From an uncultured Nitrosomonadales bacterium (GTDB lineage: Bacteria > Pseudomonadota > Gammaproteobacteria > Burkholderiales > Gallionellaceae): a DNA stretch of 38,606 nucleotides. Shown here piece by piece: positions 1 to 38,606 of the stretch. The notes beneath the pieces are model-generated. The model did no database searches, was not told the origin of the DNA, and was given only the letters and a program-made list of their open reading frames with translations. Numbering within the stretch: position 1 is the first letter of the stretch; the number at the start of each line of letters is the position of its first letter. Location of the stretch: NCBI GenBank assembly GCA_903915035.1, contig CAIWRI010000032.1:1-38606 (forward strand), given 5' to 3'. The translations under genes were made by a program, and so were the position numbers.

Positions 1-114
1 ACTGTGCGCCAGGGCAACCGCCGAAACGGATGTTCCCGGCTGGCAAAGTGCCACTAGCCCTTGTTTGAATTCAAGTGTATGCCGCCGACGGCGAATTGAA
101 AGTGATGTGCTCAT
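1..114 (-). CDS. tnpA: IS66-family accessory protein TnpA, N-terminal part (cut by the window edge)
   Basis: Reading leftward from an ATG at 114, 38 codons stay open to the window edge. The peptide starts MSTSLSIRRRRHTLEFKQG and continues with LVALCQPGTSVSAVALAHS. The Arg-rich start followed by LEFKxGLVxxCxPGxSVxxVALAHx is the N-terminal helix-turn-helix pattern of the small IS66 TnpA (OrfA) proteins. These assist transposition together with TnpB and the DDE transposase TnpC. A GGTGGA ribosome-binding-like stretch lies just upstream. A terminal inverted repeat lies about 60 bp outside the start, which fits IS66 layout. Only the first third of the protein is present, so intactness cannot be judged. 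An IS3/IS2-type OrfA is the alternative, but the terminal repeat argues for IS66. Confidence 0.72.
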   Translation of the reverse strand, partial: MSTSLSIRRRRHTLEFKQGLVALCQPGTSVSAVALAHS

Positions 115-195
115 GATAGTGTCCACCAAAGTTAAGTGGACGCTATGCTCTTAGCTTTCGCTAACAGAATCAATATGGGGCGGTCGGACGCTTAC
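1..195 (-). mobile_element. End of an IS66-family insertion sequence
   Basis: Read from 195 leftward, the sequence begins GTAAGCGTCCGACCGCCCC (195-177). This matches the GTAAGCG-type terminal inverted repeat of IS66 elements. A tnpA-like start codon follows at 114, so the element extends beyond the left edge. Between them, 120-141 forms a short palindrome (GTCCAC facing GTGGAC) in the tnpA leader. IS66 elements make 8-bp target duplications, so 196-203 (GACTCTGC) would be one copy; the other lies outside the window. Family assignment rests on the terminal repeat and the 38 visible TnpA residues. Confidence 0.7.
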
Positions 196-253
196 GACTC
201 TGCTTGAGCGCAGTGAAAACAAGCAACAGGTCGAGCTGACATTTGCAGAATTT

Positions 254-320
254 TAGTAGGGAAAAGTCGGATAATAGTAAGGGAATAGTGTTGATATAGT
301 AGGGATTTTCTTGCTTTAAA
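254..320 (+). promoter_or_regulatory. Three direct repeats and possible promoter upstream of the DUF3494 gene
   Basis: TAGTAGGGA occurs at 254-262 and 297-305, and TAGTAAGGGA at 275-284. The starts are 21 and 22 bp apart, about two helical turns, as expected for sites bound on one face of DNA. The third copy runs into TTTTCTTGCT (306-315). That resembles the -12 half of a sigma-54 promoter, but the -24 half reads AG rather than GG. A sigma-70 alternative is TTGATA (291-296) with TTTAAA (315-320), 18 bp apart. The rest of 196-429 shows no gene. An activator site is inference. Confidence 0.35.
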
Positions 321-444
321 TTCATAAATAGACCACAATCTACACATTCAAAATTCCTTTTATGGGTTTAGGCGGCGTTTATGCTGTTCTCTGAACCTGT
401 TTCTATCTCTAATTCGAAAGGATATTCTTATAAAAACTTTAAAA

Positions 445-1380
445 TTGTCATTGCCCCTATTAGCTGCGTTTTGTTGCTCTCCGACGCATGTTTTAGCAAC
501 CCCCCTGCTGGGTGCCGATTTAGCAAGTTTCTCGGTATTGGCAGGAAGTTATGCATCTTACGGGGCTGACGCTACAATTAATGGTAACGTGGGAGCTGTC
601 GGTTATATATCAGCCGGAGCCGGAGCCACGAGCCTTAATAATTATGGTGCTGGTCCTTATATTTCCTATGGTGCAGGAGCGTCAAGCCTGAGCACGAATA
701 CGCTCGGCGCTGTAACCGTGGGTGCCGGAGCCAATGCCGGCACCGTTGGAAGCAATCTATCCAGTGTGACAACTGCGCTTACACAATATGCCGCGGCAAC
801 ATCTGCGTTGACCGCCATGGGTACGGGAACGGCTCTTGCTACAACGTTGGGCGGTAATGTGTCGCTCTCCGCTGGCGTCTATAGTGCGAGTGCGCTGACA
901 ACGGCTGCCAACACGGTAATCACGCTTGATGGTAATGGTGCTGCAAACCCGACTTGGGTTTTCAATATTACCGACAATCTGGTCACTGGTGCAAACACGG
1001 TGTTTCAATTTGCACCAGGTACTACAAACGCCAGTGTGCTCTGGAATGCCGGAGGCTACACGGCGCTTGGAGCCAGCACGAGCTTCATCGGTGACGACTT
1101 CTCTACGACGTACATCAGCCAAGGCGCCGGCACTACTTCGTGTGGTGGTGCCTTTTCTTTGGGCTACGTCAGTATGGGTGCCGGTGCAACTAGTGGTAGC
1201 AATTGTGCAGGCTCAGTAAGCAGCTTGGCTGCTGGCCTGGCTATCGTCAATGGCGTGGCAGTTGCCGCCCCTGCTTCGATCTCCCCGGTACCAGAGCCAG
1301 ACTCTTATGCCATGTTGCTGGCGGGTGTTGTCTTGCTGGCCTGTATTAGCCGTCGGCGTAAGCAGAAAAACAACGTTTGA
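445..1380 (+). CDS. DUF3494 (ice-binding-like) secreted protein with PEP-CTERM tail
   Basis: The protein is about 311 residues. A hydrophobic leader ends near HVLA-TP. A DUF3494 domain follows (about residues 22-270), with the family features FSVLAG, INGNVG, LSAGVYSASALTTA and a FNITDNLVTGANTVF stretch. The end has the PEP-CTERM signature: VPEPDS, a hydrophobic helix and a basic RRRKQK tail, which directs exosortase sorting to the envelope. DUF3494 proteins form beta-solenoids; some bind ice, while many bacterial members are probably adhesins or matrix proteins. At least five short repeats of the form Y-[IV]-S-x-GAGA-[ST]-S are visible. The start is uncertain. TTG at 445 has no ribosome-binding site and leaves no basic n-region. 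ATA at 430 sits 7 nt after AAAGGA (417-422) and would give a normal leader, MKTLKLSLPLLAAF. An ATG-to-ATA change is possible. The gene stands alone. Confidence 0.82.
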   Translation: MSLPLLAAFCCSPTHVLATPLLGADLASFSVLAGSYASYGADATINGNVGAVGYISAGAGATSLNNYGAGPYISYGAGASSLSTNTLGAVTVGAGANAGTVGSNLSSVTTALTQYAAATSALTAMGTGTALATTLGGNVSLSAGVYSASALTTAANTVITLDGNGAANPTWVFNITDNLVTGANTVFQFAPGTTNASVLWNAGGYTALGASTSFIGDDFSTTYISQGAGTTSCGGAFSLGYVSMGAGATSGSNCAGSVSSLAAGLAIVNGVAVAAPASISPVPEPDSYAMLLAGVVLLACISRRRKQKNNV

Positions 1381-1753
1381 TTTGACGTCCGACTTGGCGC
1401 ATGTCAGTCAGATTTTACACTGACTCGGGCGTGCCTCACTTGAGGTACTCTCGTCGGTGGCTGTCGTGATGTTTATCTGAGGATTCAGACTATGAGGTGT
1501 TGCCCTCATTTGAATTGCATCGGATAAACAGTCGCAGCACCTCAGTTCCACCGACAGCAAACCTGGCGGCTGGTCGTGAGCATCCGTACTGTCGATGACC
1601 CGCAACAAAATTTTATCACGCAGCACGGGATACTGTAGCATCACATCCGCACAAAAATATCCCCTTACTGGTGCCTGCGTGTGTATAGACGGCGGGAATT
1701 CGCGATGGAGTGATAAGTACCTTCTTTGGAATTGAAAACTTCGCAGTCCCAGC
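1381..1753. other. Intergenic stretch without a recognised gene
   Basis: This lies between the DUF3494 stop and the last transporter gene. On the minus strand one frame stays open from inside the permease gene down to 1408, reading for example VLRDKILLRVIDSTDAH and LLSVELRCCDCLSDAIQ. I cannot assign it to a family and it has no convincing start, so it may be a decayed gene or chance. A small hairpin, AGTCAG (1406-1411) against CTGACT (1420-1425), follows the DUF3494 gene but has no T-run. Confidence 0.4.
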
Positions 1754-2530
1754 TCATCGCGTGAGAGAACGGCGCAGCCAGAAGCTGATGGCATCCACCA
1801 GGGCCACCATCGCCAGCATCGCGATGATGACCGTGGCGGCTTGCGGCATCTGGAATAATGACAGATGATATTTAAGCATCTGTCCCAAACCTCCTGCACC
1901 CACCACGCCCAGCACAGCAGCGGCACGGATGTTATTTTCCCAGCGATACAGGGTATAGGACAGCAGTTGCGGCATGGCTTGCGGCAAGGCGGCATAAAAG
2001 AAGGCCGCCAGCGGACTTGCCCCGTTGATGCGCAAACTGGCCTCGGGTGCGGGCGGCAGATTCTCAAGTGCATCGGCGAACAAGCGCCCCAGCACACCCG
2101 TGGTATGTGCTGCCAGTGCCAGCGTCCCGGCAAAAGGTCCTAGCCCTGCGGCGATCAGTAAAATGGATGCCCAGACCAGTTCCGGTATCGAACGCAACAC
2201 GTTGAGCAAAAAACGAATGACGGCATAAGGCACCGCGCCCAACCGTCTGCTGGCAGGCAGAGCCAAAACGACACCGAACACCACCGCGATCAGCGTGCTT
2301 AGTGCCGACATGGAAAACGTCTCCAGCGTGGCATCCAGGATTCTTGACAAGAACGACCATGCCAGCTCGGGCGGCGAAAAACCCCGCACGAATTCGAGTC
2401 CGGAGCGCAGCGCGTCCGCGCTGAACAGCTCACCCCATTTCAGTACTAACGAATAAAAACTGGCCGCGATCAACAGTAGCAAGCCCAGCAGCAACAGTGC
2501 AGTCTGGCGGGAAATAGCAGTACGCATCAT
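1754..2530 (-). CDS. phnE: PhnE-like ABC transporter permease (second of two)
   Basis: A 258-residue inner-membrane permease. I chose the ATG at 2530 because it overlaps the stop of the preceding permease by one base (TAATG), indicating translational coupling. A longer upstream reading frame would run through the preceding gene. The protein begins MMRTAISRQTALLLLGLLLL (first helix). It has the PhnE-type core, with RSIPELVWASILL and GLGPFAGTLALAAHTTGVLG. The cytoplasmic EAA loop is around EASLRINGASPLAAFFYAALP, where the ATPase docks. It ends with VVGAGGLGQ and a last helix. It is a paralogue of the gene just upstream, and the two probably form a heterodimeric channel. Substrate is discussed under the binding protein. 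Confidence 0.88.
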   Translation of the reverse strand: MMRTAISRQTALLLLGLLLLIAASFYSLVLKWGELFSADALRSGLEFVRGFSPPELAWSFLSRILDATLETFSMSALSTLIAVVFGVVLALPASRRLGAVPYAVIRFLLNVLRSIPELVWASILLIAAGLGPFAGTLALAAHTTGVLGRLFADALENLPPAPEASLRINGASPLAAFFYAALPQAMPQLLSYTLYRWENNIRAAAVLGVVGAGGLGQMLKYHLSLFQMPQAATVIIAMLAMVALVDAISFWLRRSLTR

Positions 2531-3357
2531 TAATCCAGCCTGCTGCGTAACAACGTGCTTACCCGGTCGGCCGCACCGACCAGCAACACGAAGATAATCA
2601 ACATGCTGGCTACTTCGCTGCCGGCTAACATTTTTAATGATTCGTCCATCCTTTGCCCCAAGCCGCCGGCACCGACAAAGCCCATCACTACCGAGCCGCG
2701 AATCGCGCATTCCCAGCGATAGGTGGTATAGGAGATCAGTTCAGGAGCGGCTTCCGGCAATGAACCGTAAAATAAGGCCGCCAAGCGACTGGCACCGTTT
2801 TTTAGCAAAACCTGCGTGGATTGACTTTCCGAGGAGTCGAGAATTTCCGCGTAGACTTTGCCTAACATGCCGCTGTAGGTGAGTGCAATCGCTAATACGC
2901 CGGCGGTCGGCCCTAAGCCGACGATGCGCACGAACAGCAGCGCCCACACCAGTTCCGGTACACTGCGCAGCAAGATCAGTAGCCAGCGTGCGGCCTGGCG
3001 CACTAGTCTGCCCGCCAGTCTCATGCGCCCGGTCTCGATTTGCGATACCGACAGCGATTCGGCAGCCAGCAGCGTGAGTGGAATTGCACCCAGCAACGCC
3101 AGCGTCAAACCCGCCGTGGCGACAGCAACGGTCTGCCAGGTAGCCACCAGCAACAGGTGTAAAAATTCACCACTATGCGCGGGTGGCGCGAAGCTTGCCA
3201 AAAAATGCCAGCTCGCCGCCAGGCTTTGCGCCTCGAATAATATCCACGGCTTAAACTCACTGTAAACCAGCATCGGCCAGAGCACGATCAACAATGTCAA
3301 TATCCCGAACAAGCGAGGATACCAGGCAGGATCAGGATGTTGGATACGGACTAGCAT
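2530..3357 (-). CDS. phnE: PhnE-like ABC transporter permease (first of two)
   Basis: A 275-residue inner-membrane permease. The ATG at 3357 lies 4 nt after the phnC stop and gives MLVRIQHPDPAWYPRLFG before the first membrane helix. Starts further upstream would overlap phnC by about 60 nt. Family features are RSVPELVWALLFVRIVGLGP, the EAA-loop segment QVLLKNGASRLAALFYGSLP and the C-terminal VMGFVGAGGLGQRM. Phosphonate/phosphite-type importers often carry either one PhnE dimer or two tandem PhnE genes; this operon has two. The tight spacing on both sides argues for one mRNA with the ATPase and the second permease. Confidence 0.88.
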   Translation of the reverse strand: MLVRIQHPDPAWYPRLFGILTLLIVLWPMLVYSEFKPWILFEAQSLAASWHFLASFAPPAHSGEFLHLLLVATWQTVAVATAGLTLALLGAIPLTLLAAESLSVSQIETGRMRLAGRLVRQAARWLLILLRSVPELVWALLFVRIVGLGPTAGVLAIALTYSGMLGKVYAEILDSSESQSTQVLLKNGASRLAALFYGSLPEAAPELISYTTYRWECAIRGSVVMGFVGAGGLGQRMDESLKMLAGSEVASMLIIFVLLVGAADRVSTLLRSRLD

Positions 3358-3361
3358 CCCA

Positions 3362-4132
3362 CTACCGCAATACTTCAAGGCTGGCAGCGGGAGCCGGTTC
3401 ATGGCGGTAAAGATCCGCAATCATCTGATCGGTGACCTCGCTACTTCTTGCATCAAACACAAGTTGACCGCATCGCAACCCGATCAGGCGCGGAAAATGG
3501 CAGCGCGCCAATTCCACCTGATGCAGGCTGCATATCAGTGTAGCGCCCCGTTCGTGAGCTTCCTGTTGTAACACCGACAAAGTTTGTAAAGACAGCACAG
3601 GATCCAGTGCTGACAAGGGTTCGTCGACCAGAAAAACCAATGCCTTCGACATCAGCAGGCGTGCCAGCCCGCAGCGTTGCCGCTCACCGCCGGATAAGCG
3701 GTCGACCCGCGCATAGAGTTTATCCTGCAAATTGAACCGCGACAGCGCCTCCCAAGCCAGATCGGGCTCTACCGGACGAAACAAGGAGAGCAGGGCGCGT
3801 GTCAGACTCCACTGTGGCAAACAACCGGCTAACACCGCTGTCACCACCCGTTGTCTTGGCGGTAGAGGCGGTGTTTGCGGTGCCAGAAAAAAACGCGCAC
3901 GCAGCTTATGCCGCTGTGCATGTGACAACGACCAGGGCAAGAGACCGAACGCGGTCAATTCGCCTAAGCCAGGCCTGAGCGCGCAGGCCATAGTATGCAA
4001 CAAGGTGGTTTTTCCCGCGCCGGAGGGCCCGATCAGAGCGATTTGCTGCCCCTGTTCTATCGTCAAGCTCACATCGGACAAGGCGAACGCCTGTCCGTGT
4101 TGCACTGAAACACCTTGCAATAACAACGGCAT
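3362..4132 (-). CDS. phnC: PhnC-like ABC transporter ATP-binding protein
   Basis: A 256-residue cytoplasmic ATPase that powers the two permeases. It has Walker A GPSGAGKTT (about residues 35-43), a Q-loop region with LAPQTPPLPPRQRVV, the ABC signature LSGGERQRCGLAR, Walker B ALVFLVDEP followed by LSALDP, and the switch histidine in CSLHQVELA. All nucleotide-site motifs are present, so the enzyme should be active. The ATG follows the binding-protein stop by 2 nt. PhnC subfamily placement rests on the operon and on the RQRV-TAVLAG / CSLHQVELAR pattern typical of PhnC/PtxA-type ATPases. Confidence 0.88.
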   Translation of the reverse strand: MPLLLQGVSVQHGQAFALSDVSLTIEQGQQIALIGPSGAGKTTLLHTMACALRPGLGELTAFGLLPWSLSHAQRHKLRARFFLAPQTPPLPPRQRVVTAVLAGCLPQWSLTRALLSLFRPVEPDLAWEALSRFNLQDKLYARVDRLSGGERQRCGLARLLMSKALVFLVDEPLSALDPVLSLQTLSVLQQEAHERGATLICSLHQVELARCHFPRLIGLRCGQLVFDARSSEVTDQMIADLYRHEPAPAASLEVLR

Positions 4133-4134
4133 GT

Positions 4135-4998
4135 TTATTTCAACATTCCGGCATTGCGCGCCGCGCTCTCGATTTGATTGTAATTTTCTGCTTTGGTTGG
4201 AATAAAGCGCGTCGCACGTTGCAGGTCGAGAATTTCCTTATCCTGCGGGTTGCGCTTGTCCAAAGCCAGAAACGCCTCGGTTAGCTTTTTGCGCAATTCC
4301 GGATTCATATCCGAACGCACTGTCCAGTTGTAATCATAAAATCCAGGCGTGGTGTAGAACACCCGAACCAGTTTAGGATCGACCTTGCCTTGTGCCAATA
4401 GTTTTTCCCAGACGGAAATATTGACTACACCGGCATCCACCTTGCCGCCCATGACGGCCGCCACTGTCGCATCATGTGCGCCGGAAAAAGCTACGCGCTT
4501 CAGGTCGCTGTCGGGGTTTATTTTGCCGGCCAGCAGATAGTATCGCGGCATTAAGTGTCCCGAGGTAGAGGACTCCGAGCCGAAACTGAAGGTGTGTCCT
4601 TTCAGGTCTTCGAGCTTATTGATGTCGGCACGGGTAGTGATAAACACCGATTTAAAACTTGCGTCCTCTTCGCGCTGAACCAGTGGTACGACCTGATTAT
4701 GACTACGAATTTTGGCCTGAACAAAGGTGAAGCCGCCAAACCAGACCAGATCCAGCTTGTTATTAGCCAGGCCTTCCACCGAGGCGGCATAATCGGTCAC
4801 GGGGGTAAATTCAACCTTCATGCCGAGCTTCTTTTCCAGATAATCACCCAGCGGTTTGAACTTGCGCTGTAATTCGGTCGGCGACTCGTCGGGAATGGCT
4901 GATACGCGAAGTTCGGCCGCAGATAAAGTGGGCATCAGTGCTGCAAGCAGGCCTGCGGTTGCGAATACGGCTCGAAGTGTTTTGATGAAGCGTGACAT
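4135..4998 (-). CDS. phnD: PhnD-like periplasmic substrate-binding protein (phosphonate/phosphite or putative selenate type)
   Basis: A 287-residue secreted binding protein and first gene of the operon. The signal peptide is about residues 1-28, cut after LMPTLSAA. The mature domain has the PhnD-family signature: SAIPDESPTELQRKFKPLGD, then TPVTDYAASVEGLANNKLDL with VWFGGFTFVQA, then FSFGSESSTSGHLMPRYYLL and AFSGAHDATVAAVMGGKVDAG. PhnD relatives bind phosphonates, phosphite or hypophosphite. A subgroup with this DE(S/A)PTELQRKFKPLGDYLEKK opening is, from memory, labelled 'putative selenate transporter' in databases, without firm proof. No C-P lyase, ptxD or selenium gene is nearby, so the substrate is open. 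The ribosome-binding site is weak. The 290-bp upstream gap should hold the promoter, but I found no convincing -35/-10 pair. Confidence 0.85.
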   Translation of the reverse strand: MSRFIKTLRAVFATAGLLAALMPTLSAAELRVSAIPDESPTELQRKFKPLGDYLEKKLGMKVEFTPVTDYAASVEGLANNKLDLVWFGGFTFVQAKIRSHNQVVPLVQREEDASFKSVFITTRADINKLEDLKGHTFSFGSESSTSGHLMPRYYLLAGKINPDSDLKRVAFSGAHDATVAAVMGGKVDAGVVNISVWEKLLAQGKVDPKLVRVFYTTPGFYDYNWTVRSDMNPELRKKLTEAFLALDKRNPQDKEILDLQRATRFIPTKAENYNQIESAARNAGMLK

Positions 4999-5224
4999 AG
5001 ATGGCTTTCAGGTTAAATACAGCTCTCATTTTAACCCAGGCAATCCGGTAAATTGCATGCTAGTTGCCCTGATGCGGTATTTTCGGTGAAAGAAAACAGC
5101 AACGGATCGTAGAGTCACGGCTCCGTGCAGATAAATACCTGTGATCGATATGAATATAAAAATTACGATATAGCGGTTTTGTTTGTATTTTGTGCTAATC
5201 ACAATATTCAGAGAATCTACGTTT

Positions 5225-5239
5225 GACGTTTTTAACGTC
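5225..5239. other. Small hairpin next to the fba terminator
   Basis: GACGTT (5225-5230), loop TTT, AACGTC (5234-5239) is a perfect 6-bp inverted repeat just downstream of the main fba terminator on the minus strand. It may act as a second, weaker stop before the transporter operon. Confidence 0.35.
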
Positions 5240-5240
5240 T

Positions 5241-5274
5241 AACGCAAAAGCGGCCCGAAGGCCGCATTTGCGTT
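5241..5274 (-). terminator. Strong intrinsic terminator after fba
   Basis: On the minus strand the stem is AACGCAAA-T-GCGGCC, the loop TTCG, and the return GGCCGC-T-TTTGCGTT. There are 14 base pairs with one mismatch. The loop is closed by C-G, giving the very stable cUUCGg tetraloop. The GC part is followed by TTTTGCGTT, a T-rich tract, and preceded by an A-rich one. It begins 15 nt past the fba stop and insulates the phnD operon from the carbon operon. Confidence 0.85.
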
Positions 5275-5288
5275 CCACTTAAAACAAT

Positions 5289-6353
5289 TTATTTGATGAT
5301 TGCGTTCAGTTCGCCTTTTGCATAACGGCTTGCCATGGCTTCTAACGAAATAGGCTTGATCTTGCCAGCCTGTCCTGCGCAGCCGAAGGCTTCGTAACGG
5401 GCCTTGCAAATTGCCTTCATGGCCTTGGTGGTTTCACCCAGGAATTTGCGGGGATCGAACTCCTTGGTGTTTTGTGCCATGTAACGCCGTGTCGCTCCGG
5501 TGGATGCCATCCGCAAGTCAGTGTCGATGTTTATCTTGCGTACGCCGTTCTTGATGCCTTCAACGATTTCTTCGACTGGCACGCCATAGGTTTCTCCCAT
5601 CGTGCCGCCGAATTCGTTGATGATCTTCAGCCATTCTTGTGGCACGGAAGAGGATCCGTGCATCACCAGATGCGTGTTAGGCAGGCGTGCATGGATTTCA
5701 CGGACGCGGTCGATGCGCAGGACTGCGCCGGTGGGCGGGCGGGTAAATTTATACGCGCCATGTGAAGTGCCGATAGCAATCGCCAGGGCATCAACGCCTG
5801 TCAGGCGAACGAATTCAGCTGCTTCTTCAGGGTCAGTCAGCAACTGGTCGTGGCTCAGTACGCCTTCAGCGCCGTGACCGTCTTCCTTTTCACCAGAGCC
5901 TGATTCCAGCGAACCCAGACACCCTAATTCACCTTCAACGGATACACCCACGGCGTGAGACATTTCTACTACGCGACGCGAGACATTGACGTTGTATTCA
6001 AATGACGAAGGCGTTTTGCCGTCAGTCATTAACGAACCGTCCATCATCACACTGGAGAACCCTGAACGAATCGCGTTGATACAAACCGCTTCAGATGCAC
6101 CGTGATCCTGATGCATGACGACAGGAAGATGCGGGTACATTTCAACCGCAGCTTCAATCAGGTGACGCAAAAAGGGTTCACCTGCATATTTGCGCGCGCC
6201 GGCGGAACCTTGCATGATGACGGGGCTATTGGTCTCGTCAGCCGCTTCCATGATCGCCTTGACCTGTTCCAGGTTATTGACGTTGAATGCCGGCAAACCG
6301 TAGCCGTTATCTGCTGCGTGATCGAGAAGTTGACGCAATGATACTAATGCCAT
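5289..6353 (-). CDS. fba: Fructose-1,6-bisphosphate aldolase, class II (Calvin-cycle subtype)
   Basis: A 354-residue cytoplasmic, Zn-dependent enzyme. It joins glyceraldehyde-3-phosphate and dihydroxyacetone phosphate, or splits fructose bisphosphate; the Calvin-cycle subtype also makes sedoheptulose bisphosphate. Class II marks are GLPAFNVNN (about 19-27), [10 protein letters not shown] with D83 and the metal ligand H84, VEGELGCLG (E142), IGTSHGAYK (H198), LVMHGSSS (H232) and KINIDTDLR. The length fits the roughly 350-residue CbbA/Fba subgroup. The start is supported by AGGAGA six nt upstream of ATG. It is the last gene of the tkt-gap-pgk-pyk-fba run and is followed at once by a strong terminator. 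Confidence 0.96.
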
Positions 6354-6394
6354 GTTGCTCTCCTGACTGGTTAGTTTAAATTATTATTCGTTAC

Positions 6395-7843
6395 TTACAA
6401 ACTATTCCTGTGATGCTCACCTATGCGCACGATCTTCAGGGTATTCGTATGACCGGATTGCCCCACCGCTTCGCCTACGGTCACTACAATCAGATCACCA
6501 TCCCGAACGCAGCCCATTTCTAGCAGTTTTTTCTCTGCATCAATCAGTTCCTGTGCAGTGTTTTTTATTTCACGGGAGGGAAAGTAAACCGGATGCACAC
6601 CGCTGAACAGCGTGACTTTGGTTAAGGTTGCCTGAACCGGTGTCAACGCGAAGATAGGTACGCCGGCATTAACCCGTGACATCCATAAAGCGGTCGAGCC
6701 TGATTGGGTTAATGCGACAATCGCCGCTACCTTGAAGTGCGATGCGGCATACAGTGCCGACATCGCAATCGACTGGTCGATGCGGGTGAATTTATGCGAT
6801 ACAGCATGCTGATCGAGTGCATAATAATCAAACTGTGCTTCAGCATTGAGGCAGATTCTGGCCATTGCTTCTATCGTTTCGACCGGATAATCACCCACGG
6901 CCGTTTCTGCCGAGAGCATCACGGCGTCAGTGCCATCCAGTACGGCATTGGCCACATCAGAGACTTCCGCGCGAGTCGGAATCGGACTGCTAATCATGGA
7001 TTCCATCATCTGCGTCGCGGTGATTACCAGACGATTTTTAGCTCTGGCCATTTTAATCATGCGTTTTTGCAACCCGGGGACTGCGGCATCACCAACTTCC
7101 ACGCTCAGATCGCCGCGCGCCACCATAATGGCATCTGACGCTTCGATGATGTCAGCGAGTGCCGGAATCGCTTCCGCACGCTCAATTTTTGCCATCAGCA
7201 GGCTTTGCCCTCCGGCTTCATGCATCAACCTGCGTGCCAGTCGCATATCTTCCCCGCTGCGAGGAAAAGAGATCGCCAGATAGTCTGCTTTGATTAGTGC
7301 GGCTGTCTTGATATCCTCCATGTCCTTCTCGGTTAGCGCCGGTGCTGTCAGACCGCCTCCCTTGCGGTTGATACCCTTGTTATTGGATAACACACCGCCG
7401 CGCACCACCTTGCACGTTATCCGGGAGCCCTGAACGTCGACAACATCAAATTCCAGCATACCGTCATTAAGCAATAAAACCGAACCTGTGCTGACATCGT
7501 CCGGCAGCTCCTTGTAGTCCAGCCCGACGCACTGCTGATTGCCCGGGCCTTCGAGTTCAGCATCGAGTATAAAAATATCCCCTTTGCCAAGTTCAATCTT
7601 GCCGTTCTCGAATTTGCCAACGCGAATCTTAGGTCCTTGCAAGTCGGCCAGTATCCCCACGGTACGACCCACGGCCGTTGCCGCTGCACGCACGACTTCC
7701 GCACGCTTGACATGATCGGCCGCAGAACCATGCGAGAAATTCATCCGCACCAGATCAACTCCGGCACGAATCATGTCCTCCAGGACTTTTTGACTGCCGG
7801 AGGCCGGACCCAGCGTTGCAACTATTTTGGTTCTACGCAGCAT
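6395..7843 (-). CDS. pyk: Pyruvate kinase
   Basis: A 482-residue cytoplasmic enzyme transferring phosphate from phosphoenolpyruvate to ADP. It begins MLRRTKIVATLGPAS; the substrate-site motif is LVRMNFSHGS (R33, N35, S37, H38). The catalytic region has MAKIERAEA, with the general-acid lysine and metal-binding glutamate, and MVARGDLSVEVG. The C-terminal domain has SGSTALWMSR and IVVTVGEAVG, as in the PykA (type II) group. GGGAG precedes the ATG by 5 nt. The gene begins 15 nt after the pgk stop, so the two are cotranscribed. The order pgk-pyk-fba is common in Nitrosomonadales. Confidence 0.95.
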   Translation of the reverse strand: MLRRTKIVATLGPASGSQKVLEDMIRAGVDLVRMNFSHGSAADHVKRAEVVRAAATAVGRTVGILADLQGPKIRVGKFENGKIELGKGDIFILDAELEGPGNQQCVGLDYKELPDDVSTGSVLLLNDGMLEFDVVDVQGSRITCKVVRGGVLSNNKGINRKGGGLTAPALTEKDMEDIKTAALIKADYLAISFPRSGEDMRLARRLMHEAGGQSLLMAKIERAEAIPALADIIEASDAIMVARGDLSVEVGDAAVPGLQKRMIKMARAKNRLVITATQMMESMISSPIPTRAEVSDVANAVLDGTDAVMLSAETAVGDYPVETIEAMARICLNAEAQFDYYALDQHAVSHKFTRIDQSIAMSALYAASHFKVAAIVALTQSGSTALWMSRVNAGVPIFALTPVQATLTKVTLFSGVHPVYFPSREIKNTAQELIDAEKKLLEMGCVRDGDLIVVTVGEAVGQSGHTNTLKIVRIGEHHRNSL

Positions 7844-7858
7844 GTGACTCCCGGTTAA

Positions 7859-9055
7859 TTATTGCTTGGCACGTTCTTCCAGAATCGCAACAGCCGGCAA
7901 TGTTTTGCCTTCGAGGAATTCAAGGAATGCACCGCCAGCTGTTGAAATATAGGACACCTTGTCAAAAATTCCATACTTCTGAATCGCGGCAATCGTGTCA
8001 CCACCGCCTGCCAGTGTGAAGGCTTTTGTTTGTGCAATCGCATTGGCAATCGCACGGGTTCCTTCACCGAACTGATCGTATTCAAATACACCTACAGGTC
8101 CGTTCCAGACTACAGTGCCCGCATTCATGATGATGTCGACGATTTTCTGAGCGGACTTGGGGCCAATATCGAAAATCATTTCGTCATCAGTAACGTCGCT
8201 GGCATCTTTCAGAATGGCAGGGATATTTTCATTGCCAGGCAGGAAAGGTGCTGCGGTACCCACCACGACATCAGAGGCAATGGGAATACTAGCACCCCTT
8301 TGTTTCATTTTTTCGATCAAGGCTTGTGCGGTTGCCAACAGATCATTTTCACACAGCGATTTACCGACCGGATGTCCGGTGGCTTTCAAAAAAGTATTGG
8401 CAATGCCGCCGCCGACCACCAGTTGCTCGCATTTTTCTGACAAGGATTCCAGTACCGTCAGTTTAGTCGATACTTTTGAGCCGCCGACAATGGCGACCAT
8501 AGGGCGTGCCGGATTAAGCAGGGCTTTGCTTAAGGCTTCCAGTTCATTCGTTAGCAAAATACCGGCAGCGGCAACAGAGGCAAACTTTGCCACGCCATGA
8601 GTTGAGGCTTCAGCGCGGTGAGCCGTACCAAATGCATCCATGACGAAGATATCGCATAAAGCGGCATATTTCTTGGCCAGGTCATCGGTACTTTTTTTCT
8701 CGCCCTTGTTGAAGCGGCAGTTTTCCAGCAAGACCAGTTCGCCCTCTTGAACGTCAAACCCGCCATTGATCCAGTCGCGAATTAAACGCACCGGTTTGCC
8801 CAGTTTGTTGGCGATGACATCGGCAACAGGTTTCAGCGAATTTTCTTCGGAATATTCGCCTTCAACGGGACGACCCAAATGAGACGTAACCATCACGCGC
8901 GCACCCGCCTTGATCGCGGCATTGATGGTTGACATGGAGGCGGTGATGCGGGCATCGGAGGTGACTTTGCCGTCTTTGACGGGAACATTTAAATCTGAGC
9001 GGATCAGGACGCGTTTGCCCTTGAGATCCAGATCGGTCATTTTAATTACGGACAT
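7859..9055 (-). CDS. pgk: Phosphoglycerate kinase
   Basis: A 398-residue two-domain cytoplasmic enzyme that interconverts 1,3-bisphosphoglycerate and 3-phosphoglycerate with ATP. Visible motifs are [12 protein letters not shown] (N-domain substrate loop), [19 protein letters not shown], the [13 protein letters not shown] hinge, NGPVGVFE and the C-terminal nucleotide loop GGGDTIAAI. The length is normal. GGAG precedes the ATG by 6 nt. The 126-bp gap to the upstream gap gene holds a heptamer repeat and a long stem-loop, so pgk may be expressed or processed separately from gap. Confidence 0.96.
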
Positions 9056-9074
9056 TTTCTACTCCAAAAATGGC

Positions 9075-9130
9075 AAGTGGCAAGTGGCAAGTGGTAAGTG
9101 GTAAGTGGCGAGTAGTAAGTGGAGAGTGGC
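9075..9130. repeat. Heptamer tandem repeat, eight units (consensus AAGTGGC)
   Basis: Eight consecutive 7-bp units are visible: AAGTGGC twice, AAGTGGT twice, AAGTGGC, GAGTAGT, AAGTGGA and GAGTGGC. The array lies in the gap-pgk spacer and stops about 20 bp before the pgk start. The unit is not a multiple of three, but the array is not in a coding frame. Heptamer arrays of this kind (STRR) are known from cyanobacterial intergenic DNA. Confidence 0.85.
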
Positions 9131-9180
9131 TAGCGGAAACCCCGCTAAACCCACTCGCGACTCACTACTTTCCACTAACT
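9100..9180 (-). other. Long imperfect stem-loop between gap and pgk
   Basis: The outer four-and-a-half heptamers (9100-9130) face a run of complementary heptamers (9150-9180), pairing at about 24 of 31 positions. The top is a perfect 6-bp GC-rich hairpin, TAGCGG (9131-9136) with CCGCTA (9142-9147). In the minus-strand message it starts directly after the gap stop. It could protect the gap 3' end, act as a processing site or partly terminate transcription. There is no T-run, so a classical terminator is unlikely. Confidence 0.6.
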
Positions 9181-9181
9181 A

Positions 9182-10192
<1,011 letters not shown>

Positions 10193-10224
10193 TTATCGTT
10201 ATTGAAAATTGTTTACTGCCTGAT

Positions 10225-10252
10225 AGCTGTTTTGTGCAGGTGAGCAACAGCT
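10225..10252 (-). other. Weak hairpin between tkt and gap
   Basis: AGCTGTT (10225-10231) and AACAGCT (10246-10252) form a 7-bp stem with a 14-nt loop in the 100-bp spacer between tkt and gap. No T-run follows on either strand. It may be an mRNA processing or stability element, or chance. Confidence 0.25.
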
Positions 10253-10280
10253 TGCTGCCGGCGTCCACCTTCACTAAACG

Positions 10281-12296
10281 TTATAGAACGCTCTCAACTG
10301 CCTTGATGACGTTTGCGACGGTAAAGCCAAAGTGCTTGAACAATTCCGGTGCAGGTGCAGATTCACCAAAGCTGTCCATACCTACCACGGCACCTTCCAG
10401 TCCTACATATTTATACCAGCCTCCGGTTACGCCGGCTTCTACCGCGACGCGATTGATACCGCGCGGCAATACGCTGTCCTTATACGCCTGATCCTGCTTG
10501 TCAAACACATTGGTCGAAGGCATGGAAACTACGCGCACGTTGATGCCTTCCTGTGCCAATGCGGCTTGAGTCTTAAGCGCTAGATCAACTTCAGAACCTG
10601 TTGCGATAATCACGGCATGCGGTGTGCCCCCTGCTGCTTCAGACAGGATATAAGCCCCCTTGCGGATGTTGGCGATTTGTTCCGCATCGCGCTTCTGGAA
10701 CTGCAGGTTCTGTCGACTGAAGATCAAACTTGACGGGCCGTCGTTGCGCTCAACTGCGGCAACCCAGCACACAATGGATTCCACGGTGTCACAGGGACGC
10801 CATGTTTCCATGTTCGGAATATGGCGCAAGGTTGCCGTTTGTTCAACTGGTTGGTGAGTCGGACCATCTTCGCCCAGGCCGATTGAGTCATGAGTGTAAA
10901 CAAAAATCACGCGTTGTTTCATCAATGCGGCCATGCGCAGGGCATTGCGGGCATATTCAGAGAACATCAGGAAGGTGCCGCCGAAAGGAAGTAAACCGCC
11001 ATGCAGAGCCATGCCGTTCATGATATGCGACATGCCGAATTCACGCACGCCGTAGCTGATGTAATTGCCGGTTTTCTTGCCGTGCACATGTTTGCAGCCT
11101 GTCCAGTTGGTCAGATTTGAACCCGTCAGATCGGCAGAGCCACCCAGGAATTCAGGCAGTGCCGGAGCTAAGGCGTTAATGGCATTTTGAGAAGCCTTGC
11201 GGGTAGCAATGGTTTCGGCTTTTTCATTGATCTGCGCAATGGCTTTTGCGGCATGTTCCGCCCAGCCTGCAGGCAACTCGTTTCTGGTACGGCGCGTGAA
11301 TTCTGCGGCTTCGGCAGGGTAGGCTGCGCTATATTCAGCAAAGTTGTTGTCCCACAGTTTTTCCAGCCCTGCACCTTTAATGCGGGCATCCCAGGCGTCA
11401 TAAACATGCGGGGGGATTTCAAATGGAGGATAGTTCCAGCCGATATGCGCACGTGTTGCTGCAACTTCAGCATCGCCCAGCGCCGCGCCATGCACATCGT
11501 GCGTGCCTTCCTTGTTGGGAGAGCCTGCTCCGATGATGGTTTTGCAGCAAATCAACGTCGGCTTGTCGGTAACCAAGTGGCCTGCACGAATGGCGTCGTC
11601 GATAGCTTCAGGATCATGTCCCTGCACATTGGCCACTACATGCCAGCCGTACGCTTCAAAGCGTTTTGTGGTGTCATCGGTGAACCAGCCATTGGTGTGA
11701 CCGTCAATGGAGATTTCATTGTCATCCCAGAATGCGGTCAGCTTGCCCAGACCCCAGGTCCCGGCCAGCGCACAGGCTTCGTGGGAAATCCCTTCCATCA
11801 TGCAGCCATCGCCCATGAACACGTAGGTGTTATGTGAGACGATTTCATGGCCGGGTTTATTGAACTCTGCGGCCAGTAATTTTTCAGCCATTGCCATACC
11901 AACGGCATTGGTGATGCCCTGACCTAACGGGCCGCCGGTGGTTTCCACGCCGGGGGTGTAGCCGTATTCGGGATGACCGGGCGTCTTGGAATTCATCTGG
12001 CGAAAGCGTTTAATTTCGTCCATAGGCAAATCATAACCGGACAGATGCAGTAATGCATAGATCAGCATGGAGCCATGTCCGTTTGACATCATAAAACGGT
12101 CACGGCCTGGCCACTTCGGATTGGCCGGATTGTGGCGCAGATGACGATTCCATAATACCTCTGCGATTTCAGCCATGCCCATCGGAGCACCCGGATGGCC
12201 GGAATTGGCTTTTTGCACAGCATCCACCGCCAGCATGCGGATCGCGCCAGTGATGTCATTATATTTTGGTTGGGTAATGCTGCGAACTGCTGTCAT
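10281..12296 (-). CDS. tkt: Transketolase
   Basis: A 671-residue cytoplasmic, thiamine-diphosphate-dependent enzyme that moves two-carbon units between ketoses and aldoses in the Calvin and pentose-phosphate cycles. Visible sites are [38 protein letters not shown], and the TPP/Mg motif [13 protein letters not shown] (from about residue 162) ending at N193 in FWDDNEIS. The pyrimidine-domain segments [18 protein letters not shown] and FSRQNLQF follow, then the C-terminal domain. The full expected length is present. GGAGGAG lies 8 nt before ATG. It is the first gene of the carbon operon; its leader holds a hairpin (12315-12329) and a heptamer array directly after a consensus -35 box. Confidence 0.96.
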
Positions 12297-12314
12297 GTAC
12301 TAACTCCTCCGAAG

Positions 12315-12329
12315 CATCCCAGCGGGATG
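12315..12329 (-). other. Small hairpin in the tkt leader
   Basis: CATCCC (12315-12320) and GGGATG (12324-12329) pair perfectly around a 3-nt loop, just upstream of the tkt ribosome-binding site. It could affect leader stability; no regulator is implied. Confidence 0.35.
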
Positions 12330-12339
12330 GGTTTATGAT

Positions 12340-12379
12340 TAATGCCTAATGCCTAATGCCTAATGCCTAATGCTGTCAA
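12340..12379 (-). repeat. Heptamer tandem repeat (TAATGCC) beside a consensus -35 box upstream of tkt
   Basis: Four exact TAATGCC units (12340-12367) are followed by a fifth, TAATGCT (12368-12374). On the minus strand the array is GCATTAG x4 plus GCATTAA. It starts directly after TTGACA (12379-12374), a perfect sigma-70 -35 hexamer facing tkt. No good -10 box occurs at 16-18 bp, because that space is filled by repeats. CATAAA (12337-12332) lies beyond them, about 36 bp from TTGACA. Copy number would therefore alter promoter spacing if this -35 is used. Confidence 0.8.
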
Positions 12380-12462
12380 TTAAGTGGGATTATGCCGCAC
12401 CACCTGTAATACATCAACCTGCTTGCAATTTGAACAGTTCGACTTTTTCAAGACTTAAAGTT

Positions 12463-13104
12463 TCAATTGTCAGTGTTTTTTTTGTTAAATTTGATACCTA
12501 ACTGCTTTAACTTACGATATAGATGAGTACGTTCCAGTCCGATTTTTTCGGCCACACGCGACACATTCCCCGCTTCCCTTTGTAAATGATAGTCAAAATA
12601 AATGGCATCAAAATGCTCGCGTGCTTCGCGCAGCGGTAAATCCAAATGAAGCGGGAACTTTTTAGTCGTCCCGTCAATTTCAATCATCAGATGCTGCACA
12701 GAATCGGTACCGTTCGCGTGCTGAGGCGCTCTGGGAGTACCTTCCTTGAGCGCAAGAGCCACGGTCGCCAGCAACTTTTGCATGGAAATCGGCTTTTCCA
12801 GAAAGTCGACAGCACCGATACGGGTTGCCTCGACGGCAGTCTCGATCGTACCGTGTCCTGACATCATGACCACAGGCATGGTCAATAAATCCTGCTCGAC
12901 CCATTCTTTTAACAGCGTCACACCATCGGTATCGGGCATCCAGATATCCAGCAACACCAGGTCAGGTTCATGCTCGTGTCGAAACAGGCGCGCCTGCTCG
13001 GCATTTTCGGCAAGTTGAACCTGGTAGCCCTCGTCAAATAGAATCTCCGCCAGCAATTCGCGTATGCCGACTTCATCATCAACGATCAAAATTTGTTTAC
13101 TCAT
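12463..13104 (-). CDS. ntrX: NtrX-like response regulator without the AAA+ domain (receiver + Fis-type HTH)
   Basis: A 213-residue cytoplasmic regulator. The receiver domain (about 1-120) has the acidic pair DD9-10, the phospho-acceptor D53 in LVLLDIWMPDTDG, the switch serine in MMSGHG and K104 in FLEKPIS. A linker of about 45 residues leads to PLREAREHFDAIYFDYHLQR and a Fis-type helix-turn-helix, GNVSRVAEKIGLERTHLYRK. The C-terminal part is that of NtrX. The roughly 240-residue sigma-54-activating AAA+ domain (GAFTGA, Walker motifs) is absent, and the reading frame is intact. It overlaps ntrY by 4 nt (ATGA). It probably binds DNA but cannot itself remodel sigma-54 polymerase. RegA/ActR-type regulators have a similar layout but a different linker. 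Confidence 0.87.
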   Translation of the reverse strand: MSKQILIVDDEVGIRELLAEILFDEGYQVQLAENAEQARLFRHEHEPDLVLLDIWMPDTDGVTLLKEWVEQDLLTMPVVMMSGHGTIETAVEATRIGAVDFLEKPISMQKLLATVALALKEGTPRAPQHANGTDSVQHLMIEIDGTTKKFPLHLDLPLREAREHFDAIYFDYHLQREAGNVSRVAEKIGLERTHLYRKLKQLGIKFNKKNTDN

Positions 13105-15233
13105 CTAGATTCCTCAACTAATTCGCACAAAGGCAGGCTGATATTGACACATGCACCACCCTCTGCATGATTGTTCACCTTGAGATGACCGCCATGTTCC
13201 TCGATAATCTTTTTAACAATTGCCAGACCCAGGCCGGTGCCTTTGGTTTTAGTCGTCATATACGGTTCGAAAAGTCGCGATAACGCATTTTCAGAGAAGC
13301 CGGGGCCATTATCGCGCACATACAAACTTATTTTACCCTGCGTCACCTCGCTGCTCAGCGTGATCTGAGGATCTGCTACATCATGCAAGGCATCTTGCGC
13401 ATTTTGCAACAAGTTGTGTAGTACCTGCCTCAGACGCGTTGCATCACCGCTGATTTCAGCACGCGGAGCGTGTAAGTTCAATTGTATAGGTACTGAATTT
13501 GCTTCGTATAAACCCAGCACTTCCTTAATCAGGCGGTGCAAATCCAGTCTGGTCAATTTTAATACCGGACCACGTGCATAATCGGCGAAATCGCTTACCA
13601 TGTTTTTCATTGCCCCGACCTGACTGACGATGGTTTGCGTGGCGCGCTGTAACAACTTCGCATCAGTTTCGTCCAGTTTAGCACTAAGCTTGTATTGCAG
13701 GCGCTCGGCGGACAACTGAATGGGCGTGAGCGGGTTTTTAATTTCATGCGCCAGTCGGCGTGCCACTTCTCCCCAGGCCGCCTGACGTTCCGCTTGAAGT
13801 AAATGGCTGATATCATCAAAAACCACGATATAGCCGGCGTCTGACCCGGCTGGCAAACTGGTACCCCGCATCAGCAAAATTTGCGTACCATTTTTGCTCA
13901 GTCGTTCAATCTGGCGTTGCCATTCACCGTTCGCAGTTTGGGCAAAACCATCCCTGATGGCCAGACAAAAAGAGTTTAACAGGCTGTATTTTTCTCCAAT
14001 CTGCTGCAAGGGCATGCGCTGCAGTTCCTGTAAAGGAACCGCGAGGATTTGCGCTGCGCTGGTATTCACCGAACGCAGGCAAAACTCATCATCCAGCGCA
14101 ATGACGCCTGAGGACAGGTGGGTGAGTACACTTTCCAGATAACCCTTGGCGCTTTCAACCTCACGCTGCTGTTGCTCGCTGGCTCGTCTGGCGTCGGCTA
14201 AATGACGGGTCATTTGATTAAATAAACCGGTCAGGGCACCAAGTTCATCGCTGCTGCGGATAGTGTGCTGGCCGGAAAAATCACCTTGTGCCACTGCGCG
14301 GGTTCCTTCAGCAAGTGCTTCCAGTGATGAGCCTATGCGCTCGCTGATAAAAAAAGCTGCCGATATCGCAGTGAGCAACACGACCAGCAACGACATTGTT
14401 AACGTAATGCCGTATAAGCGTTTCAAGCCTAATCTGGACAGCGTCAGTTCATGATAGTCACGATAAACAGCTTGCACCGTTTCAGCGTCGGCCTCCATTT
14501 GTTTCGGCACAGCCTGAGTAAATTGTAAAATATAGCCGGTCTTTGAATAGAGGTTGCTGTTTACCCTCGCGAGCACGCGTAAACTCATCGCCTTATTCGG
14601 GGTAGATTCAATGGCCGAATATGAGCCTGTGTCTTGTAGCTGTTGTAGTAACTTTTCGTTAGGCAGGTCAGGTAGTTGGGCTGTGTTACTGGCTGTAAAA
14701 GCCAGTACTTTGCTGTTGGCGTCAAACACCGCCGCTTCTTGCGTCACGCCTTCATCGATCAACTGAGCCAGTGTATTTTGAAACTGGGCCGGATGTTTTT
14801 TTGACAGCAGAAGGGCGGTAAACCGGGTTTTTTTCGATAACTCTTTCAAGCTGTTGTCCAGCCCGCTTCTGCCCAGATTCAGTCCGCCTTCCAGTGCTTT
14901 TTCCACGCGTACGTCGAACCAGGATTCAATGCTCTTGGACAAAAAATTGACCGATACTGCATAGATTAGAATACCCGGTACGACACCAATCAAGGTAAAA
15001 AACAGCACCAGGCGCAAGGTTAGCTTGGCACCAAAAACATTGTTTTTCAATTTTGTGCGCAAGCGCCATATCTGATAAGACGCCAGACCGAGCAAGCCTG
15101 TGGACAACAATCCCATCAATCCGAGTAAGCCGTAATGATTAATGGAAAATACATCTGTATCGACACTGCTGCTTGACAGCAGATACAGCAATGCGGCGCC
15201 CGAAATTACGCTCAAGATGATCAGATATTTCAC
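13101..15233 (-). CDS. ntrY: NtrY-like membrane sensor histidine kinase
   Basis: A sensor kinase of about 710 residues. Two N-terminal membrane helices are followed by a third, RLVLFFTLIGVVPGILIYAV. A periplasmic segment comes next, then another helix (LYGITLTMSLLVVLLTAISA), a HAMP domain (ISERIGSSLEALAEGTRAVA), a PAS domain and the kinase core. The H-box is RRLAHEIKNPLTPIQLSAER; the ATP site has LLQNAQDAL, DNGPGF and TKTKGTGLGLAIVKK. All catalytic motifs are present. GTG at 15233 starts 2 nt after the DUF4390 stop and gives VKYLIILSVISGAALL as first helix. An ATG at 15287 would add 18 basic residues but overlap the upstream gene by 52 nt. Its partner is the overlapping ntrX-like gene. Confidence 0.9.
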   Translation of the reverse strand: MKYLIILSVISGAALLYLLSSSSVDTDVFSINHYGLLGLMGLLSTGLLGLASYQIWRLRTKLKNNVFGAKLTLRLVLFFTLIGVVPGILIYAVSVNFLSKSIESWFDVRVEKALEGGLNLGRSGLDNSLKELSKKTRFTALLLSKKHPAQFQNTLAQLIDEGVTQEAAVFDANSKVLAFTASNTAQLPDLPNEKLLQQLQDTGSYSAIESTPNKAMSLRVLARVNSNLYSKTGYILQFTQAVPKQMEADAETVQAVYRDYHELTLSRLGLKRLYGITLTMSLLVVLLTAISAAFFISERIGSSLEALAEGTRAVAQGDFSGQHTIRSSDELGALTGLFNQMTRHLADARRASEQQQREVESAKGYLESVLTHLSSGVIALDDEFCLRSVNTSAAQILAVPLQELQRMPLQQIGEKYSLLNSFCLAIRDGFAQTANGEWQRQIERLSKNGTQILLMRGTSLPAGSDAGYIVVFDDISHLLQAERQAAWGEVARRLAHEIKNPLTPIQLSAERLQYKLSAKLDETDAKLLQRATQTIVSQVGAMKNMVSDFADYARGPVLKLTRLDLHRLIKEVLGLYEANSVPIQLNLHAPRAEISGDATRLRQVLHNLLQNAQDALHDVADPQITLSSEVTQGKISLYVRDNGPGFSENALSRLFEPYMTTKTKGTGLGLAIVKKIIEEHGGHLKVNNHAEGGACVNISLPLCELVEESR

Positions 15234-15235
15234 GA

Positions 15236-15808
15236 TTATTCTGTTTTTCCGCGTATTTGTGCGGGACGCAGTACCCAGCGATACCAACCGGAATCAAAAT
15301 CCCAGTCTTTGCTGGTCAGTACATTCACCTGCATCAACTTAGGCAATTGTTTGGTATCCAGCCGCAGTCGAACGCTGGCTGTATAAATGCCATCTTTTTG
15401 CAACAGTTCAGCGGGAATCGCGTCTGAATTTTGCCGTGCGAGAATTCGTATCATTTCTTCCATGCTGGAAAAGTTCTGGAACAGCGATCCGCGTGAAATC
15501 CGGTACTGACGTGTAAGTACATTGAAAGATAATTTAACGGAATGTTCGCTTTGAAATATTTCTTCATCCAGCCAGTACCAGCGTGACCGCGTCAATGAAA
15601 ACTCACCGACAAAGTAGAGCGGCACACCCAGTGATAATGCCTGCTGCACCACCGCGTTTAAGTGGACATCAAAATCTGCCGAGAGCTGATAGCCGTCTTC
15701 TGACAGGCGAGCTTCGGCCTTATTGACGATAATACCTTCGGCATACGCTGCTGTGGTACACAACCACACCAGCAAAAAAACTTTAAGCAGTTTTTTGCAG
15801 TAAAGCAT
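15236..15808 (-). CDS. DUF4390 exported protein
   Basis: A protein of 190 residues from the ATG at 15808, with a signal peptide MLYCKKLLKVFLLVWLCTTA ending near AAYA-EG. The remainder is one DUF4390 domain with LSADFDVHLNAVVQQALSLG, GVPLYFVGEFSLTRSRWYW and the C-terminal SGWYRWVLRP. The function of the family is unknown. It regularly sits between rsmB and ntrY in Betaproteobacteria, which suggests an envelope role linked to the NtrY sensor, but that is inference. The start overlaps the rsmB end by 26 nt; an ATG further upstream at 15847 would add 13 residues and a longer overlap. Confidence 0.85.
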   Translation of the reverse strand: MLYCKKLLKVFLLVWLCTTAAYAEGIIVNKAEARLSEDGYQLSADFDVHLNAVVQQALSLGVPLYFVGEFSLTRSRWYWLDEEIFQSEHSVKLSFNVLTRQYRISRGSLFQNFSSMEEMIRILARQNSDAIPAELLQKDGIYTASVRLRLDTKQLPKLMQVNVLTSKDWDFDSGWYRWVLRPAQIRGKTE

Positions 15809-17048
15809 AGTAAAACCCATCATGTTCATCGTTCGGTAACAAAGCACCGCCGGGCAAATCGATGGTCTGTTGTTTGGCCGACGGATTTTGTGCCAGGAAT
15901 TTGTCGATTACACCCTGATTCTCTTGTTTGAATACGGAACAGGTGGCGTAGAGTAAAAGACCTTCTTGCGCCAGCAGTGGCCATAAAGCAGTCAGAATAT
16001 CCAATTGTTGTGCCGCGAACGGGGCAATATCTTTTTTTCTGCGCAACCATTTGATGTCAGGATGACGTCGCACCACACCGGTAGCAGAGCAGGGTACATC
16101 AGCCAGTATCCGTTCAAATACCCTGCCGTCCCACCATGCCAACGGTGTGGCGGCATCGCCTGTCAACAGTGTTGCATTTAATGTCAGGCGTTGCAAATTT
16201 TCGTTCACGCGCTGCAGGCGTTTTTCGTCCTTATCCAGCGCCAGCATTTCCACATCGGCTATTTCCAAAATGTGGGCAGTTTTGCCGCCGGGAGCCGCGC
16301 AAGCATCCAGAACGCGCATGCCAGTTTTTGCGTTCAGCAGGCGTGCGGCATACTGTGCACCGGCATCCTGTACTGATACCAGTCCGTCAAAAAATCCGGG
16401 CAGGCGATCCACAGGGACAGGTTTCTCAAGTTGCAATGCATCCGGTGCGATCACCCTGGCAGGGATGCCTTCTTCTTGCAATTGGGTCAGGTAGTCGTTC
16501 GTGCTGCTCAGCCTGTGATTGACGCGCAAGGTCATCGGCGGATGTCCGTTACCCGTGGCTAGTATTGCGGCAGCCTGTTCGCCATGCTGAGCTCGCAGCT
16601 CATCTATCCACCATTGGGGATGACTGTAGCGGCCTTCATCTTTTAGCGCGGCTTGTGCCAGCAACTCCGCCTCATTGCGCAAAAAGTTACGTAATATGGC
16701 ATTCACTAATCCTCTGATTTTAGGATTTAGTATGTCAGCCGAGCGCACCGCATGATCCACCACCGCATGCTGCGCTGCTTTGCTGTATTCCAGTTGATAA
16801 AGTGCGACCAGCAATAAGTAGGTGATGCGCTGATCTGTCATGTGCTTATGCAGCAGCAATTCAAGTATTGCATTTAGCTGACCGTAAAAACGCAAGGTGC
16901 CATAGCTCAAATCTTGCAGGGCGGCGCGCTGAGCGGGCGTCCAGACAGATTTTCTGCGCAGGGACTCGTCCAGCACTTGATTGAGATTGCGGCCGTCCAC
17001 CAGCACTTGCTGGACGATCTGAGTTGCTGCGAGTTGAATATTATGCAT
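15783..17048 (-). CDS. rsmB: 16S rRNA (cytosine-967-C5)-methyltransferase
   Basis: A 421-residue cytoplasmic enzyme that uses S-adenosylmethionine to make m5C967 in 16S rRNA. The N-terminal NusB-like RNA-binding domain is about 1-130 (ALQDLSYGTLRFYGQL, HAVVDHAVRSA, GLVNAILRNFLR). The catalytic domain has VQDAGAQYAA, the SAM loop LDACAAPGGKT (about 247-257), DVPCSATGVVRRHPDIKW with C320, and YATCSVFKQENQ with the nucleophile C370. Both cysteines of the m5C mechanism are present. Its ATG directly follows the fmt stop with no spacer (TAAATG). Confidence 0.95.
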   Translation of the reverse strand: MHNIQLAATQIVQQVLVDGRNLNQVLDESLRRKSVWTPAQRAALQDLSYGTLRFYGQLNAILELLLHKHMTDQRITYLLLVALYQLEYSKAAQHAVVDHAVRSADILNPKIRGLVNAILRNFLRNEAELLAQAALKDEGRYSHPQWWIDELRAQHGEQAAAILATGNGHPPMTLRVNHRLSSTNDYLTQLQEEGIPARVIAPDALQLEKPVPVDRLPGFFDGLVSVQDAGAQYAARLLNAKTGMRVLDACAAPGGKTAHILEIADVEMLALDKDEKRLQRVNENLQRLTLNATLLTGDAATPLAWWDGRVFERILADVPCSATGVVRRHPDIKWLRRKKDIAPFAAQQLDILTALWPLLAQEGLLLYATCSVFKQENQGVIDKFLAQNPSAKQQTIDLPGGALLPNDEHDGFYYALLQKTA

Positions 17049-17978
17049 TTAGTTAACCTGGAAATTGTCGCCGGGATGAACCGGCATTGCCTGCAAAAAT
17101 TGCGCGGCGGGTTGTGCCTTGCCGCCGGGACGTTGCAGCACTTGCAGTCGCAGCGCATCCTTGCCGCAGGCAACGGTAATCCCCGATTTGTCTGCCGCCA
17201 GTACCTCGCCGGGTAGCCCCTGCAAGTCAGGACAGTATTCCGCCTGCCATATTTTTAACACGCAGTCATTGAATTTGGCCTGACTTACCGGGAAGGGATT
17301 ATAGGCGCGTACTGCCCGTTCGATTTGCTGAGCATCCTGATGCCAGTCAATCTGAGCTTCGTTTTTGAGCAGTTTGGCGGCGTAACACGCGGCGTTGTTA
17401 TCCTGCGCCTCTTGCGTGAGTCTGCCTGCTGTCAACTGTTGCAATGCGTCGAGTATGCCGGTTGCACCCAATGCCGCCAGTTTGTCATGCAGCGTCTGAG
17501 CGTTATCGCAAGGCTCAATCGGGCAGCGGCAGGTCAGCAACATCCCGCCTGTATCGAGACCCTCATCCATTTGCATGATGGTGATGCCCGTCTCCTTGTC
17601 TCCCGCCAGAATGGCACGTTGTATGGGCGCAGCACCGCGCCAGCGCGGTAAAAGCGATGCATGGATATTCAGGCAGCCGTAACGGGGCAGTTGCAAAACC
17701 GCTTTCGGCAGAATTAATCCATAGGCCGCGACCACCATCACGTCCGCCGCCAGTGCTGCAATTTCCTGCTGCGCCTGTTCTGACTTAAGGGAAACCGGCT
17801 GTAAAACGGTTAGTCCTTGTTGCAAGGCCAGTTGTTTTACCGGGCTGGCTGTCAACTGCATGCCGCGTCCCGACGGGCGATCCGGCTGCGTGAGTACTGC
17901 TGCGACTTGATGCTCTTTGAGCAAAGCCTCCAGCGCGCTGGCTGCAAAGTGCGGTGTGCCGGCAAAAATTATTTTCAC
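17049..17978 (-). CDS. fmt: Methionyl-tRNA formyltransferase
   Basis: A 309-residue cytoplasmic enzyme that formylates initiator Met-tRNA using 10-formyl-tetrahydrofolate. It begins MKIIFAGTPHFAASALEAL. The flexible RNA-contact loop has QPDRPSGRGM. The catalytic triad is N104 and H106 in CLNIHASLLPRWRGAAPIQ and D142 in MDEGLDTGG. The C-terminal OB-fold (about 205-309) starts near RAYNPFPVS. It lies next to def, which later removes the same formyl group. Confidence 0.95.
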   Translation of the reverse strand: MKIIFAGTPHFAASALEALLKEHQVAAVLTQPDRPSGRGMQLTASPVKQLALQQGLTVLQPVSLKSEQAQQEIAALAADVMVVAAYGLILPKAVLQLPRYGCLNIHASLLPRWRGAAPIQRAILAGDKETGITIMQMDEGLDTGGMLLTCRCPIEPCDNAQTLHDKLAALGATGILDALQQLTAGRLTQEAQDNNAACYAAKLLKNEAQIDWHQDAQQIERAVRAYNPFPVSQAKFNDCVLKIWQAEYCPDLQGLPGEVLAADKSGITVACGKDALRLQVLQRPGGKAQPAAQFLQAMPVHPGDNFQVN

Positions 17979-18008
17979 TAAGTTATCCTAAGCCGGACGA
18001 GCCGGAAC

Positions 18009-18031
18009 AAAAAATTCACGCGTCTGCGCGT
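18009..18031 (-). terminator. Probable weak terminator between def and fmt
   Basis: On the minus strand, ACGCG, loop CAGA, CGCGT is followed by GAA and TTTTTT (18014-18009). The 5-bp all-GC/AT stem plus T6 fits an intrinsic terminator or attenuator placed 29 nt after the def stop. def and fmt are often cotranscribed, so it may act as a partial stop only. Confidence 0.45.
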
Positions 18032-18059
18032 TAAAGAGGCTTATCTGAAGCTACCAAGC

Positions 18060-18563
18060 CTACATGGCCTCGCGCTGGCGTTTTTTCAGCTTGGCGCGCA
18101 GTCGTGTTTGTTTAAGTTGTGATAGGTATTCGACAAACACCTTTCCCTTTAAATGATCCATCTCGTGCTGAATGCAAACGGCCAGAAAACCTTCCGCTTC
18201 CAGCGTAAAAGACTCTCCCGTCTGATTGAGTGCCTGCACCGTCACCTTATCAGCCCGGCGTACGTTCTCATAAATACCCGGCACCGATAAACAGCCCTCT
18301 TCGCCCTCCTGTTCGCCGCTTGAATGCAATATTTCAGGATTGATAAACACCCGCAGCTCATTGTGCAGCTCTGATACATCCATCACAATGATCTGCTCAT
18401 GCACATCCACCTGTGTTGCCGCAAGCCCCACGCCCGGCGCCGCATACATGGTTTGCGCCATGTTTTTGATCAATTTTCGGGTTATATCATTGACCTGCAG
18501 GACCTTTTTGGCGATGGTGTGCAGACGAGGGTCGGGGTATTGTAAAATTTGTAGAATTGCCAT
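18060..18563 (-). CDS. def: Peptide deformylase
   Basis: A 167-residue metalloenzyme (Fe or Zn) that removes the N-formyl group from nascent proteins. All three motifs are intact: GVGLAATQV (44-52), EGCLSVPG with metal ligand C91, and QHEMDHLKG with H133, E134 and H137. The length and the basic tail [10 protein letters not shown] fit type 1 deformylases. It is the first gene of the leftward def-fmt-rsmB group and is divergent from the LysM gene, with an 89-bp shared upstream region. Confidence 0.96.
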
Positions 18564-18652
18564 AATGCTTGCTTATTTAATTGACTGGATGCAAAATTTA
18601 ATGCGTCACAATACGCTGTGCGCCTTTGTTACTGATTCTTTCGGGATTACCC

Positions 18653-19699
18653 ATGCGCAAGATTATATCGCTGATTTGCTTTTTGTTGCCTGTTTTGGCA
18701 TACGCCGCGCAAACTCAAACTGAGCCGCAGCTGCTCAGTGATGCACCGGAACAGTACATCGTGGTCAAAGGCGATACCTTATGGGGTATCTCCAGCCGGT
18801 TTTTCAAGGATCCCTGGAAATGGCCATCTATATGGGGTATGAATAAAGATTCAATCAAAAATCCACACTGGATTTATCCGGGGGATCGCGTTGTACTGAA
18901 CCGTGCCAACGGCACTTTGAGCCTGGGCGAACAACCGGCGACAAGTGATCAAACTGCGACAAGTGATGATACCATCAGGCTGATACCTCAGATTCAGTCT
19001 GAAGATAACACGAAAAATGCGATTCCCAGTATTCCCTACAAGGATATTGAGCCTTTTTTGAGTCAGCCTTTGGTGGTGGCAGATCATTTGCTGGCGGGTG
19101 CGCCAACGCTGATAGGGCTACCCGAAGGGCATATTTTTGCCAGCGCCGGTGATGTCGTTTATGCGCAGGGATTAAATGGCAGCGAAGGGGAGAACTGGCA
19201 GATATATCGCTCCGGTAAAATTTTTGTCGATCCTGACACGCATGAAATTCTCGGCCACGAAGCAATTTATCTGGGTGATCTGGTGATCAGGCAGCGAGGT
19301 GATATCAGCACGGCGGTTGTGACGAATGCCAGGCAGGAAATTAATCTTGGCGATCGGCTGGTCAAGCCTGCTGAGGCGACGGCACCTAGTTATCTGCCGC
19401 GTGCGCCGGATAACCAAATCAGTGCCCGGGTGATCTCAATTTATGGTGATGGGACTCAGGCGGGAATGGGTTCCGTCATCACGCTCAACAAAGGTGAACG
19501 GGACGGTTTACAGATCGGTCATGTGCTGGCCTTGAGCAGCAAAGGTCGTGTGGTTACATTTGAGGGAAAGGAATTGCTTTTGCCGGATGAGCGCTACGGC
19601 CTGGTGTTTATATTCCGCGCGTTTGATAAAGTTTCCTATGCCCTGGTGATGCAAAGCAGCCAGTTTGTACAGGTGCTGGATGAGGCAAAAAAACCATAA
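18653..19699 (+). CDS. LysM-domain exported protein
   Basis: A protein of 348 residues from the ATG at 18653, which gives a clean signal peptide MRKIISLICFLLPVLAYAA; a start at 18626 would add nine residues without reason. A single LysM domain (about 34-82) has YIVVKGDTLWGISSRFFKDP, WPSIWGMNKDSIKNPHWIYP and GDRVVL. It binds peptidoglycan, so the protein is periplasmic. The rest (about 130-348) is a conserved but uncharacterised beta-rich region with VITLNKGERDGLQIGHVLAL, reminiscent of FlgT/FlgA-like sheets. This gene is regularly found between def and dprA in Betaproteobacteria. Confidence 0.88.
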   Translation: MRKIISLICFLLPVLAYAAQTQTEPQLLSDAPEQYIVVKGDTLWGISSRFFKDPWKWPSIWGMNKDSIKNPHWIYPGDRVVLNRANGTLSLGEQPATSDQTATSDDTIRLIPQIQSEDNTKNAIPSIPYKDIEPFLSQPLVVADHLLAGAPTLIGLPEGHIFASAGDVVYAQGLNGSEGENWQIYRSGKIFVDPDTHEILGHEAIYLGDLVIRQRGDISTAVVTNARQEINLGDRLVKPAEATAPSYLPRAPDNQISARVISIYGDGTQAGMGSVITLNKGERDGLQIGHVLALSSKGRVVTFEGKELLLPDERYGLVFIFRAFDKVSYALVMQSSQFVQVLDEAKKP

Positions 19700-20223
19700 T
19701 AACCAAAATGCAAGCCACAGAATTCTTAGAGAGCACAGCCCATTCTGGCGTTCATCCATTTTTGCAAGTTGATGTTCACTGAATATCATTCCTGCTGAAT
19801 TCAATTCACGGGCGCAGCCAAAAGGTTAATAGACATTCCGTTGCAGCCCTGTTAAAAGCACTTGTGCACAGTTTTCTAACTTGTTTTATCTAATTTTAGT
19901 GCGGATAAGGTGCTAATTTAAGCATCTGAATTAACCTTTTTTTCAAAAAAGTTATTTGTTCCTGTGTTTTCGTGGCGTTCGTGGACAAGTAGCTATTTGC
20001 ATTATTCATGTAAATAAGTTTAAACTTTTTAATCATAGTTTTGGATATAATATGTTGTTTTTTAAAAGATTTTAAATATATTGCCACGAAACACACGAAA
20101 GTATATTATGGAAATTTCCTGACTATTTTTGGTGAAAATTGGAAGTTTAATTACCCATTAAGAACCACATAGGACCTTTTCTCTGTGATCTTTATGGCTA
20201 ACCGTTTTTTCCCGGGATAAATT
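19700..20223. other. AT-rich intergenic stretch upstream of dprA
   Basis: No gene is supportable in these 524 bp. The central part (about 19880-20160) is much richer in A/T than its neighbours. It holds the inverted repeat described separately and a perfect TATAAT (20046-20051) with no clear -35. The dprA ribosome-binding site is GGGAT at 20214-20218. A short minus-strand reading frame (20096-19896) consists of low-complexity Lys/Ile/Asn and looks spurious. Confidence 0.5.
19963..20101. repeat. Imperfect inverted repeat of the TTTCGTG type, about 90 bp apart
   Basis: The left arm (19966-19988) reads GTTTTCGTGGCGTTCGTGGA then CAA. The right arm, reverse-complemented (20100-20081), reads TTTCGTGTGTTTCGTGGCAA. 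About 16 of 20 positions match. The DNA between is strongly AT-rich. Similar CACGAAAnnCACGAAA motifs recur in intergenic DNA of many proteobacteria, so this may be a dispersed repeat remnant rather than a site specific to dprA. Confidence 0.5.
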
Positions 20224-21300
20224 ATGTCCGTTGATCCATCCATCAAGGCCTGGTTGACACTGAGTCTGATACGCGGCCTGGGTGGAGAAGGGGCACGTCA
20301 TTTATTGCGTGAATTTGGTTCGCCTGAAGCCGTTTTGGCGGCCCCCGCGAGCCTGCTCAAATCTTTCGTCAAACCGGAAGTTGCCAGCGCAATCGGCAAA
20401 GGTATCGCGGAAGAGGAATTAGCTGCTACGCTGGCATGGCTGGCTGAAGACCAAAATCACCTCGTTACCCTGGGAGACAGCGATTACCCGCAATCCCTGC
20501 TTAACATTTCAGATCCGCCGTTGTTGCTTTATGTCAAAGGGCGGCGTGATTTACTGAATGTGAATGCAATCGCCATTGTCGGCAGCCGTCATGCCACGCC
20601 GCAAGGTATCGCTAACGCGGAGGAGTTTTCCAGAACCTTGAGCGAGAGCGGTCTTTGTATCATCAGTGGAATGGCACACGGCATTGATGCGGCTGCGCAT
20701 CGCGGCGCACTGGCCGGGCAGGGCAGCAGTATTGCCCTAGTCGGAACGGGACTGGACAAGGTTTACCCGTCCGCAAATCGCGATTTAGCGCATGCGCTTG
20801 CCAAACAAGGTGCCATGATTTCGGAGTTTCCGCTGGGAACACCGCCTGTTGCCAGTAACTTTCCGCGCCGCAATCGCCTGATCAGCGGCATGAGCATCGG
20901 TTGTCTGGTAGTGGAAGCCTCATTGCAAAGCGGATCGCTGATCACCGCCCGTCAGGCTATGGAACAAGGACGCGATGTTTTCGCTATCCCGGGTTCTATT
21001 CATTCGCCGTTAAGCCGGGGTTGTCACAAACTGATTAAGCAAGGTGCCAAATTGGTTGAGACGGCGCAGGATATACTTGAAGAACTGTCGGGTCTATTCG
21101 TCGGCACAAAAATTTTACCTGAATCCACCGCTTCAGACGGGGGTTTGCTGGAACAAATTGGCTTTGATCCAGTGAGCATGGATAGTCTTTGTTTGCGCAG
21201 CGGCTTGACGGTTAGCCAGCTATCCGCCATGCTATTAACGCTTGAGCTGGAAGGTCGCATTGCGGCACTTCCCGGCGGTTTGTTTCAACGCATACACTAA
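20224..21300 (+). CDS. dprA: DNA processing protein DprA
   Basis: A 358-residue cytoplasmic protein that protects incoming single-stranded DNA and loads RecA during natural transformation. The N-terminal SAM-like domain is about 1-75 (WLTLSLIRGLGGEGARHLL). The Rossmann-like domain has IAIVGSRHATPQG, IISGMAHGIDAAAHRGAL, TGLDKVYPSANRDLA, NFPRRNRLISGMS, EASLQSGSLITARQAMEQGR and FAIPGSIHSPLSRGCHKLI. A C-terminal winged helix (about 300-355, SQLSAMLLTLELEGRIAALP) ends the protein. It starts the dprA-smg-topA group. With pilT/pilU nearby, competence is conceivable, but comEC/comEA are not in view. Confidence 0.95.
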   Translation: MSVDPSIKAWLTLSLIRGLGGEGARHLLREFGSPEAVLAAPASLLKSFVKPEVASAIGKGIAEEELAATLAWLAEDQNHLVTLGDSDYPQSLLNISDPPLLLYVKGRRDLLNVNAIAIVGSRHATPQGIANAEEFSRTLSESGLCIISGMAHGIDAAAHRGALAGQGSSIALVGTGLDKVYPSANRDLAHALAKQGAMISEFPLGTPPVASNFPRRNRLISGMSIGCLVVEASLQSGSLITARQAMEQGRDVFAIPGSIHSPLSRGCHKLIKQGAKLVETAQDILEELSGLFVGTKILPESTASDGGLLEQIGFDPVSMDSLCLRSGLTVSQLSAMLLTLELEGRIAALPGGLFQRIH

Positions 21301-21313
21301 AGGCTTTAAAATT

Positions 21314-21763
21314 ATGTTTGAAATTCTCATGTATTTATTTGAAAGTTATATTGATGCAGGCAGTTATCCCGCACCGGATAAGCTGTCGCGTAAACTTTCT
21401 GCTGCCGGTTTTGAAGGCGAAGACATCGACGAAGCCTTAACCTGGTTGTCGGCTTTACACTTGCCGGATAGTTATCCTGCTATTCTGGCGCACGGCGGGA
21501 TGCGTTTTTTTGCCGAGCGGGAATTCGAATTTATCTGTGCCGAGGCGCGTCAATTCATTTTGTTCGCTGAAGAACAAAAGATGATTTCCGCCATCGAACG
21601 CGAAATCATTATCGACAGGGCGCTGGCACTGCAACAAAAAGACCTGGAACTGAACAAACTCAAACTCATCATGTTGATCGTGCTGTGGGATCGACATCAG
21701 GATCTTAGTCCGTTGTTGATCGAAGAGTTACTGGTTCCGATTACTTCTACACAATTACATTAA
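21314..21763 (+). CDS. smg: Smg family protein (DUF494)
   Basis: A 149-residue protein. The ATG at 21314 gives the family start MFEILMYLFESYIDAGSYP; the longer frame from 21242 lies inside dprA. Family marks are KLSRKLSAAGFEGEDIDEAL, WLSAL, AIEREIIIDRALAL and KLKLIMLIVLWDR. The biochemical role is unknown. smg sits between dprA and topA in most Beta- and Gammaproteobacteria, and the 4-nt gap to topA here keeps them on one message. Confidence 0.93.
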   Translation: MFEILMYLFESYIDAGSYPAPDKLSRKLSAAGFEGEDIDEALTWLSALHLPDSYPAILAHGGMRFFAEREFEFICAEARQFILFAEEQKMISAIEREIIIDRALALQQKDLELNKLKLIMLIVLWDRHQDLSPLLIEELLVPITSTQLH

Positions 21764-21767
21764 ACGC

Positions 21768-24407
21768 ATGGCAATCAATCTTCTTATCGTCGAATCCCCG
21801 GCCAAGGCCAAAACGCTCAAAAAATATCTGGGCAATGATTATGAAGTACTTGCCTCTTACGGGCATGTGCGCGATCTCGTGCCGAAAACAGGTGCGGTAG
21901 ATACCGAAAACGGTTTCGCGATGAACTATGAGCTCATCGCGCGCAACAGCAAACACATGGATGCGATTGCCAAGGCGGCGGCATCCGCAGAAAATATCCT
22001 GCTCGCACCCGATCCCGACCGCGAAGGAGAAGCGATTGCCTGGCATATCGCCGAACTGCTAAAAGCCAAGAGAGGTTTTAAGGGCAAAAACATGAAGCGC
22101 GTGGTTTTCTATGAAATCACGCAGTCAGCGGTCAGAGAAGCGGTTGCCAACCCGCGCGAAATTGCCATGCCGCTGGTCAATGCACAACAGGCACGCCGCG
22201 CGCTGGATTATCTGGTGGGTTTCAATTTGTCACCGTTGCTGTGGCGCAAGATACGTCCCGGTTTGTCGGCAGGTCGTGTGCAGAGCCCGGCTTTGCGGCT
22301 GATCGTCGAACGAGAATTACAAATCGAGGCCTTCAATAGTCAGGAATACTGGACGGTGCATCTGGACAGTCACAAGGATCACCAGCCGTTCTCAGCACGC
22401 CTGATTCAGTATCAGGGCAAAAAGCTCGAACAGCTCTCCATCGCCAATCAAGCCGAATATGAGGCGATTTTTGACAAGTTAAGTCACGCAAAATTACTAC
22501 CCAAGGTAGTGCGTGTCGAAAAGAAGGCCAAACAGCGTTATGCCGCAGCACCGTTCACCACGTCGACCTTGCAACAGGAAGCCGTACGTAAACTGGGGAT
22601 GTCCGCCGAACGCACCATGCGCACCGCGCAATCGTTGTATGAAGGGGTGGATGTTGGCGGTCAGACCATCGGACTGATTTCCTATATGCGTACCGATTCG
22701 GTGACGCTCGCGAAAGAAGCGGTACAGGAAATCCGTGATTACATCAGTGATCATTTTTCAGCCGATTATTTACCGGGCGCGCCGCCTGCCTATAAGAGTA
22801 AAACCAAGAATGCGCAGGAGTCGCACGAAGCAATCAGGCCGACTTCAATCGCACGTACCCCTGACAGCTTGCGCGATCGCTTAACCGTCGATCAGGCCCG
22901 TCTGTATGAAATGATTTGGAAGCGCACACTCGCCTGTCAGATGACGCCGGCACGTTATGACACAGTCAGTGCCGATATCCGCTTAGGCGGCGACGATACA
23001 CTGTTTCGCGCGAATGGTCAGGTACTGGTATTTCCCGGATTTATCAGCGTTTACATGGAAGATGTGGATGACGCCGAAGAAGAGCAGGGCAGTCGTTTGC
23101 CACCGCTGGTGGAAGGCGATATATTGCCGGTAGACAAATTGTTTGGCGAGCAGCATTTTACCCAACCGCCACCGCGATTCACTGAAGCGAGTCTGGTCAA
23201 GTCGCTGGAAGAATATGGCATTGGCCGTCCTTCAACCTATGCCACCATCATTTCCACGCTGCAAACCCGTGAATATGCGATTCTGGATAAGAAGCGTTTT
23301 ATGCCTACCGATGTGGGGCGCGTGGTTACGCGCTTTCTCACTGATCATTTTACGCGTTATGTCGATTACAACTTTACCGCTTCGCTTGAAGACGAGTTGG
23401 ATGAAGTCTCGGATGGCAAGCGTGACTGGATAGGCGTGCTGGATGAATTCTGGAAGGGCTTTTCCGGGCTGATCAAGGAGAAGAAAGATATTGAGCGTCC
23501 ACAGGAATTGCTCGATGAAGCTTGTCCTGAGTGCGGCAAACCGCTGGCCAAAAAATTGAGCCGTTACGGCAGTTTCATCAGTTGCACCAATTACCCTGAA
23601 TGCAAATACAAGCGCAGCGTCGGCGGTGAGACGCAGGAAGAAGTGCGCGTCGAATTGGGTGTTTATCCGGAGACTCAGCAGGCTGTATTGTTGCTGCGCG
23701 GCCCCTACGGTCATTATGTGCAATTGGGTGAAGTCATCGAGGGTGAAAAGGCAAAACCCAAACGTGTTTCCTGGCCCAAGGAGATGTCTGTAGAGGGGGC
23801 CGATCTGGCCAGCGCACTGAAATTGCTGTCTCTGCCGAAGGATCTTGGTTTGCATCCTGAAACCGGCAAGAAGGTGATCGTCAATATTGGCAGGTTCGGC
23901 CCTTATATTGGTCATGACGCCAAGTTCAAGTCAATTCCGCGCACGGATAGTATTTTTGATGTTACGCTGACGCGTGCCGTCGAGTTGCTGGCGCAGACCA
24001 AGGACGGCAATACCGTATTGCGCACGCTGGGCGATCATCCTGTTGATAAAACCACGATTGAGATATGCAATGGCCGTTACGGCCCTTATGTGCGCCACGG
24101 CAAGATCAATGCGACTCTGCCCAAGGATATGTCGCTGGAAGAAGTCACGTTGGAACAGGCTCTGGAACTGATCGCCGCCAAGATCGCGAAGGGCGATACG
24201 GGTAAGAAGCCGGTAAGGAAGGCAGCGGCCAAGCCGAAAGCGGAAGCCAAGCCCAAGGCCGCGGCTAAACCCAAAGCTGAAGCCAAACCGAAAGCGGAAG
24301 CCAAACCCAAGGCCGCGGCGAAGGCTGAAACCAAGCCGAAAGCGGAAGCCAAACCGAAGGCTGCGGCCAAGCCCAAGGCCGCAGTTAAAGCAAGTAAGGC
24401 GGACTGA
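21768..24407 (+). CDS. topA: DNA topoisomerase I
   Basis: An 879-residue type IA enzyme relaxing negative supercoils. The Toprim domain has LLIVESPAKAKTLKKYLG (E9) and APDPDREGEAIAWH (D82, D84, E86). The active-site tyrosine is Y306 in GLISYMRTDS. RPGLSAGRVQSPALRLIVERE and YGIGRPSTYATII are typical. There is one four-Cys zinc ribbon (CPECGKPLAKK and SCTNYPECKYK), then two repeats of the type GPYGHYVQLG / GRFGPYIGHD / GRYGPYVRHG that lack cysteines. A Lys/Ala/Pro tail of about 70 residues ends the protein. Such tails occur in other betaproteobacterial TopA proteins and bind nucleic acid nonspecifically. It converges on yggS with 2 bp between the stops. Confidence 0.96.
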   Translation: MAINLLIVESPAKAKTLKKYLGNDYEVLASYGHVRDLVPKTGAVDTENGFAMNYELIARNSKHMDAIAKAAASAENILLAPDPDREGEAIAWHIAELLKAKRGFKGKNMKRVVFYEITQSAVREAVANPREIAMPLVNAQQARRALDYLVGFNLSPLLWRKIRPGLSAGRVQSPALRLIVERELQIEAFNSQEYWTVHLDSHKDHQPFSARLIQYQGKKLEQLSIANQAEYEAIFDKLSHAKLLPKVVRVEKKAKQRYAAAPFTTSTLQQEAVRKLGMSAERTMRTAQSLYEGVDVGGQTIGLISYMRTDSVTLAKEAVQEIRDYISDHFSADYLPGAPPAYKSKTKNAQESHEAIRPTSIARTPDSLRDRLTVDQARLYEMIWKRTLACQMTPARYDTVSADIRLGGDDTLFRANGQVLVFPGFISVYMEDVDDAEEEQGSRLPPLVEGDILPVDKLFGEQHFTQPPPRFTEASLVKSLEEYGIGRPSTYATIISTLQTREYAILDKKRFMPTDVGRVVTRFLTDHFTRYVDYNFTASLEDELDEVSDGKRDWIGVLDEFWKGFSGLIKEKKDIERPQELLDEACPECGKPLAKKLSRYGSFISCTNYPECKYKRSVGGETQEEVRVELGVYPETQQAVLLLRGPYGHYVQLGEVIEGEKAKPKRVSWPKEMSVEGADLASALKLLSLPKDLGLHPETGKKVIVNIGRFGPYIGHDAKFKSIPRTDSIFDVTLTRAVELLAQTKDGNTVLRTLGDHPVDKTTIEICNGRYGPYVRHGKINATLPKDMSLEEVTLEQALELIAAKIAKGDTGKKPVRKAAAKPKAEAKPKAAAKPKAEAKPKAEAKPKAAAKAETKPKAEAKPKAAAKPKAAVKASKAD
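24231..24386 (+). repeat. 18-bp coding repeats for the KPKAEA/KPKAAA tail of TopA
   Basis: Eight hexapeptides of the form KPKA[EA][AV] with one four-residue interruption (KAET) are encoded by near-identical 18-bp units. The unit length is a multiple of three, so copy-number change keeps the frame. The tail resembles histone H1-like bacterial basic tails. Confidence 0.85.
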
Positions 24408-24409
24408 GG

Positions 24410-25099
24410 TTAGGGATAACTTCGTTCGCCGAAAATGGCCGAACCAATGCGCACGATGGTCGCGCCTTCCTGTATTGCAGAGATAAAATCATGAGACATG
24501 CCCATTGAGAGCGTATCCAATGGCATGCCTTCTGTTTTTAATTGTTCATAAAGTGCCCGCAACTGAGCAAACGCGGCACGTTGAACACTGACATCATTAG
24601 CGGGGGCGGGAACCGCCATCAGGCCGCGCAATTGCAAATTAGGCAGAAGCAGGATAGCCTTTGCCAGTTCACGCACCTGTTCAGGCAAGACGCCACTTTT
24701 GCTATCCTCACGACTGATATTCACTTGCAAGCACACTTGCAACAAAGGCAGATGGACGGGACGCTGGGCTGCGAGTCGTTCGGCGATTTTTAACCGGTCC
24801 ACACTATGTACCCAGCTAAAGTTTGCCGCGATGTCGCGCGTTTTATTGCTTTGTATCGGCCCGATGAAATGCCATTCAATCGGCAAATCCTGCAAAGCGG
24901 CTATTTTTTGCAACGCTTCCTGTAGATAATTCTCCGCAAAACGTTGCTGACCCGCCTGACAGGCACAACGAACAGCGCTGTCCGGAAACGTCTTGCTGAC
25001 AGCTAACAGACTCACGTCACCCGCCGTCCGACCTGCCGAAGCTGTCGCGGCATTAATCGCTGCGCGTACTGCTTGCAAATTATCCGCTATTGTTGTCAT
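24410..25099 (-). CDS. yggS: YggS family pyridoxal-phosphate homeostasis protein
   Basis: A 229-residue cytoplasmic single-domain PLP-binding barrel (alanine-racemase fold). The PLP lysine is K36 in LLAVSKTFP. Other marks are RFAENYLQEALQK, IEWHFIGPIQSNK, VCLQVNISREDSKSG, LRGLMAVP and the phosphate loop MSHDFISAIQEGATIVRIGS. Members have no known catalysis and help balance free PLP and branched-chain amino-acid pools. AGGGA lies 4 nt before the ATG. It is divergent from pilT with 63 bp between starts, so the two promoters overlap. Confidence 0.94.
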   Translation of the reverse strand: MTTIADNLQAVRAAINAATASAGRTAGDVSLLAVSKTFPDSAVRCACQAGQQRFAENYLQEALQKIAALQDLPIEWHFIGPIQSNKTRDIAANFSWVHSVDRLKIAERLAAQRPVHLPLLQVCLQVNISREDSKSGVLPEQVRELAKAILLLPNLQLRGLMAVPAPANDVSVQRAAFAQLRALYEQLKTEGMPLDTLSMGMSHDFISAIQEGATIVRIGSAIFGERSYP

Positions 25100-25162
25100 A
25101 ATCCCTCACTGGAAACTTCACCTGGCCTTGTATCTGATTGCCGCCTCAACGGAAACATTATA

Positions 25163-26206
25163 ATGGATATTACAGAATTGCTTGCCTTTGGCGTCAAGAG
25201 CAAAGCCTCTGATTTGCATCTCTCCGCAGGGCTTCCACCTATGATTCGTGTTCACGGCGATATGCGCCGCATTAATCTGCCAGCGATGGAGCACAAGGAA
25301 GTGCATGCCATGATTTATGACATCATGAATGACGGGCAGCGTAAGTTTTATGAAGAAAATAAGGAGGTTGATTTTTCCTTTGAGATTCCGAATCTGGCGC
25401 GCTTTCGTGTTAACGCCTTTATACAACAGCGCGGCGCGGCAGCCGTGTTGCGTACGATTCCTGCCAAGGTGTTTACGCTTGAAGATTTGAATTGTCCGAA
25501 AATATTTACCGATATTTCCAGTTTTCCACGCGGCCTGGTGTTGGTGACCGGACCTACGGGTTCAGGTAAATCTACTACGTTGGCAGCAATGATTAATTAC
25601 GTCAATGAAAAGGAACAAGGGCATATTTTGACGGTGGAAGACCCGATCGAATTTGTGCATGAATCAAAAAAATGTCTGGTCAATCAGCGCGAAGTTGGCC
25701 GGGATACCCTGTCGTTCAATGCTGCGCTGCGTTCTGCTTTGCGTGAAGATCCTGATGTGATTCTGATTGGTGAAATGCGCGATCTGGAAACCATCCGTCT
25801 GGCGATGACGGCCGCAGAAACCGGCCACCTGGTGTTCGGTACGCTACATACCAGTTCGGCCGCCAAGACCATAGATCGTATTATCGACGTGTTTCCCGCC
25901 GATGAAAAAGAAATGGTCCGCGCGATGCTGTCAGAATCGTTGCGTGCGGTGATCTCGCAGGCTCTGCTGAAAAAGAAAGATGAAACAGGCCGTATTGCAG
26001 CGCACGAAATCATGATGTGTACCCCCGCCATTCGCAATCTGATCCGCGAAGCCAAAGTGCCGCAAATGTATTCTGCCATTCAGACCGGTCAGGGTATGGG
26101 AATGCAGACGCTGGACCAGTGTCTGAGCACAATGGTGAAGGGTAATATGATTACCCCGGCAGTCGCGCGCACAGCCGCGATGAATAAAGACATGTTTCTG
26201 GGATAA
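25163..26206 (+). CDS. pilT: Type IV pilus retraction ATPase PilT
   Basis: A 347-residue hexameric cytoplasmic ATPase that disassembles the pilus and drives twitching, adhesion and DNA uptake. The ATG at 25163 gives the usual start MDITELLAFGVKSKASDLHL; a longer frame from 25073 would overlap yggS. Motifs are Walker A GPTGSGKST (130-138), the Asp box TVEDPIEFVH, Walker B DVILIGEMRD (E203) and the His box TGHLVFGTLHTSSA. The C-terminal motif is AIRNLIREAK (PilT AIRNLIRE). It is followed by pilU after 57 bp. Confidence 0.97.
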   Translation: MDITELLAFGVKSKASDLHLSAGLPPMIRVHGDMRRINLPAMEHKEVHAMIYDIMNDGQRKFYEENKEVDFSFEIPNLARFRVNAFIQQRGAAAVLRTIPAKVFTLEDLNCPKIFTDISSFPRGLVLVTGPTGSGKSTTLAAMINYVNEKEQGHILTVEDPIEFVHESKKCLVNQREVGRDTLSFNAALRSALREDPDVILIGEMRDLETIRLAMTAAETGHLVFGTLHTSSAAKTIDRIIDVFPADEKEMVRAMLSESLRAVISQALLKKKDETGRIAAHEIMMCTPAIRNLIREAKVPQMYSAIQTGQGMGMQTLDQCLSTMVKGNMITPAVARTAAMNKDMFLG

Positions 26207-26263
26207 AATAGTTCAGGATCAAGGAATGTAGTCGGCTGGCAATTAATTATTTGGAGTATCAGC

Positions 26264-27400
26264 ATGGAAAGAGATCAGGCCACCGAGCTGATACATAGTT
26301 TGTTGCGCGGCATGGCCAGCAAAAAGGCATCAGATTTATTCATCACGGCAGGCTTTCCGCCCGCCTTCAAGATCTCGGGCAAGATGACGCCGGTTTCAAG
26401 CCAGCCGCTGACACACCAGCATACTCGGGAGCTGGCGCGCAGCATTATGAATGACAGGCAAACCGCCGAATTTGAAGCATCACACGAATGTAATTTTGCG
26501 ATCAGTCCGTCCGGTATCGGACGGTTTCGCGTCAATGTGTTTATGCAACAACAGCATGTTGGCATGGTCATGCGCACTATCACGACCAAAATTCCCGATC
26601 TGGATGAAATGGGTATGCCCGCCATCCTGAAAGATATTGTCATGACCAAGCGCGGTCTGGTGATTCTGGTGGGCGCGACAGGTTCCGGAAAATCCACCAC
26701 GCTGGCCGCGATGTTAGGGCACCGGAATCAGAACAGCTACGGCCACATTATCACCATTGAAGATCCTGTGGAATATGTGCATGAACACGGCAACTGTATC
26801 GTTACGCATCGTGAAGTCGGCGTGGATACCGAGTGCTGGGGAGCTGCGCTGAAAAACACCTTGCGTCAGGCGCCGGATGTGATCCTGATCGGTGAGATAC
26901 GCGATCGCGAAACGATGGAATATGCGGTCGCCTTTGCCGAAACGGGTCACTTATGCATGGCTACCTTGCATGCGAACAGCGCCAATCAGGCTCTGGATCG
27001 TATTATCAATTTTTTCCCGGAAGAGCGGCGCGAGCAATTGTTGATGGATCTGTCGCTGAACATCAAGTCGCTTATTTCTCAACGTCTGATACCTAAAAAA
27101 GACGGCACAGGGCGATCCGCTGCGATAGAAATCCTGCTCAATTCACCGCTGATCTCTGATTTGATCTTCAAGGGTGAGGTGCAGGCAATCAAGAGCGTGA
27201 TGGCAAAATCCCGTGAACTCGGCATGCAGACTTTTGATCAGGCCTTATTCGATTTGTATGAGACGGATGCCATCAGTTATGAAGAAGCGTTGAAAAATGC
27301 AGATTCGGTGAATGATCTGCGTCTCAAAATCAAGCTGGAAAGCCGTCATACCATTGACCGCGATGTGATGAGCGGCACAGAGCATTTGCAGATGACGTAA
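26264..27400 (+). CDS. pilU: Accessory pilus retraction ATPase PilU
   Basis: A 378-residue PilT paralogue that works with PilT to raise retraction force. Motifs are KASDLFITAGFPPAFKISG, Walker A GATGSGKST (137-145), the Asp box TIEDPVEYVHEH, Walker B DVILIGEIRDRET and the His box TGHLCMATLHANSANQ. NSPLISDLIFKGE replaces the AIRNLIRE motif of PilT, which marks it as PilU. GGAG lies 8 nt before the ATG. No pilin or assembly gene is in view, as usual for this pair. Confidence 0.95.
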   Translation: MERDQATELIHSLLRGMASKKASDLFITAGFPPAFKISGKMTPVSSQPLTHQHTRELARSIMNDRQTAEFEASHECNFAISPSGIGRFRVNVFMQQQHVGMVMRTITTKIPDLDEMGMPAILKDIVMTKRGLVILVGATGSGKSTTLAAMLGHRNQNSYGHIITIEDPVEYVHEHGNCIVTHREVGVDTECWGAALKNTLRQAPDVILIGEIRDRETMEYAVAFAETGHLCMATLHANSANQALDRIINFFPEERREQLLMDLSLNIKSLISQRLIPKKDGTGRSAAIEILLNSPLISDLIFKGEVQAIKSVMAKSRELGMQTFDQALFDLYETDAISYEEALKNADSVNDLRLKIKLESRHTIDRDVMSGTEHLQMT

Positions 27401-27843
27401 GGGCAGGCCGACGATTTTCGATGGCGCAAAGGGGTGTTATACAAGATGCAGTGTAGTAAAAAGCGTCATGCGGTTTTATGGTGATTGTGTAACATCAGTT
27501 CCTTAGAAAAAATTAAGAATTTACTTATGGCACTAAAATCATTTTCAATAGATAATGAGCTGCACGAGTTCAGTATTGTCCGTTAAACCTTCCCCCGAGT
27601 AACTTGCAAAAAGATGAGCCTGATCAATGAGCGGCAAAGGACGCGTCCGGGATAACGCTCCTATTGAAAGCGGCTTTAATCGTTTTAAAAACTAACGGGC
27701 ACAAATAGTCCTTTGAATCATATGAAGAAATTAAAGTAATGAATTTTGACTACATTGACGTGTTTTACACTTGGGAATTCCATCTCGTGAAAGAATGAGT
27801 CCCGATCGAGCTCCCTTTATATAACTCAAAAGAGTAATACCCT
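27401..27843. other. Intergenic stretch before the first GGDEF-EAL gene
   Basis: No gene is supportable in these 443 bp. It contains a 20-bp sequence (27486-27505) nearly repeated at the right end of the window, and the palindrome GGACGCGTCC (27639-27648). A possible promoter for the downstream gene has TTGACG around 27769 and TATATAA around 27818-27824, but their spacing does not make a proper pair. The sequence is AT-richer than the flanking pil genes. Confidence 0.4.
27486..27505 (+). repeat. 20-bp dispersed repeat, copy 1
   Basis: TGTGTAACATCAGTTCCTTA matches 18 of 20 bases of 38587-38606, in the same orientation. Both copies lie in gene-free DNA flanking the signalling region. The second copy may continue beyond the window. 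Confidence 0.5.
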
Positions 27844-30666
27844 ATGTCTATCAGGCGTCAGATTATTCTTCTAATTGCCTTGTCGTTATTTGCGACGATA
27901 TCCATCATAGGCTACGCAATATATCAATCAAGAATCAATACATTTGAAGTAAAAAATGTCACCGATAGTGTTTTTCCAAGTGAACTTGCAACTGCCGACT
28001 TGATATCTCATGTTAAAGAAGTTCAATTAATTACCATCGCTCTGGTTACTGCTCCGGATGCTAATCTGGTTTTTCAAACAAATGAAAAATTAATTGCCAG
28101 TAAGATAAAGCTCCAGCAAGGTATTGATTTCCAGTTTCAACATGCTGCCAATCAAGTTCAACAAGGGCTTGTGCAACAAGCGAAGGATAGTCTTGCCGAT
28201 TATTTTCGTGCCATAGATGAAACAGTCCGGAATAAAAATTCTGGAAACTTAGCGCTTGCTGAAGCAAATTATTATGCCAATATCATCGTTTTTCAGCGCG
28301 AACTGCAGCAGATTGTTGAAACATTGCGGATTGAAAAAAAACGAGCTAAAGACGATAATATTTCTGAACTGAAGCAGAATTTATCTAAAACAACAATTTT
28401 TTTATCAGTCGGATGGCTAATTACAATTATCGTATTGGCTGTCGCAGGCATAATTCTTTTTCGACGAATTATCAATCCAATTGATTCGGTTAAAACATTG
28501 CTTACCAGCTCGGAGGCCAATTCTTATCCGAGATCATTACCCGTCACCCGTCAGGACGAAATCGGTATTTTGATAGGCTGCTTTAATAATCTATTAGATA
28601 AGATTCATTCGAGTGAAGGACGGCTCCAGCTGGCGATGAATGCGGCCGGTCAAGGATGGTTTGATATCAATCTGCTGTCCGGAAAGGCTGATGTCAGCGC
28701 GGATTATATTAGAATGATCGGTTTTGATCCCGCTGAATTTATTACCGACTTAGCTAACTGGATAAATAGTATTCATCCGGATGATCTTGATGCATTCACT
28801 TGCGCTTTTCAGGAATGTATCACAAATGGAGGGCCCGTCCTAATGGAATACCGTCGTCAGACGAAATCGGGAGGCTGGTTGTGGATTCAATCCGTCGGCA
28901 AAATTGTGCACTGGGATGTTGAGCAGAAAGCCGTCCAGATGATCGGAATCCATACTAATATTACTGAGCGCAAGATATCAGAAGCTGAGATGAGAATTGC
29001 GGCAACTGCTTTTGAAGCTCAGGAAGGATTGATGATTACGGATGCCAATAAAGTCATTCTTAGAGTGAATAGTGCCTTTACAGAGATAACGGGCTTCGAT
29101 TCAGAAGATGTCATCGGACAAACACCACGAATACTGGACTCCGATCGCCACGATGCTAATTTTTATTTAAACATGTGGAAGAAAATTGATGAAACAGGTT
29201 CCTGGACGGGTGAGGTCCTGAACCAGCGTAAAAATGGTGAAGTTTATCCGGAGCAGCTAACCATCACTGCCGTGAGGAATTCACAGAAAATTATAACAAA
29301 TTATGTTGCGGGTATGAGCGACATTACCTTTAAAAAGCAAGCTGAGAAAGAAATTGAAAACCTTGCATTTTACGATTTTCTTACCGGACTGCCTAACCGT
29401 CGACTTCTTCACGAGCGCATCAAACACGCATTTTCTGCCAGTTCACGTAGCGGCCTGTATGGTGCATTGTTGATAATTGATCTGGATAATTTCAAGAACC
29501 TTAACGATACCCTGGGTCACGACATTGGCGATATTCTCCTGCAGCAAGTGGCAAATCGTTTGGCATCTTGTATCCGGGAAGGCGATACTATTGCCCGTTT
29601 AGGGGGTGATGAATTTGTCGTTGTTCTGGAAAATCTGAGTGCACAGCCCCTTGAAGCTGCTGCATTTACTGAGATTGCTTGCGACAAGATTCTTTCAATT
29701 TTAAATCAGCCTTATCTGCTTGCTACCTTTGAACATAGAAACTCGCCAAGTATCGGAGCTGCACTATTTAATGATACTTTGCAATCAATAGATACGCTGA
29801 TGAAGCAAGCGGATATTGCCATGTATCAATCCAAGAAAGCGGGTAAAAACAGACTGAGTTTTTTCGATCCACAAATGCAGGATGCAATTAATACGCGTAC
29901 CGCTTTGGAAAAAGATTTACGCACGGCAATCGAGAATCATGAATTTCAACTTTATTATCAAATTCAGGTAGATAGTTCTCATCATCGTCCATTCGGTGCA
30001 GAGGCATTGATTCGGTGGATACATCCGGAGCGGGGTTTGATATCTCCTGCAGATTTTATACCGGTAGCGGAGGATATTGGTTTGATAAACAGTATCGGCT
30101 TATGGGTTCTCAAAACAGCTTGTGCTCAAATAAAATTATGGCAGAACGAACCGCAATTTTGTAATCTCATCTTGTCGGTCAATGTCAGTGCAAAACAATT
30201 CCATCAGGCTGATTTTATCAATCAAGTCATAACTACTATTCAATTCTTCGATATCAATCCGAAACTGCTTAAACTGGAACTCACTGAAGGCATGCTGCTG
30301 GAGAATATTGAAGCCACAATAGCGATCATGACAACCTTAAGAGCGGCGGGGATAAGTTTTTCTCTGGACGACTTTGGTACAGGTTATTCCTCACTCTCGT
30401 ACCTTAGCCGACTGCCTCTGGAGTATCTGAAAATTGATCGCTCCTTCGTCATGAATCTTGGAGCTGAAGATGACTCGCTCGTAATTTGTTCCGCTATCAT
30501 TAGCATGGCGCATAGTTTAAAAATGAAAGTAGTTGCTGAAGGGATAGAGAACGAGACGCAAAACTACATACTTAGCAGGGTGCATAACTGCGATTATCTG
30601 CAAGGCTACTTGTTTAGCAAGCCAGTACCTGTTGAACAATTTGAGGCGCTGTTGAAACTAGCCTGA
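27844..30666 (+). CDS. Membrane sensor with HAMP, two PAS, GGDEF and EAL domains
   Basis: A 940-residue inner-membrane protein likely to make and/or break cyclic di-GMP. It has TM1 about 7-27, a helical periplasmic sensor (28-183), TM2 about 184-206, HAMP (207-260), PAS (262-375, ending ITERKISEAE), a second PAS (385-500), GGDEF (505-672) and EAL (685-935). The diguanylate cyclase site is intact (RLGGDEF, GGDEF at 587-591) and an inhibitory RxxD site is present (REGD, 578-581). The EAL site also looks complete: EALIRW (720), NVSAKQF, LELTEGMLLEN, DDFGTGYSS, KIDRSF and AEGIEN. Which activity dominates cannot be read from sequence. It is a single gene with a weak ribosome-binding site; proximity to pilTU suggests a motility or attachment role (inference). 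Confidence 0.93.
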   Translation: MSIRRQIILLIALSLFATISIIGYAIYQSRINTFEVKNVTDSVFPSELATADLISHVKEVQLITIALVTAPDANLVFQTNEKLIASKIKLQQGIDFQFQHAANQVQQGLVQQAKDSLADYFRAIDETVRNKNSGNLALAEANYYANIIVFQRELQQIVETLRIEKKRAKDDNISELKQNLSKTTIFLSVGWLITIIVLAVAGIILFRRIINPIDSVKTLLTSSEANSYPRSLPVTRQDEIGILIGCFNNLLDKIHSSEGRLQLAMNAAGQGWFDINLLSGKADVSADYIRMIGFDPAEFITDLANWINSIHPDDLDAFTCAFQECITNGGPVLMEYRRQTKSGGWLWIQSVGKIVHWDVEQKAVQMIGIHTNITERKISEAEMRIAATAFEAQEGLMITDANKVILRVNSAFTEITGFDSEDVIGQTPRILDSDRHDANFYLNMWKKIDETGSWTGEVLNQRKNGEVYPEQLTITAVRNSQKIITNYVAGMSDITFKKQAEKEIENLAFYDFLTGLPNRRLLHERIKHAFSASSRSGLYGALLIIDLDNFKNLNDTLGHDIGDILLQQVANRLASCIREGDTIARLGGDEFVVVLENLSAQPLEAAAFTEIACDKILSILNQPYLLATFEHRNSPSIGAALFNDTLQSIDTLMKQADIAMYQSKKAGKNRLSFFDPQMQDAINTRTALEKDLRTAIENHEFQLYYQIQVDSSHHRPFGAEALIRWIHPERGLISPADFIPVAEDIGLINSIGLWVLKTACAQIKLWQNEPQFCNLILSVNVSAKQFHQADFINQVITTIQFFDINPKLLKLELTEGMLLENIEATIAIMTTLRAAGISFSLDDFGTGYSSLSYLSRLPLEYLKIDRSFVMNLGAEDDSLVICSAIISMAHSLKMKVVAEGIENETQNYILSRVHNCDYLQGYLFSKPVPVEQFEALLKLA

Positions 30667-30727
30667 GCATCCGCTCTGGCATATTGATTTCAACAGGCTT
30701 GATTTTTGTAAGGACTGCGCCTGAAGA

Positions 30728-31873
30728 CTATTTATTAGGTCTGTTACTGCCGGAGACAATCTTGTATTCCAGCAAACGGCATTCGATCGCACCGTTGAAC
30801 AGTGGCGTGCGCTTTGAAGGCGATAAGCGCATCAGTTTCAGAATCGCTTTGTCGGCAGTAAACAGATAGGCCGTCCAGCCGCCGAATTTGCGTTTCAAGG
30901 CATCGCCCAGCTTAGGATACAGTTCCGCCAGTTCATCCAGTTCACCCATGCGCTCGCCGTAAGGCAGGTTGGCTACCATGATGCCGTGCTCCGCCGGGGC
31001 TGATATTTCCAGTATATTCGCCTGATTGAGTTCCACGCATTCTGACAAACCGGCATCATGCAAATTGCGCCAGGCGGTTTTCATTGCATCGCCATACAGA
31101 TCGCTGCCGTAGATTTCCAGCGGGCGAGGCGGCAATTGCGCAGCGCTCGCCGCCTGCTTCATCGCCTGCCACACCGCTTTATCAAAATTGAGCAGCTTCT
31201 CAAAGGCAAAACTGCGTGCAATGCCGGGCTGAATGTTCAACGACATCTGCACCGCCTCAATCAGAAACGTACCGCTGCCGCACATCGGATCAAGCAGCGG
31301 TGTACCGGGCGTCCAGCCGGACAGTCGCAGAATGCCGGCGGCCAGATTTTCCCTGATCGGTGCGATATTGGTTTGCTGACGCACGCCACGCTTGAACAGC
31401 GGATCGCCGGAAGTATCAAGATAGAGCATCAGCTTTTCGTCTTCGATGAACACATGGATGCGCACATCAGGCGTCAGGGTGTCGACGCTTGGACGTTCAT
31501 CGCAATGGGCGCGGAAACGGTCGCATACTGCGTCTTTGACCAGTAAAGTGATGAACTCCAGGCTTTTTAGCGCACAGCGAATTGCGGTGGTGTTTACTCT
31601 GATGGTGTGGGTGACGTTAAACCAGTTCTGCCATTGCAGATCGAACACCGCCTTGTAAATATCCTGTTCAGTGCGGTAGTAGCCTTCCTTGACGCGCCAC
31701 AAGACGCGGCTGGCGACCCGGTTTTCCAGATTGACGCGATAACACAGCGGCCAGTCGCCGGAAAAATGGACACCGCCTTCGGTCGCGCGTACATTTTGCG
31801 CGCCCATTTCTACAAGGTCATTAAATAATACGGTTTCAAGGCCGCGCGGACAGGGAGCAAAAAAATCAGTCAT
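30728..31873 (-). CDS. rlmL: THUMP-domain class I RNA methyltransferase (RlmL N-terminal-like)
   Basis: A 381-residue cytoplasmic enzyme resembling the N-terminal half of E. coli RlmL (YcbY), which makes m2G2445 in 23S rRNA. It begins FFAPCPRGLETVLFNDL; the THUMP domain is about 50-155 and is followed by LDTSGDPLFKRGVRQQT. The SAM loop is LLDPMCGSGTFLIEA, and IYGSDLYGDAM follows. The catalytic motif reads VANLPYGERM, where the family normally has NPPYGER. The RlmK half is absent, as in many Betaproteobacteria. The gene lies 5 nt after the hemJ-like gene and is probably cotranscribed. Exact target is inferred from the family only. Confidence 0.87.
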   Translation of the reverse strand: MTDFFAPCPRGLETVLFNDLVEMGAQNVRATEGGVHFSGDWPLCYRVNLENRVASRVLWRVKEGYYRTEQDIYKAVFDLQWQNWFNVTHTIRVNTTAIRCALKSLEFITLLVKDAVCDRFRAHCDERPSVDTLTPDVRIHVFIEDEKLMLYLDTSGDPLFKRGVRQQTNIAPIRENLAAGILRLSGWTPGTPLLDPMCGSGTFLIEAVQMSLNIQPGIARSFAFEKLLNFDKAVWQAMKQAASAAQLPPRPLEIYGSDLYGDAMKTAWRNLHDAGLSECVELNQANILEISAPAEHGIMVANLPYGERMGELDELAELYPKLGDALKRKFGGWTAYLFTADKAILKLMRLSPSKRTPLFNGAIECRLLEYKIVSGSNRPNK

Positions 31874-31878
31874 GGAAT

Positions 31879-32289
31879 TTAGAAAGGCTTTACGGTAACG
31901 AGTATGACCACAGCGGTCAGGATGAGTACGGGGATTTCATTGAAAAATCGGTAAAACACGTGATTGCGGACATTCTTATCGTCAGCAAAGCGTTTGACCA
32001 GTATGCCACAGTAGTAATGATAGGCATACAGACCTGCAACCAGCGCAATTTTGCTATATAGCCACAGGCCTTCAAAGCCATAGCTTAACCATAAGCCGGT
32101 GCCGGAGGCAATCGCCAGCCAGGCAATCGGCGTGACGAAGCGGTACAGCTTGCCTTCCATCAGTTTTAAGCGTGCGATTTCGGCAGGCTCACGGGCCATT
32201 GCATGATTGACGAACAGTCGCGGCAGATAAAACAGGCCGGCAAACCAGGAGACGACCATGATGATATGAAAAGCCTTGAGCCAAAGCAT
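31879..32289 (-). CDS. hemJ: HemJ/CopD-family membrane protein (UPF0093)
   Basis: A 136-residue protein with four membrane helices. It begins MLWLKAFHIIMVVSWFAGLF, then YLPRLFVNH; the second helix has VTPIAWLAIASGTGLWL, the third LWLYSKIALVAGLYAYH, and the end is RFFNEIPVLILTAVVILVTV. H8, H29 and K80 sit at positions conserved in HemJ. HemJ is the non-homologous protoporphyrinogen IX oxidase of heme synthesis in bacteria lacking HemG and HemY. Many short members are only assigned to the CopD superfamily, so the function is probable, not certain. A TATAAT box lies 29 bp upstream. Confidence 0.8.
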   Translation of the reverse strand: MLWLKAFHIIMVVSWFAGLFYLPRLFVNHAMAREPAEIARLKLMEGKLYRFVTPIAWLAIASGTGLWLSYGFEGLWLYSKIALVAGLYAYHYYCGILVKRFADDKNVRNHVFYRFFNEIPVLILTAVVILVTVKPF

Positions 32290-32317
32290 AGGAATCAGTG
32301 AGATTTACAATGACTGT

Positions 32318-32323
32318 ATTATA
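32318..32323 (-). promoter_or_regulatory. Candidate -10 box for the hemJ-like gene
   Basis: A perfect TATAAT on the minus strand, placed so that transcription would start about 20 nt before the hemJ ATG. There is no clear TTGACA 17 bp upstream. Confidence 0.45.
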
Positions 32324-32374
32324 AGACTAGTGACTATGACATGCATCAGGGAATTAACTGCACGGGTAATGGCT

Positions 32375-33274
32375 TCAGAGCACGGCTTGCAGTATGAATG
32401 GCAGCGTGACCGCCGATAAAATCGTCTGCAAGGTAATGATGCCTGCCATCAGATGTGCGTCGCCATCAAGTTGACGTGCCAGGATATAGGCGGTGGGCGC
32501 TGAAGGCAACGAGAAAAACAAGACCAGAATGCTGCTTTCCATTTTTGGCAGTCCCAGCATGTTGACAAAAATCCAGGCAAGGGCGGGAACGATCAATAAG
32601 CGGGCAAGGCTGTTTGAAAGCATGGCGGCTGTTTGGCCGCGCAACTCTTGCGGCTGGAGTGCGGCGCCCACGCAAAGCAGGCCGAGCGGCAGGCTGGTGG
32701 CCGACAGTAGCGAAAGCAAGTTGTCTGAGCCGGCAGATAGATGAATTCCAGATAAATTAAAGGCAGCCCCTGCCAGGCAGGCTAAGATCAGCGGGTTTCT
32801 CAGGATCAGCAAAACCAAAGCACCGGGTCGCCGTTCGGCGGTAAAGGCATAGACAGATAATATATTCACGACAGGCACGGCGATGGCAAGTATCAGCGCC
32901 AATAAGGTCAGGCTGTTGCCGCCAAAAACGCTGCCTATGGTTGCCAGGCCGATATAGGTATTAAAGCGCAATGTGCCCTGGACAAACACGCCGAAGCGCG
33001 CAGGCGGCCAATGAAAGATGCGCTGCAACACTTGAAGCGCCAGCCATGCAGTGCCGAGAATAAGCACGGTGCATAATGCTACGCGTGGCAAGGCCGGGTT
33101 GTTCAGCGGCGCTGCTGCCAGATTTTTGAATAACAAGGCGGGAAACAGAATGAAGTAGTTGAGCCTTTCCGCGCCCGGCCAGAATGCCTTGTTTGGAAAG
33201 TCAGTCCGGCGAAACGCATAACCGCCAAGTATCATTGCGAATAACGGCCAGAGAGTAGTCAGTAAATGGGACAT
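32375..33274 (-). CDS. AEC-family permease (auxin efflux carrier superfamily)
   Basis: A 299-residue inner-membrane protein with about ten hydrophobic helices in two halves. Family signs are LLTTLWPLFAMILGGYAFRR, LNYFILFPALLFKNLA, FNTYIGLATIGSVFG, LRNPLILACLAGAAFNLSG, SLPLGLLCVGAAL and SLPSAPTAYILARQLDGDAH. AEC members export or exchange small carboxylates such as malate or malonate, and the substrate here is unknown. The ATG has no ribosome-binding site and lies 6 nt past the end of an HsdS remnant, so its own upstream region may have been lost. Confidence 0.88.
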   Translation of the reverse strand: MSHLLTTLWPLFAMILGGYAFRRTDFPNKAFWPGAERLNYFILFPALLFKNLAAAPLNNPALPRVALCTVLILGTAWLALQVLQRIFHWPPARFGVFVQGTLRFNTYIGLATIGSVFGGNSLTLLALILAIAVPVVNILSVYAFTAERRPGALVLLILRNPLILACLAGAAFNLSGIHLSAGSDNLLSLLSATSLPLGLLCVGAALQPQELRGQTAAMLSNSLARLLIVPALAWIFVNMLGLPKMESSILVLFFSLPSAPTAYILARQLDGDAHLMAGIITLQTILSAVTLPFILQAVL

Positions 33275-33280
33275 GGGAAA

Positions 33281-33622
33281 TTAATGTGTGAAAAGCATTT
33301 CATAGCGGTGACTTTTCCATGCCTGTTGGTCGCACTGACAGGGTCTAATTTGAGGCCACCTGGTCAAAAAAAGCGCAAGTAGCGCGTCGAAGGTGGCTTT
33401 TGCCTTTAGGGTGGCTGCGGCTTGCTGGGATAGGATAGACTCAATATGCGCAACTTGTTTTACAAACTCAGATTGCATATTTATCGACGGCAGCACGAGG
33501 GGGAACGCACTCAATGGTGTTTTGTTGATAGACGCTATCCCTGTCGTTTTCTTCGCAATTCTCAAGAAGTAATTTTTCCCGTATCGGCTGCCAACTAATG
33601 CTCGTAAATACTCTGGCAGCAC
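33281..33622 (-). pseudogene. hsdS: Remnant of a type I restriction specificity subunit (HsdS C-terminal part)
   Basis: 113 residues remain open. VLPEYLRALVGSRYGKNYFL with RIAKKTTGIASINKTPLSAF and PLVLPSINMQSEFVKQVAHI is the end of a target-recognition domain followed by the conserved coiled-coil helix of HsdS. The helix continues ESILSQQAAATLKAKATFDA then LLALFLTR; what follows (WPQIRPCQCDQQAW) is not HsdS-like. Recognisable sequence seems to continue upstream (LARSNRK) to about 33650, where the neighbouring gene ends. A complete HsdS has 400-450 residues, and no hsdM or hsdR is nearby. This is a broken leftover of an acquired restriction system. Confidence 0.75.
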
Positions 33623-33651
33623 GAGTTTTCTGTTGCTACGTGCTAAGCCGC

Positions 33652-36600
33652 TCAGGATGCCTTTGATTGATGCGGAAGTATCCGGAAAGCGGCATACCAG
33701 GAAGGTAATTTTCCGGCAGGCATGGGTCTGGCAATTTCATATCCTTGACCGGATTCGCAACCCATATTAAGTAAGGCCTGATACTGCGCCTCAGTCTCAA
33801 TCCCTTCCGCTACTATGTGGAGGCCGAATGCCTGAGCCAATAAAATTATTCCCTGAACAATCGCCATGTCGCCCTTGTCTGTCAGCATATCCCGCACGAA
33901 AGACTGGTCAATCTTAAGCGTATCAACCGGCAACCCGGTTAAATAGGATAAGGAGGAATAACCCGTACCGAAATCATCCAGCGCAAAGCCAACACCCAGC
34001 TCACGACATGACTCAATAATCTCTTTTACCGTGGCAATATCATTCAGTGCTACCGTTTCCAGCACTTCAATTTGAAGCCGGCCCTCAGGCATCTGTGAAT
34101 ACCGCGCGAGTTGAACTTTCAGCAACGCTGTAAATCGTGCAGACTCAAGATGATAACCGGAGATATTGATACTCACTTCAATATCCAGGCCTCCGCGTCG
34201 CCAATGGTCAATTTGAGCTAATGCCGTCATGATCACCCATTCGCCCAGTTCAATATCGAGTTCCGTGTTTTCAATCGTGCGCAGGAATTCTGCCGGCGCC
34301 AGTAAACCTCGTTCCGGATGCCGCCAACGGATCAGGGCTTCCGCGCCGACCAACTCCTTTGTACGCAAGTTGACCTTGGGTTGGTAATGCAACTCAAACT
34401 GCTTATTCTCCAGGCCGTGGCGAATACTTTTCAGAAAATCATGTTGATCGCGGGCGCGACGATCCATTTCCGGATCATAAATATGAAAACGGTTTTTGCC
34501 CGATTGTTTAGCCACATACATGGCATGATCGGCATGACGCAATAGCATATCCGGATCCTGATTATCCAGCGGGTATAAACTGACTCCGACACTTGCGCTC
34601 AACGAAATACTTTTTCCCTTTATGGAAATAGGCAGTGCAATTGAGATAAGCATGCGTTCCAGCGTGGCCACGTATTCTTTACCTTGCTCCAGGCCCTGTA
34701 ACAGTACAACAAACTCGTCTCCGCCCAGACGGGCAACGGTATCCCCGCCGCGTATGGTATTTCCAATGCGACGAGCCACTTCAATCAGAACATGATCGCC
34801 CGCGTCATGCCCCAGTGTGTCGTTAATCTGCTTGAATCCGTCCAGATCAAGATAACAGACTGCCAGCATTTGCCGTTCTCTTGCCGTCTGTGCAATGGCC
34901 TGCTTCATGCGATCAGCCAATAGAATCCGGTTAGGAATTCCGGTTAAGGCATCGTAATGGGCAATACGGGAAAGTTCAGCCTCATGTGCTTTGATATGAC
35001 TGATATCTGAAAACCCGCCAACATATCGCAGAACGTCACCTTTGTCATCGCATACCGCCGTGATTGAAAGAAGTTCAGCATAGATTTCACCCGATTTGCG
35101 ACGGTTCCATATTTCACCGCGCCAGAGCTTATTGTCGCGTAACGCTTGCCACATCTCATCAAAAAAACTTTTTCCCTGGAGATCTGAGCTCAGCATATGC
35201 GGATTATTCCCCAGTGCTTCCTCCCGGCTGTAACCCGTTATCTGTGTAAAGGCCGCATTGACTTCGGTTATGGTGTAATTTGCATCGGTGATGATAATGG
35301 CTTCCTGGGTATTCTCGAAGACACTTGCCGTGATGAGAAGCGCTTCTTCTGTCCGTTTGCGTTCGGTAATATCGAAGAACCAGCCGAGAACAGCATCCTC
35401 GTCGCGATAACGTATGGGCATATAAGAGGCCAGCGCCCAAACCTTACCTCGACCAGGGATAAGAAATTCGATTGCCCGGTTAACAACGGATTTCCCGAGC
35501 GCCAACTCAGACAGCACATTCTCGAATTCAGCGGGGCGCACATAATATGTTTTCGGGTCAGCTACGTTGGCATGGGTGTTATTGATCAATTCCATATAGG
35601 CATTGTTATAAAACTCGATGTGGCGCGCATGTTGCGTAGCAATTCGTACCGCAATAGGACTGCTGTTCAAAATACTGAGCAATTGCAACTCATTTTCATG
35701 AATAAGATGATCCTGGCGCTTGCGTTCCGAAATATCCCGCGATGAACAGAACAAAACGGTTTGACCTTCAAGTTCATGCGGAAGCGTACTCACCTCCGTT
35801 TGAAAAATTGTGCCGTCTTTACGTTTATGTAACGTTTCGAACTGACCCCTGCTTTTTTGTTCGAATTGCGCTCTTATCCGGTCAGGAATTTTATCTTCGG
35901 CGAAATTAGCATCCCATTCGCTAATATTCATGCCGATAATTTCTTCGCGGCGGTATCCCAGCATGGCGCAGAATGAATTGCTGGTTTCAATAATATTTCC
36001 ATCCGAGTTGAGAATGTGAATGCCGTCACTGGCGTTATGCAACAGCGCCAGATTTTTTTCGCTTTCCACTTTAAGCGCAATGAGAGCCTGATTATGCTCA
36101 ACTTTGGTTCTAAGCGCCTCAATGCCATAAGCAAAGTCGGTTGCAAGCACTTTCAGGAGTTCCATTTCCTCATTGGCAAAGGCAAAGGTTTCGGCAGAAT
36201 AAATGCTCATTGCACCGATTGCCTGATCATGTACGATCAGTGGCAGCGAAAGGCACGACTGGTAACCTCGTTCGATTGCCTGATCACGCCACAGAGGCAT
36301 TTGAGGGCTTGCATGAATATCCTGAATAGCAAACGCGATTTTCGTTCTGATCGCAGTTCCGGCGGGACTTTGCCCGGAAGCCGTATTCTCCCAGCTAATT
36401 ATCGTCTCTTTCAGATAGTCTTGATCATGACCAAAGAAGGCAACAGGATGCACTGTTTTTGATACTTTATCATCAGTAAAGCCAACCCAGGCCATCAGAT
36501 AACCACCTGTATCCACCGTCAGCTGGCAAATATCTGTCAGCAGTTGCAATTCATTTTTCGCATGAATCAATACCGGGCCGGATTGACTTAACAGCCTGAA

Positions 36601-37797
36601 TGCCCGGCTGAGCTTCTTTTCCGTCTGTTCGGCCAGCTTCAGCGCCACATCACTTTGATGTTTCTGCATGCGTGAACGAATCCACCCCAACGCCATGAGC
36701 AATGTGATTGTGACCAGTAAACCGCTCGACCATACCCGGAAACGATAATGCTCATACCAGGTTTGAAACAAAACCTGACTGCCGGCCGGCAGTTCAGACA
36801 CTGCAATGTTAAAGTGATGTAACTTGCGTGCGTCAAACTGAAATTCGCTTGGCGCCACCGTGATGACAGGAATGTTGTCAGGATGCTCGCCGGCAAAAAT
36901 GCGCAACAGGATTTTTGCTGCGGCCTGTCCCTGTGCAACACCGCTGGTCAGTCTTCCGCCGACAATGCCATAGCCCATATAAAAGTCGTAGGTGCCATAG
37001 ACGGGCACTGACGAATTAGTCGAAACCATAGACGCCAAATTTGAGTAGGAAATAAAAGCACCGGCACTATCACGAGCAAACGGCATCAGCAAAACTTGCG
37101 TGTCATTGTGCAGGCTGGCCAGGCGTATGCGCATCTCAGCCAGGGTGTATTTATCCCAGAACTCGAATTGTATCTTCCCGGCAAAAGGTACGAGCATAGG
37201 TTCCAGGTCTTTGCGAATAGCCTGTCCGGTCGTTGTGCCGTCGATAATCACGACAACATGTTTCATGCCGGGATGTAACCGCCGCATAAGTGCAATCGTC
37301 TGACCCGCCTCAAAAGTCTCTGCGACACCGGTAAAGCCGCTCAATCCTGCCAGCATTTTATTTTGATAAAAGTTGACACCGGCAAATACCACAGGAACAC
37401 CGGCAAACAGCGCATCGTTGCGATATGTTCTTATAAAATCAAATGCATCGTTATCGGTGATAAGAATGGCGTCAAAGTGTGTTTTGCTGTATTTGGTTTC
37501 CAGCCATTCACGAAAATTGACCAAGTGTGCAGCATCTGCGAGCCGCTTGGTATCCATGTATTCAACATGCAACTCGATGGGATGAGCATTTTTGCTTAGT
37601 ACATCACGCATGTCCGCATTTTCATTGTCGGTCCAGTCCAGACCGTTATGGTAAGAGTTAAGCAGCAGTACGTGGGTATTTTCCTGACCCCATGCGGCAG
37701 AGATCAGGCATAAGAAAAATACCGGCAACAAGCGGTAGAGGTGTAAAAGAAGCTGAGCCTGATCCGCCTTGATTTGAAAAAAACCATCATTACTCAT
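33652..37797 (-). CDS. Large sensor: ABC_sub_bind-type periplasmic domain, GAF, three PAS, GGDEF and EAL
   Basis: A 1381-residue membrane protein. A signal-anchor (about 20-37) is followed by a periplasmic domain (40-335) of the ABC transporter substrate-binding type (PF04392-like: HVLLLNSYHNGLDWTD, FDAILITDNDAFDF, GVPVVFAGVNFY, YGTYDFYMGYGIVGGRL), then a helix at 357-374. Cytoplasmic parts are GAF (about 400-565), PAS (580-690), a second PAS-like (700-815), a third PAS (820-935), GGDEF (940-1110) and EAL (1125-1370). The cyclase motif RLGGDEF (1023-1029) and an inhibitory RGGD site (1017-1020) are present. The EAL side keeps EALIRW (1153), NISGYHL, IEVLETVALND, DDFGTGYSS, KIDQSF and AEGIET. 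AGGATAGG precedes the ATG. It probably turns a periplasmic ligand signal into c-di-GMP change. Confidence 0.92.
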   Translation of the reverse strand: MSNDGFFQIKADQAQLLLHLYRLLPVFFLCLISAAWGQENTHVLLLNSYHNGLDWTDNENADMRDVLSKNAHPIELHVEYMDTKRLADAAHLVNFREWLETKYSKTHFDAILITDNDAFDFIRTYRNDALFAGVPVVFAGVNFYQNKMLAGLSGFTGVAETFEAGQTIALMRRLHPGMKHVVVIIDGTTTGQAIRKDLEPMLVPFAGKIQFEFWDKYTLAEMRIRLASLHNDTQVLLMPFARDSAGAFISYSNLASMVSTNSSVPVYGTYDFYMGYGIVGGRLTSGVAQGQAAAKILLRIFAGEHPDNIPVITVAPSEFQFDARKLHHFNIAVSELPAGSQVLFQTWYEHYRFRVWSSGLLVTITLLMALGWIRSRMQKHQSDVALKLAEQTEKKLSRAFRLLSQSGPVLIHAKNELQLLTDICQLTVDTGGYLMAWVGFTDDKVSKTVHPVAFFGHDQDYLKETIISWENTASGQSPAGTAIRTKIAFAIQDIHASPQMPLWRDQAIERGYQSCLSLPLIVHDQAIGAMSIYSAETFAFANEEMELLKVLATDFAYGIEALRTKVEHNQALIALKVESEKNLALLHNASDGIHILNSDGNIIETSNSFCAMLGYRREEIIGMNISEWDANFAEDKIPDRIRAQFEQKSRGQFETLHKRKDGTIFQTEVSTLPHELEGQTVLFCSSRDISERKRQDHLIHENELQLLSILNSSPIAVRIATQHARHIEFYNNAYMELINNTHANVADPKTYYVRPAEFENVLSELALGKSVVNRAIEFLIPGRGKVWALASYMPIRYRDEDAVLGWFFDITERKRTEEALLITASVFENTQEAIIITDANYTITEVNAAFTQITGYSREEALGNNPHMLSSDLQGKSFFDEMWQALRDNKLWRGEIWNRRKSGEIYAELLSITAVCDDKGDVLRYVGGFSDISHIKAHEAELSRIAHYDALTGIPNRILLADRMKQAIAQTARERQMLAVCYLDLDGFKQINDTLGHDAGDHVLIEVARRIGNTIRGGDTVARLGGDEFVVLLQGLEQGKEYVATLERMLISIALPISIKGKSISLSASVGVSLYPLDNQDPDMLLRHADHAMYVAKQSGKNRFHIYDPEMDRRARDQHDFLKSIRHGLENKQFELHYQPKVNLRTKELVGAEALIRWRHPERGLLAPAEFLRTIENTELDIELGEWVIMTALAQIDHWRRGGLDIEVSINISGYHLESARFTALLKVQLARYSQMPEGRLQIEVLETVALNDIATVKEIIESCRELGVGFALDDFGTGYSSLSYLTGLPVDTLKIDQSFVRDMLTDKGDMAIVQGIILLAQAFGLHIVAEGIETEAQYQALLNMGCESGQGYEIARPMPAGKLPSWYAAFRILPHQSKAS

Positions 37798-38606
37798 ATA
37801 TCTGCCTATCCTTAGTCTGACTGCAACAGCATTAACCCGCAGCAGTCACGGGACGCCTGCCTTGCCGGGCCTGAGTGTCTCATACGCCGGTATGTTCTGC
37901 TTGGTGGAGGACGACAAAGGCAGCGAGTCACGAACGTGTCATCTATGCCGGTTGGCAGAATTCGGTGGATGTGATCTGTAAAGCTGTCTGTTTGATTATG
38001 CACCGGCAATCCCTTTGCTGCTATCGGGAAATCCCTATGGTTATCTAAGTACTTTTTTGGTGCTGCCAAGTTATGCCGAACCGGAAATTTGCTTACCGGT
38101 GTTACGCCGTAACAACAGTTCTGCTTAAATTGATCACACATAAATTTTATGCAATCACCAAAGGAACAACTTCGCCGGGGCTGCCCGGTAGCAGGTTCCT
38201 TTTGCTGCGTCCAGGTAACATTTTTTGATGCGCATAAACTTCGTTTGCAGCCAACAAAGAAAATAGCAAAGGCAACCGCCCGCCCGTGCCTGCCGATATA
38301 GAAGTCTCTATTGCTGCAGGCGGAGTGCCCTCGATACAGGCAAGCAGGCGAAGCTGCGGAACTCGCACGATCAGCAGCACGGCCACTCAATACACTGTTG
38401 GCTCAGCCAACTTACGCGTTTTTGTTTAGCCAAAGCTGTTGCCTGATATTGCAAGGCAACGCATTTTCATCCAACAACTCCGCTGTTTGCTGCCTATCTT
38501 CGGCGGCGCTCAGGGGGTGAGACGGATACGCCTTGCGCAGAAAAAATCCGGTCTTATAACCACTTTACGAAAGTCCTACCAATCTCTGCGTAACATCAGT
38601 TACTTA
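37798..38606. other. Gene-free stretch at the right edge
   Basis: I can support no gene in 809 bp. Reading frames here are Cys/Arg-rich and resemble no family. Small perfect hairpins are seen: ACCGG/CCGGT (38080-38100), GTTAC/GTAAC (38101-38113), GTTGGCT/AGCCAAC (38397-38411) and GTTGCCT/AGGCAAC (38438-38460). The 20-bp dispersed repeat ends the window. The promoter of the large sensor should lie near 37800-37900, but I found no convincing boxes. Confidence 0.45.
38587..38606 (+). repeat. 20-bp dispersed repeat, copy 2
   Basis: TGCGTAACATCAGTTACTTA, 18 of 20 identical to 27486-27505 in the same orientation. The window ends inside or at the end of it, so its true length is unknown. Confidence 0.5.

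Follow-up and report, generated by a model that had tools for sequence, protein, structure and literature searches.

A degenerate-heptamer hairpin between gap and pgk in a Gallionella-type genome as a possible interchangeable 3' hairpin of the gap message

The spacer between gap and pgk, two genes of sugar metabolism, in a Gallionella-type, iron-oxidising bacterium contains an array of degenerate AGTRGNN heptamers that folds back on complementary heptamers. The array belongs to a dispersed family whose arms occur in one order and which lies next to stop codons; the family occupies orthologous spacers of related species and is replaced by other hairpins in further relatives. We consider the chances about even that this element is an interchangeable intercistronic 3' hairpin of the gap mRNA. 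From comparison of sequences we infer that the hairpin may affect the RNA or its expression. The window, that is, the whole stretch of DNA analysed, comprises 38,606 nucleotides and is contig G000:C32 of a genome of 3.16 Mb in 155 contigs.

Both genes are encoded on the minus strand, on which gap is transcribed first and pgk follows. The gap gene (type I glyceraldehyde-3-phosphate dehydrogenase, 332 aa, positions 9182-10180) was assigned from its ORF and sequence matches, the closest named match being a Gallionella metagenome assembly with 93% identity, and pgk (phosphoglycerate kinase, 398 aa, 7859-9055) from tblastn matches 3' of gap in relatives. The intergenic spacer on this strand has 126 bases (9056-9181), and the element occupies almost all of it. 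The minus-strand ORFs agree with the preliminary description, which had placed the element directly 3' of gap in the gap-pgk mRNA. The sequence of the same strand contains the pgk ribosome-binding region GGAGTAG at 9059-9065, which reads GGAGTAG or GGAGTAA in most Gallionella relatives of the AGTRG type, and a T5 run in mRNA sense at 9066-9070, after the last 3' unit.

Eight exact AGTRG cores are present on the plus strand at 9076-9129 with 7-nt spacing, starting at 9076, 9083, 9090, 9097, 9104, 9111, 9118 and 9125; in the mRNA they constitute the C-rich 3' arm, which reads CYACTNN. They are followed by a perfect apical 6-bp GC stem with a 5-nt loop (9131-9147; TAGCGG at 9131-9136 and CCGCTA at 9142-9147) and by a complementary arm of four degenerate units, also 7 nt apart, at 9151-9176 (CCACT, CGACT, CTACT and CCACT, with cores starting at 9151, 9158, 9165 and 9172). 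This check of the sequence found the eight heptamers, the GC hairpin and the complementary arm where they had been described. In the mRNA the short arm of four units is the 5' arm and begins some 5 nt past the stop codon of gap. The long arm, composed of the eight exact cores and a degenerate ninth unit, is the 3' arm, and about four of its units are left unpaired ahead of the pgk ribosome-binding site. The fold of 9050-9200 has an energy of -60.6 kcal/mol against a shuffle mean of -39.1 (z -5.7; 0 of 200 shuffles equalled it), and the fold on the minus strand, the true transcript strand, has -46.2 (z -4.3); the fold-back described earlier is therefore stronger than in shuffled sequences on both strands. 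The lag-7 self-match score was 36, whereas 20 dinucleotide shuffles of the whole window reached at most 13. An Rfam search with the element gave no family above the curated score and only sub-threshold microRNA-type matches. Pairing of the free 3' units with the ribosome-binding site GGAGTAG of pgk was also considered and was rejected, as it is not general among other arrays.

In the mechanism that we propose, each arm is a slippage-prone tandem with a fixed 5-letter core (AGTRG, or CYACT opposite) and two free letters. In the gap-pgk transcript, an RNA stem of about 31 pairs, starting at the 5-nt distance from gap given above, would block 3' exonucleases or cause partial termination or processing, and the outcome would be gap message above pgk message. 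It is plausible that the element sets different gap and pgk levels, as had been suggested in the preliminary description. The heptamer hairpin would be swappable with the terminator-like hairpins found in this spacer of sister species.

The gap-pgk spacer was compared in a set of 91 distinct spacers from diverse Proteobacteria. Significant short-period repetition was found in 26 of the 91, with a period of 7 or 14 in 22. The repeated words differ: AGTRGNN in Gallionella, GTAGCNN (L015, L103, L113), TCAGCNN (L016, L029), GGGACTA (L014), a TCAGG-type word (L021), GAATTNT (L026), a CAAG-type word (L025), GTGAAAN (L109) and GTRAGGN (L027, L106). With thresholds set within the analysis and relatives that are not mutually independent, a fold with z<-2 was found in 69/85 gap-pgk spacers versus 35/94 co-directional spacers elsewhere in the same loci, and strong period-7 arrays in 13/57 gap-pgk versus 6/136 other spacers (Fisher p 0.0003). 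Instead of heptamers, other Gallionella carry a compact GC hairpin with a T-run (L096, L097, L098, L100, L105) or, in two cases (L102 and L013), unrelated long inverted repeats. Heptamers and other hairpins were exchanged at least eight times on the gap gene tree, which is poorly resolved. L112 and L115 are close sisters on short branches; L115 bears heptamers, and L112 retains the tail of the C-rich arm together with a new compact stem and T6. Relatives thus also have a hairpin between gap and pgk, which agrees with the preliminary description, and the comparison suggests that at this site the hairpin shape is kept rather than the sequence. The near-constant presence of a hairpin in this spacer, its interchangeable sequence and its position right behind the stop codon of gap would be expected if such a 3' hairpin were useful, for example in keeping gap mRNA above pgk mRNA.

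The history of the two arms was studied in related loci. Eleven orthologous spacer groups across Gallionella species carry the hairpin between flanks of 72-95% identity, and the orthologous spacers differ in unit number and linkers. When 55 hairpins were pooled, with the register set without regard to the variable letters, no covariation between the arms was detected (R/Y core position, p 0.86; linkers, p 0.83). Covariation was weak in aligned gap-pgk hairpins, where the repeat phase of the alignment is ambiguous and the two-sided changes were matched by 6 of 500 shuffles. Since convincing covariation between the arms is absent, pairing appears to rest on the fixed core of each arm, and this absence weakens both selection on exact pairing and fresh inverted duplication. 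The element had been described as looking like a heptamer array duplicated in inverted orientation. The 55 hairpins do not support a recent duplication of this kind, as the variable letters of the two arms match no better than chance and their linkers are unrelated. As for conservation of pairing in relatives, the hairpin is kept at the site, but compensatory changes are at best weak.

Other members of the family were searched for in the genome of the window. A three-unit AGTRGNN pattern gave 302 matches, versus 34 for the backward-read pattern. The stretches around the pattern matches contain about 47 arrays, some 20 of them two-armed, so the further and often inverted arrays envisaged in the preliminary description do exist. 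About half of the arrays are one-armed, including the longest, which has 19 identical units and is located at a contig end (L178). Contigs C8 (right), C40 (left), C75 (left) and C144 (right) of this genome end in or very near heptamer arrays; assembly therefore probably breaks there, and array copy numbers are lower bounds.

The order of the arms is one-sided. In this genome, the two-armed pattern with the AGTRG arm first matched 27 times, at 13 places, and the reverse arrangement never; in 41 genomes of the genus there were 306 (overlapping) matches versus 0, and the backward control gave 0. Though few, the matches of GTAGCNN (11 versus 0) and of the 9-nt unit CACGAAGNN (4 versus 0) were one-sided in order as well. 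This polarity is independent of gene direction, because an inverted pair reads identically on either strand. The loci of other species were picked by the AGTRG-first pattern and therefore provide no independent evidence on polarity. When 400 kb of two relatives were scanned without bias, three new period-7 arrays were found, all in G083, along with arrays of 9- and 10-nt units in G021. Period 7 is thus not universal, since period-7 arrays were few in the scan and other periods were also found. In G021 (L251, L253, L254, L256), paired inverted arrays lie between genes with the purine-rich arm first; their units are 9 nt (CACGAAGNN, CACAGAGNN) or 10 nt (CACRGATNNN) long, and their architecture is that of AGTRGNN.

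Arrays are placed close to the ends of genes. Where the neighbouring genes are co-directional or convergent, the distance from stop codon to array is between -15 and +20 nt in 37 of 41 cases. The 55 two-armed sites include 31 co-directional, 5 convergent, 8 divergent and 8 inside a longest-ORF call; the last two classes are uncertain, since genes were called by guessing from the longest ORF. Which arm is longer showed no trend with the direction of transcription (10 versus 15). All 12 gap-pgk arrays of the AGTRG type are two-armed versus about 20 of 47 genome-wide, a comparison that was made post hoc on data already seen.

Several points stand against reading the element as a 3' hairpin: pooled arm covariation is lacking, one-armed arrays are common, 8 of the 55 two-armed sites are between divergent genes, and no U-tract directly follows the stem. 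It is possible, with a probability well short of even, that the element is a neutral or selfish simple-sequence repeat, in which slippage expands heptamers in non-coding DNA without effect and old inverted units give rise to the hairpin as a by-product. The absolute polarity of 306:0 is unexpected under such free drift, as are stop-codon adjacency, persistence at orthologous spacers, the enrichment of arrays and their two-armed form at gap-pgk, and the substitution of other hairpins for them, whereas the independent variation of the arms in the 55 hairpins and the existence of one-armed arrays, with as many as 19 identical units (L178), agree with it. Among longer repeats, heptamers are also the most frequent class in many bacteria, and slippage has been suggested as a mechanism (PMC4679880, PMC4692102). 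The neutral account covers the one-armed arrays and the absent covariation but leaves polarity, placement and recurrence unexplained. A DNA-level element, with paired opposite-strand sites to which a regulatory or nucleoid protein binds, has been proposed for paired tandem repeats of Geobacter metallireducens and appears improbable here. Unit number and inter-arm distance vary freely, unrelated cores fill the same spacer in other genera and no candidate protein is known, although a core with a free linker resembles a protein site, the orientation is strictly inverted, arrays also occur between divergent genes (8/55), and paired tandem octa- and heptanucleotide classes of Geobacter form a precedent (PMC2700814).

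The reading as a 3' hairpin of the gap mRNA also has a narrower form, which we regard as rather unlikely: a terminator or attenuator proper that would stop part of the transcripts after gap, either by the hairpin and a downstream T-run or by a Rho-dependent site on the C-rich, G-poor 3' arm. The purine-rich arm is first and the pyrimidine-rich arm last in 18 of 22 period-7 gap-pgk hairpins, like ordinary terminators, but a T-run of at least 4 is near the hairpin end in just 3 of these 22. T4-T6 runs after arrays are found in the relatives L092, L093, L107 and L114, and L112, the sister of heptamer-bearing L115, has collapsed to the compact stem with T6. In the window, about 31 nt lie between the best hairpin's base and the T5 run, and a terminator scan of 9056-9181 called none, with no GC stem directly followed by a U-run. 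A plain intrinsic terminator in the window was rejected on these two grounds, which also make stabilisation or processing a little likelier than plain intrinsic termination. Rho may act here, given the C-rich, G-poor composition of the unpaired 3' units.

We put forward a wider conjecture only tentatively. Bacteria may keep a general class of core-plus-free-linker hairpins, with units 7, 9 or 10 nt long, which arise in place at gene ends; the unit sequence would be free and lineage-specific and the orientation and stop adjacency fixed. These hairpins would be interchangeable transcript-end parts, and gap-pgk would have recruited unrelated families repeatedly. If this is true, one conserved spacer shows a hairpin kept while its sequence is replaced wholesale, with slippage-prone heptamers as the material, and a vague class of intergenic repeats becomes testable through gap-pgk hairpin swaps and the gap/pgk ratio.

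REP and BIME elements are palindromes of 20-40 nt with a GTAG/GGAG tetranucleotide and are mobilised by the RAYT transposase; the element here is a variable-length tandem, unlike REP. The GGGAATC repeats of Xanthomonas are tandems of degenerate heptamers with many convergent inverted pairs, mostly intergenic and near the stop of the upstream ORF; two species have 83% of the positions in common but vary in repeat length, and transcripts begin or end inside the repeats (PMC4692102). AGTRGNN resembles them in its degenerate tandem unit, its convergent inverted pairs (27:0, 306:0) and its proximity to stop codons (37/41). The Xanthomonas units contain G-triplets, form G-quadruplexes in vitro and are discussed as G-quadruplexes (PMC4692102). 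In contrast, at least four GGG tracts are present in only 4 of 55 AGTRGNN hairpins, and the array of the window has none. A three-quartet G-quadruplex was accordingly rejected as the driver of AGTRGNN polarity and placement, and strict polarity without G-triplets makes the G-quadruplex idea for the Xanthomonas repeats unnecessary for such an architecture.

Classes 1-4 of Geobacter metallireducens are short degenerate tandems (units GTTGCTYN, TCTCCGTSY and MTYCTGA) that are dispersed and paired on opposite strands with variable spacing, and the parts of PMC2700814 on these repeats interpret them as IHF/HU sites. They share dispersed opposite-strand tandem pairs with AGTRGNN and differ in their units; those parts of the source report no gap-pgk link. 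In the P6b stem of the Nostoc trnL intron, both arms are degenerate heptamers, and two unrelated motif classes, TDNGATT and NNTGAGT, replace each other at one site with the fold kept (PMC4476775). That stem is in a group I intron of tRNA-Leu, whereas the element here is between gap and pgk. TAACTGA of Beggiatoaceae is a dispersed intergenic direct repeat of 2-6 copies upstream of start codons and is almost never inverted (PMC4679880); the common trait is dispersed intergenic heptamers, but the unit here is AGTRGNN and both arms are present. The gap-pgk operon of Zymomonas mobilis has unequal gap and pgk expression via different transcripts (Eddy et al. 1989, as cited in PMC6544118); gap and pgk are in one operon there too, but the organism is different. 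What is new here is the same architecture without G-triplets, its exceptionless polarity in 41 genomes, and the reuse of one spacer by many unrelated heptamers.

In many other Nitrosomonadales, from several families, and in relatives of the order, a second hairpin, GTGAGGCGTAAGG...CCTTACACCTTAC, is found immediately upstream of pgk (L016:2281-2323; L029:2945-2987; L106:2587-2629; L235-L239). It is alignable and covarying, with 10 two-sided changes (0/500 shuffles), and is a candidate cis-regulatory RNA. A search of the genome of the window with a model of this hairpin gave no match. Strong matches were found in five genomes, including G038, which had supplied a sequence of the model, and each was in the gap-pgk spacer before pgk; the weaker matches inspected were GTGAGGC-type heptamer hairpins at other loci. 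This pgk leader hairpin may be of one kind with the heptamer hairpins, in a fixed version with two units.

Other sequences are found inside or near heptamer arrays. A GC-rich double-hairpin element of 60-odd bases (GTACCCGCAAGGGGCAGGCCGTGCGGTACCCGCAGCGAAAGCTGCGACCGCTACGCTC) is present inside AGTRGNN arrays at three places (L196:2969-3137; L198:1515-1604; L200:1512-1636) and resembles a small mobile or repeated element that targets these arrays. A shorter hairpin, AGCGGCACTTCGTGCCTC, and its variants occur between AGTGG units in several species and are common to orthologous sites (L204, L210, L214, L221, L224, L225, L227, L230, L231). Elsewhere in the window, a perfect one-armed (TAATGCC)x4.9 array at 12340-12373 is located upstream of a 671-aa ORF (10281-12296), taken as transketolase (tkt), and is followed by a short CCCATCCCGCTGGGATG hairpin ahead of the ribosome-binding site. 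Repeats with periods of 18, 36 and 48 at 24218-24376 encode the repetitive C-terminal tail of an 879-aa ORF (21768-24407).
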